Assembly: GCA_950295325.1 (NCBI GenBank)
Contig: OX485805.1
Coordinates: forward strand, 5,642,501-5,706,500
Direction: 5' to 3'
DNA from: Polytrichum commune
Taxonomy: Eukaryota > Streptophyta > Polytrichopsida > Polytrichales > Polytrichaceae
Length of the DNA stretch: 64,000 bases
Shown: positions 1 to 64,000 of the stretch, in pieces
Position numbering within the stretch: the first letter of the stretch is position 1
How the letters are laid out: each line of letters opens with the position of its first letter
The notes under the pieces: model-generated
Seen by the model: only the letters and a program-made list of their open reading frames with translations
The model's database searches: none
Told to the model about the DNA's origin: nothing
Made by a program: the position numbers and the translations under genes

Positions 1-1130
1 ATTAAAACACGCCTTGTTCCGTCACTCATGCGTGCAGAGCTCATCTCACTCCATGAGGCCAGTGATGTATAAAAAATGCAGGTCCTGTGGATTTCAAAAA
101 TCCTGCCCGCTCGCAGCCCTAACTTAAATTATTACGTCATACACAACCACCACACCTTCCAGATTTCAATTACTTATACGCTTGTGTCGACATTTGATGC
201 TTGTATCAAGCTGCCTCTGATTCCCAGTCACACAGAACATTCTTTTTAGAAAACTTCATTGAAGGTTTGGCAATTTCAGCCACTTACATATGAAATAAAT
301 TGACGCCTTGTTCCGTCATGCGTCATGAGGAGCCTGCTTACCTCATTTTATGACGCCTGTCCTAAATAGAAATGCAGGTCCTCTGCCATTGTTTTCTGCT
401 GCCCGCAGCCCGAAGCTAAATCTTCATACACAACCACCAGAATCCAGACCTCCAGATCCCAATACCTGATTGCGCTGATATATGATGCTTGCATCATGCT
501 ACCTTTGATTCCCGGTCAGACAGAACACTCTTATTAGGAAGATTAATCGTATGTGTGGCAATTTCAGCCACTTACATATGAAGTCAAATGGCGAATTTCT
601 CCGTCATGCGTGATGAGGAGCATGCTCATCTCACTGCATGATAAGGCCCGTGTTAAACAAAAAATCATGGCCTCTGCCAGTGAATCCTGCTGCCCGCAGC
701 CCTAAGTAAATTACTTACGTCATACACAATCACCAAACCTTTCAGATTCCCAGCTTCTGCGAACACTCCAGCTCGTCCACTTTGATGCTTGCATCAAGCT
801 GTTCTCGATCCCCGGGCTTACGGAACACTCTTACTAGGAAGCTTAATCATTTTCAGAAATTACAGACACATGCATAAGATTGAGATGACGCCTTATTCCG
901 TCACTCATGACGAGCCTGCTCATCTCACTCCACGGTAGGGCCCGTGCTAAACAAGGATTACATGTCCTCTGCAACCCAGCAATCCTGCCACCCGCAGCCC
1001 TCAGTTAAAATCGGATTACTTATTACCACCAGGATCCACACCCTTTCAGATCCCAGTTACTGAGCTTCTGCCAACACTCAATTCGTGCCAACATGTCTGA
1101 CAACCCTAGCTGCAGCATGCTCCTCTCACC
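1..1130. repeat. four degenerate ~290-bp tandem repeats
   Basis: A unit of about 290 bases recurs four times. The landmark GCCTTGTTCCGTCA (or a variant) ends at 24, 318, 605 and 903, giving periods of 294, 287 and 298. Each unit contains the same series of blocks: a CATCTCACTCC-like block, a CTGCTGCCCGCAGCCC block, a CATACACAACCACCA block and a GATGCTTGCATCAAGCT block. The copies are diverged by substitutions and small indels, so this is an old array. The left edge is cut by the window, so more copies may lie upstream. No coding frame is maintained. It could be a minor satellite or the subterminal region of a transposon. Confidence 0.8.
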
Positions 1131-2488
1131 AACTCCTGGAATTCCTCTGTCAAATGCTGTCGTCGACGGCCCTAACTCACGTCACCACGCACACAAACCG
1201 CCACGGTTTCCAGGTGGTTTCAACGAGGCCGGGGCCTGGAATTTGTGAAGAATTGTAAAAATATTTGTTAAGGCGGAGTACGCCTGCCTGCCATTCCTCT
1301 AGTCCGATTCAGCAAAGAGCTCCTGGCCGGTGATCTTGCAGAACTGAACGCTCCCGAAAACGTAAGACTTCAACGTTGGAGAGAGAGAGAGAGAGACAGA
1401 GGACCTGATGAATGTCTGGTGGATGTCGTTGAAGCCCACCTCTCTTCATCCCATGTTCATTCATCTGTGCATGCAGGCCAGACTCTCAACAGGGATGGTA
1501 CGGATGAAAACACAGGAACGGGGTGACGTCATCCACTGGTCCACCTCATCCATCCATGCACTCGAGCTCAGGAATAAGGGCAGTGTCGAGAGGGGGGAGG
1601 TGGTACATGAGTGGATGAGCAGTGAATGAATGTTGGTCGTAAAGTTTGGATGTCTAATTTTGGGGGGGATGATATGGGGAGCTTAAGGGGTGGTGACCTA
1701 ACTACACTAGATAGTCTTATTAGTGTGGGTGGGAAATGTGGAAATACTTCCCGTAGGCCACTTTAATTGTCTAGTCAAGGCAGAAGCAATCTGGATCCAA
1801 GACCATGGGTTTTTGTTTAAGTTATCCTGATTTACGCCCAACACTTTACATAACATGGAATGAATTAGTCGTCTCACATCAAAAGCAGCATAGAATAAAC
1901 AAATAAAACATTGACATCAAATTCCTAGAATTAGAAAGAATGTGGCCCGCATTCCTTTTAAACTAAAATGAATTTGATGAGGGTTGGAAATTAAAGTGGT
2001 TCTGTGAAATTCTCGTGGTCCACAAGTTAATAGAACTAATTTGTGTAATTCTCAAGCTTGCATAATCAAGAGCATGGTCAATCATAATTGGATTTGCCTT
2101 TGCATCTGAAAACATAAATTGGCATGCATAAGGAGGTATATACATCTATGGGTTCAGATCCGTCTCATCCTACATAATAAGTAGGAGGGTTTTGTTTCTC
2201 AACACCTTCCACAAGGTTGATGTTGAAAGCTAACCCCCCCCCCCCAAAAGGTTTTGTGTTGATTCATTCCGATTTAACTACAATGGACTACTTTGGAGCC
2301 TCTTATCCCAACTCTTATTTTTTCAAAATGTGGATTCAAAATCTCGCAACTTTGAGAATTAGTGCATAATTGGAAATTACAAAAGTCGCCAAGGTCCACC
2401 ATTTAAGCAAACATATTCAATAGTAAATTGATGTATTCGGAGTTATATTCTTATGATTGGAGGTGTACTAACTTATGAGATACACTAA
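1131..2488. other. intergenic, no gene recognised
   Basis: This stretch separates the tandem array from the first MITE. It is relatively GC-rich up to about 1400, then AT-rich. It contains a short GA microsatellite (about 1380-1396) and a 12-base C tract (2234-2245). On the minus strand at about 1366-1300 a 23-codon frame reads from a possible AG acceptor, after the CT tract, to a stop. It has no recognisable homology and no second exon was found, so it is not called as a gene. Confidence 0.5.
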
Positions 2489-3187
2489 GGGCCAAGTTCT
2501 ATGTGCCGGTCCTGGTCCGTTTTTTTCAAAATAAATGAGTGGGCCGGTGAAAAGAGGGTGGTGCCATGTGCCCATCCTTCTCACCCAAGGACCGGTACCC
2601 CCCATGGATGGGTGTCCCACATTTTGTGTTGTGCAAGAACGGGTGCCAAAGGACCAGCGACTCTAACGACTCTAACGGTCACAAGAAGGACATGTGCCGG
2701 TTAGAAAGCTCCGGTGACCGGATCGGTCGGTCACCTAGGGTACACCCTTGGATACTAAAGGCCACTTTGTTCTTCTAGTCCCTTCTTTTGAGGAGTACTC
2801 CTACGGAACGTGTATTTTATGATGTTTTTAGAATCTAGATCTTAACAATATAAATATATAAATATATCTATATCTAGACATATATAGATATAGATATAGA
2901 TATATTTCACATAATTTGGAATTCATTTAATAAATATATGGAAATTGATGTGCAAATCAAATATGAAAAATTAAATGATGATGACCTTCGTTGCCGGTGA
3001 CCTTCATAAAGTGTCATGTCTTATCACTCACCAAATTTAGTTAGAAAGTAGGAAATCGAAATAAACCATCACCCCACATAGAAGTACCCCTCCATAAAAT
3101 GGGTGACATCACCCACTTTTTGGATGGTGTCACCCATTTCTCACCCATTTAAAAAACGGATCGAGACCGGCACATGGAACTTGGCCC
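2489..3187. mobile_element. MITE, PIF/Harbinger-like, TAA target duplication
   Basis: This 699-bp non-coding element has terminal inverted repeats of roughly 35 bp: the left end starts GGGCCAAGTTCTATGTGCCG and the right end is its near complement. The sequence TAA stands immediately outside both ends (2486-2488 and 3188-3190), which is the 3-bp duplication expected of PIF/Harbinger-type transposition. No transposase frame is present, so it is non-autonomous. The interior includes an ATATAGATA-type low-complexity stretch (about 2845-2915). Confidence 0.85.
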
Positions 3188-3684
3188 TAAGTACGTGAAG
3201 GTCTCCACAATATGGGTTTGTGCAATATCTTCTTTTGTGGGCCACCAACTCTAAATGATTTGTGTTTATTGCATCTATAAAAGCATGTCCTAAATAAGTT
3301 TATAGGGCGGATGTAGTGATTGGTCGGATAGGTCGGAGATATTGATTGGTTGGATAGGTCGGATGTATTGATTGGTCAGATAGGTCGGATGTAGTGATTG
3401 GCTAGACAGGGCTTGTGTTCACACACACCACTTTGGATCACTTTTGGGTGCCATTGGGTTAACCATTTTGTGTGCACTCATATGCATAGTGGGATATTTT
3501 GATGCTCTAATTAGGGAATCTCTATTGCACAAGACGAGGGGTTGACTTGCTCGCCTCTTTGAAAAAATGTAATTATTTATTTACAGGGAACAAAGTTATA
3601 AAAATACTTGCTTCCCTCAATTCAATCTCTAGAAATATTTATTGTTGAACTGGCTTAGTTTCATTGTTTTCCGTATTTCTACCT
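3188..3684. other. intergenic with short tandem repeat
   Basis: No gene is seen in this stretch. The only structure is a 26-bp tandem repeat at 3308-3411, listed separately. Confidence 0.5.
3308..3411. repeat. 26-bp minisatellite, four units
   Basis: Four consecutive 26-base units begin at 3308, 3334, 3360 and 3386. Each resembles CGGATGTAGTGATTGGTCGG followed by ATAGGT, with a few substitutions between units. It lies in non-coding DNA and has no evident function. Confidence 0.85.
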
Positions 3685-4523
3685 GATCGCATATGAATGT
3701 TACCCACCTCTCATTCATCCAACACAAAAAGCCTTGACAAAGTATGCCACATGGGGTTGTTAATTTTGGTTAATTTGACACTGGAAGCAACTTCAAAGTC
3801 CTTGAATTAGTTGAGTCCAAGTCATTCGAGGTGTATCAGCCACAACCCTTATAAGGGCCACTTCACACATGAGCCAAGAGTTGTGACCTTTTAATGGTTT
3901 ACGATCCTTGACTCTCATCCAAAGGCCGTACCATGGGTGTTGAGAAAGTCATTTTGTGTAGTCACGGGCCCTCAAGCATAGTGTGAAGTGAGAATGGACC
4001 ATGTTGCGGGACCATTGCATATGATGTTGGCAGAAAAAACGGGGAAGATGTGGTTTAATATAATATGTCTCAAACTCTATTAATTTGAGAGAATTTCTTG
4101 GTGGTGTTTGTATGTCCTGAAATCTATCCTAAAATATGTTATGAAATATGCCCTACAATTTCACCTGAAATTTGTCCTACTGGAATAACATTAAAAAAAA
4201 AATCATGGTCTCCCAAAATTTGCGTCAGGCCCACCTCATGGAGGTGGGTTTGACGAAAATTCCAGGAGACCACGAAACCTTATCCAAAGTCCACCACGTA
4301 GGACTCCACGTATATTTTTCATCCATGAAGTCTTCTTTGAGCATGTAGGCCTTGACCTTCGTGTGTGAAGTGAATTTGGATGGTCTCCGCCCTTTTGACC
4401 ACGAGAGCTCTTAGATTGCAACGGTCACGGGCCTTCAGACTTGTGTGTGTGAAAGTGGGCCTAACTTAGGGGATCAAGTGGGTACGTTGGATGGATGGAT
4501 GAGAGGTGCGTTCACATGCGATC
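3685..4523. mobile_element. MITE split by a second MITE (nested insertion)
   Basis: The outer element has ~38-bp inverted ends: GATCGCAT through the block CCTCTCATTCATCCAAC at 3685-3723, and its complement at 4486-4523. The two outer parts (3685-3854 and 4462-4523, 232 bp together) match an uninterrupted 238-bp relative at 41073-41310 in order and orientation. The Harbinger-like element at 3855-4461 sits inside it. The outer element has no coding capacity. Confidence 0.8.
3855..4461. mobile_element. MITE, PIF/Harbinger-like, inserted inside another MITE
   Basis: This 607-bp element begins GGGCCACTTCACACATGAG and ends with the imperfect complement (GTGTGTGAAAGTGGGCC). TAA flanks both sides (852-854 and 462-464 of the local numbering, that is 3852-3854 and 4462-4464). 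Internal blocks resemble those of the 18830 and 62532 elements, so they belong to one superfamily. There is no transposase. It interrupts an older element (3685-4523) and is therefore the younger of the two. Confidence 0.85.
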
Positions 4524-4535
4524 TAACGGAATTCC

Positions 4536-4990
4536 CCCCTCTCACAAAATCGGTAGTACGGAGTTCCATGGAAAAAGGCAGGTGACCAATCACTCATGTG
4601 TGGATGAATGTAGTGACATCAGCCCAGATGTTTCATCCTTTTGGGGGACATACCCAATGTAGACACGTTGTGAGTGGAGCCCTAGGCCTTTTACAGCACA
4701 TGGGCGACTGTTGACCAAACTTGGAATGGAATAATAATTAAGTATAATAAGCCCCATTCAACACCACGCTCTTGGTACGACCAACTAAGGGAACCCCCCC
4801 CCCCCCACATGCTGGATTCTTGGCAGTGTGATGTCATTGGATGAATGGTTGCTTTCATCCATACCATTCTCCCCCTAACCTTTTCACGGTTTTCCGTCCA
4901 TCTGAGTCCGGCCTTTAGCTTGGTCCCGTCGGCTCGGTCAAGTCATGGGAATTTTGAATTTTAAACGACATGGAGGTATTTGTCAAGTGG
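4536..4990. other. intergenic, nothing recognised
   Basis: No gene or well-defined repeat is seen here apart from a 13-base C tract at 4794-4806. Confidence 0.5.
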
Positions 4991-5523
4991 CAGGCTGTTT
5001 ACACCATGGACCGTGAAGTTGGACCAAGGCCTTGTAAAATCTATGATTGGATGTTGAACTCATCCCAGGACGACTTCGGTTTACACCAAGGAAGAAATGT
5101 CAGGGTGACCGTGGAGTTCGAGATCGCCAAACGGTATGTTTTAAGGCTTGCATTATCCGTTGGCATGGTCCAACGGGTTTTGCGGTGCGAGAGACAAAAG
5201 AGGTGCTCTGGTAGAAAAAGGCAAGGGCCCATGGCAGACCAATGATGTTGTAATTTATTTTTTATTGGGGTAGAGAAGACGTAGACAAGACAAGACAAGA
5301 GAAACGTCAAACTTGAAATTTTTCAAAACTGCCTTTTTTGGACATATATTAAAAAAATCAGCACATTCAATTTTGGTGCATGGTCATTCCTCTTGGTCCA
5401 CATTTGGTTTACACCTAGTGAGGGGTCCAAAGGTTTTGTACATTGATTCTTTAAGAATTGGACCATGGAAAAAGGCCATCTTCCATGGTCTGATTTCATG
5501 GTCCATGGTGTAAACTGGCCCTA
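4991..5523. mobile_element. degenerate TIR element (MITE-like)
   Basis: The inverted motif TTTACACCATGGACC lies near the left end (about 4998) and its complement near the right end (about 5500-5514). The right end closes with GGCCC followed by TAA, as in the Harbinger-like MITEs of this window. The left end is eroded and no target duplication is visible there. Related GGTTTACACC motifs occur internally. Overlapping short frames on both strands are by-products of this inverted structure. Confidence 0.55.
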
Positions 5524-6143
5524 AAGCAGATGAAATCATGCATTTAGTCGCAACCATAAGTTTATGAGAATCAAAAACAAAGTTATCCAAATTTCACCAA
5601 TGCTTAGGATACCATACACAAAGAGTGGCGTTGAGCTGTTAAAAGCCTCAAGGGCTGCACTCATTGAATAAAATATTGACCTGTGTGGGTTCACAAAGGG
5701 GTGTAAATTGTTACTAAGGGTTCCAAAATATACTTAAGGCATGGTATGAGCCCAAAATGGTTGCTCATATTTGTTTTAGGTTTAGAATTTACTTGAAGTT
5801 GCAATTGACGTCATTATTGAAACATCAAAAAGTATAAAAAAGAGTGAGGCTTGGTGAGAAATGTCGTTTAGGCTTTAGGCTTTAGTGGTGTGGTTGATTA
5901 AAGGATTAAGGGCGTTAAGGGTTAGTTGGATTAAGTAAGTGTGGGTGTGTTAGGTTGAGTGAAGGGGTTCCAGGGCTTTGGTGTTCTAATTAGGGCCTCC
6001 ATGTGTTGGTTTAAGGGTCTAGGGGGGGGGGGGGGGTAATGGATAAGATTTGGCTTGTGGGTTTGATTTGGGTTCGGAGGCAAGGAAACTAGTGTGGAGG
6101 AAAGAAATCAGGATCAGAAGAGGGCGGCGCCGAACAGAGCCCG
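5524..6143. other. intergenic, nothing recognised
   Basis: No gene is recognised. The stretch includes a 15-base G tract (6022-6036) and a few TTTAGGC-like units near 5866 that are too few to be telomeric. Confidence 0.5.
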
Positions 6144-6374
6144 CAGCTGGGCGCTCTCGAATGAGATTGTTGGTTGCAGTTGGACTGCCAAAGCAATGGC
6201 TGATTGAGTTTAGACTGCCAAAACAAGTTGTTGGTGTAGCTTAGACTGACGAAGCGAGTTGCTGGTTGAGCTTAGACTGCCGAAGCAATTGTTGGTTGAG
6301 CTTGGACTGCCGAAGCGGTTGCTGGTTGCGTTGGGCGCTCTCGAATGAGGTTGCTGGTTGAGCTTAGACTGCCG
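6144..6374. repeat. ~33-bp minisatellite
   Basis: Units of about 31-34 bases carrying GGTTGAGCTTAGACTGCCGA recur about six times. They are interspersed with two copies of a separate block, GGGCGCTCTCGAATGAG (about 6148 and 6332). The two-block organisation suggests a higher-order duplication. The sequence is GC-richer than its surroundings. Any reading frame through it is repetitive and has no recognised domain. Confidence 0.75.
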
Positions 6375-8461
6375 GAGCTAGACTATTTATGGGAAGGGGC
6401 CGGGGGTACGACGGTTACCTTGTATGGTAGGCTAGCTAATAAGGAAAGGGGGGAAGATTAGACTAGGAATTTGACTCATTAGTGAATTAGCGGGGAGGGG
6501 CCCTAGAGTGTAAGAGAGTAGCATAAGAGAAGAAGCTTTTGGTAGGGAATTGAGAGTTGGTTTGTAAATTAGTGTAGGAAGAAGGGAACAACAAAAGAAA
6601 AGCGTTTGTCAACGCTTGTACTCATGGTGTGGAATAAATTAGTGTGACCAAATGGACGTGTGACGTGATGGGGATGAATGATGTTGGGAAGATTAAAAAC
6701 TAGGACGAATATGAATGTGAGCCCCAAGCCCTCACCCGGACTAGGTAGCATAAGGGTGGGTGGTTTGGCCTCACACATGGGTATTATGTATTCTAGCTTT
6801 GTAAATATACTAGGCCTATTATTCGTATAATCCTGGTTGTATTTATACCTTTAGGCTCATAATCACTTATAATGAAGTGGGTAATTTGCAAGAGATCCAA
6901 ATGAATATTTCATCCAATATGTGAGCTGAATGGTAATCCCACGTTGTCCAAGGACAAATTCATCAAAATAAAGTATGGTATGTTACATGTCAAACCTAAA
7001 GTTTGACTGTCTAGAGTCAGGGATAATGATGGCTCATTGAATTTGAGATGTGATTATGCAATATCATTTTTCTCTCAAGCAATAGTTGAAGAAGTGAAGA
7101 AGAGAGGGATATATACAAAATTTATTTAAATACTTAAATATATATACAATTTGGCTGAAACATTGACCACCAAGACTTGGTATTTGGGAAGGGTTGGTAA
7201 GATGCACCACAAAATTGGCACACGTGTGGATTGAGTATCGACAACTTATTGACTTCTAGAGTTGGCCTTCCAATATCGAAATAAGGTCAAGTTGGTATCA
7301 AAATAAGGATCAGTCAATGTGGACCTATGATTTGATGGTGGAGTTAGAAGCCATTGTTGCATTGGCTACAATGCTTTATATTGTAGAAAAATATTTGTAT
7401 GAGTTACATCCAATGAATGAACAAGTGGTCAATGATTTCATCAATGATAAAAATATATATATGTCTTGCCAAGAGTATTTTAGCCATATGATTTTTTTGG
7501 CGTACATGTATGCTTGGGGTCTATACGATTTTCTTATTTCTCACTTGTGTATGTTCGAGGGGCTTTCCTAGCTACATGTTGTATGTATATCATTTTTAAG
7601 AGGGGGGAAATCTTGTATATCAGGGGTATTCATTTCAGGGTCATGCACGCACGTGGTTCATGGTTCTAACATCAAGTGCATCCCCCGTGTTAAAAGCCCG
7701 CTTTCTAGCTTTTTCTAGTAGAATGAGTGGGCCAAGCTAGCATAAGTTGATACGGGATATAGGACAACAGGTCCCAGCCATACCCTATTGTGGATCCTAA
7801 GATTCTTTCAAAGTACAAGAGGTGAAAAGAGGAGGTCCCAAAAGTTCCACCCAACTTTACAATAAGTTCCGATACACAACTAACTAACGAGATGTCAATG
7901 GAATTTTTCCATAAAGGAGGATCAAACCTTCGGTTTTCATCCCTCTTTGACGGATGTTACAAATAAAACTTGTGATATGTGCAATTAGAATGCCTTTGCG
8001 AATAGGTTGCCCTCTTTACCCATGCAAATTACCTTGGGCCAAAATGAGGTTACAAAAGCTTATAAGTTCCTTTGTTTCTTTCAAATGTGTATAGTAACCA
8101 CATTTTAAATAAATATCTACTTTATGTTTCTATTGTATGCACTTCAAATTTAAAATAGTGTGGAATGTCGATATATTAGTGTGGGGCAACCCAATTGCAC
8201 ATACAATGTAGTTTTCTCTCCAGAGTCTATTAAAGCAACGCAACTTGTCTCTCCAACTTTTTCAAACATCATTGATAAATTAAGTACTACACTAAATATT
8301 TTATTTAACGTCACTTACTATTTGGAATTACTTTGTGCTATAACTATAAACTATATATCTCAATTTTTCCCAACAAAGGTCAAATTGGTTGTTTGGATGT
8401 TTAGAAAAAATAAACATCTTTATTTGGTCAAAAAGTACATCAATTATAAAGAGATACAATA
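6375..8461. other. intergenic; weak repeat-derived frame near 7.3 kb
   Basis: No gene is recognised. A short plus-strand frame at 7317-7571 contains the string ELHPMNEQVVNDF, which resembles ELHAMDEKTFNDF on the minus strand at 41645-41887. The two are probably fragments of one unidentified mobile-element protein. The rest is AT-rich without clear structure. Confidence 0.4.
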
Positions 8462-9092
8462 ATCTTCTGCTTAAGTATGCATCCATTTAAGTACGTATCT
8501 TGGTTAAGTGCGCAATTTTTTTGACAAGAATTAGGATTCATACTATATTGCTTGAACATGTCATACAAAGTCATTTGCCGCAAATGCATTCATCTTTTAT
8601 GCTTGACATCAAATGTTAGTTTGTTAACATTTCACTAAAACATCTCAAACAAATGTTGCATTTCATCGTACATCTGTCTAGCTTTCATTTGAACATTGGA
8701 GCAAAGCAATTGGTCGTTGATGTCAAGGACAATGCTATGTAGAGCTTTAAAGCCTTTGAAGTCCGTAGCACTTTCAGATTCAACAAATGTTTCGATAGGT
8801 TGGATTTTGTTGCAGTATGTTCCCCCGATTCTCCCAAACTTTCCATATGGCACCTTTGCTAAATTCATACTCCCGTCCCATCGCCTACTTGCTTGGCGCG
8901 TTTGGCTTGCTCAACTTTGCAATGATTTCACATTGTTGGGCTTCGGTCAAGCATGTTACCTAAAGTTTCATCCATTTCCCATTGTGATTCATCAGATCAG
9001 AGGGTCTAGAAAGCGATATGAGTAAAGTACGCACCTACCAACTAAGTGCACACTAGTGGCTCCACTTCAAAGTGCATACTTAAGCAGGAGAT
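8462..9092. mobile_element. deleted pogo/Tc1-mariner-like element with subterminal repeats
   Basis: The inverted ends carry CTGCTTAAGTATGCA at 8467-8481 and its exact complement at 9073-9087, with looser matches a few bases further out. Inside each end the motif AAGTRYGYA recurs three times (left: near 8472, 8490, 8507; right: near 9025, 9045, 9070). This is the type of clustered subterminal site used by DNA transposases. A broken minus-strand coding remnant between the ends (listed separately) resembles a pogo/Tigger helix-turn-helix region. At ~630 bp, most of a full transposase is missing. No clear target duplication was seen. Confidence 0.6.
8632..8950 (-). pseudogene. pogo/Tigger-like transposase N-terminal remnant
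   Basis: Reading the minus strand from about 8950, the frame gives EIIAKLSKPNAPSK, a TAG stop, then REYEFSKGAIWKVWENR. This has the spacing of a psq/CENP-B-type helix-turn-helix, as found at the start of pogo-family transposases. After a frameshift near 8790 a second frame continues through ALHSIVLDINDQLL and QMKARQMYDEM to a stop at 8635. It could correspond to the second DNA-binding helix region. No DDE catalytic domain follows. The in-frame stop and the frameshift show it is dead. The family assignment rests on motif resemblance only. Confidence 0.4.
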
Positions 9093-9146
9093 CATTGTAT
9101 AGCATTGTGTAACTCCAAATCATAAGTGACACTAGATAAAATATAT

Positions 9147-9535
9147 AATATAGTGTTGGTTTGGTTTCGTCTTTTTGTATACCATTTGGGTCAAATCTAC
9201 TTATAATTGGGATTTTTATTTTTGATACCAATATGGTATGGGTATTTGACTGTGTTTTTAGTTTTAAAAACTTGTTGGGTCTACTTTGTATACTATGCAA
9301 CAACCTTCATGCCCAGACAAAATCACCCAAATATCAGCATGGTCTAGAATGATATTGACTCAAACCATAACTCGGGTATACAAAAATTCTCTCACCTTGA
9401 CATACCAACCAAACATTCATATTTGACTCGTATTACAGTCTTGATACCCAGGGATATGTTCTTTGAAAATTATAATTGATGTTGATTTTTGATACCCTGC
9501 ATTCACCTATATACCAAACCAACATTGATAAGTAC
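9147..9535. repeat. dispersed TIR repeat, copy 1 (family I)
   Basis: Ends with the inverted motif TGTTGGTTTGGT border about 390 bp. The same sequence, diverged, recurs at about 30390-30790, sharing blocks such as TTCACCTTGA, ATACCAACCAA and GCATTCACCTATATACCA in the same order. It is non-coding and probably a MITE. Confidence 0.6.
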
Positions 9536-10373
9536 CCAATATTTAATCTATGAGGGTATTAGTATGTGGTCTATCTTCTTCATGAAACACCTATATTTGA
9601 ATTGTAGATGACAAGACTTGTAGGCAAAAGGACACATGCCACCATGAAATTGGACTATTTGCTCAAGGATTGTTAATCATTAGGGTTATCTTTAAAAGGT
9701 CACATAGAGGTGAACACATGAGAAACAATCTCGAGTTTTATAGGCAACTATATTATTGTATAGATTGTCTCTCCCGTATTAGGTCCTATAAGTAAACAAC
9801 TTAGAAGTTTAAAGAGCGATTCCTTCTATCCTCAGTCTCACCGTAGTTTAGTCCCAAGTTTCATTTGAATTTTGTTGGGTACATGTAAATTAAGTTGGGG
9901 AACTTATTGGGATTTGTGAAGGCTTGCATAGTTGGATGGGTCTAGCATGTTCCTAGACAAAGTATTGTTGGAATTGAAGAGTTTCCAATTAACACACCAA
10001 AAACAATATGCATCTCCAAAGACCAAATGATTGGTCCTCCACCCTATTAAGAATGACTTCATTACATGATTAGAGTTGACACAATTAGGAGGGCCTATGT
10101 GATCGCTTAAGAACTAGAATCGTCTTAAATTTGACCTCTCATAATTTTTGTATCTCAACTTCAACATTTATGAAATAATCTTTGTGATTCTCCATTGCTA
10201 ATCATATGAGACAATTCTTAATTTGATCCAATGGCCAAAAGAGATTGTGGAATTGGAAAAGCCCACAAGAGGGTCAACAAAGCGACAGTGAATGATAAAT
10301 CGATTTCTAGATCCTATTTTGACGATTATAATATTATAGTGGGTCCGATAACTTTACACCCATGAATGTCTAA
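9536..10373. other. intergenic, nothing recognised
   Basis: AT-rich sequence without a supported gene, RNA or defined repeat. Confidence 0.5.
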
Positions 10374-10941
10374 GGGTCTCTTCACACTATGGCTGAAGGT
10401 TGAGAGGCTGTCGATTTCCACCGATCGGATTGCAAGAAACCAAGAATTCCGCCTATCGACTCTCCACACTAGAGGCCAAAGTCCGAAGGCCATCATTCTC
10501 CAATATGCCTACATGGTAGTACTTTTTGACCAAGGTGCCGGACTCTCAAAGGAAGTTTGCGTTGGACATGAATGGAAACCCAAACTATGGTCAAGAGTAT
10601 GTCATTTTTTTCCCATAAATTTTTTAAAAAAACTGACAAGATCTTTGTCGTTAGAATGGAGGGGTTGTTTTGGACATGGAATAAAGTGGGATGCTCCTTC
10701 TTCCTTTGGACTTTGGGCTTGGCCTTTGGAGGCTTCACGCTATGGCCGTCCAAGTCTAGAGGCCCTGGGAGTCCATGGCCAAAGGTTTGGACTTTAGGCT
10801 TGACCTTTGGAGGTTTCACACTATGCCACACCGAATGCTCCAATTCCTATGTTTCCAGCCCACTTCTTTGGACTCTCAACAAAGTTTGGCCATTTAATCC
10901 CACGACCTCTTGATTTGGATGGCCATAGTGTGAAGCGGCCC
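10374..10941. mobile_element. MITE, PIF/Harbinger-like, TAA target duplication
   Basis: This 568-bp element begins GGGTCTCTTCACACTATGG and ends CCATAGTGTGAAGCGGCCC, an inverted pair with few mismatches. TAA stands directly outside both ends (10371-10373 and 10942-10944). The interior is itself partly palindromic (related blocks near 10480-10560 and 10740-10910), so it yields overlapping frames on both strands that are not genes. Confidence 0.85.
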
Positions 10942-12655
10942 TAAACCACTTTCCCATGTAATTTTAAGTAGATAAATCAATAAACGTTATATATGTATTT
11001 ATTTTAAATAAGTTAGTAATCTTCATCGAATCCATAAAGGAAGGGCACTAACCTAGACTTGTTTGAGTTTCTTGATGGCAAATAGCACTTGGCCTATAGC
11101 TAACAACTAGAAGTTAAAGAATGAGCACATAGTGAGTGCATGAAGATTCACATGTAAATAGGGTTGCATGCTATTATTTGCATGGTGATGGCGTATATTG
11201 TGGGTCACTCTCTACGTTGCTCAAGGTTACTCACATATGGCCATACTAAACACCCGTTTCAATGCAGTCTACTCTATATAGTGCAAGTTTATTCTATAGG
11301 AAGGGTCATGCATGAGGAGAGATATAATTGAAATCTATGCAGATGTTTGTACAATATTTGTTTGAATGTAGTGATTATAGCCCTTAACTTCTTGGAGCAT
11401 ATCGTTGTTTCATTGCATCAATTGACTTGAGACAACAATCAAAATTATCTCCAAGGTGGATCTTGAGTCTAACTCCAATCCGTAAACTGCAATTGGAGTT
11501 GTCTAACCTCAACATAAAGTGGGAAGGGTTTAAGCTGCACGTGTGCAAATGACACTTTAGCAATATTTAATACTTTCAATGCCGCTACAGATCTCTCACT
11601 TTAATCTTAAAAAAAAAGCTTTTACAATGGTCTATTCTAAAAATAGAATAAAAAACCCTTCACGCATTCAACTTGAAACGATAACATTGTAAATATCTAA
11701 TAGTTGATTAAAGATGTTTCACTATGTTAATATATTTTTTGAACCAAATACATCATTTATAAAAATAAACCAATTTACAATAAACTTATTCTAATAATTA
11801 AGTTTATAGTCTAATAAGTTACAATATATCTTATTCATATTTATTTATTTATTTATGTGAAGGACATATATTTCTTAACCAGTTTTCTTCACATGCAAGT
11901 CCTAGCCGCATGTCTTTTGACATGTTCGAGACAATACTTGTCTTTCATGTGACAATTTCACATATTTTTCTCTCTCTTTTCTTTACTACTAAAATTTGAC
12001 ATGTGATGCGCTAAAACGGGCAAACAAAAAAAATTGGCCCCATGTGACCTAGAACATATTGGGTACAAGACCCCCTAGGGTGGAATCTCCTTTTCTATCA
12101 AAAACTCTAAGACATGTGGATTTCTTTGTTTTCAATAGAGTTGATTGTACAACAATGGGGACGAACTAAAGCTATTTGATGGAGTCTCCCATAGTTGCTA
12201 CTCCCAACACTTGTGTTTGTCACCAAAATCTATAACTAGGGAGGGAAGTCGTTTGGCTCTATTTTGGGGTAGAAAAAACTTTGAGTTCTTTATGAAGTTT
12301 CATTCTATTTGATAAGTGAGAGGAGCAAAGAGATGTAGGTGCACATAGGTGGCAAAGAAAATGAGAGGATTCTTTGTTATATAAAGATAAAACATGTTTG
12401 CGCCTAAAAATCAAAGAAGCCCTCCAAAACTTTTTGCTTATACTCGAACAAGGGATCATTAAGGCAATTCGACCCCAATTGATCCCCATATTTGATGATT
12501 AAGTCAACTGCATGTAATGATTGTGAAGGAAATGCCATTTGAGTAAAGGTGTTTGGGAATGGATCATTTGCTACTAGGAAAAGAACAACAAAGTGTATTG
12601 TAAATTTTTAATTGTGAACTTATGGATGCTTGTCAAAAGAGTTATAGTTACTCGA
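10942..12655. other. intergenic, nothing recognised
   Basis: AT-rich sequence with many stops in all frames. The minus-strand frame at 12259-12489 has no recognised domain. Confidence 0.5.
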
Positions 12656-13098
12656 GGGCCAACTTACACTAGAACTTGAGGGCCCTTGATATACAAACTA
12701 TGCGATTGGTTGAGAAGCACAAAAGGTCCAAGTTCATTGTACACTAGACCTTGAACCCATGAGGGACCAAAGAAATTCAAATGGATGAAAAATATGCATA
12801 GGTGTCCTACATGACAACAAGTGGCTTATGTTTCATGGTCTATTAGATAGTGTGTGTCGTTGGGCCCATCCAATCGAGGCATACTAGCTCCTAGACATGT
12901 TATATTACCATGGTGGGGATCTGAACCCTACAGACATGTTGCTCCCTCAACTTGGTCCACTTTCACTTTACACTAAGGTCAAGGACCCACCGATTGCAAA
13001 ATCGGATTTTTCCTTTCCCACAGTACAACCTTTGAATGATTTTCAAGGGCCCTTATAATTCCATGGTCACGGCTCTTGGTTTGTTTGTAAAGTGGCCC
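12656..13098. mobile_element. degenerate Harbinger-like MITE
   Basis: The left end GGGCCAACTTACACTAGAAC and the right end GTTTGTAAAGTGGCCC form a weak inverted repeat about 440 bp apart. The right half contains CATGGTCACGGCTCTTGG, shared with the 18830 and 62532 elements, which places it in that superfamily. The flanking triplets do not match, so the target duplication has decayed or the ends are slightly misplaced. Confidence 0.55.
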
Positions 13099-13329
13099 GA
13101 GGTTTGCTTTATGGTTCAACACAACACTAAAAACGATGATTTGAAAACAATTTTGACAAGTGTTGTGTTAAAATTGGTTGGTCTATGTGGCCCCTAACTA
13201 ATTACCATCCAACACTAAATTGGTAATTGAATAGCTATCATGGAGTTCACAATAAGGTATGCATGCGTTAGTCGGTTAATTTTTCTTGTTCTCCATCCTT
13301 GAAACATCAACAAAATCAGGCATGCCCTT

Positions 13330-13570
13330 CGTTACTTAGTTATGGTTATCGTAAGTGCATGTTTTGTTGATTCTTTAATTGAATATACACGTCCTCCCAA
13401 CAATGTTTTCCATTGAGTGCTTACTAAAAAATGAAGACATAATCCAACCTTTTCTAAACATGTGTCTTTATGATGTTTGTTCTTTGATTCTCACCCAATT
13501 ACACACCAATCAAATATACATGTTCGATTAAGACTTTCGTACTTTAGTTATGCTTATAATTAGTAGCGGG
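13330..13570. repeat. dispersed repeat, family F (partial copy)
   Basis: Contains blocks found in order at about 20440-20760, 25640-25930 and 31905-32250, and in reverse at 28620-29010 and 36140-36790. Examples are ATATACACGTCCTCCCAA, an ACATGTGTCTTTATG-like block and GTTTGTTCTTTGATTC. The copies differ by many substitutions. It is non-coding. Confidence 0.5.
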
Positions 13571-16500
13571 TGTCTAAGTAGAGTGCATTGGCATTATGCC
13601 TGGAGACCAACAATATGGTGGATGAAACCTTTGAGGTGAGACCATTATGTGGGCTATCCGCATTGCATTTGCCTACTAACCTTAAGGCTACAATCTACAA
13701 ATTTATTGTAGTACTATATGAATTCTTTCTCATGGATGATTTCACCGGAGTTTACCAAGAGATGACATTGCACATTTTATCTTCTTCATAACACCATCAA
13801 TTGAGATAAATAAAAAACTTGTAAAGAAAGTCGTGGGGATTGTGCAATTCCACTACACCGAGAGTAAAAACATGTCACGACCAAGCCCGAAGAAAACGAT
13901 TAAAAAACTTCAAATTGATCGGTGATGTGTTCATTCCACTTTTGTGCATTCTTTCTCGATTATAACATACCTTGAGATCCGTGAATGAATAATTGTAATT
14001 ATCCAATTTGTTGGTAGCGTGTTCATCTTCAAAGGTTCAGGTCCGATATGATATGAAACTACCGGGTGATAGTGGAGAGGTACCCATTTCCGAATGGAGT
14101 GGTTGGCAGTTTGATTCCTGCTGTGAAATCTTCTCTCTATTTGACAGAGAAAAAAAACTAGCTAGGCATCCAGGAAGCCAAGAGCCCACCCACCACAAGG
14201 TGGGCAATGAACCCCACCTTGCACCAAGAGGATTCTTGAACAGACTAGGGCCAATGGGCTCAAATTCACGTCGGATTGACTGATGTTAGTTATTTATTTA
14301 TTCAAAGGTCCAAGAGGCCCATTTGTGAGCCTCAATATGTCATACAAAGTTATTTAAAATTACTTACTCTCATTATAAACTCCAAAAATTGCAAAAATAA
14401 TCCCACTTAAACCACCAACCCATTCTATCAAACACACCATGCATTCCAATTGGAGCATACACATATGTAAAATGAATATGGAAGATCTCCAATCAATATG
14501 AATGATGTGTCTTCGTATACACACCAAACATATCTTATCACCACTATTGCATGTACTTCCGCTTTGTGATTAGTTTGTGTTAAATATGGTTTGAACCCAA
14601 GTGAAATTTTAGTGAACATTTGTTGGGCGCTTCTTTGAAATATTGTGTAAGCCGAAGAATGTATATCATTGATTGCCTCAACGTTGATCCTTGACAATAT
14701 TGGCCATTGCCCAATCCCAAAGGGCCACCCATGTACTCGAATTATGTATTTTTGGTAGGACAACACACAAAGAGAAGTCTTAATCGGTGGCCAACACACG
14801 CATTTTATGCACTAATGCCTCCCTCATTATACTTGGCTAGTGTTCCTCTACTTTATTAAAAAACGGGGTAAAGGAGATGGTGGAGTTTGTACACAATAAG
14901 TGTGAGATTGCTTGAGCCTAGAAACTAAAGATCCATCAACAATACTTGCAATGTGATTTCAATGACTCATATGTACAAGAATGGCAGAACTTGAGCTTAA
15001 ACTTCATCACAAACTTTGTTCATTCATAGAGATAATAGGTAAGCTCCTATGTGCAATTGATGGGGGGAACCGATCACTAGTTACAAATGACCGGTTGAGT
15101 TTGAGAAATACCACTTGAAGTTCAAGACTTTGGGAAAATTAGTGATCATTCTAGAGGAATCTATGGAATATGCCCATAATTAATAAAGAAATATCAAAAG
15201 ATCACAACATGTAACCAATTGGACTTGGAAACATTAGGATTTTGATTGATTGTGTTCAAAAATCTCCTCAGACACTGGCTATGTGGGCTTTTTGTGGCCA
15301 CTTTTCTTGATTAGAAGTGTATGTTTGATTGGTGTATGGCATAACTTGGAGTTAAGAAATCAACAAATAGATACACGTCATGATGAGATTCAACTGCATG
15401 CTCAAAATATAGCCACCATGCTAGGTTCAACAACTAAGACAATAGATAGATAGAAACTCCGGTCCCTTTTTAGCAAGGGGCCGGCGTGAATAAAGTGTCC
15501 GTTCGTAATGCCAATGACCCGATGCCCACTGGACAAGGGGACATTGGGACAATACTACTCTCCCCTTTCGAGGATGGACACTATAGTGACACAACTAGTT
15601 CCTAGCTAGCCACTAGTGCCTTGAAGATACCGGACATGGTATCCCCCCAAAGGGCTCTGAGGTACCCATACAACAAGAACTAACACAATATGAAAGACTT
15701 ATGTTACCTAGTCGAGAAAGAGAATCTCCACTTTGACCTCTTATAATGTTTGTATTTAAATTAAGATCTTGAATCTTGAAACAACAATCTTTGTGTTTCA
15801 CAATTGCTAACCAAATGACATTGACATGTCCCAATCTAAATCAACAACCAAGTGGTTTTGGAAGTGGCCACTCCATGATCTAATATCTTATATCCACATT
15901 TAAATTGGTTGTTACGGCCTAACCGTTTGAGCTCAATCTCGAGCTTGCAAGTTAGGTGGTCCAAGGTAAAATAAATTGGACCTTTTAGAAGTGTGTAAAT
16001 AACAATGCTTTCTTTCCTCCTTTTTTTCCCACGTTGATTTCAACTTTAAAGAACAAACTTGAACTTCATGATATACATTAGATGTCTACCGATAACTTAT
16101 TACTCCTCAAATTTCCACCATGAATTTTCTATTAAACATAAGGCTCATTCACACGGCCCAATAAACATGGCAACGACAATATTGTAGGCTTTAGCGTGTA
16201 CAACAACCTCACGTGCACCCGCATAGTTGCGAAACCTCCTAGTTACCCAAACATCCTCCATTGCGAGCTTTATGCACAATTGTTAGCGGTACAACATACA
16301 AATCACCTTCCCAATATGTTACATATTTTCATTGATGAACTTTACAATATTTATCTCCTAATTGATCACATTCATCACTCGTCCTCACAATACAATCACC
16401 CAAACAAACTACTCATCACCACTTTTATCCATATCTAGAACATATTTCACATATCACACACTCAAAAGTAAGCATCCATATTAATATCTTTGGAAATGAC

Positions 16501-17619
16501 GAAGTTGATAAACTTGCCAAAGTTGGCTTCGTTGGCGAGCAAATTAACAATGGATTGTTTCGCCTCATAGGTCACAAATTTCCCTATTGAGCGGCCCAAC
16601 CTCTTACCTCTACCAAACATGATGATCCATTCATAATCTCAAACAACACGTTGAAAGAAAACATCTTAGTTACATCGTCGTCCATGCCTCAAACCATTGC
16701 CCTAGTGTCCAAACGGCTCGACAACGAAGATATCCTTTGTGAATGGTCTAACCTCTTTTGGAAAACCAAACACAAAATTGATGCTCAACTCACCCAACTC
16801 ACCCAACTCACCCAACTCACCCAACTCCTCAAATTATGATATGGCCAATATATGGGTGACGCATGTAAACAAAATCCTTAAATTAGAAATCCCCCCAAAC
16901 TGCAACTTATGTTAGTTACACCAAATCGACACTTGCCTTCATCTCCTCTCATGTTACACAAACAAACACATCAACAACCTTTGCACAAACCACCACAACA
17001 AAGTAGTTCATGCCTACGCCAACACACTCATCGTTCATCCTACCACAAAGCATTTCAACCTCATTAATGTCGATATCCAAAGCAAAAGATCCCTGGAAAA
17101 TATAGTCCCATGTTGTGCTCATGCTACCTCCCATGTTCTAAATGTTTTAGCTTGATTACCACTTGATAGACTCCAACAAGTGTGTTGGCAAACCCTTCCC
17201 CCGATTATCATCACCACATGCACACGACGTGCCATCCATGGCACACTATTGATAAACTTATAACTTTGAAACCCCAAAGTCTAAATTTAAACAACTCATG
17301 GAGTCAATTTCCCAAGATGCAATTAAATACCTCGTCCATATCAAACGTGTGTGACTAGACAAATTTGGTGTCTTTGAAATGGATGATGGTCTCAAATTAA
17401 CTACACAAAGTAACCTCCGAACTACATTTTGTTTCATGACTTTTGTGCTGAGTAAATGGAAGGTACACTCACATGTGCTAATTCCCTCTGTTTTCATGAC
17501 ACTGGTGATGGCATAGGTTGTATACGTGGCGTTTCACATGGAGTTGGCAATCAATGACCTGCCAAGTCATGTTGCCTCATGCAGAGACGACACACAATTT
17601 CAAAAACGAAGGTTTTAAA
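13571..17619. other. gene-free stretch with old repeats
   Basis: No gene is recognised over about 4 kb. About 14190-14280 shares an inverted-orientation segment with 38070-38180 (CAAGGTGGG, AAATTCACGT and GTTGGCCC-type blocks). About 15066-15300 is a copy of the repeat that at 30830-31560 is interrupted by a Pack-MULE-like insertion. A short CCCAACTCA array lies at 16786-16827. The frames in this interval look like chance open frames. Confidence 0.5.
16786..16827. repeat. 9-bp microsatellite (CCCAACTCA)n
   Basis: About four and a half direct copies of a 9-base unit. It explains the TQLTQL repetition in an otherwise unsupported plus-strand frame. Confidence 0.85.
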
Positions 17620-17906
17620 ATAAAGCTCGGTGGGCCAAGGTAAAAGAATCGGTTGTCCTCAACACCTACCTAACCTTAAAGAACTTGGTTTCAAGGTTGG
17701 TCCCTCTTGTACTAGGTAGCATCCTCTGTTTTCAACTCCAATCCGAGATGGCCATTTTGTTAGGCTTAACATCTTTGTTTCTGACCAAAGTCGAGAAGCG
17801 ACATTTCTAATCAATAGAAAGAAGGACCAACCATGAAACTAAAATCCTCTAGGTTAGGTAGATGTTAAGACCAAAACTCTTTCTATCTTGGCCCACCAAA
17901 CTTTGG
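17620..17906. mobile_element. short fold-back element with ~85-bp inverted arms
   Basis: The left arm starts near GGTGGGCCAAGGTAAAAGAA, and the right arm ends with the diverged complement, TCTTTCTATCTTGGCCCACC. The arms are about 85 bp each and include ACCTACCTAACCT and GGTTGGTCC in mirror positions. The spacer is about 110 bp. No coding capacity is seen. It is probably a MITE, but its target duplication was not identified. Confidence 0.6.
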
Positions 17907-18829
17907 TTTCGGAACCGACATTTACGAACGTGCGCACAAGCCTTTCCTTCCTTCCGTGACCCTTTTGCCCCACTAACCTTTTTGGGCCTCTTTTAAAATA
18001 AACGAGAGTTTTGGGTTCAAGCAAAAAACACTGTGATCATGTAGAACCTTATAGTTATCTGGAATAGTCATGCTACTCTAGGTTTTCATGCATTGAGGGT
18101 TAGCTTCAATTTTATTGAACGCTTCTCCTCCAGTCCAAAGCTTGTATTTTAAAGCCGGGCTTAGGGTGCACGAGTGAACTAGGGTACCATATCACTTTTT
18201 GTAGATTGATTTTATTACCCGTAAAAGAGTGATAATTAAGTAGTCCTATATTCTTATGGGCAAGGATGGATATCTAGGTGTGGTAGTCTTACTAATGCCC
18301 CCTTCTTAGCTAAGCCTAAAAATTGGTTCTATGAATACGGCCTTCACACCATCGACATTATTTAGTGCTGAGCCTAGTTGGCAAATGGTGTGGCATGGTT
18401 TAAAAGTGGAGGTCTTAAGCTTCAAGCACTGAACCTCCCATCAGTACCTAGATATGAGGCAAGAATGTAGGGCTTTTAAAAGTGTCGCCTCCCACCCTTA
18501 GGACACGAGGAGCTTCATTAACTAAAACCGACGGTGAGATAAATGAGTAGTAAGGCATTTGGGGATGGGACAACAACTATTCAACATTCATTGCTTGGTA
18601 GATAAAAGAATAAACATGTGTGAAAGCTACATAACTAAAACTTACTTGAAAAATCTCTGGAGCAAATTCTTGTAGGTGCATTGGGATAGCCGGGATGCCT
18701 CCGCTATAACCGAGGGAGCTTTACCCGGGTTTTAGGAAAAACTTTGGTTATTTGGTAAAGTGAGGTGGGGGGGGGGGCATGGCTGGGGCGAACCAACCTG
18801 TACACTGGTTCCTTGGAGGCAAGGGTTTA
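17907..18829. other. intergenic, nothing recognised
   Basis: No gene is seen. An 11-base G tract lies at 18767-18777. Confidence 0.5.
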
Positions 18830-19330
18830 GGGCCACTTCACACACAAGCCAAGAGCCGTGACCATGAATTTGTGAGAGCCCAAAAGAAAGTGTCCATAGG
18901 CCGTCCCAACACACCTCCAAACTCATGTAGTGCGGTCATGGACTTACCTTCAAGTGTAGTGTGAAGTCATATGTGACCATGCTCTCAACCAAATGCTATT
19001 TCAATGCATTTCTATTTGTGCGGGTTCTCACACATGATAAAATAGAATAAATCAACGGTTGGGAGCGTTCGAGTGCCATGGTCTCCCGGTTTTGTGTTAG
19101 GCCTACCTCTAAGAGACGGTTTACGAAATAGTCCAAGTGACCATGAAACATGATCCATTCAATGCCACATAGAAATCCATGTAGACTTTACATCCATCTC
19201 GCATTCACATACTCCGTTGGTCCCTCAAGCACACTGGGAAGCGAACTTGGACCGGCTCCGCCTTTTCCACCAATGAGAGTGCTTGAAGTGTAGTGGTCAC
19301 AGGCTCTCAGTCTCGTGTGTGAAGTGGCCC
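18830..19330. mobile_element. MITE, PIF/Harbinger-like, TTA target duplication (family E, copy 1)
   Basis: This 501-bp element starts GGGCCACTTCACACACAAGC and ends GTGTGTGAAGTGGCCC. TTA lies directly outside both ends (18827-18829 and 19331-19333). A 502-bp copy in opposite orientation is at 62532-63033, with high similarity along its whole length. It encodes no transposase. Confidence 0.9.
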
Positions 19331-20440
19331 TTAGGCATTGAACAAGGAACGAGTGTATGGGTTGGTTCGCCCAAATCGAGGGGGCATAATCCTACTCACC
19401 TTATTAATTTGGTGCAAATGTTGGCAAAGATGAATGTAAATGTAGTATATATACATACATACATGCATACATTCGTCATAGAATGGGGGACAGGTGGCAG
19501 GCGCGTGACGCCTCCGTGGCCCAATATTAAACGAGGGGACTCCACGGGCTCTCGCGTCACCGAGATGTCATCAGCCTAGGACGACGGCTGGACCGTCAAG
19601 GCCGGAGTGGCCGTAGAAATGTACCCGCCGCGTAGATTTCAGAAGCGTAAGAGCGGAATCTGGTGCCTCCCGCGAGGCCAACAAAGTCTAGCGCGATCCC
19701 CGCAAGATCGCAACTCGGTCGGTGTGGAGCCACGCTGCAACCAAACCCTCGGAGCTCGCCTCATGGTTCCGAAAACGTGTGCTTAGGGTTCCGGTACTTC
19801 GCTGAAGCAACTGGGGACTGAGATGCCATGGTACTTAAACTTGCCCGATTTTCATGCCCCACGTGGTGCGTAAACATCAGGATTCCGACGCACATCTACA
19901 CAGCCCAGGATCAGCATATTGAAGCGAGGGTTGGATATTGAAACCCTTGCCTGCGGCCACGGAGCGGAGGAGTGGAAATAATCGTGGCTTTGTAAGAGCT
20001 ATACAGGGACTCTTCTCGCGACGTAGGGTCAGGAAGGTTGTTGCCGTTGTCACGGACACCGGGAATTTGGGACGTACAGGTCTGGAAGAGCAGAAGAAAG
20101 TCGGTTTCGCTGTTGTGACGAACATTTTGGGAAGCACTTTGGAAACCCTTTGGCGAGTGGAATTGGATGTGTCTCGTGGACACGGAGATTGTGTAAAGGT
20201 TGCCTGCGTCGTGTGGAAGGGCAGGGCGGGGCGTCTGATTACGGGAGGGCATTCTCGGAATGGGAATCAGGAAGTGGCTGCGGTAGCGGCTGGTTCTTAG
20301 GTGTGCGGGGATAGGAATCGTGTGACCTGATGAATGGATGGATGGATGGAGGCGTGAGACGAGTGATTTGAGCGAGTGATTCTGTCTTCAGGGTAGCCTT
20401 GGCTCAAGGTAAGCTTCAGGGTGCCTTAAATGTGACAGTT
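19331..20440. other. GC-rich unassigned stretch upstream of the COI1-like gene
   Basis: From about 19480 to 20400 base composition rises sharply compared with the flanks. Overlapping frames of 86-120 codons exist on both strands (for example 19938-20300 plus and 19911-20252 minus). None shows a domain I recognise, and overlapping two-strand frames are expected in GC-rich DNA. It could be promoter or leader of the downstream gene, an unrecognised gene, or a captured sequence. An ATGG microsatellite is at about 20333-20352. Confidence 0.4.
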
Positions 20441-20760
20441 TTAGATCTGCCCCCACGTCTCGTAGGATATGAAATACGTCGCAATTAGGGCGATATTAAT
20501 CCGAACCGTGCCCGTAGCCAATTTCTTCCTAATTTTCGGAGCTCACATGAAAATCGTGTTCATTGTCAAAGTGAAGATTCTCTTTCTTATTAAATGATCA
20601 TCCAGGCCCCTCCCACCGATTATGTTCTTGACTATTGAGCATTCTAGAATTACTAACAAAACTTGAACACGTAGTGCAATCTCTTTTGAAAACATGTGTT
20701 TTTGGTGTCTGTTCTTAGGTCCACTTAACCACACACCGCTCAGATATACGTGTTCTTATT
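20440..20760. repeat. dispersed repeat, family F
   Basis: Shares ordered blocks with about 25640-25930 and 31905-32250: AAAGTGAAGATTCT, a TTAAATGRTCAT block, an ACATGTGTTTT block and GTTCTTAGGTCCAC. It lies within a few hundred bases of the COI1-like start codon, so it may contribute to the promoter. No coding frame is conserved between copies. Confidence 0.5.
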
Positions 20761-20924
20761 GGGTTATTGCAGCGAAGACATTTACCGCCAACATGGACGC
20801 AATTGTGGAGTGTACCCCGAGGGTTGCTGGAGTTAGTGGCTGTTTTGGGGACTTCAGTAGTCATCGCTGAAGGTTTTCCCCATAGGTAGCAGTTCTAGAG
20901 ATTGTGGGTGAGAAGTAGTTCAAG

Positions 20925-23900
20925 ATGTGTGCACGAAGGAAAGCCAAGACGGCGCAGGAGTACGCTGGCTTGTTGATGTTCCCGGACGAAATTCTGGAGA
21001 AGGTGATCGAGTCCTTGCCACTGCCAGCCGATCGAAATGCGGTGTCTCTTGTTTGCAGAAGGTTAAACTATCTGGAGGGGATCACACGGAAGGTGGTGTT
21101 GGTGTCAAACTGTTACGCTATCCGGCCTTCCACACTTGTATCACGGTTTCCTAATGCGTGTTCCATCACCATCAAAGGGAAACCCAGAATCGTTGACTTC
21201 TCTCTTATCCCACATGCGGAGATTTGGGGAGCATATGCCACTCCTTGGGTGGATGTGATCACAAAGTATTACCAACCCATCAGGCACTTGAAAATGAAGC
21301 GGATGACCATAACCGATGAAGAGATTGAGCAATTGGTGAGTGTGTGTGGTGGGAGCTTGCGGATGTTGGAGCTGGAGAAGTGTTCTGGATTCACCACCAG
21401 AGGGCTTGAGAGTATCGCTCGCGCATGCAGGTATTAATGGCCAAAAGACATTCTCAAAATCTCATACCATGTTTTCATAACTTGCCATGGTCGTGTATAA
21501 CAAGAAGTGGAGGTGTGCGTAACACATGAGCTGTGGGAGTGACAAAAGTGGGTTTTGTAACAAAGAGGAAAGGAACCCCCTTGTTGAGATTTTAATTGAA
21601 AATGTTCAACAAGTCATATTTTTTTAATCTCTCTGATGGCATGTTGACCTCTTGTTCTTGTGATACGAGTCACTAGATAACCACATCTTCACAGCTCCTT
21701 TTAACAGTCGAATGTCCTATTTTGCAAGGAGTCCTCTAGGGTTGGACATAAATATTAATGACTTGATGCTACGCAAAAAAGAGATGATCACATTGTTGAT
21801 GTACTGAGAATCTACCAGCTTATCTGAAGCTGATGAAGGCGAAGACTTGATTGATTGAAGTTGCAGATGAAGATATTTTGATGTTGATATTACATCATGT
21901 TCATGTTATTTACATAAATTCAGAGTGGTTCAGTTATGTTGACATAACATGTGGTTCACGCAACATGTTAAAATGGACATATCTTGTTAAAATGGATATT
22001 GATTTAACTACTTCAAGATGAACATGATGTCACTAACATCTACATGATCAACATATTGAAGTATATCTCCTCGCATGAAGTTGTGCATGATAACTTCGCT
22101 TAACTTGCAGGAGAAATGGTCTCCTTCTACCTGAATAAGATGCAGGACAATGTTTTTATATCAATATCTAAAAGACAAGACAAGTTGAATTTGTGTTAGG
22201 TTGTTGGCTGACTTGAATGCCTATTGCTGTGCAGGAACTTAGTCACTCTGAATCTTTCAGAAGCAGACATTCAGAACCAGAACCAGGGGCCTTGTCGCTG
22301 GCTACCTACTTTGGCAAAGACAGCAAAGTCACTTCAAGTCTTAGATCTGTCGCTCACAGAACTGGAGGATGCTGATCAAGCAGTGCTTGCAGATCTAGCC
22401 AGTCGCTGCCATACTCTGAGGCTATGTCAGGGTCTGAAAATTGGCCATTTTTTGCCTGTAGTTACTGCTGCAGCCAGGACTGTGCGCCACTTTGGCATTG
22501 GGTAAGTCATGGCTTCTTACTGAGTTATGTATCTGCATAACTTCTGGCTAAATCTCTGCTTAAGATTTCTGCGAAGTTTTTAACTCTGTATTCTTACATT
22601 CTTGGTGTACTTTACAGGCTATACTCGCAAAATATTGAGAATCCTGATGAGATTGCGGAGGCTTTTGGAAAGTGCAAAGAACTGGAAGATGTCTCAGGCT
22701 TGTGGGACCTTGATGAAGGGTCAGTAATGATGTTGATGCCGATTGCTGCACGACTGACAAGACTAGACCTTACATATGCTCTTCTTGGGCAGCCTGAGCT
22801 CACTGACCTGTTGAGTGCCTGTGTCAATCTTGAAGATCTTCAGGTATGCATAGAATGTTTGTCAGCTGGATTTAATTTCCCTTGTAGTAACTGAACATGA
22901 AGCAAGTCCACAATCTTTTTCTTCTCTTTTGCACAGCACTGTTTTCCATCATATTATTTGTGCAGCCCTGTAGTGCATACATGTAGCATGTCTAATGTAT
23001 CGTTTTTTGGGTGTTTAGTGTACAGATATCGTTGGAGATCGAGGACTCAGGGAGGTTGGAACCATGTGCACAAAGATGAGAAGACTTGTGGTTCAGCAAG
23101 ATGATTCTGGATTTGTAACACAACATGGTCTTATGGCAGTGGCAAAGGGGTGCCACTACCTTGAGAAGATTATTATATATGCAGCTGACATGACCAATGA
23201 AGCTTTGGAAACTCTTGCAACCAACTGCCCCAATCTGACAGATATCCGCATATGCCTTGTCCAGAAGTACCATGATGCGCACCCTGTAAGTCTGGCTCTC
23301 TGCAAGTTTATTGTCTTAATTGTAGTTTTGTTGGCTCCTTGTGTGCTTGAAGGAATGGGGTGGATTATGCAATTTGTACCTTCTCTTGCATCAGACCTGC
23401 AACACAATATAACTTAGTGCCTAAAGTACGTTGGTATCCATGTGCCAAATCTGAATCTAGGCTTTGCACATGGTTACAGCTAGCTAAGAGAGTCGGCATC
23501 AAGCCAGTCAAGAAGTCAAGCTGCAGTGATTCTTGCTGCAAATTGTGCCTCAGTATCACTTGGCTGTGTTTTTCTTGTTCTTGTTTTGGGTTAAATGCAA
23601 TACTGAATTTGTTTGATTTCATTATGACTGAAAACAGTACTGACTATCTAATAGATGGTCTGATCAAACGAATCAAATACTTATTTTTTGGCTGTATACT
23701 GATCTTGCTTTCATCTGATCCCTGCAGGTTATAGAGCTCGAGGGGGAGTTGAATTCATTGAATCTGGGAGTCAAGGCGCTCATGATGAAGTGTTCCAAGG
23801 CTCGAAGATTGGCCCTCTGTTTCAGCAGATTTGGGCTTTCTAATGTGGTGATTACTGACGAGGGGATGAGCTACATTGGGCAATATGGTCGGAACCTGAA

Positions 23901-24647
23901 CATCATCACTCTCACAAACTGTGGCAGCAGCGATGCAGGTCTTGCTTTTATAGCTGTTGGTTGTGTTAAACTCCAGAAGCTGGAGCTTCGCCATTGTCCA
24001 TTTGGAGACGCAAGTAAGTCTGAGCTAGTAGCTTCTTGGATCTATTGCCAGCATTAGCACTATTATTGGACATGAAAATATTTTGCACGTGGTAAGATAT
24101 CGTAAAGTCTGTCATGAACATTGTGAGTATGACCTTTCTTGACACTCATACGCTTAAGACTGCAGATGTGTTCTTTTGTTATTATCTCTTCTTGGTATGT
24201 GCTGCCCATGTTGTGTTGTGTTTTGCATGTCAGCATGGGGTCTTAAGAGGCCAACCTTCCCTTTTATGGTCAAGTATGTCCTCAATGCACTTACTAATCT
24301 TTGCTTCTTGTGTGAACAATTGTTCAGGTATGCTAGCGCTTGCCATGGGTTGCCCTAGTTTGAAGCACTTGTGGGTGCAAGCCTGCCAAGTGGAGTTGCA
24401 AGGGGTCAGAATGCTGGCCAAGCGTCCCGGCCTCACTGTGGAGGTAGTGAAAGAGAGTTGCAATGATGATGGACCTAGCACACCTTGGCAGCTCATTGCT
24501 TATGGATCAGTAGCACCCCCTCGGGATGATCTCCCTGATAACATTGACCATGTCCATGATGGTTATAATACGCCGTTGAACAGTGAACTATTCTGCTGTC
24601 CTAGCACTGTTACAGAAGCGGGAGAAGCAGGGCAGGGTAACCAGTGA
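20925..24647 (+). CDS. COI1-like F-box/LRR receptor (jasmonate-type co-receptor), six exons
   Basis: Exons: 20925-21430, 22235-22501, 22618-22843, 23019-23285, 23728-24013, 24328-24647. All junctions are GT-AG and the phases agree, giving 623 residues (Arabidopsis COI1 has 592). An F-box lies near residues 17-55 (FPDEILEKVIESL, SLVCRR), followed by leucine-rich repeats. In this family the protein is the substrate receptor of an SCF ubiquitin ligase and binds JAZ repressors through a jasmonate-type ligand. COI1 landmarks are KGKPR (84-88), KCSGFTT (152-158), TRLDLTYALL, IVGDRGL, DMTNEALE (390-397), YIGQYG, LKHLWVQ and LIAYGSVA. They fit COI1 better than TIR1/AFB. By alignment from memory, Arg85, Tyr386 and Arg409 of Arabidopsis COI1 are kept (Arg88, Tyr387, Arg410). 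Ala384 is Ile385, Arg348 is Val357, Tyr444 is Cys453 and Met88 is Asp91. It could instead belong to the related seedless-plant XFB group. Angiosperm COI1 usually has three exons. The C-terminal tail of ~30 residues is extra. Confidence 0.9.
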
Positions 24648-25639
24648 CTACAATCCATTTTGAAGTGTTTCCCTGAAGGTGCCGAACAATGAGCTTGCAC
24701 TTTGAGCAAAGAGTTCTGTCGCAGAAATCTCCTTTAGGGCTGTATAAATATTTGTTCGAAATCAAGATCGTCCAAAAAGTGCCCAGTGGTGAGGGCAAGC
24801 AAAGAGGACGGATGTTTGCATAGCAGACATTTTCTAGTGCATTCAGAAGGAATGTGGAGTAGCATCTTTTTAGGAACTTGCAGCTGGCCCTGTGAAAGGA
24901 GAGGCCATGAGATAAATTCTGTAAGGAAGCTTCACCTTTCTGACCCATTGTTTATCAAGGACTTGTGCCAAGTAACAGACTTTTATGGAAACGTCTTTCA
25001 TTACCAACCCAGTATCGTGCTCTACGAAGAGATACAATGCATTAGAAGATTAGAAGATGCAATGCATCGCTGTTCTATGGCTGTAGGTTGGATACAGTAG
25101 ATTCAGACCTGCACATAGGTCTCAAACTATCCAATAGTTCCCGGCTTTCTAAGAGTCTTGAATCTCACCTAATCATGGATTTTCATGTCATGCTGTCAAT
25201 TACAAAGACCCATTCAGTCGACTGAGCAATTTCTGGCTCCAGTTCTCATCAATTTGGTGTATTTTGGAATGCTGGCTCTAAACATTATTATGTTGTTTGG
25301 TACGTAAAACGGTGAAGGAGGGTCAGAGTCTAGGCTACAAAGTATGGAATGTATAGGTGCTAGGCAGCAATTTGGGCAGACAAGTTTAGTTTGGGCTTGA
25401 TTTTGGGTTGATTTAGAGCAGATTTAGATGCTCTTCTGTTTCCTTTCCAAAAAACTAATGATTGTCTACTGTGATGTTATTAGAGGAAACTTGTCGAACC
25501 TAATGGCTGATGAAAATGAATCGGTTCATGTGAAGATAAAGAAGTTATGCCTCCTAAGTTCTGCATTATGCTTTCTTACTGCCTGCTCATATGGACAGGC
25601 ATTTTCTCCTCGTCCAATGAGGTAGATGTGCCTAACTGG
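24648..25639. other. 3' flank of the COI1-like gene
   Basis: Follows the stop codon and probably contains the 3' untranslated region. Frames on both strands (24786-25100 plus, 24610-24948 minus) have no recognised content. No clear boundary to intergenic DNA is visible. Confidence 0.45.
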
Positions 25640-25930
25640 GGGAGTTTTCTCTTCGCACCCACTTCTAATAAGATAATACATGCAATTAGTGTGAGATGAT
25701 GACCAATCATGCCTGTAGCCAGTTGCCTCACAATTCTCATCTGAACATCCTATATTCATCATCAAAGTGAAGATTCTTGTGCTCACCAAGTGGTCATATA
25801 GGTCCCCCAATCATGTTGTTTACTTAGCCTAGAATGGTTAGCATGTTTTGAGCATGTAATCCAATCTCCTCTTAACACATGTTTTCCTTGTTTCGAATGT
25901 TTGTTCTTAGATCCACACCTAACCACATCC
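25640..25930. repeat. dispersed repeat, family F
   Basis: Copy related to the repeats at about 20440, 31905 and, in reverse, 28620 and 36140. It shares CATCAAAGTGAAGATTCT, a GGTCATATAGGT block, ACACATGTTTTCC and GTTCTTAGATCCACAC. It starts after a TAGATGTGCCTAA motif that also marks the end of the reverse copies. It is non-coding. Confidence 0.55.
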
Positions 25931-27684
25931 CACTTGAATCTGGCTCTCCATTTTCTGATGTCTGCAAAGAACTGGTCCAAGGAAGCATGCTGGAACCCAT
26001 GTCTCGTGCACAAAAAAAGTCAAGAGGAAATCGCAAGCATGTGGTGGGATCGAGTTCAGAGCATTCACACCATAACTTAGTGCAAATTTCAAATGCTTTT
26101 GGTCATGCTTCTTTAGTACGAGAAGGGGGACCCACGAGTAAGTAACCAAATTCCTTGGCGTGGAGTGACATATGTACTGTGGGCTCTCACAAATCGTTTC
26201 AAGGGCACGTGGGGTTCGATTGGCAAGCGGGTGACTGCTTATGTCAAACAAGGCAAGCATAGTTTGATTGTTTTGTCACAAAATAATCACGTCTAGAACA
26301 AACTTTGGCACTGATATGTTGTATCCAGTGTCCAGGAAGATTTTTGGGCATAATCGATCAATATCCCAGTGCTGCCAAGTCCAACTGGTTACATGTTGAC
26401 AGTTGCCTTGAAACAAAACACTTTCAAGTTGGGTGCGCATCTCAAATAAAATGTTTGTGCATCTCAAAACAACAATATATGAAACGCCCATCACAAGCTT
26501 GCCCAACACATTGGCCAATGTAACAAAAACCATCCAATGGTCACCAACGTGGTATCTGCAAGTGACACAAAGAGGATAATCAAGTAAATTTGGAAAGCGG
26601 AAGACAAAACCAAGCAAACCTATACTACACCTGCAAAGTTCACTCACACGCCAAATCAAAAATGTTTCTACATGGGTCTCAGATTTAGTATGTGTAATTG
26701 CTTTTATCATCAAAGTTGGGCCTTGTGGTAACATGTCATTTTTAAGAAATTTCCTCCCTAAAATATCTTGCAACAAGATGAGCTAATTAATAGGACTCCC
26801 AAATAAGGTGTAAGACCAAAGCACACCTCATGGTACATATGTAAGTGGAAACCAACCTCATTGCAATGCAACTTTTGTACTTAGGGCATCCCCAGGAGAG
26901 ATAGTAAGCAACCCACCAAAAATATTATATTATATGGTGTTTAGGGTGTTTGGGGAGCCCTCCATCTTGGGCGGGGCCGCTCATCTTGAGTCAGAGCCCA
27001 CCAAAGCCTAGGCATACCCCCGGTATAATTAGGAAGCAATCAATAAGACAACGACACCTATTATCTGACATGGGATAAAGTAGGATATCGGAGTATCTGA
27101 TATTAAAGTAATCTCTTGGCGGGCCGGAGGAGGGCCGCCATATGAACCATTTATGGCGTTGGAAGGCCTTTACTATACCCGGGCCGCTTCTAAATTATGC
27201 CGGACCGGACATTGGTGGGGATCAATTTATGCCGGTACCGCCACCTAAGAACCCGGGATGCCCCATTTTTGGCGTTGGCATGCCCTATGGCGAGGCTGCT
27301 GGGGACGCCCTTATAGTCCCTTTTAAGTAACCTCTAGACATATAATGACAAGTTAATTCAAGATGGGTTCACCTGTGTATAGGTACATATCCAAGAGGAA
27401 TCCTTATACGCGTCTTTTGAGTTTCATTCAAGAACCTAGAAAGATACTCACCTTATTTGGACATGCTAATATGTTCATGTAACAATTTTTATACTTTTTT
27501 GGTTGTTGAACCTCTACATGACACCCCTTACATGTGATAAAATGCTTAAATTATCCACAATAGGTGCACTTGCCTAAGTCCAACATGGATCCAAATAATA
27601 GATTTTTTTTTGTCTATTAGAATACCTCCATACTTCTTAGAGTAATCAATATCCTAAAAGAGCACCTTAACCTCAAGGTGTGCA
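25931..27684. other. gene-free stretch
   Basis: No gene is recognised. The longest frame, 26276-26776 minus (166 codons), has no domain I can identify. A ~45-bp block at 26325-26370 (AGATTTTTGGGCATAATCG) is shared with 35738-35775, pointing to old repeat DNA. Confidence 0.45.
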
Positions 27685-28052
27685 CTCAATGTAGAGGGTC
27701 AAAAGCATGTGATTGTATCCTTTTGACCCCCCCCCCCCACACACACATGAAAAACTCATGCACAAGTTATACCTTTTTCATATTCTATGTGGTAAGTGAA
27801 ACACTTCATTATGTGTTATCATTTTATTTTTCTACCTATAAGTAAAAATTGAGATGTTTCAATTCAAATTTTCACCACATTTCAAGGCCACTTCCATTGT
27901 ATTCAATTGATTGTTTATCTTAACATGAAAGGATTACAAATAATGAGACAATATCCAAAAAATTGGACCCCAAAAATGAGATTTTCCCATGTACATCAAG
28001 GGGAATGACCCATTATTTCACACTCACATGATTTTGACCCTCTACATTGAAA
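27685..28052. mobile_element. MITE-like element with ~27-bp TIRs
   Basis: TCAATGTAGAGGGTCAAAA at about 27687 is mirrored by its complement, TTTTGACCCTCTACATTGA, at about 28032-28050. The inverted match continues inward through CATGTGA. It is about 365 bp long and AT-rich, with no coding capacity. A 12-base C tract lies inside (27727-27738). The target duplication is not clear. Confidence 0.65.
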
Positions 28053-28620
28053 GCTCCCCCCTAAGAGTCTAACATGATGCAAGATCAAGACACCTCTCAA
28101 TCACTGAGTACTTTTCCTCCAATCAAGCACAAAAGAGTACTTCACTCTCTCACTACACCAATCATCCAACTACAATAGTGCATGTTACTATTTGGAGTTA
28201 CACAATTCTATCGCTATTTAATGAGAATGTAATATTTTATGAAGCAAAGTCATTCGTGCTTTATAATATCCAAACAACTTATTGAACCTTTGTTTGTAAA
28301 AATTGAACTCCCGAGCAAGACGTTATTGCACTGCGTAACTCCGCATAACAACTAATTGGGATAATCAATGTAGATTAAGAATACACATAAACCTCATTAT
28401 TTGGTGGTTTTTTAAATCTTAATACCGATTTCTTAACTTGCATTCAGATCACAACGTCATTTTCACAACGTCATGCTCACAACCCCTTTGTAAGGCACCA
28501 ACCACTATCCGATTTTCCAACCTTTTGAGCTTTAACTTATTGGTTGGAGGAGGTTGTTGGGTTTGTTGCAACATCCATTTATCCCTTTCCCACCCACCTT
28601 GCACATGTTCTCTAAACATA
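28053..28620. other. intergenic, nothing recognised
   Basis: AT-rich sequence with no supported gene or repeat. Confidence 0.5.
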
Positions 28621-29010
28621 AGGTAGATGTGTCTTATTTTGTGTATGATCTTAAACGTACACTTGTATTTGTGTGGTGTATGGTTGGGTGGGAATAAGAG
28701 CAGTCATCAAAAAACCACATGATAAAAGAAGATAGGACTACATGCTTGGAATATGTTCATCATTATAGACGCAATTATGAACATAATTGGGAAAACCTAT
28801 ATGATCATTTAACAACTCGTAGAATCTTCATTTTTGACAATGATTAGGATATTCATACAAGTTCCAAAACTTATGAGGATAATGGTTACGAACACATTTG
28901 GATATGCTAATCATCTCACACCAATTGTGTGTTTCCATATCCTACAAGAAGTGGGTGCAAACAAACAAAAAAGTGTCCCTCTAAGACCCGCTTACTTCAT
29001 ACTTTTTAGC
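28620..29010. repeat. dispersed repeat, family F (reverse copy)
   Basis: Reverse-orientation copy of the family also seen at 25640 and 31905. It begins AAGGTAGATGTGTCTTA and contains AATCTTCATTTTTGACAATG and a TCTAAGACCCGCTTAC block that mirrors GGGTCTTAAATGG at the start of the 31905 copy. Confidence 0.5.
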
Positions 29011-29479
29011 AACCTTTCAAACCACATCTCAAAATGCAAGTGACTCACATAAAATGTAAAAGTAAACGGTGATGCATACCCTTCACAGTGCAATATCCTC
29101 ACCATATGTTTTTAGTGCTAACTTAACATCTAGTTGATGATGCATTCAACATTGAACTTGAACGTTGAGCATCAAACTCATACTTGAACCTTTTAGGTTT
29201 TGTACCTACAATACATCAAAACAAGATATTGAAATCGCAACCCTATGTTTGGTACGCATTGATTCAATGTTGCGGTTTTGTGTGATTTGATGCCATGTGA
29301 AATCAATGTTGATGTATGACTTTAGAGATTTGATATGCGGTGGAATACATCCTTTAACACAAGATCAATGCGGTGATGAAAACTTCCAACTTGGTATCCT
29401 AACTTTATAGAGTGTAGAACACATGCGTACATACATATATTTTAATATTCAAGATGTCTAATAAGTCCTTCAAACATAG

Positions 29480-30000
29480 CATCCGGTGTTGAGTGAATCC
29501 TTACTTGGTTTCCGTGTTGGTTGCTTCCTCGTCCTTTCCGAGCTAAGCCCTCTTGAGTATGGCTCTTACATGAGGTTCACATGTCATGGTTGTCATTGTG
29601 CTTCTCAAGATAATGGAAATTCAATTGCTTTCCAAACCCCCACCATGCAAAAAGAAAAGAAACGTCGATCAAATCCAAAAAAAATCACAATATTTGATTA
29701 TCTCAAAGGTATGTGTACCTAAAGTACTCTCTAATTTCCAAGGCTCTAATGCAAAAATCACATGAAAATAATACTACTATACTATTTGCATACCAATTTA
29801 TAGGTATTGAAGCACCACCGTCCAATTTAAGCCAAGCACACTACGCCGAACCAAGTGTAAGACATTTCGTTGGTCAAGTTTTCCAACCTAGCCCTCATGA
29901 ACACGACTCTTACACGAGGTTTCAATGTCTTGCTTGGAAGTGTGTTCCTCAATGCAATGAGATCTCAATTAATACCCAAAAGCCAAAAAAAATTAACTTA
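29480..30000. repeat. tandem duplication, ~347-bp period
   Basis: The block around 29540 (TAAGCCCTCTTGAGTATGGC then TCTTACATGAGGTT) recurs, diverged, around 29886 (CTAGCCCTCATGAACACG then CTCTTACACGAGGTT). Following blocks also correspond. The short frames in both copies are not conserved as proteins. Confidence 0.55.
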
Positions 30001-30389
30001 AAAAAATTTAAACAATCATCAAGGGCATTCAAAATAAAAAAATAAAAAATCAACAACAACAACAACGTTGAACAAATCCAAATCAAACTTACATATACCT
30101 TTGTTTTAATGGTATGTCTATGTACCTACAAATTATAATCATATTTTACATACTACATCATGCATAACATTGCTCGGTATGTGAGGTGTGTTCACTTGTA
30201 TTTAGTTTGAAACTGTAGAATCTCATGGTAAGATTCAAGAATCACAACTGGCCCCATTGAACAATTTCTTCATGTTGAGCAATGTTATGTGGAATTCACA
30301 TGATGAAGATAATAGTATGCATTTTACATCCCAAAGTTTAGATAGGAATCGAAGCGCTACCATCCAATTTACAAAGCCAATCACACTAG

Positions 30390-30790
30390 GTATGTACACA
30401 AGTATTGGAGTGGTAGCGTCGTTCTATCAGTACCATTCGAGTATCTATAACGAGGGTTTCACCTACTTTGGTACCGCTAGGGTATGGGTATCTGATAGTA
30501 CATTAATTCTCAACACCATTTGGGTCTATAAACATCTTAATGCAAGAACCTTCAAACCTAGGCAAAATAGCCTTGGCATCAATATGATTTAGAAGTGGGT
30601 ATTGACCCAAATAATAACTTGGGTATAGAAAGATTCTTTCACCTTGAGATACCAACCAATTATTGACAATTGATTGGTATTACCCGGATTTTGATACCCA
30701 CATGTAGGTTCTTTGTAGACACCACTATTGATGTTGATTCTTGATGCCCGTGCATTCACCTATATACCATATCCAACATTGGTATAATAC
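30390..30790. repeat. dispersed repeat, family I copy 2
   Basis: Diverged copy of 9147-9535, sharing TTCACCTTGAGATACCAACC, GTTGATTCTTGATGCCC and GCATTCACCTATATACCATA in the same order. Confidence 0.55.
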
Positions 30791-30970
30791 ACAATTGACA
30801 AGTCATGGTTCAACCCAATAAAGTTAAGTATCGATGAACCGGTTGAGTTTAAGAAATAAACGGTTGAAGTTCAAGACTTCAGAAAAATTACCCATCATTT
30901 TGATGGAATTTAGAGAATATGCCTCAAATTAATAAAGAACAACCAAAAGATGTCAACATGTATCCGGTTG

Positions 30971-31471
30971 CCGCGTCACTGAGGCGTTGTGAACGCCTCC
31001 CATGCGGTCAGGGGCTAGGAAGATCTCGGCCGTCGATTGCAATCTGACATACCTAGAGGCTCCTATGTTGCCCCAACTTCTGGCTTCTCTTCCCCTCGAG
31101 CAAAGCTTGAAAAAAACTTCGCGTTGGATGAAGCCTCCACCTCCATCCACCCACAAATCTTGGATGAATTTTTTTCAAACTAAGCCCTTCATGAAAAGGA
31201 CTTGCAGACGAGATGATGCCAACAAGAACTCCATTGGGAACTTAGGGAACCCTCTGGGAACCTTCAAAATCCCACACAAATGCTCTCGTACGATGGGATG
31301 AACAATCAACCCCTTCATCTTGCAAACATTGATTTTTCATCCACTGGAAGTTCTTTTCGGTCGGCCCGAGCAGTTTCGTACACCGTAGGATGGGGCTCTG
31401 TGAATGAATGGCTTGGATATGATCTGCCCACGACCACACACCCTCCATTCAGGACGCCTCAGTTGACATGG
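30971..31471. mobile_element. Pack-MULE-like insertion with 9-bp target duplication
   Basis: The 9-mer ATCCGGTTG flanks a 501-bp insert exactly (30962-30970 and 31472-31480). The inner ends are inverted repeats of about 25 bp sharing CTGAGGCGT (left CCGCGTCACTGAGGCGT; right end reading outward CCATGTCAACTGAGGCGT). A 9-bp duplication with TIRs is the signature of Mutator-like elements. The interior is GC-richer than its AT-rich surroundings and has a 99-codon frame (31002-31301), but no transposase, as expected for gene-fragment-carrying Pack-MULEs. An uninterrupted relative of the target is at about 15066-15300, where the junction reads AACCAATTGG followed by the same downstream sequence. The origin of the interior is not recognised. 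Confidence 0.75.
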
Positions 31472-31904
31472 ATCCGGTTGAACTTGGAAACACTAAGATC
31501 TTGACCGATTATGTCCAAAAATGTCCCGGGACATTGTTGCTTGGCCAGCCCACACATTCTTGCCCACCGGATATTAAAATGCATCCAAAACGGCAATATA
31601 TGGCATGGCTAATTAGTGTGGGGTCGGACATACAACTTGCTTCCCTTTATTATTAGTGGGCCCAGGCTGGAGAATCTTCATAAGGGATAGATATCGGTGC
31701 CTTCAATCACAACTTGTGTGAAAATGATCGAAAGTTGATTGCAACAATAAGTCGAAGTGTGGGCCACACTACACAAGTTTAATGTGCCCCATTTAAATTA
31801 GAAAGATCCATACCCTCGGTCATTGGCCGGGCTCTCTTTTAGTCACCCACTAACTTCTTATGATAGGTGAGCAAAGAGCGTACCTAATATATATAGTAAT
31901 GTAG
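31472..31904. other. intergenic, remainder of the interrupted repeat
   Basis: The first ~90 bases continue the repeat shared with 15220-15300. Nothing further is recognised. Confidence 0.5.
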
Positions 31905-32250
31905 ACGGGGTCTTAAATGGTTACTTTTTTCCGACTAGCCCACTTCTCCTAGGATACAAAACACGCGATTTTGTACGAGATGGTTAGCAAATCCAAACGA
32001 GTCGAGGCCATAGCCACTTTCCTTGTAATTTTTGGAGCTCATATGAATATCTTCCTCATTATTGAAGTGAAGAATCTCGTGCTCATTAAATGGTCATACA
32101 GGTTCTCCCAATCGAGTTGATTGTTAAGTTGAGAATGGTTGTCATAGTTTGAGTATGTGTTTTAATCTCAAGTGAACACACGTGTTTCTGGGGTATCCGT
32201 TCTTGGAGCCACACTAATTCACGTAACACTCAGATATAAGGTGTCCTCTT
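31905..32250. repeat. dispersed repeat, family F (longest forward copy)
   Basis: Begins GGGGTCTTAAATGGTTACTT and runs through CCCACTTCTCCTAGGATA, GGAGCTCATATGAATATC, GAAGTGAAGAATCTCGTGC and GTTCTTGGAGCCACAC. The reverse copies at 28620 and 36140 show the same order in mirror image, which defines the family limits. Confidence 0.6.
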
Positions 32251-33477
32251 AATAGAAAAAGTAACCAAATAACATATCATGTAGGTGACACTAATGATCA
32301 ACAACTTCACCATTAGTGTGACCTCATGACTCTCGGTGTTCGAGTGGCATGAGTATGTTCAATAGTGTTATGAGGTACATGCTATGTTACGTAACGTTCT
32401 GCAAGGTGACCAAAAGTGTACACAAATGGCATTTGACATCATTATGTTCAAGAATATCTTCCTCTTACATAGCAAAATGTGAACACATGACACTTGCCAT
32501 TAGTGTACTTTATAGTATCTTCCCCCTTGCATACTAATATGCAAAACTATCTTCTCAAATATTCCAATGTCCTGTGCTAAAGGTCATAACGTAAATAAGT
32601 GTTCACTTAAAAAAAAACAACTTAAAATGACAAATAATATCATGTTGTCAATCAATGGATGTGACACTTTGAAACACGTAGGCATCTAGTTTAGATTGTT
32701 TGTCAATAATGTGTGTGACACTAAATACCATAAGTGGTGTAGAACAAACCCGGGCCTATAGATGGTTCCTAACAAAAAAATTGCCATTGGATGAGTGAGA
32801 CGTATACAATAAGTTCATGTGGCCAAGTCAACTCTCATCAACTTTAGATGTCCTTATACTGAATTATTCTACATGGTTCCCGTGTGGATGTCTAACATGG
32901 CTCCTTGAAGACTTTCTAAAGATACCCCTAGGCTAAGCATTGAGTTTGAAATGAGGGAAATCATCATAAAATAAGTTATTCGCACATCAAAGCATGGTAT
33001 TTCATTGATTCATCTAATTGGATTGGGTTACCACTTGAAATTACATGTTTTCCATAACTAACTTATGAGAATATAATTTATTCACCTAGTTTGAAGTTTT
33101 TTTCCCATTCTTTGATGTGCATACTACACCGAACATCTTATGTTTAGTGTGCCTCACATTGTTCATCATCAATCCACACGAATTGCCTCGCAATTGGTGA
33201 GTGGAAACTAGAGAGGGTGTCGTATGACTCTTAGTGCTACATGATAGTTCATTAATCTGGATAACTATAATTAACACAATTGTTAAGTCACCAACTTAAC
33301 ATGGCCTTGATGAGTTTGTCCCATAAAATTTTCTCAACTTGTGAACAATACGAGGTAACATGCTTATTCACTTCTAGCCACACTATGCTTATCAAACATA
33401 TTGTTTGGCCGCTTAATCTTGTTGCCTATGATGATATGACATACCCAATCGAGTACGGCGGAGTGAAGGGTTGATTA
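32251..33477. other. intergenic, nothing recognised
   Basis: AT-rich sequence without supported features. Short frames lack recognisable domains. Confidence 0.5.
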
Positions 33478-33640
33478 CACCGGCCACTTCAAACATCATC
33501 CATTGGCATCTCCGGTTGTAATAATGTGAAAAGTGGCGTCCAACATATAAACAACATAATCCCCAAAATTTCACCACTGGAACTAAATGGAAATTTTGGT
33601 GTGATCAGGGCATGAATATGAATCAATTCCAATCCCACTA
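33478..33640. repeat. dispersed repeat, family G (reverse single copy)
   Basis: Reverse-orientation copy of the ~140-bp unit that forms the tandem array at 38480-38920. Shared blocks include CACCGGCCACTT, AATAATGTGAAAAGTGG, ACATAATCCCCAA and TTTGGTGTGATC. Confidence 0.6.
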
Positions 33641-33840
33641 AGCTAACATATGTTTGCACAATTTCTAACATTGGTACCACAAGGAGAGCTACTTAAAGCC
33701 CAACACAAAATATGATTGCCTTACGTCTCAACATACCGATCCCAATCATTATCTTATACTTTTAGAAATAAAATAAAATATAACGTTATTGTTCATAACA
33801 TTCTTCAGTGCTAAGTGCTCTCTATACCTAGCAGTGTGTA

Positions 33841-34101
33841 TGTTTGACAAATTTCATTTGACGTTCAACTTCAAAGCCAAAGTGTCATGTGATGTTTTCA
33901 AAAACAAAAATGAATGTCAATTGACATTTACATTTTCTTCTTAAAATGTCACATGCTTAATAATACATGTCATTTCAATTCCTAACATGTCAATTGACGT
34001 TTGGTTTTTCCCTTCACAAGTCACACTACATGTGAAATGACAGGCATTTTTGTGTGTGCAAGTTGTTACACGTCAAATGTCAAAACTTTGTCAAATTTAC
34101 A
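33841..34101. mobile_element. palindrome-rich MITE-like element
   Basis: TTTGACAAATTTCATTTGACG near the left edge is mirrored by CGTCAAATGTCAAAACTTTG near the right edge. The interior is full of short palindromes and TGTCA/TGACA motifs (for example TGTCAATTGACA). It is about 260 bp and non-coding. It could form a complex hairpin. The target duplication is not identified. Confidence 0.5.
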
Positions 34102-34398
34102 CACTAATACCTATCCTTAGTTTGACATGGCATTGTTCACATAACACTATTCCAAGCACTACGCATCGTATTATTTATGGGTTTATGTGATAACAGGTGG
34201 CGGGGGCCTAGGTGTTAGCTCCATCGAACCCAACCCCCAATCGAAAAATGTTATGTCAAGAGTAAAAACATTCAAGTATTGACATGATTTTATTTACACA
34301 TTTAAGCATATATTTAGTGGAGCTATTTATGTTGTGTGTGTGTATTTATATAACACAACTTGTAACTCCAAATTGTAACCCATTGTAACCCACACTAA

Positions 34399-35181
34399 AG
34401 GTACGTTTCCATGTAGGTGATTTACCCACTAGATTCTAGATAATAGTGGGTTGGAGGTGTTTGTATGTAGATAAGGGTGATTTTTCATGTAGACCACTTG
34501 CCCACTAGATTCTAGAAAATAATGGGTCGGAGGTGTTTTGCATTTACTTAAGCACAACACACCATCCAACATCATTATGGCAGTCCTTTAGAATGTGGAG
34601 AATTCTGGACACGGGCCGCTAGACTTCTATGCATCCACTAAATAATCTTTAACCTACAAATGTCAGTCACCAAAGGATTGAAGACCGGTTTTAAAAGCAG
34701 GAGGAGGTCTTAACCCGGAGGAGGAGGTTAGTAGGTGGTCCCGGATACAAGAAGATGGGAATAGCTAGTTGACACATACAAGCCCTACACCCACTAAATT
34801 CCCTCTACATTTGGACGGGTTTGTCCTCATTCAGACTTAGAATTTGGTGGGTGAGCGGCCTACATGAAAACTCACCCTAAGCACAAGCCACCAACCAACC
34901 ACATTATGGTGACCTACTAGAATATGGAGGACCGTAGACACGGGCCATTAGACTTCCATCCACCCACTAAAGGCCTTTGTAACCTACAAGTGTCAGTCAC
35001 CGAAGGATTGAATACCAGTTTACGAGGAGGAGGTTAGTAGGTGAACCCAAATATGAGAAGATGAGAGCAAATAGTTGACACGTACGGACCCTACCCCACC
35101 AGATTCCATCTACATTTCGTAGGCTTTGTCCTTATTCCCACTAGAATATAGCAGTTGAGCAACCTGCATGGAAACTCACCC
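34399..35181. mobile_element. Harbinger-like element with internal tandem duplication, TAA target duplication
   Basis: The left end carries TTTCCATGTAGG with CCCACTAGATTCTAG behind it. The right end is the complement (CCTGCATGGAAACTCACCC). TAA flanks both ends (34396-34398 and 35182-35184). Inside, a segment of about 300-330 bp occurs twice in tandem (about 34548-34880 and 34881-35184). The copies share ACACGGGCC, AACCTACAARTGTCAGTCAC, GGAGGAGGTTAGTAGGTG and TAGTTGACAC. The left end sequence is also repeated once more at about 34480. No transposase is seen. Confidence 0.75.
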
Positions 35182-35895
35182 TAAGTAATAAGATGCACCG
35201 ATGTACTTACTAGGTAAAAATGGTGTCACCCTCAATACAAAATTATGTTAAGTGTTCAACTCCATACGATGGCCCACATTTAATCATGGGTTGATGTACA
35301 CTAATACATGCAATTAGAATTAGGCTACCCCACACTAATATAACGACATTCCACACTAATTTGAATATTTACTAGTACCACAATACAATACAAAAAAAAC
35401 TAAAAAAAACTCATAGTCATTATATAGTCGAATAGGCAAAGTTATAAGTTGTTTGTGCCCTAATTTTGACCCAAGATAACTTACGTGGGTAAAAGAAGCA
35501 ACCTATTTGCAAAGGCAACATAAGTTAATTGCACATATGAGTGTAGGTTTAGTCCTTAGTTGAAGACGGAGATGGTGGTTGTGGTGGAGAGAAACTATTG
35601 GCTCCAAGGTGCAAGGAGGCCAAGCATGCTCCTTGTTTGGTTGCACTTGAAGCTTGTGAAACAAGTGTCTTCTAGAGACTCGCTAACACACACATGGGGT
35701 ATTGAACCCCACGAGAAGGACCTTGCCAACCAACGTCCAAGAAGATTTTTGGGCATAATCGGTCGAGATCCTATGTTGTGATCTTTAAAAATCAAAATCT
35801 TTATTAATTTGATGTATATTTCATATACTCCTTTAAAACGATCTATATTTTTCTTGAAGTCTTGAACTTTAACCGATTCTTTCTTAACTCGTGTC
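35182..35895. other. intergenic with a shared repeat fragment
   Basis: No gene is recognised. 35738-35775 shares AGATTTTTGGGCATAATCG with about 26335-26355. Confidence 0.45.
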
Positions 35896-36055
35896 TCGAT
35901 CACACCAAACTTTCTATCATATTTCACCTATGAAATTGTTGGGGATTATGCACAAAAATAGATGTTGGCCCACCACTTTTCACACTATTACATCCAGAGA
36001 TGCTGACGGATGGTGTCATAATTGCATGGTGCGATCAACCCCTCAAGCAGTTCAT
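35896..36055. repeat. dispersed repeat, family G (single copy)
   Basis: Single forward copy of the unit arrayed at 38480-38920: GATCACACCAAACTTTC, GAAATTGTTGGGGATTATG, GATGTTGGCCCACCACTTTT, then GCGATCAACCCCTC. Confidence 0.65.
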
Positions 36056-36139
36056 GTGTAGCTAGCCATCAATTTTCTCCATTCATTGTTGCCTAACTCA
36101 GAACTTCCAAATCCATCTTTCTGTGAAAATCTCTAAGGT

Positions 36140-36790
36140 AGATGTGCCTAATTCCGTAAGTTATCTTAATTGGATACCTACACCTACATGCTTTTATGAT
36201 GTAGTTGAAATCAAGGCACACTTTGTGTTGGAGTGTCCCCCTATAACTCCATTTGGGGGATAAGTTTCAATCACCTTTTGAAAATGTAGTATTCAAGAGT
36301 CTCACGTCTTTCTTTCAATTGGGACCATCAAGCCGATATTAGCCTCTCTCTCACATAGAGGCTATTGCCACTACAAGGAATTAGCTGCTTTGAGACCAAA
36401 CTCATGTACTTTAAGTCCCATCAGTCTTTTTCACTTTCAAGATTCCAGAAACAATTTCATTTCATTTGAGTGGTATGTGATTAGGCAGGCTCCAAAGACC
36501 TGATACTAAAAAAACAAGTGATTAAAAGAGATTGGGATGTGTGCATAAATCATGTTGGATTCAATAGTCAACATGGGAACCTATACGAACAATTTATAAA
36601 CATGAGAATCTTCATTTTGATCATGAATAAGATATCCATATGAGCTCCCAAAATTAAGAGAAAAATGACTATGGACTTGATTTGGATTTTGCAGATCATC
36701 TTGTACTAATTGCGTGTTTCATATCCTAGGAGAAGTGGACTAGTCAGAAAAAAGTAACCATTTAAGACCCGACTACCTCACGCTAATGTA
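36140..36790. repeat. dispersed repeat, family F (reverse copy)
   Basis: Begins AAGGTAGATGTGCCTAATTC and ends near AAGACCCGACTACCTCACG. It contains GAATCTTCATTTTGATCATG and CCTAGGAGAAGTGGACTAGT, the mirror image of the 31905 copy, and is expanded by unrelated sequence in its middle. Confidence 0.5.
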
Positions 36791-38479
36791 CACAACATTT
36801 GAAGGGGATATATAGAGGGGACTCCTCTCTCTCCTCCAAGCTGAAGTTATTTGTTATAACACCCCCCCTTTTTTGTTAGTGCTTGATGTTCAACTCATGG
36901 TGTTGCTCTAACAAGAGGCCATCCTTGACAACTTCAAGATGGCAACCTTGAAATGTATCATGGGATTACCAGTCGTAAGGTTGTCGACGTGAACCCATCC
37001 ATCCAAAATGTGAGAACGTGATTACGTTTTTTATGGCATATAAATAAATCATTTTTTTGTATATATACCCCAAAGATAGCATCGCATATCCTTGGGAAAA
37101 GTCTAGCCTTGTGACTTAATTGCCCAATAAAGAATATAGGGGCAATGTAATTATCGAACCTCATCATCCATGATAAATAACTTTACATAAGTAGCTATAG
37201 ACCTCTAAAGTATGAGCCTTCAACCCATGAAAAGTAGGGACAAAAGAACTTCAAGGAATGCAATCACGTATAGCAATAAAAACATGGGTCTTTTGACATA
37301 CTTGACATATCGTCATCCCGATTGACATATTGTCACATTGATATTCTATATCAAAATGATCGATTTGACATACCATTTGACACAACATGTTATTGGTTTG
37401 ATGATCCTAGACAACACATGTCGAATGGGCCCCCTTTTTCTCTAGAAGCGTGCCCTTCTACTTCTATAAGTTCTAGCGACGTTGGTGCCATGAAAGTCAA
37501 ACCGCGCGAATGGGGTTTTTCTTCGAAGCTTACACAAGCATGGGGGGTTGTAGGTGAGTTTGGTAGCTAGGTAGCTTATATGGTTTGAACATTCAATGGC
37601 TTGTGGACTTTGCTAAGCTTAAGTGCACAAGGAGTCATAGTTGGGACCGTACAAATTGGAGGCTCTTTGTGGAGACTAGCTTAGTTTGAGCACCTATGTG
37701 GTTATTTGTAGATGTTTCACCCGTGTCACTTTCTATACGGTTATGACAAAGTATCTCCTTTTCCAAAAAGGATATGGGAGATTACAAAGGAAAGAAGAAG
37801 ATAGAAAGCTAGCCTTGAAAGTGCAAGATACTCTTTCATGCATAAATATGGGACTCGATAAATGCCTAGTGTACCAAAAGAGTCCCGTTCTCGTTCAAAA
37901 GGGTGGATGAACACTCACCTTCATCCTTGATGTTGCATCATTGAAACTTGAAACAAGGTTGTGGCTTTTGGAAAAATGAATTGGAGTTATTCTTATGAGG
38001 TCGGGGTCAACCAATTGGAGTTTGACCCTTGTTCATAAATAAACAAATAACCAACGTTGGGCAATCTGACGTGAATTTGAGCCCGTTGGCCCTACCCTGT
38101 TCAAAACTCCTCTTGGTGCAAGGTGGGGTTTACTGCCTATTTTGCGGTGGGTGGGCCCTCACTCACAAGGTCTAGTGGTATTCAATCGAAAATTGTGAAG
38201 GGTCCAACCACACTCGTTTGACAAACATGTTAGGCATATCGGTTGGGATGAAAATGGGTAAAGAAAATTCTCCAAATTGTACTCAAATAGAGGTCAAATA
38301 TATATTCCACTTTTAAATAGAGAGTCAATAATCCAAGTGGCAGTCAACAAAGCTTTGCTAATTGGAGAATTCAAAGGCAATAACAAATGAATATCTCGCA
38401 AACAATGGTTTGTTTCCCATGTGGTTTGGAAAACGTTTATACCCTTAAGTGAGATGGTTGGGGGGGGGGGTATATTAGT
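36791..38479. other. gene-free stretch
   Basis: No gene is recognised. About 38070-38180 is an inverted relative of 14190-14280. An 11-base G tract is at 38460-38470. Confidence 0.45.
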
Positions 38480-38920
38480 TCGGGCCCCAATCACACCAAA
38501 CTTTCCGTCCGGTTCCAGCCATGAAGTTGTTGGGGATTATGTTGAGAAATATTTCAGATGTTGGCCCACCAGTTTTCACACTATTATAACCATAGATTTT
38601 GACATATGGTGTTAAAAATGGCCGGTGTCATCAACCCCTCATGCCCCGATTGGTTCTAATCATGAAATTGTTGGGGATTATGTTGAGAAATAGATGTTGG
38701 CCCACCACTTTCACACTATTACAGCTCGATGGAGATGCTAACAGGTGGTGCCAAAAGTGGCCGGTGTGATCAACCCCTTATGCCCCGATTGGTTCTAACC
38801 ATGAAATTGTTGGGGATTATGTTGAGAAATAGATGTTGGCCCACCACTTTTCACAATATTACAACTGGATGGAGATGCTAGCAGGTGGCGCCAGAAGTGG
38901 CCGGTGTGATCAACCCTTGT
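38480..38920. repeat. tandem array, three ~140-bp units (family G)
   Basis: The landmark GTTGTTGGGGATTATGTTGAG (or the AAATTG variant) starts near 38525, 38667 and 38805, giving periods of about 142 and 138. Each unit continues through GATGTTGGCCCACCA, CACTATTA and GTGGCCGGTGTGATCAACCC. Units 2 and 3 are nearly identical, so the last duplication is recent. Unit 1 is more diverged. Single copies occur at 33478 (reverse) and 35896. Confidence 0.85.
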
Positions 38921-41072
38921 TCAATGTGGCAACCCCCACAACCATCAAGTTTACCAACATGCAACCCATTAGCTTGTCGACACATATGGTCCGCGTTGTT
39001 CCCATGACATGGTATGCGTTCCCACAATGCCACCGTCATTCATGACCGAATTTGATCATGTGTTTGTCATTTTTTGACTCCAACATGGGTAAGTGAGAAG
39101 CTCCACAAATAGCACTTGGGACCAAACTCCTAGTAAATTCCTCTCTTTCATCCAAACATTGACCTCTTAATGCTAACTCTAATGTCCAATGTTTGCAATT
39201 GCTTGCAAGTTCAATATATGGTGGGGCTAGGAGTGACGAAGTCGATATACCACGTGCAGTATGAATTCAACTTCTTTTACATGCTTTCCAAATTGCCAAA
39301 CACTCCAACTAGTGCAAGCTACAATGTCCACACCTATCAATGTGGATTGAAAACTATTGATGTCTTCTTTATTGATACCATATTCTTAGTTTTGAGTTTA
39401 TGATATTGTGATCTCAAAATAGAGTGGGTCAAGAAAAGTCACATTGATCAAAGTTATTGTGGTATGTCAAAATTACAATTGACACCTGTTATTGTGGGTT
39501 GAAAGTTAGCGTGGGTAGGAAACACCGTGACCCATTGTATTTTATACGTGGGTTGGAAATTGGGTTGGCTTAAAATCTCTCTCTCTCTCTCTCTCTCTCT
39601 TTCTAGCTCTTGTTTAATGCCTTACCATGCAATTTTCTGAAATTCATAAACTACCTTTATAAATGAGCACGTGGCAAAGGTATTTACTAATAGCATAAAT
39701 GACCAATAAGCCAAAAAATACTAAGACCCAAGCACATGGCAAGAATTTGTACTTACCATGAAGCAAACACTATGGAGGAATGGATGAAAAATATGACACG
39801 AGCTTAGTGACAGACGGGCCCACGTCTCAAACCTAAAGCCAAAATTAGGGTTGAGAGAACTTACCATAGGTAAGAACTCCAATATAAACCCTTAACCCTA
39901 AAACGGAGCCTCTTTTCTACTATTCACGGTAGTGGAAGGTGCGGCCAACTTAGTGTGAATTAGGGTATTAGTTAAGTGCTAAGCGTGAAGGAGTAGGAGT
40001 CACCACCAAGAAGAGTATTCTACTTGGAGTTACCCCATCATGGCAAAAGAACAGGTTTGAACACTCATATGTGGCTTGACAATGAGTGTAACTTTCTTGA
40101 AATACTTTGATGTTTTTGAAATGGAGTCTAAGTGTGCGACATGGATAACAACTGGGTCCTGCTGTTATTTACCTCGTGTACGTAACTAATCCTCATTTTT
40201 TGTTGGTTGGTTGCATGGGCACAGGTGAGGCAGGCCCTTCACACGTTCAATGCAGTAATGCTTTGTGATTATGACATTTTATGCATTTCCATTGGTTGAG
40301 GCTAATAGGATTATTTCCTCTTTGTAAGTACCTCATACATGTAGTGGACTAGATAGATACATTTTTGCATTAGAACATGAAGGTTGGGGATTAGACTCCA
40401 AAGCATGGGATAAGTGAAACCATACAAATGGGTAATGAAAACCATTTGTTCACAAAGCATGTAAATGAGGCACTCATCATTGCAAGGCAAGTTAGGATAT
40501 GGCATAGAATACTTAGGTGATACAATACACCCATCAATATATGACTGCAAAGGACTCTCTTATGCAAAGCATTATGTAATGATGAAATAGGGCAAGGTAA
40601 GTGACTTAGAAAGAGTCTTGTAAACATTCCCACCCACCCACCCTTGCATTACAATGAAGAAGAACTTGAAGGATTTGGCCTCTGAAAAGAGGAAGTTCAA
40701 ACTTTGTGAAAGTTTTGAAAAGTCAGCTCTATATATATATATATAATTCTAACATAAGCTATGTTTTTGTGTATAATTCATATCATATTGATATTATCTT
40801 CAACCTACAAGAAATACATTTTCTGTAAAAAAAATTGATTCCGTATTCCTAGTATTGAACATGTAATTTTGTGGGCTCAAAAATGGTGCAGGTCAAGAAA
40901 AATTACAATGATTTGATATGTCAATATTATATGGGGACCGTAATAATGGGTTTGAAAGGTGTACTAGGCAAGTAGGTACATGGGAGCAATTTGGTGCATG
41001 TTTTACTTTACCCAAGAGTATGTAATATAACTTAATGTCCTTCTTGGGAATCATGCATCTCATTAGAATGGA
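38921..41072. other. gene-free stretch
   Basis: No gene is recognised. A CT microsatellite lies at about 39577-39600. Short frames have no identifiable domain. Confidence 0.5.
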
Positions 41073-41310
41073 GAGAGGAAATTGGCATATATGAGTGTAC
41101 CTCTCATTCATCCAACATAAATACTTTAAATAATATGAAACCCGGCCAAAGGTTACTTTTCTTTGTTGATTTGACACCGGAATTAGCTTTAAAGACCTTG
41201 AATAAGTCTACTCGGGGCCATTTCAGATGAATAGGCAACAAATTTACAAGAGTCAAGTTCATTATGTTGGATGGATGAGAGGGTATACTTGTATGCGATA
41301 ATTCCCTCTC
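41073..41310. mobile_element. MITE, uninterrupted relative of 3685-4523
   Basis: This 238-bp element has ~44-bp inverted ends (GAGAGGAAATT through CCTCTCATTCATCCAAC on the left, the complement on the right). It shares the internal order of the outer element at 3685-4523, including TTGATTTGACACYGGAA, CTTTAAAGACCTTGAAT and GTTGGATGGATGAGAGG, but lacks the 607-bp insert. It serves as the empty-site reference for that nested insertion. Confidence 0.75.
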
Positions 41311-42452
41311 TTCCCTTAGGATAGCCAATTGGCAACAATGTCGTTTAAACTTTGGAGTTTCAATTAAAATTGTGTTTTGTGTTCATCGAGGTTAGGTCGT
41401 CTTATCATTTGAAAGATGACGTTGAACGGTTGTGATGTGTATCAAAATTTGGCCTTAATGGTTCAAGGGGTCCATATCCCAGAGGGTGAATTCTTTATTG
41501 GAAACCTAAATGACTTGCACATGTCATCGTGAAATTAAACCCTCTATATGCAAGAAGTTTACAACGAAAGCCTAAATATATACGTACTAACGGCATGCTA
41601 GATAATGGACTCATGCATTTAGTTTAATGTGATAAAATCCTCCACTATATATTTACGATATCCAAATCATTATTTAAATAGGCCTTTATTACACATAATA
41701 TTAACTTTCGATTTCCAATGAGAAAGTCATTGAATGTCTTTTCATCCATAGCATGTAACTCAATGATTGTATTAAACAAACAAAGACAAGAGCACAATAA
41801 CTTAGCCACAATATGGAGAGAAAACTTAAGGATGCCCACGAGCACTCCAAGAGCCTCTAGTTTGTAAAAACCTAAACCCAAATGCAAACCCTAACAACAA
41901 CATACATGGTAGTCATTGAGGACAATGAGCATATGACAATAATGGATGAAACTGTAAATTGGATGAAGTTAACACATCTATTGTCAATTTCGTCTCTAAA
42001 CCTTAGGGCCCCCTTTTGTACATCTACCTTTACTTCAAAAAAATTAAAAAACCTTCTTAAATATACACACTAGAGACAAATAATTCCTCTCCCTTACTAT
42101 GTACGCTAATGCCTCATATAATACCCCTTCTTACACTCTTGTTAGTTCGTACATGGTATGAAGAGTCCACCCCTTGGGACCCATATAATGGGCCATGGAT
42201 AGAAGTCCACCTCTTTGAGTTGGGGCCTCATCAGCATTACTCCAGATGGAAATGTAGTTAATTAGATTATTGTTAAGGGTACGAAACTCATGGATGAGCC
42301 ATAACACTAATCAAAACCATAAACTAATATTAACATTCCATACATCACCGGAGTAGGCATAAAAGGAATGCTTAGTTTATTCAAAATCCCACCATTGTGA
42401 ATATAGACACAAATGTTGGATGTAGTGCCATGAGCCTAAGGTTGAATCGAGG
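41311..42452. other. gene-free stretch; weak repeat-derived frame
   Basis: No gene is recognised. The minus-strand frame 41645-41887 contains ELHAMDEKTFNDF, resembling ELHPMNEQVVNDF at 7317-7571. It is probably a fragment of an unidentified mobile-element protein. Confidence 0.4.
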
Positions 42453-42755
42453 TACACCAAAAAGGATAGTTAGTGTTTGATTATATTTAATGTCATTGCC
42501 ACCCTACCCTGCTCAACACTAATTTCCAATTTCTTGACAATTAGTGTTAGACATAAATGTGTCGCTACCTTCCCTACTGCCACCTCCCTTCTTGTGAAGC
42601 ACGCATTTCATATCCTTACTAACACTAAATTCAAACATGTAACTTCCACATATTATTATAGTTGATATTTAGTGTTTGAGTTTACATTTTATGTTACTTA
42701 CTTTCATAGGGTTATTGCTATTTAGTCTGTGCGTTCGTATTTAGTGTATCAAAAC
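42453..42755. mobile_element. stowaway-like MITE (family J, copy 1, right end eroded)
   Basis: Matches 56937-57342 through most of its length (TAGTGTTTGATTATATTTA, CACCCTACCCTGCTCAACAC, AACACTAAATTCAAACATG). It lacks an ~82-bp internal segment present in that copy, and its right terminal repeat has diverged. Confidence 0.7.
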
Positions 42756-45229
42756 TCCATCTTTTATACGACTATGACACTTGATAATGCGACAATTAGA
42801 ATCTTTGTTTTGTCATATTAAAAATGTAGTTAATGCTAAAATTCCTTTCATCTATGTTATGTACATCTAAAATACATTCATTTTCACTTGGGAACTACTT
42901 GGGAGCTTCACTTATCATTGGGAACTTAATGATAATTAGGGCTACTAGTGTAGAATGGATATGGGTAGGGTTAGAGTGGCCTCCTACCTAGTATGTTGCC
43001 TTGTACACGGGTGATATAATATCCCCAATAATTTGATGCTAAACGTCATGCATCATTGTTGTATACTGTCTTATTAAAGAACTATTTATATTTTGGTGTT
43101 AATGAAATTATTCGCTTTCAAAAGTTAGTAGGAAAATTAAATAAGATGACACTTGCTAACTTGGGTAAGCAACACCATAGATCTTTGGACTCTTATTTCA
43201 AGTGTACTTGAAAAGATTTGTATTTTTTTTGGAATTATAAGTTATTATTTCATACCATCTACATTGCTTAAACTTGTTGTATATGATTTTAAGCTCATAT
43301 TACTTATTTTTTTATATTCCCTCAATAATATGACAACTTTACACCATTTGTCATATTAACGAGACAATGACACCTCGATAATACGACTTTTTGGTGTTTC
43401 CCAAACGTGTCATACTAAAGAGGGAAAACAATAGTTAGTATGCACACCGAAGAACATGATAGAACTTAGTTGGTAAGAAATGACAATGTTGGTAACATTG
43501 TCATAGCAACACGTAACTCTAAATGGTAACCCCACACTTATTAGACAAAATAGTGTAGCCACCACCCATTTTAATGGGCCTCAAAGACGTCTAGTATATA
43601 ACAATACTCAATTGAGAGGTTGTATATTCATGGGGCCCTTGAAGCAAGGCACAATTATGACAACACCTAGAGCATAAATGTCCATTTGTCCTCCGATTCA
43701 AACACTATTGAATGAAGGCGGTCACGGGTCTTATGGCAAGCCAAGCGGTCACAATCACTTGAATAATAATAATAATAGTAACTTGAAGGCGAATCGGTTT
43801 GCATGTTGAATATTGTTATGCATGCCAATGGGTTCGGATGTATTTAAAGTCGTTTATTCTTATTCTAACGTGGTCCAATGATCATAATTGTTCCCACCTA
43901 AAACATTTGTGAATCATATTCTTCCAATCATAGCATACATATTATATGTTAAAGAAAACATTGAGAGATTTGGGCACATGTACATGGTCTAGATTCAGAT
44001 GCATACTATAATGCACATGTCTTAGTGTATTGTATCATCAATGTTACATATAATTGTCTATTCATGTGCAGTTGGTCTTGCTAATTAGGACCCTAGTTGC
44101 TCAAATAGTAAAGGCTAGTGTTAATTTTCTTTCTATATTAGTATGAGTGTTTTTGTCACCATTGCCGCATGTGGATCATGTTTCTACTTGATTCGTGCGA
44201 TATGATATGCCAAATCTTTTGTAAAATTTATCTAAATTGTGATGTATTGTTTAATCAATGCATTAATAGTTTAAATGTTTTTAGTTTCAACACTTGGAAC
44301 ATGGTTTTCTCCACAACACAAGCATATAGTATACACCTTCCAATTGTATAATGTTATCTTCAAGTTATGTCCAACAAATTTATCGTTGGAGAAGTGACTC
44401 TAGCATTGAGCTTTCCATCTTCAACCATCTCACTTTTCCATAAACACCTTTGATCCTTCAAGGGTACACATCACATGACACCTCATATGCCACGTACGAT
44501 TTGATGGTAGTTTTAACATTAGGTGTTGAACCTTTTTTTTGTTTTTTTGTTTTTTTGTTTTTTTGTTCTTTGTTCTTCTTCTTAGAATCATGTACATAAG
44601 TCAAACTATGAGCATCTCCAACCATGACACCACATCTTTTTCCAACACTAGTCTAGAAGGAGCATGCACATAATGATCACCATTGCATCCCACCATATCT
44701 CCCTCTACACCAGTCAATGTGAATTTTGAGGACTCCAAATGAAGAGGAGACTTTTTTCTTTTTTTTTCCCCTCACAACAATACTATGACTCTTCTACCCT
44801 AGTAAAACCTCTTTCAATGCTAGAAAATACTCTTTTTAAAACACGTCATGCTTTATATGAGAGTTTACATGGATACTTTATTAATATTAACCCATGCCCA
44901 TCATTGTCTTACATATTTTGAGGTTTATATAGTTATGTATAGACTAACATTTGATGTTATAGTGATGGTGCCTCTTAGGCTGGGCACATGGCCTTGACTT
45001 CCACCACCTGGGTGGCCCTTGGAGGACGTGGGCTGCAACAATTAAAAACAAAGATTTGAACTCAACAACAAACTATAATAGAATCGCCTAATTTTACTGT
45101 CAAATAAAATACATGCAAATTTTCTAATATTTGTATACAAAAAAAAATGTAATGTGTTGGGGTAAAATGTAGGTTGCGTGTTTACTGCATTCTGTAGCTT
45201 GCATGGTGACTTGCCTTGGCTGCACCATG
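42756..45229. other. gene-free AT-rich stretch
   Basis: No gene is recognised. A T-rich (TTTTTTTG)n microsatellite lies at about 44533-44566. Confidence 0.5.
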
Positions 45230-46825
45230 AATTTAGCTACATAATACAACCGTCCAGCTGGTTGCCCGACCTCCCAAGCGGCTACATGCAGTTGTAGCGG
45301 CCCATGTCTTCTCTCTCACTATAGTTTGAAGAAGGCCTTTGCATAGAACACTCCACAAGCTCCTCTACCGCCTCTTTGAAGTGGGAAGTGAAGGGAAATG
45401 TGATGCCGCGGGTGGAGATGCGCTAAGTACTTGGTGCGGCCCCAGGTACCACCAACTCACGCAACTGAATTTTCGCCAGTCACTGATGCCGGGACAGTGG
45501 AGAAGGATGGGATGACCAGAGGCCCGGCGTCGCATGTGAAGGACGCCATTATTGCACTTGGTACTCTTGGAAATGTCGCAAGGCTGGTGCGTCAGTCATG
45601 AAGAACTTATTTGATATGCAATATAATGACTCAAGAAGGCATTATCATCATGACGGAGGGGAAAACTGCACATGGAATGATTTGATAATTAGGACGAGGA
45701 CAAGGAGGTGGAGGCTAACTAATCAATTGGCGGAGATCATCATTGATGGCGGGAGCATTTTTTGTAATATTTGTGCACAGAAATAGGAAGAGAGAGAGAG
45801 GCGGGATTGACTTATGTGGTGGGGACAGTGGTCAAATGTGCGTGTGAAAGTGAAGGATTGTCATGTGTGAGATGTGTTTTGAAGGACTTGGTATAACTAC
45901 ACTTAACTTACCGGGAGGGAGGGAAGGTTGGGGAAGGAATGAATGGCAGGAGGGTGAGAGGAAAGTGCAGCGGAAATAGCATCATCAGGATTAGCGCAGC
46001 AATCATATGTTTCAGACGTGGTACAGAAGCGGTCGTCGAGAGTCGCACCAAGACCAGTTGGGAATCATCGTCGTTGAGACTTCTTTAGCTTAACGCTGGA
46101 CTGGCAGGAAGGAGCAGTAGCCGCCATCGGCTCGCCCCGACCAGGTCATGCCTGCCTCAGATCCACGAGAGGAGAAGAATATCAAGCAAGCAAGTAAGCT
46201 AACTTAACTTACACGAGCAAACTTGGCTGATGATCTCATCAGAGCAAGTGTGTTCTGGCAGAAGTCCAAGCACTAAAGGATCACTCATTGTTTATTAGGA
46301 CTAATAATATGGATTGTGGCGGCAGTAAGAAAACTTCACAAGCGGTGGAGTTACCTTACTTACACTGATGGAGACGCAAACGCTGATGAAAAGTGCAGCA
46401 GAGGAGTGGACACCATTCGGCTGCCAAAAAGCAGGCAAACAACCGTGTCCTGAAGGCAGCGGAACTTTCTTGCCATCAGGCAAGGATAAGTAGAGTTTCA
46501 ACAAAAGTGCTGACCGAATGCAGATCTTGGAGCTGAGTACGCTGAACAAACTAAACTGGCGAGGTTAGAAGAGTACGCGTGCCGAAATATCGTGTGCATG
46601 CATCGGCCTGAAGACACACTTTCGGCCTGGAGAACGCAAGAAAGGAAGACAGATTGAAGTGAATGGAATCTGGATTATAGCGGGCTGATGAGGCTCCAAT
46701 GTAGTGCAATAATGTTCTTGCGCACTTGAGGATCTAGAGCAAGTGGATATCATTTCTTGAAAGACCGACGGCTTTATTAAAAGAAATTGTTCGAGTTTTC
46801 CGGCGGGATTAGACCTCCAGAAAAA
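45230..46825. other. GC-richer stretch upstream of the PI-PLC-X gene
   Basis: Composition rises from about 45230. A plus-strand frame of ~70 codons ends near 45600 and contains VEKDGMTRGPASHVKDAI and ALGTLGNVARLVRQS. I cannot assign it, and no neighbouring exon was found. The remainder probably includes the promoter and leader of the gene starting at 46974. Confidence 0.4.
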
Positions 46826-46939
46826 GTAAGTTACGCTAGCGTTTTTTGTTGTTTTAGAGATTGACGAGGTCGAGAGACGTTGTCAAAGATGTTGGTTCTG
46901 ACAAGCGTTCATGATCGCGTGTCTTGCACTTTATTGCAG
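46826..46939 (+). other. probable 5'-UTR intron of the PI-PLC-X gene
   Basis: AAAAA then GTAAGTTA at 46826 is a strong donor, and TTTATTGCAG ending at 46939 is a strong acceptor just upstream of the chosen start codon. Splicing would remove the upstream ATG at 46911. This is inferred from splice signals only. Confidence 0.5.
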
Positions 46940-46973
46940 GTCGAATGGTCAGATGATCTTTGAGAAGCAAACC

Positions 46974-49900
46974 ATGGGGAGCCGGAAGGTCGTTGTGTTT
47001 GCTATTTTCCTGCAGGCGCTCTTGTGCTTAATCGAGGAGGCTTCTTCAGTTGGAGTGGTGAGTAAACCAAACCTCGCGCCTTCTTTAAATTCTGGATATT
47101 GTGTATCCAATGCGGCAACCTGCGCACAAGTTCTTTTGGCGTAGATTTACATTGGTAGCTCTGAATCTCTTCCTGCTTCTTTTGCGATCGAGTGATAATA
47201 TGATAAGATTTCAGCCGCTTTGCTCTTCTAGGAATAGAACGCTTGCACAGCCCGAGTTCGTTTGTCTTGCTATTCGACTCTGGTCTTTGCGGATTCAGCG
47301 ATCGCTTTCGCTCTCGTCGTTTGAGTACGACATTTCGTCTTCTTACGAAGCGCTGGTCGCATGGATCGGTCCTTGTACTGTTCCTACATCCAGCTTGGAA
47401 GTACTGGCGAACGAAAAAAAAGCCATACATCTATTTTCCGTGTGGTGTATGGCTTCTCAGAGGAATGTGTCGTTTGTGATCTTCGGCAAGTCAACTTAAT
47501 TCACAGACTCCCAAGCAGTAGAAGAAGAATAGCAGTTTGAGGAAATAATATGATGCGTGTCTTCGTCGCGGTAAAGAGCTTAGTGCCTTCAAGTTAAAGT
47601 AAATTCTTTCAAGGTTCTCGTAAAATAGGATCCGATGTCTGAGTCGAACATCTAAGCAGTGGTGACGAAGGTAGACATTTCCAGTCATGGCTAGAATTAG
47701 ATATATGGATACAGTATCACAACAGGAAGGAATGAAACTGGAATGCTGGGCCGGCGATTACCAGACAAAATGGACAGTTACGAAGGGATCCAAATGCAAC
47801 GAAGCTACAGTCCACGTTGAATAGAATACACAAAGTGCTCATAAATGTCTTTGGTCATGACTGTCATTACACAATTTCCTGTTGCTCTGCAGACCTCGAG
47901 TCCCTGTACATCGGACTTGGATTGCGGACAGGGTCTATACTGTTTTGCGTGTGATGGAGCCTCTTCTGTTTGTACGAACGACCAGGCCACTCCAGTGTCC
48001 TCCTTTTCTCAGGTTTCCATTATGTCACACCAGTAGGCATTTCTTCATTCAAGTGTTCTAAGTTATGTATCTTTGAATGAATGGCAATAGGATACTCTCT
48101 CGTAAAGACTCTCTTGCTGTTCGCACTCTCAAGTACTTGATTTTGCAATCATAAGGTAATAGTGGGTTTTGCCTTCAATTTTGCACAGATAGGAAATAGC
48201 TGAGTCCATCATCTCAAAACAATTTATTTTTATTTTTACGTGATGATTTCATATGGCGCTTTTGCCGGTTGCAGAATTATTCCCTGCCTTTCAATAAATA
48301 CGCTTGGATCACGACGCACAACGCATATGCTATTCAAGGTGAAACGTCTCTTTTAGGCTCGACCATCATCTCAAGCAAGAACCAAGAGGACAGTATAACC
48401 AGCCAGCTCAACGTAAAGCTCTGCACCCTGTTCCTGAATGTATCAATGCTATTTGGCTTTGCAAATGAATATGTGAAGATTTCTGGACGCTTGCATCTTC
48501 CAGACGATCTACACTAATTAGCTTTGATGCATGTCATTGGACATCCTAGGTATGCAATTTGACGTATTTGCCTGTGTCTGGCGAATAAACACTTCGTTGT
48601 ACTTATCTCAAGTGGATTCGTTTATTACTTTCGGAATATCTGTATCTTGAAGCTGCTTACTATTATCGGTTGTGATGTTCACAGAAAGGTGTCAGAGGCC
48701 TTATGCTTGACACCTACGAGTTCATGGGAGATATTTGGCTTTGTCATTCAATCAACGGCGTATGCTACAATTTCACTGCTTTTGTAAGTTTGACCACCTT
48801 TAGGAGAAATTGCCTTTGATCTTTGGCGACCTTGAACTTACGAGGTCAGTGTTAGGAGTCTAGAAACACCGAAGTTATGTGGAACCTTCACTTCTTGTCT
48901 GCAGCGAGATCCAATCTACTTCGCATGTCTCGAAAGCATCTCTTTTGAACCAACCCATCAGGGAAAAAGGGATCGTCAAATTTTAAAGTCTTCTAGATTC
49001 GAACTAACTATTTAATGAAGTTTTTTTGGAATAATTTTCTTAAAAGAATGGTTTGAACGACAGTTAATAAGGTCAAGCAATGAGATCCCAAACCTTCGTA
49101 CATTGGTTAACTCTTCCTGGAAAATTGTATAAACATTACCCACATTAAGATTATTTTTATAAGAAGATTGGCATAAGTCCAAGAAGATTAGAACACCTCG
49201 TACTGAGACCTACGTGCTCTCTTGAATGTCTCAGCGGCCACTCAATGGCACATTGCTCGAGATTGAGGCATTTCTGGCATCAAATCCAACTGAAGTTGTG
49301 ACCATATTTCTGGAAGACTATGTGCACACCTCCGGAGCTCTTACCAACGCTTTCAAAGCTGCAAACCTGACTCAGTACATGTTCCCGTTGGCCAGCATGC
49401 CTACGGATGGAAGTGACTGGCCCACTCTTTCTGCAATGATTGCAAAGAATGAGAGGTTACTGGTCTTTACTTCTGACAAAACTAAACAGGCTGGTGAGGG
49501 CATCGCGTACGAGTGGAACTTTTTTGTCGAAAATCAATGTAAGTTTACAATTCTGTACGTGGAGATACATATCTGGTTATCTGAGAATATATGTTTGGTT
49601 CAAAACTGCATGGCAAGTATCTCATGAGTGCGCAAAATTGACGTGTTGCAATTTCTAACGAGGTCAGGGTTATTCCTCAGCAGTATAAATAGATTATATC
49701 GGAAATTTGGCTATTTTCAAATAACAGCTGAACGTATTATTCACTAAAATTGACACTCGTTCTGGCTGGACTGCAGATGGCTCTTTAGCAAGTACTTGTC
49801 CAAACCGAGCAGAATCTGCTGTCTTGACGGATAAAACCAAATCTCTTTTTCTAGAGAACTACTTTCCCGAAAACCCAAACGAGACAACAGCGTGTCTTGA

Positions 49901-50786
49901 CAACTCGGATGCCCTTGGTAAGGCACTTAATGTATGTCACTCAGCAGCAGGGAGATGGGCTAACTTTCTAGCGGTGGACTACTATCAGGTACATGCTTAT
50001 ATTCCAGCGAAACCAGGTCAAGAGGGTTACATCGATTCTTGATTGTGTAGTTACTTGGATATCTCCCTACAGTTGCTTTGGAGTTATGAGTACGCAATAA
50101 TTACTCTTAGAGCTCCTTGAGTTCCCATCCTGCAAGATCCTCCAATGCAATTCATCCACCACAATATTTGTGACAAAGTGTAGTTGATTTTTAGTTTCGC
50201 CTTCTCACGCGCAGCAATGAGCAAAAATCATACTTTATAGGGTTTTAACCGATAGTTGATAGCTTAAACCGATTGGCGTTGTCATCTTCAAGTCAGAAGT
50301 CTTTCCATATGTAGGATCTTCCCGCTGATAAGATTTGTGACTTGATTTTCAGAGGAGCACCGGCAAAGGGGTTTTCTCGGCAGTTGATACTCTAAATGGA
50401 CAGCTACAATGCGGCTGTGAGGACATTCGTGCCTGCCAGGTGAACTTCTTGATGCACCCTGTTCGTCAAAACCATAAATCCATCTCCTCAAGTCTGTTCA
50501 AGAAGAACGCCAATGACCATGCATAAATATCCTAAACATAAATACCTGAAGTTTCAGTAGTTACATTTCTGTTTGTAACGGTATGTGGTTTTTGGTGATA
50601 CAGGGAAGCAGTGGTCCAGGTATTTGCAGTGTGGTAAACGCACCTGTAGGAGTTCCAAGGACACCGCCTCCACCACCCCCCCCAGCCAGCCCAGTATCTC
50701 AATCAAACAGTTCATCTGCGAGTCCTCTAACATTCAGTAAAGGGATGTTATGTGTGGCACTCGTAGTAACATATTTCTCATTGTAA
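46974..50786 (+). CDS. PI-PLC X-domain protein with GPI-type tail, eight exons
   Basis: Exons: 46974-47057, 47893-48012, 48275-48412, 48685-48783, 49235-49538, 49777-49988, 50353-50439, 50604-50786. The GT-AG sites and phases agree and give 408 residues, close to plant PLC-X-domain proteins of the At5g67130 type. Residues 1-25 form a signal peptide. A cysteine-rich segment follows (SPCTSDLDCGQGLYCFAC). The X-like domain has TTHNAYA (His83, the first catalytic His position of PI-PLCs), GVRGLMLDTYEF (116-127), DIWLCHS (His135) and VVTIFLEDYV. The C-terminus is proline-rich (TPPPPPPPASP), then SSSASPLTFSK and a hydrophobic end, as in GPI-anchored cell-surface proteins. Plant members lack the Y and C2 domains of classical PLCs, and their enzyme activity is not established. 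In-frame ATG 46953 would add seven residues ahead of the signal peptide. The exon 2 donor (GTTTCC) is weak. Confidence 0.88.
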
Positions 50787-51465
50787 AGTATACCTCCATG
50801 TTTTCGGGAGCATTCTATTAGTTGTGACCACCACCACTACATGTGGTGCCCATTTTTGGCCTAAGGCTGAGAGATCAAACATATGATTAGTCAAGCTGTG
50901 CACAATGCACAATTGTTTCCTTCTGTAAGTGAGATAACCCTAGTGCAGTTGCTCGTGATCGCTATCTGATATGTAAGAAGTGATCTTTCTTCAGAGTGCA
51001 TCACATACATGCCAGTACAATTTAGAGTAATCCACCTCAGAATCAAAGTGGATTCTTTTACTTGAGAGGACCTCAATTTTGACAAGCAAAGATATTTACA
51101 TTCTTTGCAGATATTTTTTAGGAAGTATGAAAGTTTCAACCTCAATGTGTTCAATACTGGCAATCATACTATACATATACTGAGGTTGTAATTGGCAAGG
51201 CCTTATGAATGACAAGGGTTTTATCCATATTCTTTGAAAGCATCTTGAGTCAGAATAGACTGTCAAATTATGTGCACCTGGTTGTGCTCATTTCTTTGTG
51301 GGTTGTAGTGAGGCTGCAAGATCCCACATCGTCAATGTGGGAGTTACACAAGTTTGATAAAATCACAGATAGAACTAATCTTGTTGAAACTTGCCTTCAG
51401 CTTTAAACATTTTCAGCCATACTGTTACACTGTACATGGTACCTCTACACCTTCACCGACCACTT
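50787..51465. other. tail-to-tail intergenic spacer
   Basis: 679 bp between the stop codons of two convergent genes. It should hold both 3' untranslated regions. No other structure is seen. Confidence 0.6.
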
Positions 51466-53807
51466 TCAGCTTGCTAAACTGTTTCGAATCTCTGCAATCC
51501 TTGCTGCTGAGATGGACAGGTCCTCTGGGTAGTAAGCGATGGGATCCAGCAGCAGCGGCTGTGGCAGATGGAGGACGCCCTCAAGAGTTGCATGGACACA
51601 GTATGGCGAGTAAGAAATATTGTAACCGCCCTCTTGAACGATGAGCACGCGACCACCAGTGTAAGCATCAGCAAGCTCTCTCACCATTTGTCCTATCCGG
51701 CGATAACCATCCATTGTCAGACACATTCTTCCATTTGGATCAAACTGCAGCAAAGGGAGGGAGACACAGAATTTGGTCAGCAAAAGTAATGTTGTTCTGC
51801 TAAGAAACCCAGAGTGAGTCATCTTATCCTGAAGCTAAATTGATATGTAGTCCTGTGTAATCACAGATGCAAAGAGACTGATGCTATGAGTCATTAAGTA
51901 TTTGTCAGAACAACTGGTCAATAAACCAGTGAATGCTTGTAGAATCAGTCGCTGCTTGAACTTACCGCACTAGAGTCCTGGCCGAATGTCATAACAATCA
52001 TCTCAGGTTTGAAGTTATCTATGGCTGGAATTACAAGTTCTGACATTGCCAGCTCGTAGCCCTTGTCTCCAGTCCCATTTGGCAAAGGTACATTTATGTT
52101 GAAACCCTTGCCCTTGCCAGAGCCCACTTCATCTGTTAACCCAGTCTGGGGATGCGAGGCCCCCCACGAGCCATGGTTCATGTGCAGGGAGATCGTCAGC
52201 ACATCGTCTCTGGAGTAAAACCCCTCCGCCGTGCCGTTTCCATAGTGGACATCTATATCGAGGACAACCACTCGCTTGCAACCCTGGTAAAACAAAGCCT
52301 TTCACGCTCTTATTAGGTTTAGAAAAGCACTAATTCTACCGAGACAATCATGAGGCTGAGAGATCTTACACGCTATCTACATAGAAAGTGAAGAGAAGGG
52401 TTCTAAACCTGTTCGATTGCCAACTGCACCGCCAGCCCTGCGTTGTTAAGAAAACAATATCCGTCGGCCTGCGTGGGCTGGGCATGGTGACCAGGAGGTC
52501 GTACCAACGCATAGGCAAGTCTGCCATGGCCGTTGAGGAGGTATTGCATAGCCTGCTGTGTCGACCCTGCCGCCAACAGAGCTGCCTTCCAAGAGCCAGG
52601 ATTTAATTGTGTGCCCTCGCACATGAACTTCCCACCGGCAGCGTCAGCAGCAACGAGCTCTTTCACATACTCTGCAGTTATTTGGAAAGCTCGTCACCTA
52701 CGAGGTCCCTCCATGTCAAACTTCTTGCCGGTTCTCGTTCTTTAGAATCAGGTTCATGTGCTTCGCATCAACCGATATAAATTCCACGAGCTGTTCTTAG
52801 GATTATTGAAGGAACTACCGAAGGTTGCGAATTGAAGCGAGGACTGTGGCTCCGAACACGTTACTCTTGATGAGAAGGTGGTAACTTCTATCATCGATTT
52901 CTTTGATACAACTAGCCAACAACTAAGTGCATGCAATGACTAGATTTCAAATGCTGGATAAGTGACCCGGAATCCTGACAACATTCTTGCACAAAGAAAG
53001 TGAGAATTACGTCTATGTGATTCGCATCAATCGGAATAAATTCCATGAGGAACCACCGGACGTTGAGAACTGAAAGGAGGAGTTTGGCTGCCAATACCCT
53101 ATTCTTGATGAGAAGGTGATAAATTCTATCACCAATTTCTTTGGTACAACTAGCCAACGACTGCATGGGATGACTAGATTTGAAATGCCAGATAATTCAC
53201 CGCATGTGAGATTTGATTTCAAATGCTGGATAATTCATACCATTCTTGACGACATTCTTGCACGAGGGAAGTTGAATTGGAGTGGATGCGTGCACTACCT
53301 GCAAATCTCACATCAACGGCATCGACGCCAATGCTGTTTGACATCAACATACGGCTGCTTCATGCAGCCAGGGAGCACATATCTATGCGCCATGGATCGA
53401 TCGAGTTGCAGATTTTACTGCCAACCAAAACGTCCACACTACTTTGATTCTAGTCAAGAAATTGCTCACAGACAGACGTCCATAAAGTAAATAGGAATTG
53501 GGTTGTGCGAATTGGAACCTGGAGTGTGAAACCTTGTGAGACTCTCAATCTCCGCGTGACGGCCCTCGTGCCACTGGATGAAGGGGGCGATGGGTCCTCG
53601 CTGGAGAATGGATCGGATGTTGCGGATACGATCGGCATTTTCGGGGTGCTGCTCTAGGACATCCAAGAACCCAGGATCCTCCAGAGTGTCGAACACGCCA
53701 AACCCAGTGTTGTGTTCAAGCATGCCCTCGTGGAAAAAGACGTGCACTTTTTCGAGGTCAGCGTGCTCAACCCCCGCCATAGCCGTCTGTTTCTTTCTCT
53801 TCGTCAA
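51466..53807 (-). CDS. histone deacetylase, HDA8 type, four exons
   Basis: Exons on the minus strand: 53807-53519, 52671-52409, 52283-51966, 51744-51466. GT-AG junctions and phases agree, giving 382 residues (Arabidopsis HDA8 has about 377). The whole length is the deacetylase fold of zinc-dependent RPD3/HDA1-superfamily enzymes, which remove acetyl groups from lysines of histones or other proteins. Markers are LEQHPENADRIRNI (51-64), LVRPPGHHAQPTQADGYCFL (catalytic pair His158-His159), DIDVHYGNGT (zinc ligands Asp195 and His197), GQDSSA with FDPNGR (zinc ligand Asp287) and EGGY (Tyr331). PTQADGYCFLNNAGLAVQLA and the DPIAYYPED end are typical of HDA8. No nuclear signal or extra domain is visible. 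The start could be 53780 (MAGVEH), which matches HDA8 length better than 53807. It is convergent with the PI-PLC-X gene. Intron 1 contains a tandem duplication. Confidence 0.93.
52749..53275. repeat. tandem duplication inside HDA8 intron 1
   Basis: About 250-260 bp is present twice in direct order (about 52755-53004 and 53016-53273). Shared blocks are TTCGCATCAAYCG, AATTCCAYGAG, CTTGATGAGAAGGTG, ATTTCTTTG, ACAACTAGCCAAC and CATTCTTGCAC. A third partial copy of the TTTCAAATGCTGGATAA block lies at about 53219. It forms most of the 847-bp intron. Confidence 0.75.
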
Positions 53808-54440
53808 ATCTATTACAAGTTCCCAGCAAATGGAACTACTGGTGATGTTAGTGATGCTGCCTCACATACACATATCTGCTGTCGCCATCTGCACTACTCT
53901 CGCACCAATTGATGTGCCATGACTGTAAATTCTACAGCGTGGCACGCTAAGGAAGCTCTTCATGTCTATACCGGAGGTACGGGCTGCTTTCCGAGAACAT
54001 GGTTTTTGAGCACTTTGCGAAGAGGCAGGTAGACATCTCGCCATCGGAACCCGCAACCATACCTGAATTCTGGAGCTTCATATCTGTAGATACAGCTATG
54101 AAGTCTGTGCATGCAACTGATGTTGATGTCGACATGGACATTGTCTAGTGAAGTGCTTGAGGAGACTCTCGCTTGAAAATAACAGCAGAGTGCAACGACA
54201 TTCAACAGCTTCCAGGTTTCGCAAAGTTATTTACCTTCAGGGGAGAGTGCGGATATGATCTCGAAGTTCCTTTGCGCAGGCCCAGTGCTTCAAACGCTTG
54301 AATCCCCTGCTGCCGCATCTGCGCGCAAGCACAGAGGCAAGTTCAACAACCTTTGTGATCATATCCGTGGGCACTGTACTCATGTACAGATACAGAAGGT
54401 GCATATGAATCCTACGTGACAAATCCTCGCTCAGTACGAA
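53808..54440. other. 5' flank of the HDA8-type gene, possible unrecognised exons
   Basis: On the minus strand a frame at 54422-54237 (KVVELASVLARR, FKRLKHWACAKELRDHI) ends at a good donor (CCTGAAG then GTAAATAA, about 54230). A second frame at about 54205-53966 contains SSSTSLDNVHVDI and APEFR ahead of a GTATGG donor. These could be leader exons of the HDA8-type gene or part of another gene. I recognise no domain. Confidence 0.3.
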
Positions 54441-55140
54441 AATGCGAAATTACATTCTTCCGTAATGCCCAAGAAGCCAAAAACAGGTGTCGGGCAATTT
54501 TTCAAGAGTATTTTTCTCAAGGCCATTTCCCTCCCCCCCCCCCCCCCCCCTCCTATGTTAGATAGTTTGTTTTTGTTTTGGCATTTTATTGCATTTTAAA
54601 CTACACTAAATTGTCTCTATTACTGTCCGCCACAGTAATTTTCTAGAGGGCACGTTAATTCTCATAATGAGAATTAATGTTGGGCCACGTTCATTTTCAA
54701 TCCATGATAAATATCTAGTAGAAAATTAGCATGAGCCACATTGATTGTTTTTCAAGGTGGGTGATTAATTTGTTTTGTGCTACTTATGTTTTATAGCTAA
54801 TATTCAATGTGTTGGTCGAGAGTCTTCATGAAGAGTTAGAAGAAGATTCATTTTAACTCCACCTTGGACTAGGAAATTAGTGTAACCCACGCTAATTTCC
54901 CGCCCACACTAATAGGACTATTCATTATAGTTATAAGTTCTACACCACCCCAAATAAATCAATTAAATTGTTGGAATTAATGTTGGACCGGTATCACCTC
55001 ATTTTGATACGCAACAACAATTGGGCATATAAATAATGAGACTTTTAAATTTTTTATATTGAAAGGGTATGGGTTTCTATATACCATCCAAGAACTTTTG
55101 TACCTAGGTAAAGGTACCTAAAGTTAATGCATGCTCGACT
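54441..55140. other. intergenic, AT-rich
   Basis: Contains the longest homopolymer of the window, 18 Cs at 54533-54550. No gene is seen. Confidence 0.5.
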
Positions 55141-55857
55141 CATGGGATATTTTGCAACAATGAACATGATACCACAAGCAATCTACGTGTCTCCACCCGA
55201 CATCTCCCAAATGCCCACCTTTGCCATGTCGCATCCTGCTGGCTGCACATACTACACTCCTCCACCCCCGTGGATGTAGACTGCACCTGTTGTGCCAATC
55301 CAACTATCAATCCCAACAATGCAACTGCCAAAGCCTCAAGGCAAAGAGTTATGGATGCACGTCTATAACTTTGTAGGTCAATTCCCCTCCCTTGTCCTAG
55401 AATTATCCCCATATATAGTTCTTCCCTCAAAAGACGATTCTTCCAGTTTCACCTATTGTTAATAGGGGTGTAGCTAGATAGGTTGGGCCATTATACTGCG
55501 AGCACACTGACCGTGTGGAAGAATCACAAGAGAGCACCACCTACCCAAGAAGCTAACAAGGAGATGGAGGACACTGAGGAGGGGTTTGAAGACGACTTAC
55601 ATATGCGTGGGAGCCAAGAGGAGGAAAAGGAACATGATGGGCAGGAGTGTGTCGACATTAGGCATTCGAGAAGCCTTCCAGGTGGATCCAAGTGGACAAG
55701 GAGATATTGGTTGAGGATAAGGACACGCGATGAGAGGGGCATTGGTGGTGCATCACCTTTGCATGTTGAAGTAACCAATCTTGTTAGAGACATGCTTGCC
55801 TGCCTCTCTCCCTACTTGTGGACCCATGTTCGTATGTCTTTATGGACCATGTAATAT
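55141..55857 (+). pseudogene. decayed coding remnant, probably mobile-element derived
   Basis: From ATG 55141 a frame runs about 106 codons with a single in-frame TAG after TYYTPPPPWM (about 55276). It continues IQLSIPTMQLPKPQGKELW and stops near 55459. A second frame with acidic character (EANKEMEDTEEGFEDD, then EVTNLVRDMLACLS) covers 55483-55854. Together they look like one proline-rich then acidic protein interrupted by a stop and a frameshift. No domain is recognised, and its origin as a transposon-encoded protein is inferred from context only. Confidence 0.3.
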
Positions 55858-56936
55858 ATCGAGTTAGTGTGTGGCTTTCACCCACAACTTGATGACAATT
55901 TTGGAACTTAGTGGCCGGTCGAGACATACAATCTCCTTAGATGTTACGACATAGAAAAGAAAAGAAAAGAAAAACAAATGCCCGTACATTATACCGGCAT
56001 GAATGCGAGCCCGTTACCCAAATGTTTACCCCAACTTAGTCGTGGTATCACATGAGGGGTTATGCCTCTTTTAGGAGGTGGGCTCTATGGGTTTTAGTAT
56101 TATGTCTCCACATTAGGGGGGTGTAATGGTGGCTTGTTTATTGTCAAGTTTCCTTTTGTTGAGTACAAGGTATGTTAGGTATTTAATGGCATTTTGATGT
56201 ATGTTTTTCATGAGGTTTTTGATGTTTGTCTTTGGGATGTTGAGGTCCGTTAGTTTGGTGATGGATTGTTCGTGATGTTACGACATACATTTACAACAAG
56301 TATTGAAACATCATGAAGGTTTCTCTTTCGATTAGTTGTCTTTCCCACGCGCCATTGTTTCTCGACTGGAGATATTATTAGCTCAAACGAGGGCACATCA
56401 TCAGCATGATCAACACGAGGAGCAATTGTAGATAACAATGTAGTAAGGGTTAAGGAAAATGCCAGATGTACTCCTCCTTGTGCCATGCGATGAAGAATCA
56501 CTTCTCGTGATTCCATCAACAAGTCTATGAGAATACTTCCTCATCAAATCCACTTACTAGGCAACACAATTGCCTTCAAATTGCAATCAAGGTCTCTAGA
56601 AAACCGGGAACTAGAAACTAGCACCAAGAAACTGCCCCACAAACACAATCACAATTACACTAATTTGAATCTCGATGCCAATGATTCTACATCCTGCAAC
56701 CTCTGTAAAATTTTAATTTCAACAACTTCCTAAAGACATTAGAGGTATCAAACATGAGTTATTAAACCTTGCCAAACATGGAAGGTTTTGTAAGAAACTC
56801 CCTATCAAACTCATTTGAATTAAAGGATAACTCTATTATGCCTTGAACGTTCATAGATTCACAATGATCATGGATGAGTCGCAAGAAGGAAGTTGCTAAT
56901 AGCGGCTCGTGGCATGTAAGTGCCGGCTATGTCTAG
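55858..56936. other. intergenic, nothing recognised
   Basis: No gene or defined repeat. The frame at 56250-56522 minus has no recognised content. Confidence 0.5.
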
Positions 56937-57342
56937 TACACTAAATAGGATAATTAGTGTTTGATTATATTTAGTATTGTTACCACCCTACCCTGCTCAA
57001 CACTAATTTTCAATTTTTCGATAATTAGTGTTAGACCTAAATGTGTTGATACTTTCCATACTGCCACCTCTCGTCTTGTGAAGCATGGATTTCACTGGAT
57101 TTGTGATTTTAGGGATGGGCCCCCATCTTCCTGCTCGCTAATCTCTAGTGTGCCGAAGTCGACAATATTTTTTTCATATGCTTACTAACACTAAATTCAA
57201 ACATGTAACTTCCACATTTTATTATAGTTGATATTTAGTGTTTGAGTTTACATTTAATGTTACTTACTTTCATAGGGTTATTGACATTTGGTGTATGCGT
57301 TCGTATTTTGTGTATCAAACACTAAATATCCTTTTTAGTGTA
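56937..57342. mobile_element. stowaway-like MITE (family J, complete copy)
   Basis: The inverted ends of about 30 bp begin TACACTAAATAGG on the left, and the mirrored right end reads inward TACACTAAAAAGG. Both ends start with TA, consistent with a Tc1/mariner (stowaway-type) TA target. The body matches 42453-42755 but carries an extra ~82-bp GC-richer segment at about 57095-57176. There is no coding capacity. Confidence 0.75.
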
Positions 57343-57479
57343 GTTAGGTTTGAGGAGCTATGATGACCAGAAATAGCCAGTGGTCATCTTGTGATTCGGC
57401 GCTCCCCGCGCCTCACCACAAGATGGCGGACGCTAAAGAACCCCCAACGAGTTTTTATAAAGAAGAGGCGTCATGATAG

Positions 57480-58280
57480 GATGAGGGTTGGGGCCCACAA
57501 CCTGCAACCTTTGGGTTGCCCCCCCAAAAACGTTTTGAACTCAACCAGGAAACGTTGCCCACCCTGTCCAACTTCCATAAAAAAAATGGTGTTTGCATTC
57601 TTGAAGGCTGCCTACTTCACAAAACCCATATCGAGTGGACCTCAACTTCAAGGCCCAAAATCCAATATATGTGTACTTTCACTTAGTAAACAAACACTTG
57701 ATTTAGATTTCATTTTCAAAGTGAAATTGTCAATAAAGTATGTAATTAACTCGGAAGTTAAAGATGTGAAAAAAAAAAAAATACTACTTAGCATTGAGGT
57801 GATAATTTCTATGACTTACCATTTGAAAAGGACCTTTGTCATTTTAAAACCAATCTTCAAATAATTTTATAATTCAAGCGAATGTGCCTAGAAACTTGTA
57901 GAAATTTACTTGTGAAAGGAGAAGACATATAAGACAAATGAACTTAAACTAGCAAATTGTTTGAAGCTCAATTTTAAAATGACATCGACCCTTTCAAATG
58001 GTAAGTCACATAAATTATCACCTCAATGCTAATGCTTTAACTTCCGAGTTTATTACATACTTTATTGACGGTTTCAATCCGGGAATGAAATCCTAATCTA
58101 TTGCGATTAATACACACATTGAATTTTGGGCCTTGAAAGTGCATTCGATATGGGTTTTGTGGACTAGGCGGCCTTCAAGAATGCAAGGACAACCTTTTTT
58201 TTGAACTCGGGCGGGCGGGCAGCGTTTTCGGTCAGGTTCATGGGGCTGCCCGAGGATTACGAGTGGCGGGCCCGGCCCTT
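57480..58280. mobile_element. large fold-back element next to the TatA/Tha4 promoter
   Basis: The well-matched inverted arms are about 57594-57866 and 57953-58185 (roughly 270 and 230 bp), with a loop of about 85 bp. Mirror blocks are GCATTCTTGAAGGCYGCC, CAAAACCCATATCGA, CTTCAAGGCCCAAAAT, AGGTGATAATTT and CTTACCATTTGAAA. A weaker inverted match extends outward to about 57480 and 58275. The frame at 57391-57864 follows the left arm and is not a gene. Its right edge lies about 25 bp from the TATA box of the next gene. Confidence 0.75.
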
Positions 58281-58303
58281 ATCTTATGGCGGGACCCATT
58301 CCT

Positions 58304-58309
58304 TATATA
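58304..58309 (+). promoter_or_regulatory. TATA box of the TatA/Tha4 gene
   Basis: TATATA in the context CCTTATATAG, 194 bp upstream of the start codon. It is the only clear core-promoter signal between the fold-back element and the first exon. It is assigned by position and sequence only. Confidence 0.5.
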
Positions 58310-58502
58310 GCTCGTTGGGAGCTTTTTAGAGTCCGACCCACAAAGACGATCCGTTGCTATCTTCGGCATCATAGCTCCTCTCACCTGCTACCTAGTTCAT
58401 ATACATCGCCGAAGCGGCAGGAATTCAACTTGCTCAACCAGATTCCAGTTTGTATCGGATTTGCATTTTGGTCTGTTTTAGGGCTTCGAATTCGGTGCGA
58501 AG

Positions 58503-61203
58503 ATGGGAGTGGCAGTGGTGGCAGCGGCAGCTTGCCCGGGATTGAGGACGGCCACAGGTGTGTGTGCCAGCCCTGCTCCGGCCAGGGTTGCGGGGGGAAG
58601 GGTTACCCTACCTTGCGCATTCTTCAGTTCAGGTACTACCTTTTCAAATTTGCAGTTATAGTGAAGTTATTTCGTTGTTTGGGGTAGGAATGTGAGTGCC
58701 AAGGGTTGTGCAACGTGTCCCTCCCTTGTGACTGATGTGCTTTTGCCAAATTTTAAAACGAAGAATCATGTGATAGGAGCATGATGACTCCTCTGCTGTT
58801 GCTCAGAAGTGGGATAAGTATTTAGGGCATGCGATGAGGTAGGTAGTCTGGTCTCTGGCGAAAGAATTTGCCTCAATTGGGATATTGTCTTCGATTTGTG
58901 TACTTTGCAATCTGTATTGCTTTGCATGTGGCCTTCTAATTTGCAGTGAGGATGAGATTATGTGGCTGTTTGGAGGCTGGAATGTGAGTGTAAGAGTTTA
59001 ATAACATCCTTAAGTAGCCTATTTAGGTAATCTGGATAATCTACGAGCGATTAACATTGGGGACATACCTCTTCAACTGAATCTTGGTAGATGGAAGAAG
59101 GTGTTGTTGTCAAGGACCTTAATTCCTCAAAAGGTTTATTCTTGAAGTTAGAAGAGAAAGAGAAGGTCCTTACGCATGCTCAGGAAGCTATGTTGTGGAA
59201 CATGTGCAAAGGGTTTGGCAGGTTTTGTAACCGAGAGTCATGTGATGGGAGGATGACTCCTTTACAGTTGCTGGCCTGAAGTGGGACATCTTAAAATACA
59301 AGGATGAGCGTGTAATGTTGAGTTAGTGTCGATACATACCCTACAGGGTTTATTATCTTTCCAGAGCTAGCTCACTCAACATCTACCTAATGGTTCATGT
59401 TAAAGTGATTCAATTCATGATTCAACCATTTGAGGTTCACAACTATAAAACATAGAGACAAAAGATTAAAATTTCAACTGAATGTTTGCTAGGAATTGAC
59501 TCAGTGTTGATGTATTTTGATGTCATTAAATCAATGTGATTTCAGTGTTGATGATATATGAATTTAGAGGTTTTGTGATAAGTTTATAGGGCATGTGATA
59601 AGGTAGTCTAGTTTCTGGTGAAAAATTCGTGGCTAAAGGACTAAATTCATGCATGACATATTTGATGGTACATCGATCAAAATTACATAAGGGGCGTCTC
59701 GATTGGGTTATTCTCAATGTGTACCCTTTGCAATCTGTATGCTTTCTATGTGGAATGTTTAGAGATTGTGGGACTTTTGGGATTCTCCAGAGAAGCAATC
59801 AAACTGGAGTTCAGAAATTTGAAGGAAATGAACGAGTATGTGGAAGGAGGAGTTTGTCAATTATTTTTCTGAGTTTTCATTTGAGTTACTTGTAATGATC
59901 TGAGAATGGCTTGCGTTCATATGTTATGTAGAGGTGCATTCTTCAAGCTGCAGCGTAGCCTTCAGCGAGGGAAGAAGCATTCTCAATGAAGTGTCAAGGC
60001 CAATCCACAGACGTAGGAGTGAAGGGTTAGCAGTGCGTGGACTTTTTGGACTTGGTGTGCCTGAACTTGCAGTGATTGCTGGTGTAGCTGCTCTCGTTTT
60101 TGGCCCGAAGCAGCTCCCAGCCATTGGCAAAAGTCTTGGCCAGACTGTGAAGAGCTTCCAGCAGGTACACAACAGACATGATTAAGTTTCAGTGATTGCA
60201 TATATCTGATCGATTGAGTCCACTCATAGCATTCTTAAGCATGTGTAAGGACGTTCTCTTTCTATTATAGCTTCAAGAACAAATTCCAAGAATCAAGGTC
60301 CTTGATTACATACATGAATCCCAAGCATAGACAATTGGCAAGCTCTCAGTAGTCAACACCTCATTGTTACCTATTTTTGGACAAAGCCTTCTTCCCTGTG
60401 CCAGATTCAACTTAGTCCTTGCCAAAAAGATATCACCGAGTGTTTACTCCCCAAGATGCTTATCTAGAGAGAACACCTACTACACCACTTAAGAATGCTA
60501 TGCCGTCAATCAAGGGGCATTTACACACAACTACTCGAGTAGTTGTGGTTGTGGTTGTGGTTGTGGTTGATGCCCACTTTCAACCACAGGGACTAGTTTA
60601 TTTCCAATTACACACAAGGTGTAGGTATAACTGAATTAAGTGTTCCTCGTATTGGAGCAATCCATGTTGTGGAGACAAACAAGTTATAGGTTCAATGGGA
60701 AAGTTTGGTTAAGAGTAATTGCCTTATGCAGATCCTCTCCCATGCTCTGGCTCTTGAAATATTCATCCGGTGCCACATAGTAATTACAAATAAAATAGAA
60801 CTAAAGAAATTTAAACTACGACTAGTGCAAGCTCCCAAGAGTGACTAGCCTATAACACAAACCTTCTGCTCACTAGGCATGTTTTTCTTTGAGACTCTGG
60901 GTTGCCAGATTATCATCGTCTATCAACATTGTAAGTTCTGTCTGTGGTTGTGGTTCTGACATTGAATAGGGGGGTTTGTCTTTGAATTTATTCATTGTTT
61001 GCAGTATTATGTCTAGGATTTGAGTTCCTGGTTGTGGTTTCTTGCAGGCTACAAAGGAATTTGAAGCCGAAATCACAAAGTCAAAGGATGAGACTGTGTC
61101 AAAGGTTGAGGGCCAACAAGATGAATCTAGCACGACAGAGTCTGGGACAATAACCTCCACTCCAATTGCAACTCCACCCAAGTCAGAAAAGGAATCTATG
61201 TAG
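58503..61203 (+). CDS. chloroplast twin-arginine translocase subunit TatA/Tha4, three exons
   Basis: Exons: 58503-58632, 59932-60164, 61048-61203. The junctions are GT-AG (exon 1 donor GTACTA) with agreeing phases, and the product has 172 residues. Residues 1-75 are an Ala/Ser/Arg-rich transit peptide (MGVAVVAAAACPG at the start, RPIHRRRSEG before the mature part). GLFGLGVPELAVIAGVAALV (82-99 region) is the single thylakoid membrane helix, with the conserved Glu88. FGPKQLPAIGKSLG is the family hinge and amphipathic helix, ending VKSFQQATKEFEAEI. The tail is Ser/Thr/Glu-rich. In chloroplasts this protein assembles with cpTatC and Hcf106 to carry folded proteins across the thylakoid membrane using the proton gradient. 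Start 58503 is the only ATG giving a plausible transit peptide in frame. Intron 1 (1299 bp) contains duplicated sequence, intron 2 a GTGGTT microsatellite. Tha4 is favoured over Hcf106 by the short tail. Confidence 0.92.
58756..59780. repeat. duplicated segment in TatA/Tha4 intron 1, second copy split by an insert
   Basis: Copy A spans about 58770-58985. Copy B appears in two parts, about 59225-59287 and 59578-59780. Shared blocks are TCATGTGATRGGAG, GATGACTCCT, GTTGCT, GAAGTGGGA, TTTAKAGGGCATG, GTGATAAGGTAGTCT, CTCAATKTGTA and CTTTGCAATCTGTAT. The ~290 bp between the halves of copy B is unrelated and may be a later insertion. Confidence 0.65.
60543..60568. repeat. (GTGGTT)n microsatellite in TatA/Tha4 intron 2
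   Basis: Four direct copies of a hexamer. It explains the run of valines in an unsupported frame there. Confidence 0.85.
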
Positions 61204-62531
61204 AGGGTAGTGGAGAGTTAGAGCTAATTTTGTTTTTAAAAGTTGTGGAGTGTGTATTTTTAGAACACATCCTAGTTGATCCTAGTGATGAAGTTTTGTT
61301 GATGAGAAGACACCTGAAGGTGCTCAAAGATTAAGAAATCTTGGTACCATGGATGATGCCTAGAAATTAGATATTTCCAAATTGTGTTTCTCCTCGCCAT
61401 GTCCAGGAATCATCAAACCAGCTGGATCGCGACTGCCAAAGGTGAGAATAAAAAATCTGGAAATACCATGTATCCAAAGTCAAAGATTTATATCTGTATG
61501 GTTATGTAAAATCTTGATGTCCTGTAAGAGGCAAAGCAGTGTGAAGACTATCAAACAACCCCTCGAATAGACGAGACAAATTGTTTGCCCTAATCTTGCC
61601 AGATTATTTGAAAGTTGACTCCACTTTGTTAAATCCTAGTTATGGTGTTTCTTCTCATTTAGAATCAAGCAGATGCTCAAATCAAAGGATTGTCATCTTC
61701 TACAGTTTTCACTAATTTAAATCTGAAGTAGAATACATTGTCGGCTGAACTTGTTCAATATCACCACTGGCTCAAATTCTGATTCTTCGGGGTGCAAACC
61801 CTGAACAGGTTGAAATGCCAACATGCAGGCTTTATGTATCCACTTTCTCATAAAATCAATGAGTCATACTATCAACTCTAATGGATGCAAAAGCCGTTCA
61901 CTTACTGTGACATCTCAATCTTCCAAGGTCCGTCTACTTTAGGTCACATGTTTGCCATGGAATAGAATCGTCCACATGCTTCTGCTGCCTAAAGCTGATG
62001 ATGAACCTCACAAAGATCTTCAACTTAAAGAGAAATCGGAAGATGGCATCGGAGGCTTTCCTGTTGCTGCACATATTGTTGGCTTGTGGCAGTCACACTC
62101 TTAAAGCAGAGTTAGGTATTCATTGAGTGCCTTGATGGATCAGTTAAGAAAATTACTGTGGTAGAGCACTTTGCATGATGGATTCTTCGATTCGAGTATA
62201 GATCAAGTTAGACAACATCAGAGGGTTTACTGTCATTGCACACATTGTTGACGTAGGCAGCCACATGAGTGCCTTGAGGTATCTGCTGAGGAAATTACTG
62301 TATTTTCAAGGGTCAAGCTCCATGGAGGTCAAGAAATCATGCACCATGGTCCTAATTTACTCTTTTGGCTCCTTGGGTGAGGATGTGATCATTAAGGTTC
62401 ATTGAAGGCTCAACGCCTGAAAACTTTCCTGACCCCCAAGCCCCCCAGGATATGAATGAAGCTCCCAAAATGTGAGGTCCTTTCACTATGTCACCAGTGA
62501 CATGAAGAATCTCAATTCGAGGACAAACCTA
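61204..62531. other. 3' flank of TatA/Tha4 with a small duplication
   Basis: Begins with the 3' untranslated region. About 62045-62165 and 62215-62305 share GTGAGTGCCTTGA-like and GAAAATTACTGT blocks and encode similar short strings (GGFPVAAHIVGLWQSH versus RGFTVIAHIVDVGSH). These may be decayed fragments of an unidentified gene. No intact frame is present. Confidence 0.4.
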
Positions 62532-63033
62532 GGGCCACTTCACACATGAGACTGAGAGCCCGTGACCATTACACCTCAAGCAGTCTCATTGGTGGAAAAG
62601 GCGGAGCCAGTCCCAAGTTCGCTTCACACTACGCTTGAGGGACCAACGGAGTATGTGAATGCAAGATGGATGTAAAGTCTACATAGATTCCTACACGGCA
62701 TCAAATGGATCATGTTTCATGGTCACTTGGACTCTTTTCAAAAACCACCTCTTGGAGGTAGGCCTAACACAAAATCGGGAGACCATGGCACTCCAAACGC
62801 TCACAACCGTTGATTTATTCTATTTTATCATGTGTGAGGACCCGCATGAATAGAAATTCGTTGAAATAGCATTTGATTGAGGGCCCGGTCACATATGACT
62901 TCACACTACACTTGAGGATCCGTGACCACACTACATGATGTTGGAGGTGGTCTTGGGACGGCCTTTGGACACTTTTCTTTTGGGCTCTCACAATTTCATG
63001 GTTGCGGCTCTTGGCTCGTGTGTGAAGTGGTCC
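62532..63033. mobile_element. MITE, PIF/Harbinger-like (family E, copy 2, inverted)
   Basis: 502 bp, opposite in orientation to 18830-19330 and similar over its full length. It starts GGGCCACTTCACACATGAGA and ends GTGTGTGAAGTGGTCC. The flanks are CTA on the left and TTA on the right, a target duplication with one change. No transposase. Confidence 0.85.
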
Positions 63034-63243
63034 TTAGATGTTACATGAGAAGATGATGGGTCTACCATGTGAATGGGAAAAAATGACAAGAATATGCACG
63101 GTGCACAAATGCACATCCTCTTTCATGGAAAGTCCCTGAGAGAATGTGAGGGCATGGACAGGGTTTCCAACATGGAGGGGGGCATTTGTAGGCATAATTT
63201 TTTTTTAAATGCTTGGCACGCCCTCCCATGGAACTTAACTTTC

Positions 63244-63765
63244 AAGGACACTTCACACTAGAGCTTGTGGGCCTAAGGGATCAATCAAGTTTGTATGAAT
63301 GAAGAAACATGCATAGAGTCCTATTTTGAGGGCCCTTGACATTCATTCAAAGGTCGTACCATACATTTTTTGAAAGTGAATCTTGTGTGGTCACGGGCCT
63401 ACAAATCAACCATAAAGAAATACTCGACTCGGTTTCAACCGAATGCTATTTTTTTAACATGATGTTAATGTGGGGCCTTCTATATTATAAGTTATAATAA
63501 ATCAATAAGAAATTAATGTTGTAAGATTCACAGTCTCCCAGTTTTGTGTTAGACTCATTGCTTTGAGACACGCTTGATGCAAAATCTCACAAAATCTTTG
63601 TGTAGAACTCCATGTAAATTTGTTCATCCATTCAATTTTTCTTGAGTCCCTTGGACCATCAAGCTCAAGTTTAAAGTGAGTGGGATGATCTTGGCATTTC
63701 CCATTAATAGGAGGTTTTAGATTTCAACAGTCACATGCCCTCAAGCTCCACACTAAACATCTAAT
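63244..63765. mobile_element. degenerate relative of the Harbinger-like MITEs
   Basis: Carries CACTTCACACTAGAGCTTG near the left edge, GGTCGTACCAT and GTGGTCACGGGCCT inside (as in 3855-4461), and a CTCCCAGTTTTGTGTTAGAC block as in 18830-19330. The ends and target duplication are not recognisable. Confidence 0.45.
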
Positions 63766-64000
63766 TTTATATGGCATTAAAGTTCTTGTGCCATGTTAGT
63801 TAGAGTGGACATTGTGACTTATCATGTTACACCAAGTGCCACGTTACATCCTTTCTAGTTGCCACATAGTGATTGCGAGACATTTAATGTGGTTCAATGA
63901 GGAATGATGTAAGCCACACTAGGTAGATGTTTAACTCAAGCAAGCATGTGTAATTCAATTACTCAACTTAAACATACACCTATTCTTGAGTGGTGTATGG
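63766..64000. other. right window edge, nothing recognised
   Basis: No gene or defined repeat is seen. Confidence 0.5.

Follow-up and report, generated by a model that had tools for sequence, protein, structure and literature searches.

The receptors of auxin and jasmonate are sisters, and a third sister has been named in the literature whose ligand and target are unknown. A locus of the moss Polytrichum commune, headlined in an initial annotation as a COI1-like receptor, raises the question of which of these sisters it belongs to and, consequently, of what its altered hormone pocket might recognise. The gene lies in the stretch of DNA analysed here (hereafter the window: 64,000 nucleotides, positions 5642501-5706500 of its contig), and its relatives were sought in the whole 408-Mb assembly of 64 contigs, whose own COI1 and AFB genes serve as internal controls.

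The gene occupies positions 20925..24647 of the plus strand, and the complete 623-residue model that had been proposed for it was recovered exactly, its six exons joining into 1872 nt with GT-AG ends at all five introns, a sole, terminal stop codon and no stop or frame break over the 623 codons. The exons and three codons of the pocket are distributed as follows.

20925..21430, plus strand: exon 1, with the start codon, the F-box (residues 19-56), the Transp_inhibit domain (residues 76-123) and the first leucine-rich repeats
22235..22501, plus strand: exon 2, starting within codon 169; the preceding intron has the same position and phase in the five family genes as modelled
22618..22843, plus strand: exon 3; the preceding intron is private to this gene among the five family genes
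23019..23285, plus strand: exon 4, carrying Val357, Ile385, Tyr387 and Arg410; the preceding intron is common to the five family genes as modelled
23088..23090, plus strand: GTG codon of Val357, the position of AtCOI1 Arg348 and TIR1 Arg344, which is Arg in six of six comparison receptors
23172..23174, plus strand: ATT codon of Ile385, the position of AtCOI1 Ala384; ordinary among moss COI1s
23728..24013, plus strand: exon 5, carrying Cys453, Thr483, Thr485, Asn486 and Arg510
23818..23820, plus strand: TGT codon of Cys453, the position of AtCOI1 Tyr444, with Tyr in each of the four COI1s compared
24328..24647, plus strand: exon 6, with the last repeats, Trp533, the C-terminal tail and the stop codon

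Codons 357 and 453 are both internal to their exons, and these two residues are therefore unaffected by the choice of splice sites. Pfam profiles matched F-box_5 (41.9 bits) and Transp_inhibit (53.5 bits) above their cut-offs, and leucine-rich repeats were also found; the Transp_inhibit domain is named for TIR1 and specific to TIR1/COI1, and the association of F-box_5, Transp_inhibit and full-length leucine-rich repeats found in the window protein is that of the TIR1/AFB-COI1-XFB superfamily. The F-box starts with PDEILEK, whose acidic residues, which act in SCF assembly, align with those of TIR1 and COI1. Scanning the 64-kb window for Rfam families and tRNAs returned no matches. Among solved structures, five distinct sequences were matched by phmmer at E <= 0.001, and only TIR1 and COI1 at near-full length, with TIR1 (E 3.7e-99, 335.9 bits, residues 17-590 of the window protein) scoring marginally above COI1 (E 1.8e-94, 320.5 bits, residues 20-590), a first hint that the COI1-like label may be too narrow.

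Searching the genome with the Transp_inhibit profile revealed five genes (13 of 13 candidates scored), which as modelled correspond to three COI1s (L027, L029 and L030), one TIR1/AFB (L028) and the window gene. The whole-protein search yielded 18 matches, 17 of them exons of these same five genes and the last a weak match of 68 residues elsewhere, and the F-box_5 profile pointed to 11 places, six of which were absent from both the Transp_inhibit and the whole-protein matches. Exons of the four relatives were modelled by enumerating frame-compatible GT-AG pairs, with splice sites scored against AtTIR1, AtCOI1 and the window protein, and the five proteins were aligned with AtTIR1 (7-573) and AtCOI1 (17-585), the letters used being identical to those of the PDB chains. 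The AtCOI1 numbering was confirmed on the solved chain (85 R, 88 M, 348 R, 384 A, 386 Y, 409 R, 444 Y). The models of L029 and L030 are gapped at 25 columns that are lettered in the other five rows, perhaps through a misjudged exon, and columns gapped in both do not reach the 80% filter set for the main tree.

The window protein shares 35.3% identity with L027, 35.7% with L028, 37.5% with L029, 32.8% with L030, 34.6% with AtTIR1 and 36.1% with AtCOI1, and on this measure is about equally distant from the auxin and jasmonate receptors (33-38% to all six). This differs from the other genes of the genome: its identity to COI1s (33-38%) compares with 42-45% for the own-genome COI1s to AtCOI1 (L027 44%, L029 45%, L030 42%), and its identity to the auxin side (35-36%) with 56% for L028 to TIR1. 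Marchantia has two such genes, with 54% identity to TIR1 and 44% to COI1, according to a passage of PMC4447296.

The main tree, built under LG+C20 from 520 of 719 columns of the seven sequences, with the four relatives represented by our own gene models, grouped the four COI1s without the window protein (100/99) and likewise the two AFBs (100/100), leaving the window protein as a third lineage between the COI1 and AFB sides; since it is unrooted, this tree shows a third lineage and not which of COI1 or AFB is nearer. Forcing the window protein into COI1 at four placements cost 17-27 log-likelihood units, with p-AU values on the full alignment of 0.0002 (with L029 and L030), 0.001 (L027), 0.0023 (AtCOI1) and 0.0026 (the three own COI1s). 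Grouping it with L028 or AtTIR1 cost 67 units (p-AU 0.0018 and 3e-53, respectively), and all six tested COI1 and AFB placements were thus rejected on the full alignment (AU p <= 0.0026). The same layout was obtained with the pocket columns removed (COI1 group support 99/97), in the N-terminal half (91/88), in the C-terminal half (99/97) and upon realignment under LG+G4 (100/99). We consequently set aside the label TIR1/AFB, excluded by the AFB pair and by both AFB-side placements, as well as the label COI1, for which the N-terminal half alone keeps one placement (detailed below); the headline of the initial annotation does not survive, the window protein lying outside the COI1 group.

A candidate identity for this third lineage is offered by a passage of PMC7048394 which, citing Prigge 2010 and Bowman 2019, describes XFB as a clade of F-box proteins, conserved in mosses and in some of the lycophytes, whose function is unknown; among the literature matches listed for XFB, this was the only relevant one. 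The letters XFB are also contained in PMC4652017, an article that by its title concerns wheat drought. By its description, the XFB clade resembles the locus in standing apart from TIR1/AFB and COI1 as a third land-plant lineage, with both of the others present in the genome. An XFB fits because the genome has COI1s with Ile or Val at position 384, one AFB and one third-lineage gene, and membership is probable by elimination and from the published description of the clade. As modelled, the window gene is the sole third-lineage gene found in the genome, beside separate COI1 and AFB genes, and the locus offers a clean example of the probable third sister. We are therefore fairly confident that its product belongs to a third lineage of the TIR1/AFB-COI1 family, in all likelihood XFB, with a putative receptor role in an SCF complex. 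Among the different ligand, altered JAZ contact and XFB-type receptor first proposed, the last is best supported by the evidence, and that interpretation as a whole is supported in part.

The residues first read from the pocket were all found again in the seven-protein alignment: AtCOI1 Arg348 is Val357, Ala384 is Ile385, Tyr444 is Cys453 and Met88 is Asp91, and Arg85, Tyr386 and Arg409 are kept as Arg88, Tyr387 and Arg410. Their meaning shifted, since position 384, position 88 and the acidic loop are ordinary because the own-genome receptors are similar there. At position 384, L027 has Ile and both L029 and L030 have Val, which fits a moss, and a passage of PMC8201998 describes one COI1 with Ile and another with Val in the moss Calohypnum, moss COI1s being predominantly Ile; Ile385 loses its value as the sign of a ligand that had been seen in it. 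Asp91, taken as a departure, faces Glu in each of the genome's three COI1s and Asp in the two AFBs, Met being an AtCOI1 oddity among the seven rows. The acidic loop is indeed eight residues shorter than in AtCOI1 (7 versus 15), and with 7 residues in L027, 8 in L029 and 11 in L030 it does not point to a new ligand. The inference drawn from a bulky side chain at 384, an Asp at 88 and a shortened acidic loop is thereby corrected: none of the three is special here.

By contrast with these ordinary positions, Val357 and Cys453 stand out as claimed, facing Arg in six of six receptors and Tyr in four of four COI1s, with a three-residue gap in both AFBs at the latter. Alignment did not restore Arg and Tyr at 348 and 444, and the substitutions are not general among bryophyte COI1s as represented by the three of this genome. 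In the same paper, PMC8201998, the ligand- and JAZ-contacting residues of the Calohypnum COI1s are described as conserved, and an ordinary moss COI1 therefore does not lose them; ligand-dependent COI1-JAZ binding could not be shown in that moss (PMC8201998).

In AtCOI1 numbers, the window protein keeps Arg85, Phe89, Leu91, Tyr386, Arg409, Arg496 and Trp519. Besides Arg348 and Tyr444, it has changed Ala86 (Ile89), Trp467 (Ile481), Leu469 (Thr483) and Gly471 (Thr485), these six being constant in all four COI1s, together with Val411 (Cys412, as in the AFBs) and Gly448 (Phe457; Gly in the other six proteins). Tyr472 has become Asn486, which is less telling, the own COI1s having Cys, and two basic positions differ from AtCOI1, Lys79 being Thr82 and Arg516 being Lys530 (Lys also in the own COI1s). 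From the side of the auxin receptor, TIR1 Asp81, Phe82, Arg403, Cys405, Arg436 and Arg489 are kept, whereas Phe79, Arg344, Ser438, Ser462, Val463 and Ala464 are changed and Phe380 is replaced by Tyr.

Contacts documented in relatives give these differences a functional reading. For strawberry COI1, a passage of PMC7347570 lists the equivalents of AtCOI1 85, 348, 386, 409, 444 and 496 as contacting JA-Ile and the equivalents of 85, 348 and 409 as contacting inositol phosphate, the conversion to AtCOI1 numbers having been done in this analysis; four of the six positions of the JA-Ile set are kept in the window protein. In TIR1, Lys113 and Arg114 contact inositol phosphate, Arg403, Ser438 and Leu439 auxin, and Ser462 and Ala464 the degron, as given in a passage of PMC5019376. 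The equivalents in the window protein are, in this order, Lys125 and Arg126, Arg410, Ala451, Leu452, Thr483 and Thr485, so that Arg410 and Leu452 of the auxin and degron set are kept and Ala451, Thr483 and Thr485 differ. Lys84, Arg449 and Lys506 presumably match further inositol phosphate contacts. As aligned, the basic floor of the pocket is mostly kept, with one conspicuous loss (Arg348/344), and its walls and the degron surface match neither receptor.

These features outline a putative mechanism. The F-box would join the protein to an SCF ubiquitin ligase, and the basic residues kept (Lys84, Arg88, Lys125/Arg126, Arg410, Arg449, Lys506 and Arg510) lie at positions that in relatives hold inositol phosphate and carboxylate groups and might do so here, with the otherwise invariant Arg348/344 missing. 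The remodelled pocket and degron surface (Ile89, Val357, Ile385, Cys412, Cys453, Ile481, Thr483, Thr485 and Asn486) could recruit, for ubiquitination, a substrate other than JAZ or Aux/IAA. Use of the pocket in the manner of JA-Ile, dn-OPDA or auxin seems unlikely from these residues, and we lean slightly towards a small acidic ligand other than these three, since the protein retains three of the arginines that contact ligands in its relatives. The question is thereby narrowed to a few residues, with Arg348/344 lost and the other ligand-contacting arginines retained.

An XFB devoid of any small-molecule ligand, i.e. a plain F-box protein whose closed pocket reads its degron directly, fits almost as well as the liganded form. 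The pocket has a filled look, given that the universal Arg348/344 is gone and that AtCOI1 Ala86, Leu469 and Gly471 are replaced by bulkier or polar residues, and a passage of PMC5873896 reports on the one charophyte homologue modelled there, from Coleochaete irregularis, in which 11 of 12 hormone-contacting residues differ from both receptors. Retention of Arg88, Arg410, Arg510 and many basic residues would be unexpected, however, with neither an acidic ligand nor inositol phosphate to hold, and we regard this ligand-free form as a serious but minority possibility. It is a variant within the third-lineage explanation, and the confidence expressed above, which covers the lineage and the SCF receptor role, overlaps with it. 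At its most far-reaching, the third-lineage reading would make the protein a third co-receptor that senses an as-yet-unnamed acidic molecule and destroys an as-yet-unnamed repressor, forming a hormone system absent from flowering plants; we put this forward tentatively. The gene itself is probably an unremarkable member of a clade that is recognised but functionally a blank.

Considerably less probable is a diverged moss paralogue of COI1 that would still perceive dn-OPDA-type jasmonates, or a relative of them, together with JAZ. Arg88, Ile385 and Tyr387 are as in COI1s, and at the 27 columns that separate the two groups (all COI1s agreeing, both AFBs agreeing, the groups differing) the window protein sides with COI1 at 13 and with AFB at 6 and differs from both at 8, so that 13 of the 19 one-sided columns are COI1-like. 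A duplicate that changed fast could also be drawn to the base of the COI1s, and in the N-terminal half alone a grouping with the three own COI1s was not rejected (p 0.09), while that with L027 was (p 0.017). Against such a paralogue, all four COI1 placements were rejected on the full alignment, and the placements with the three own COI1s and with L027 were both rejected without pocket columns (p 0.011 and 0.003), with p values of 0.012 and 0.018 in the C-terminal half and of 0.0003 and 0.00006 after realignment. Arg348 and Tyr444, kept in three of three own-genome COI1s, are lost. A leave-one-out comparison used the residues that are invariant in three COI1s without being common to both AFBs; of these, the COI1 left out kept 63/83 (L027), 63/75 (L029), 63/77 (L030) and 63/105 (AtCOI1), versus 33/83, 29/75, 36/77 and 40/105 for the window protein on the same sets, i.e. 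60-84% against 38-47%.

Gene architecture adds to this picture. The window protein has the F-box, Transp_inhibit domain and leucine-rich repeats of both COI1s and TIR1/AFBs, and two introns of identical position and phase are common to all five genes as modelled, and hence to the own COI1s and to L028; three further introns are private to the window gene. The protein also differs from the COI1s by two inserts, one of 8 residues (424-431) and one of 5 (460-464). L029 and L030 share one extra intron that is absent from the window gene, L027 and L028, which argues only against descent from that pair.

Of the 87 residues that the other six rows all have in common, the window protein keeps 76 (87%), a share equal to that of AtCOI1 and with it the joint lowest, the other five rows keeping 92-97% of their own sets. 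Pseudogene status, or the lack of any present function, could be read into the 11 of 87 universal positions that are changed, and is very improbable in view of the six exons, five GT-AG introns and 623 open codons and of a universal-residue share no lower than that of AtCOI1; we rejected it on this intact reading frame and these retained residues. Diverged as it is, the protein looks constrained.

Alongside the gene of the receptor, a third-lineage F-box protein of the TIR1/AFB-COI1 family, the window carries the following features:

14431-14811, minus strand: weak AUX_IAA match (Pfam, E 0.0084, 16.4 bits)
18829-19331 and 62531-63034: dispersed repeat of ~500 bp, two copies in inverted orientation
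48200-50039, plus strand: open frames (putative exons) resembling, by eye, a plant gene for a phospholipase C-X-domain protein
51469-51834 and 51948-52301, minus strand: histone deacetylase, two exons (Pfam Hist_deacetyl)

The AUX_IAA-like segment, which precedes the receptor gene by ~6 kb, matched the C-terminal (PB1) part of the Pfam model, with a score below the cut-off of 22.7; no related structure was found among solved structures, nor any family in NCBIfam. This segment would at best represent a decayed piece of an Aux/IAA or ARF gene, and the match is possibly due to chance.

The two repeat copies align in five pieces (89-93% complementary), and the first copy ends ~1.6 kb 5' of the receptor gene. 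Three phospholipase-like frames, searched singly, had no match in Pfam. Likewise without a Pfam match, the open frame at 53469-53861 (minus strand) may, judged by eye, be the first exon of the histone deacetylase gene.

Elsewhere in the genome, among its three COI1 genes as modelled, L027 is Ile-type at the position of Ala384 of AtCOI1, while L029 and L030 are Val-types sharing an extra intron. This division may mirror the CpCOI1a/CpCOI1b split reported for the moss Calohypnum (PMC8201998).
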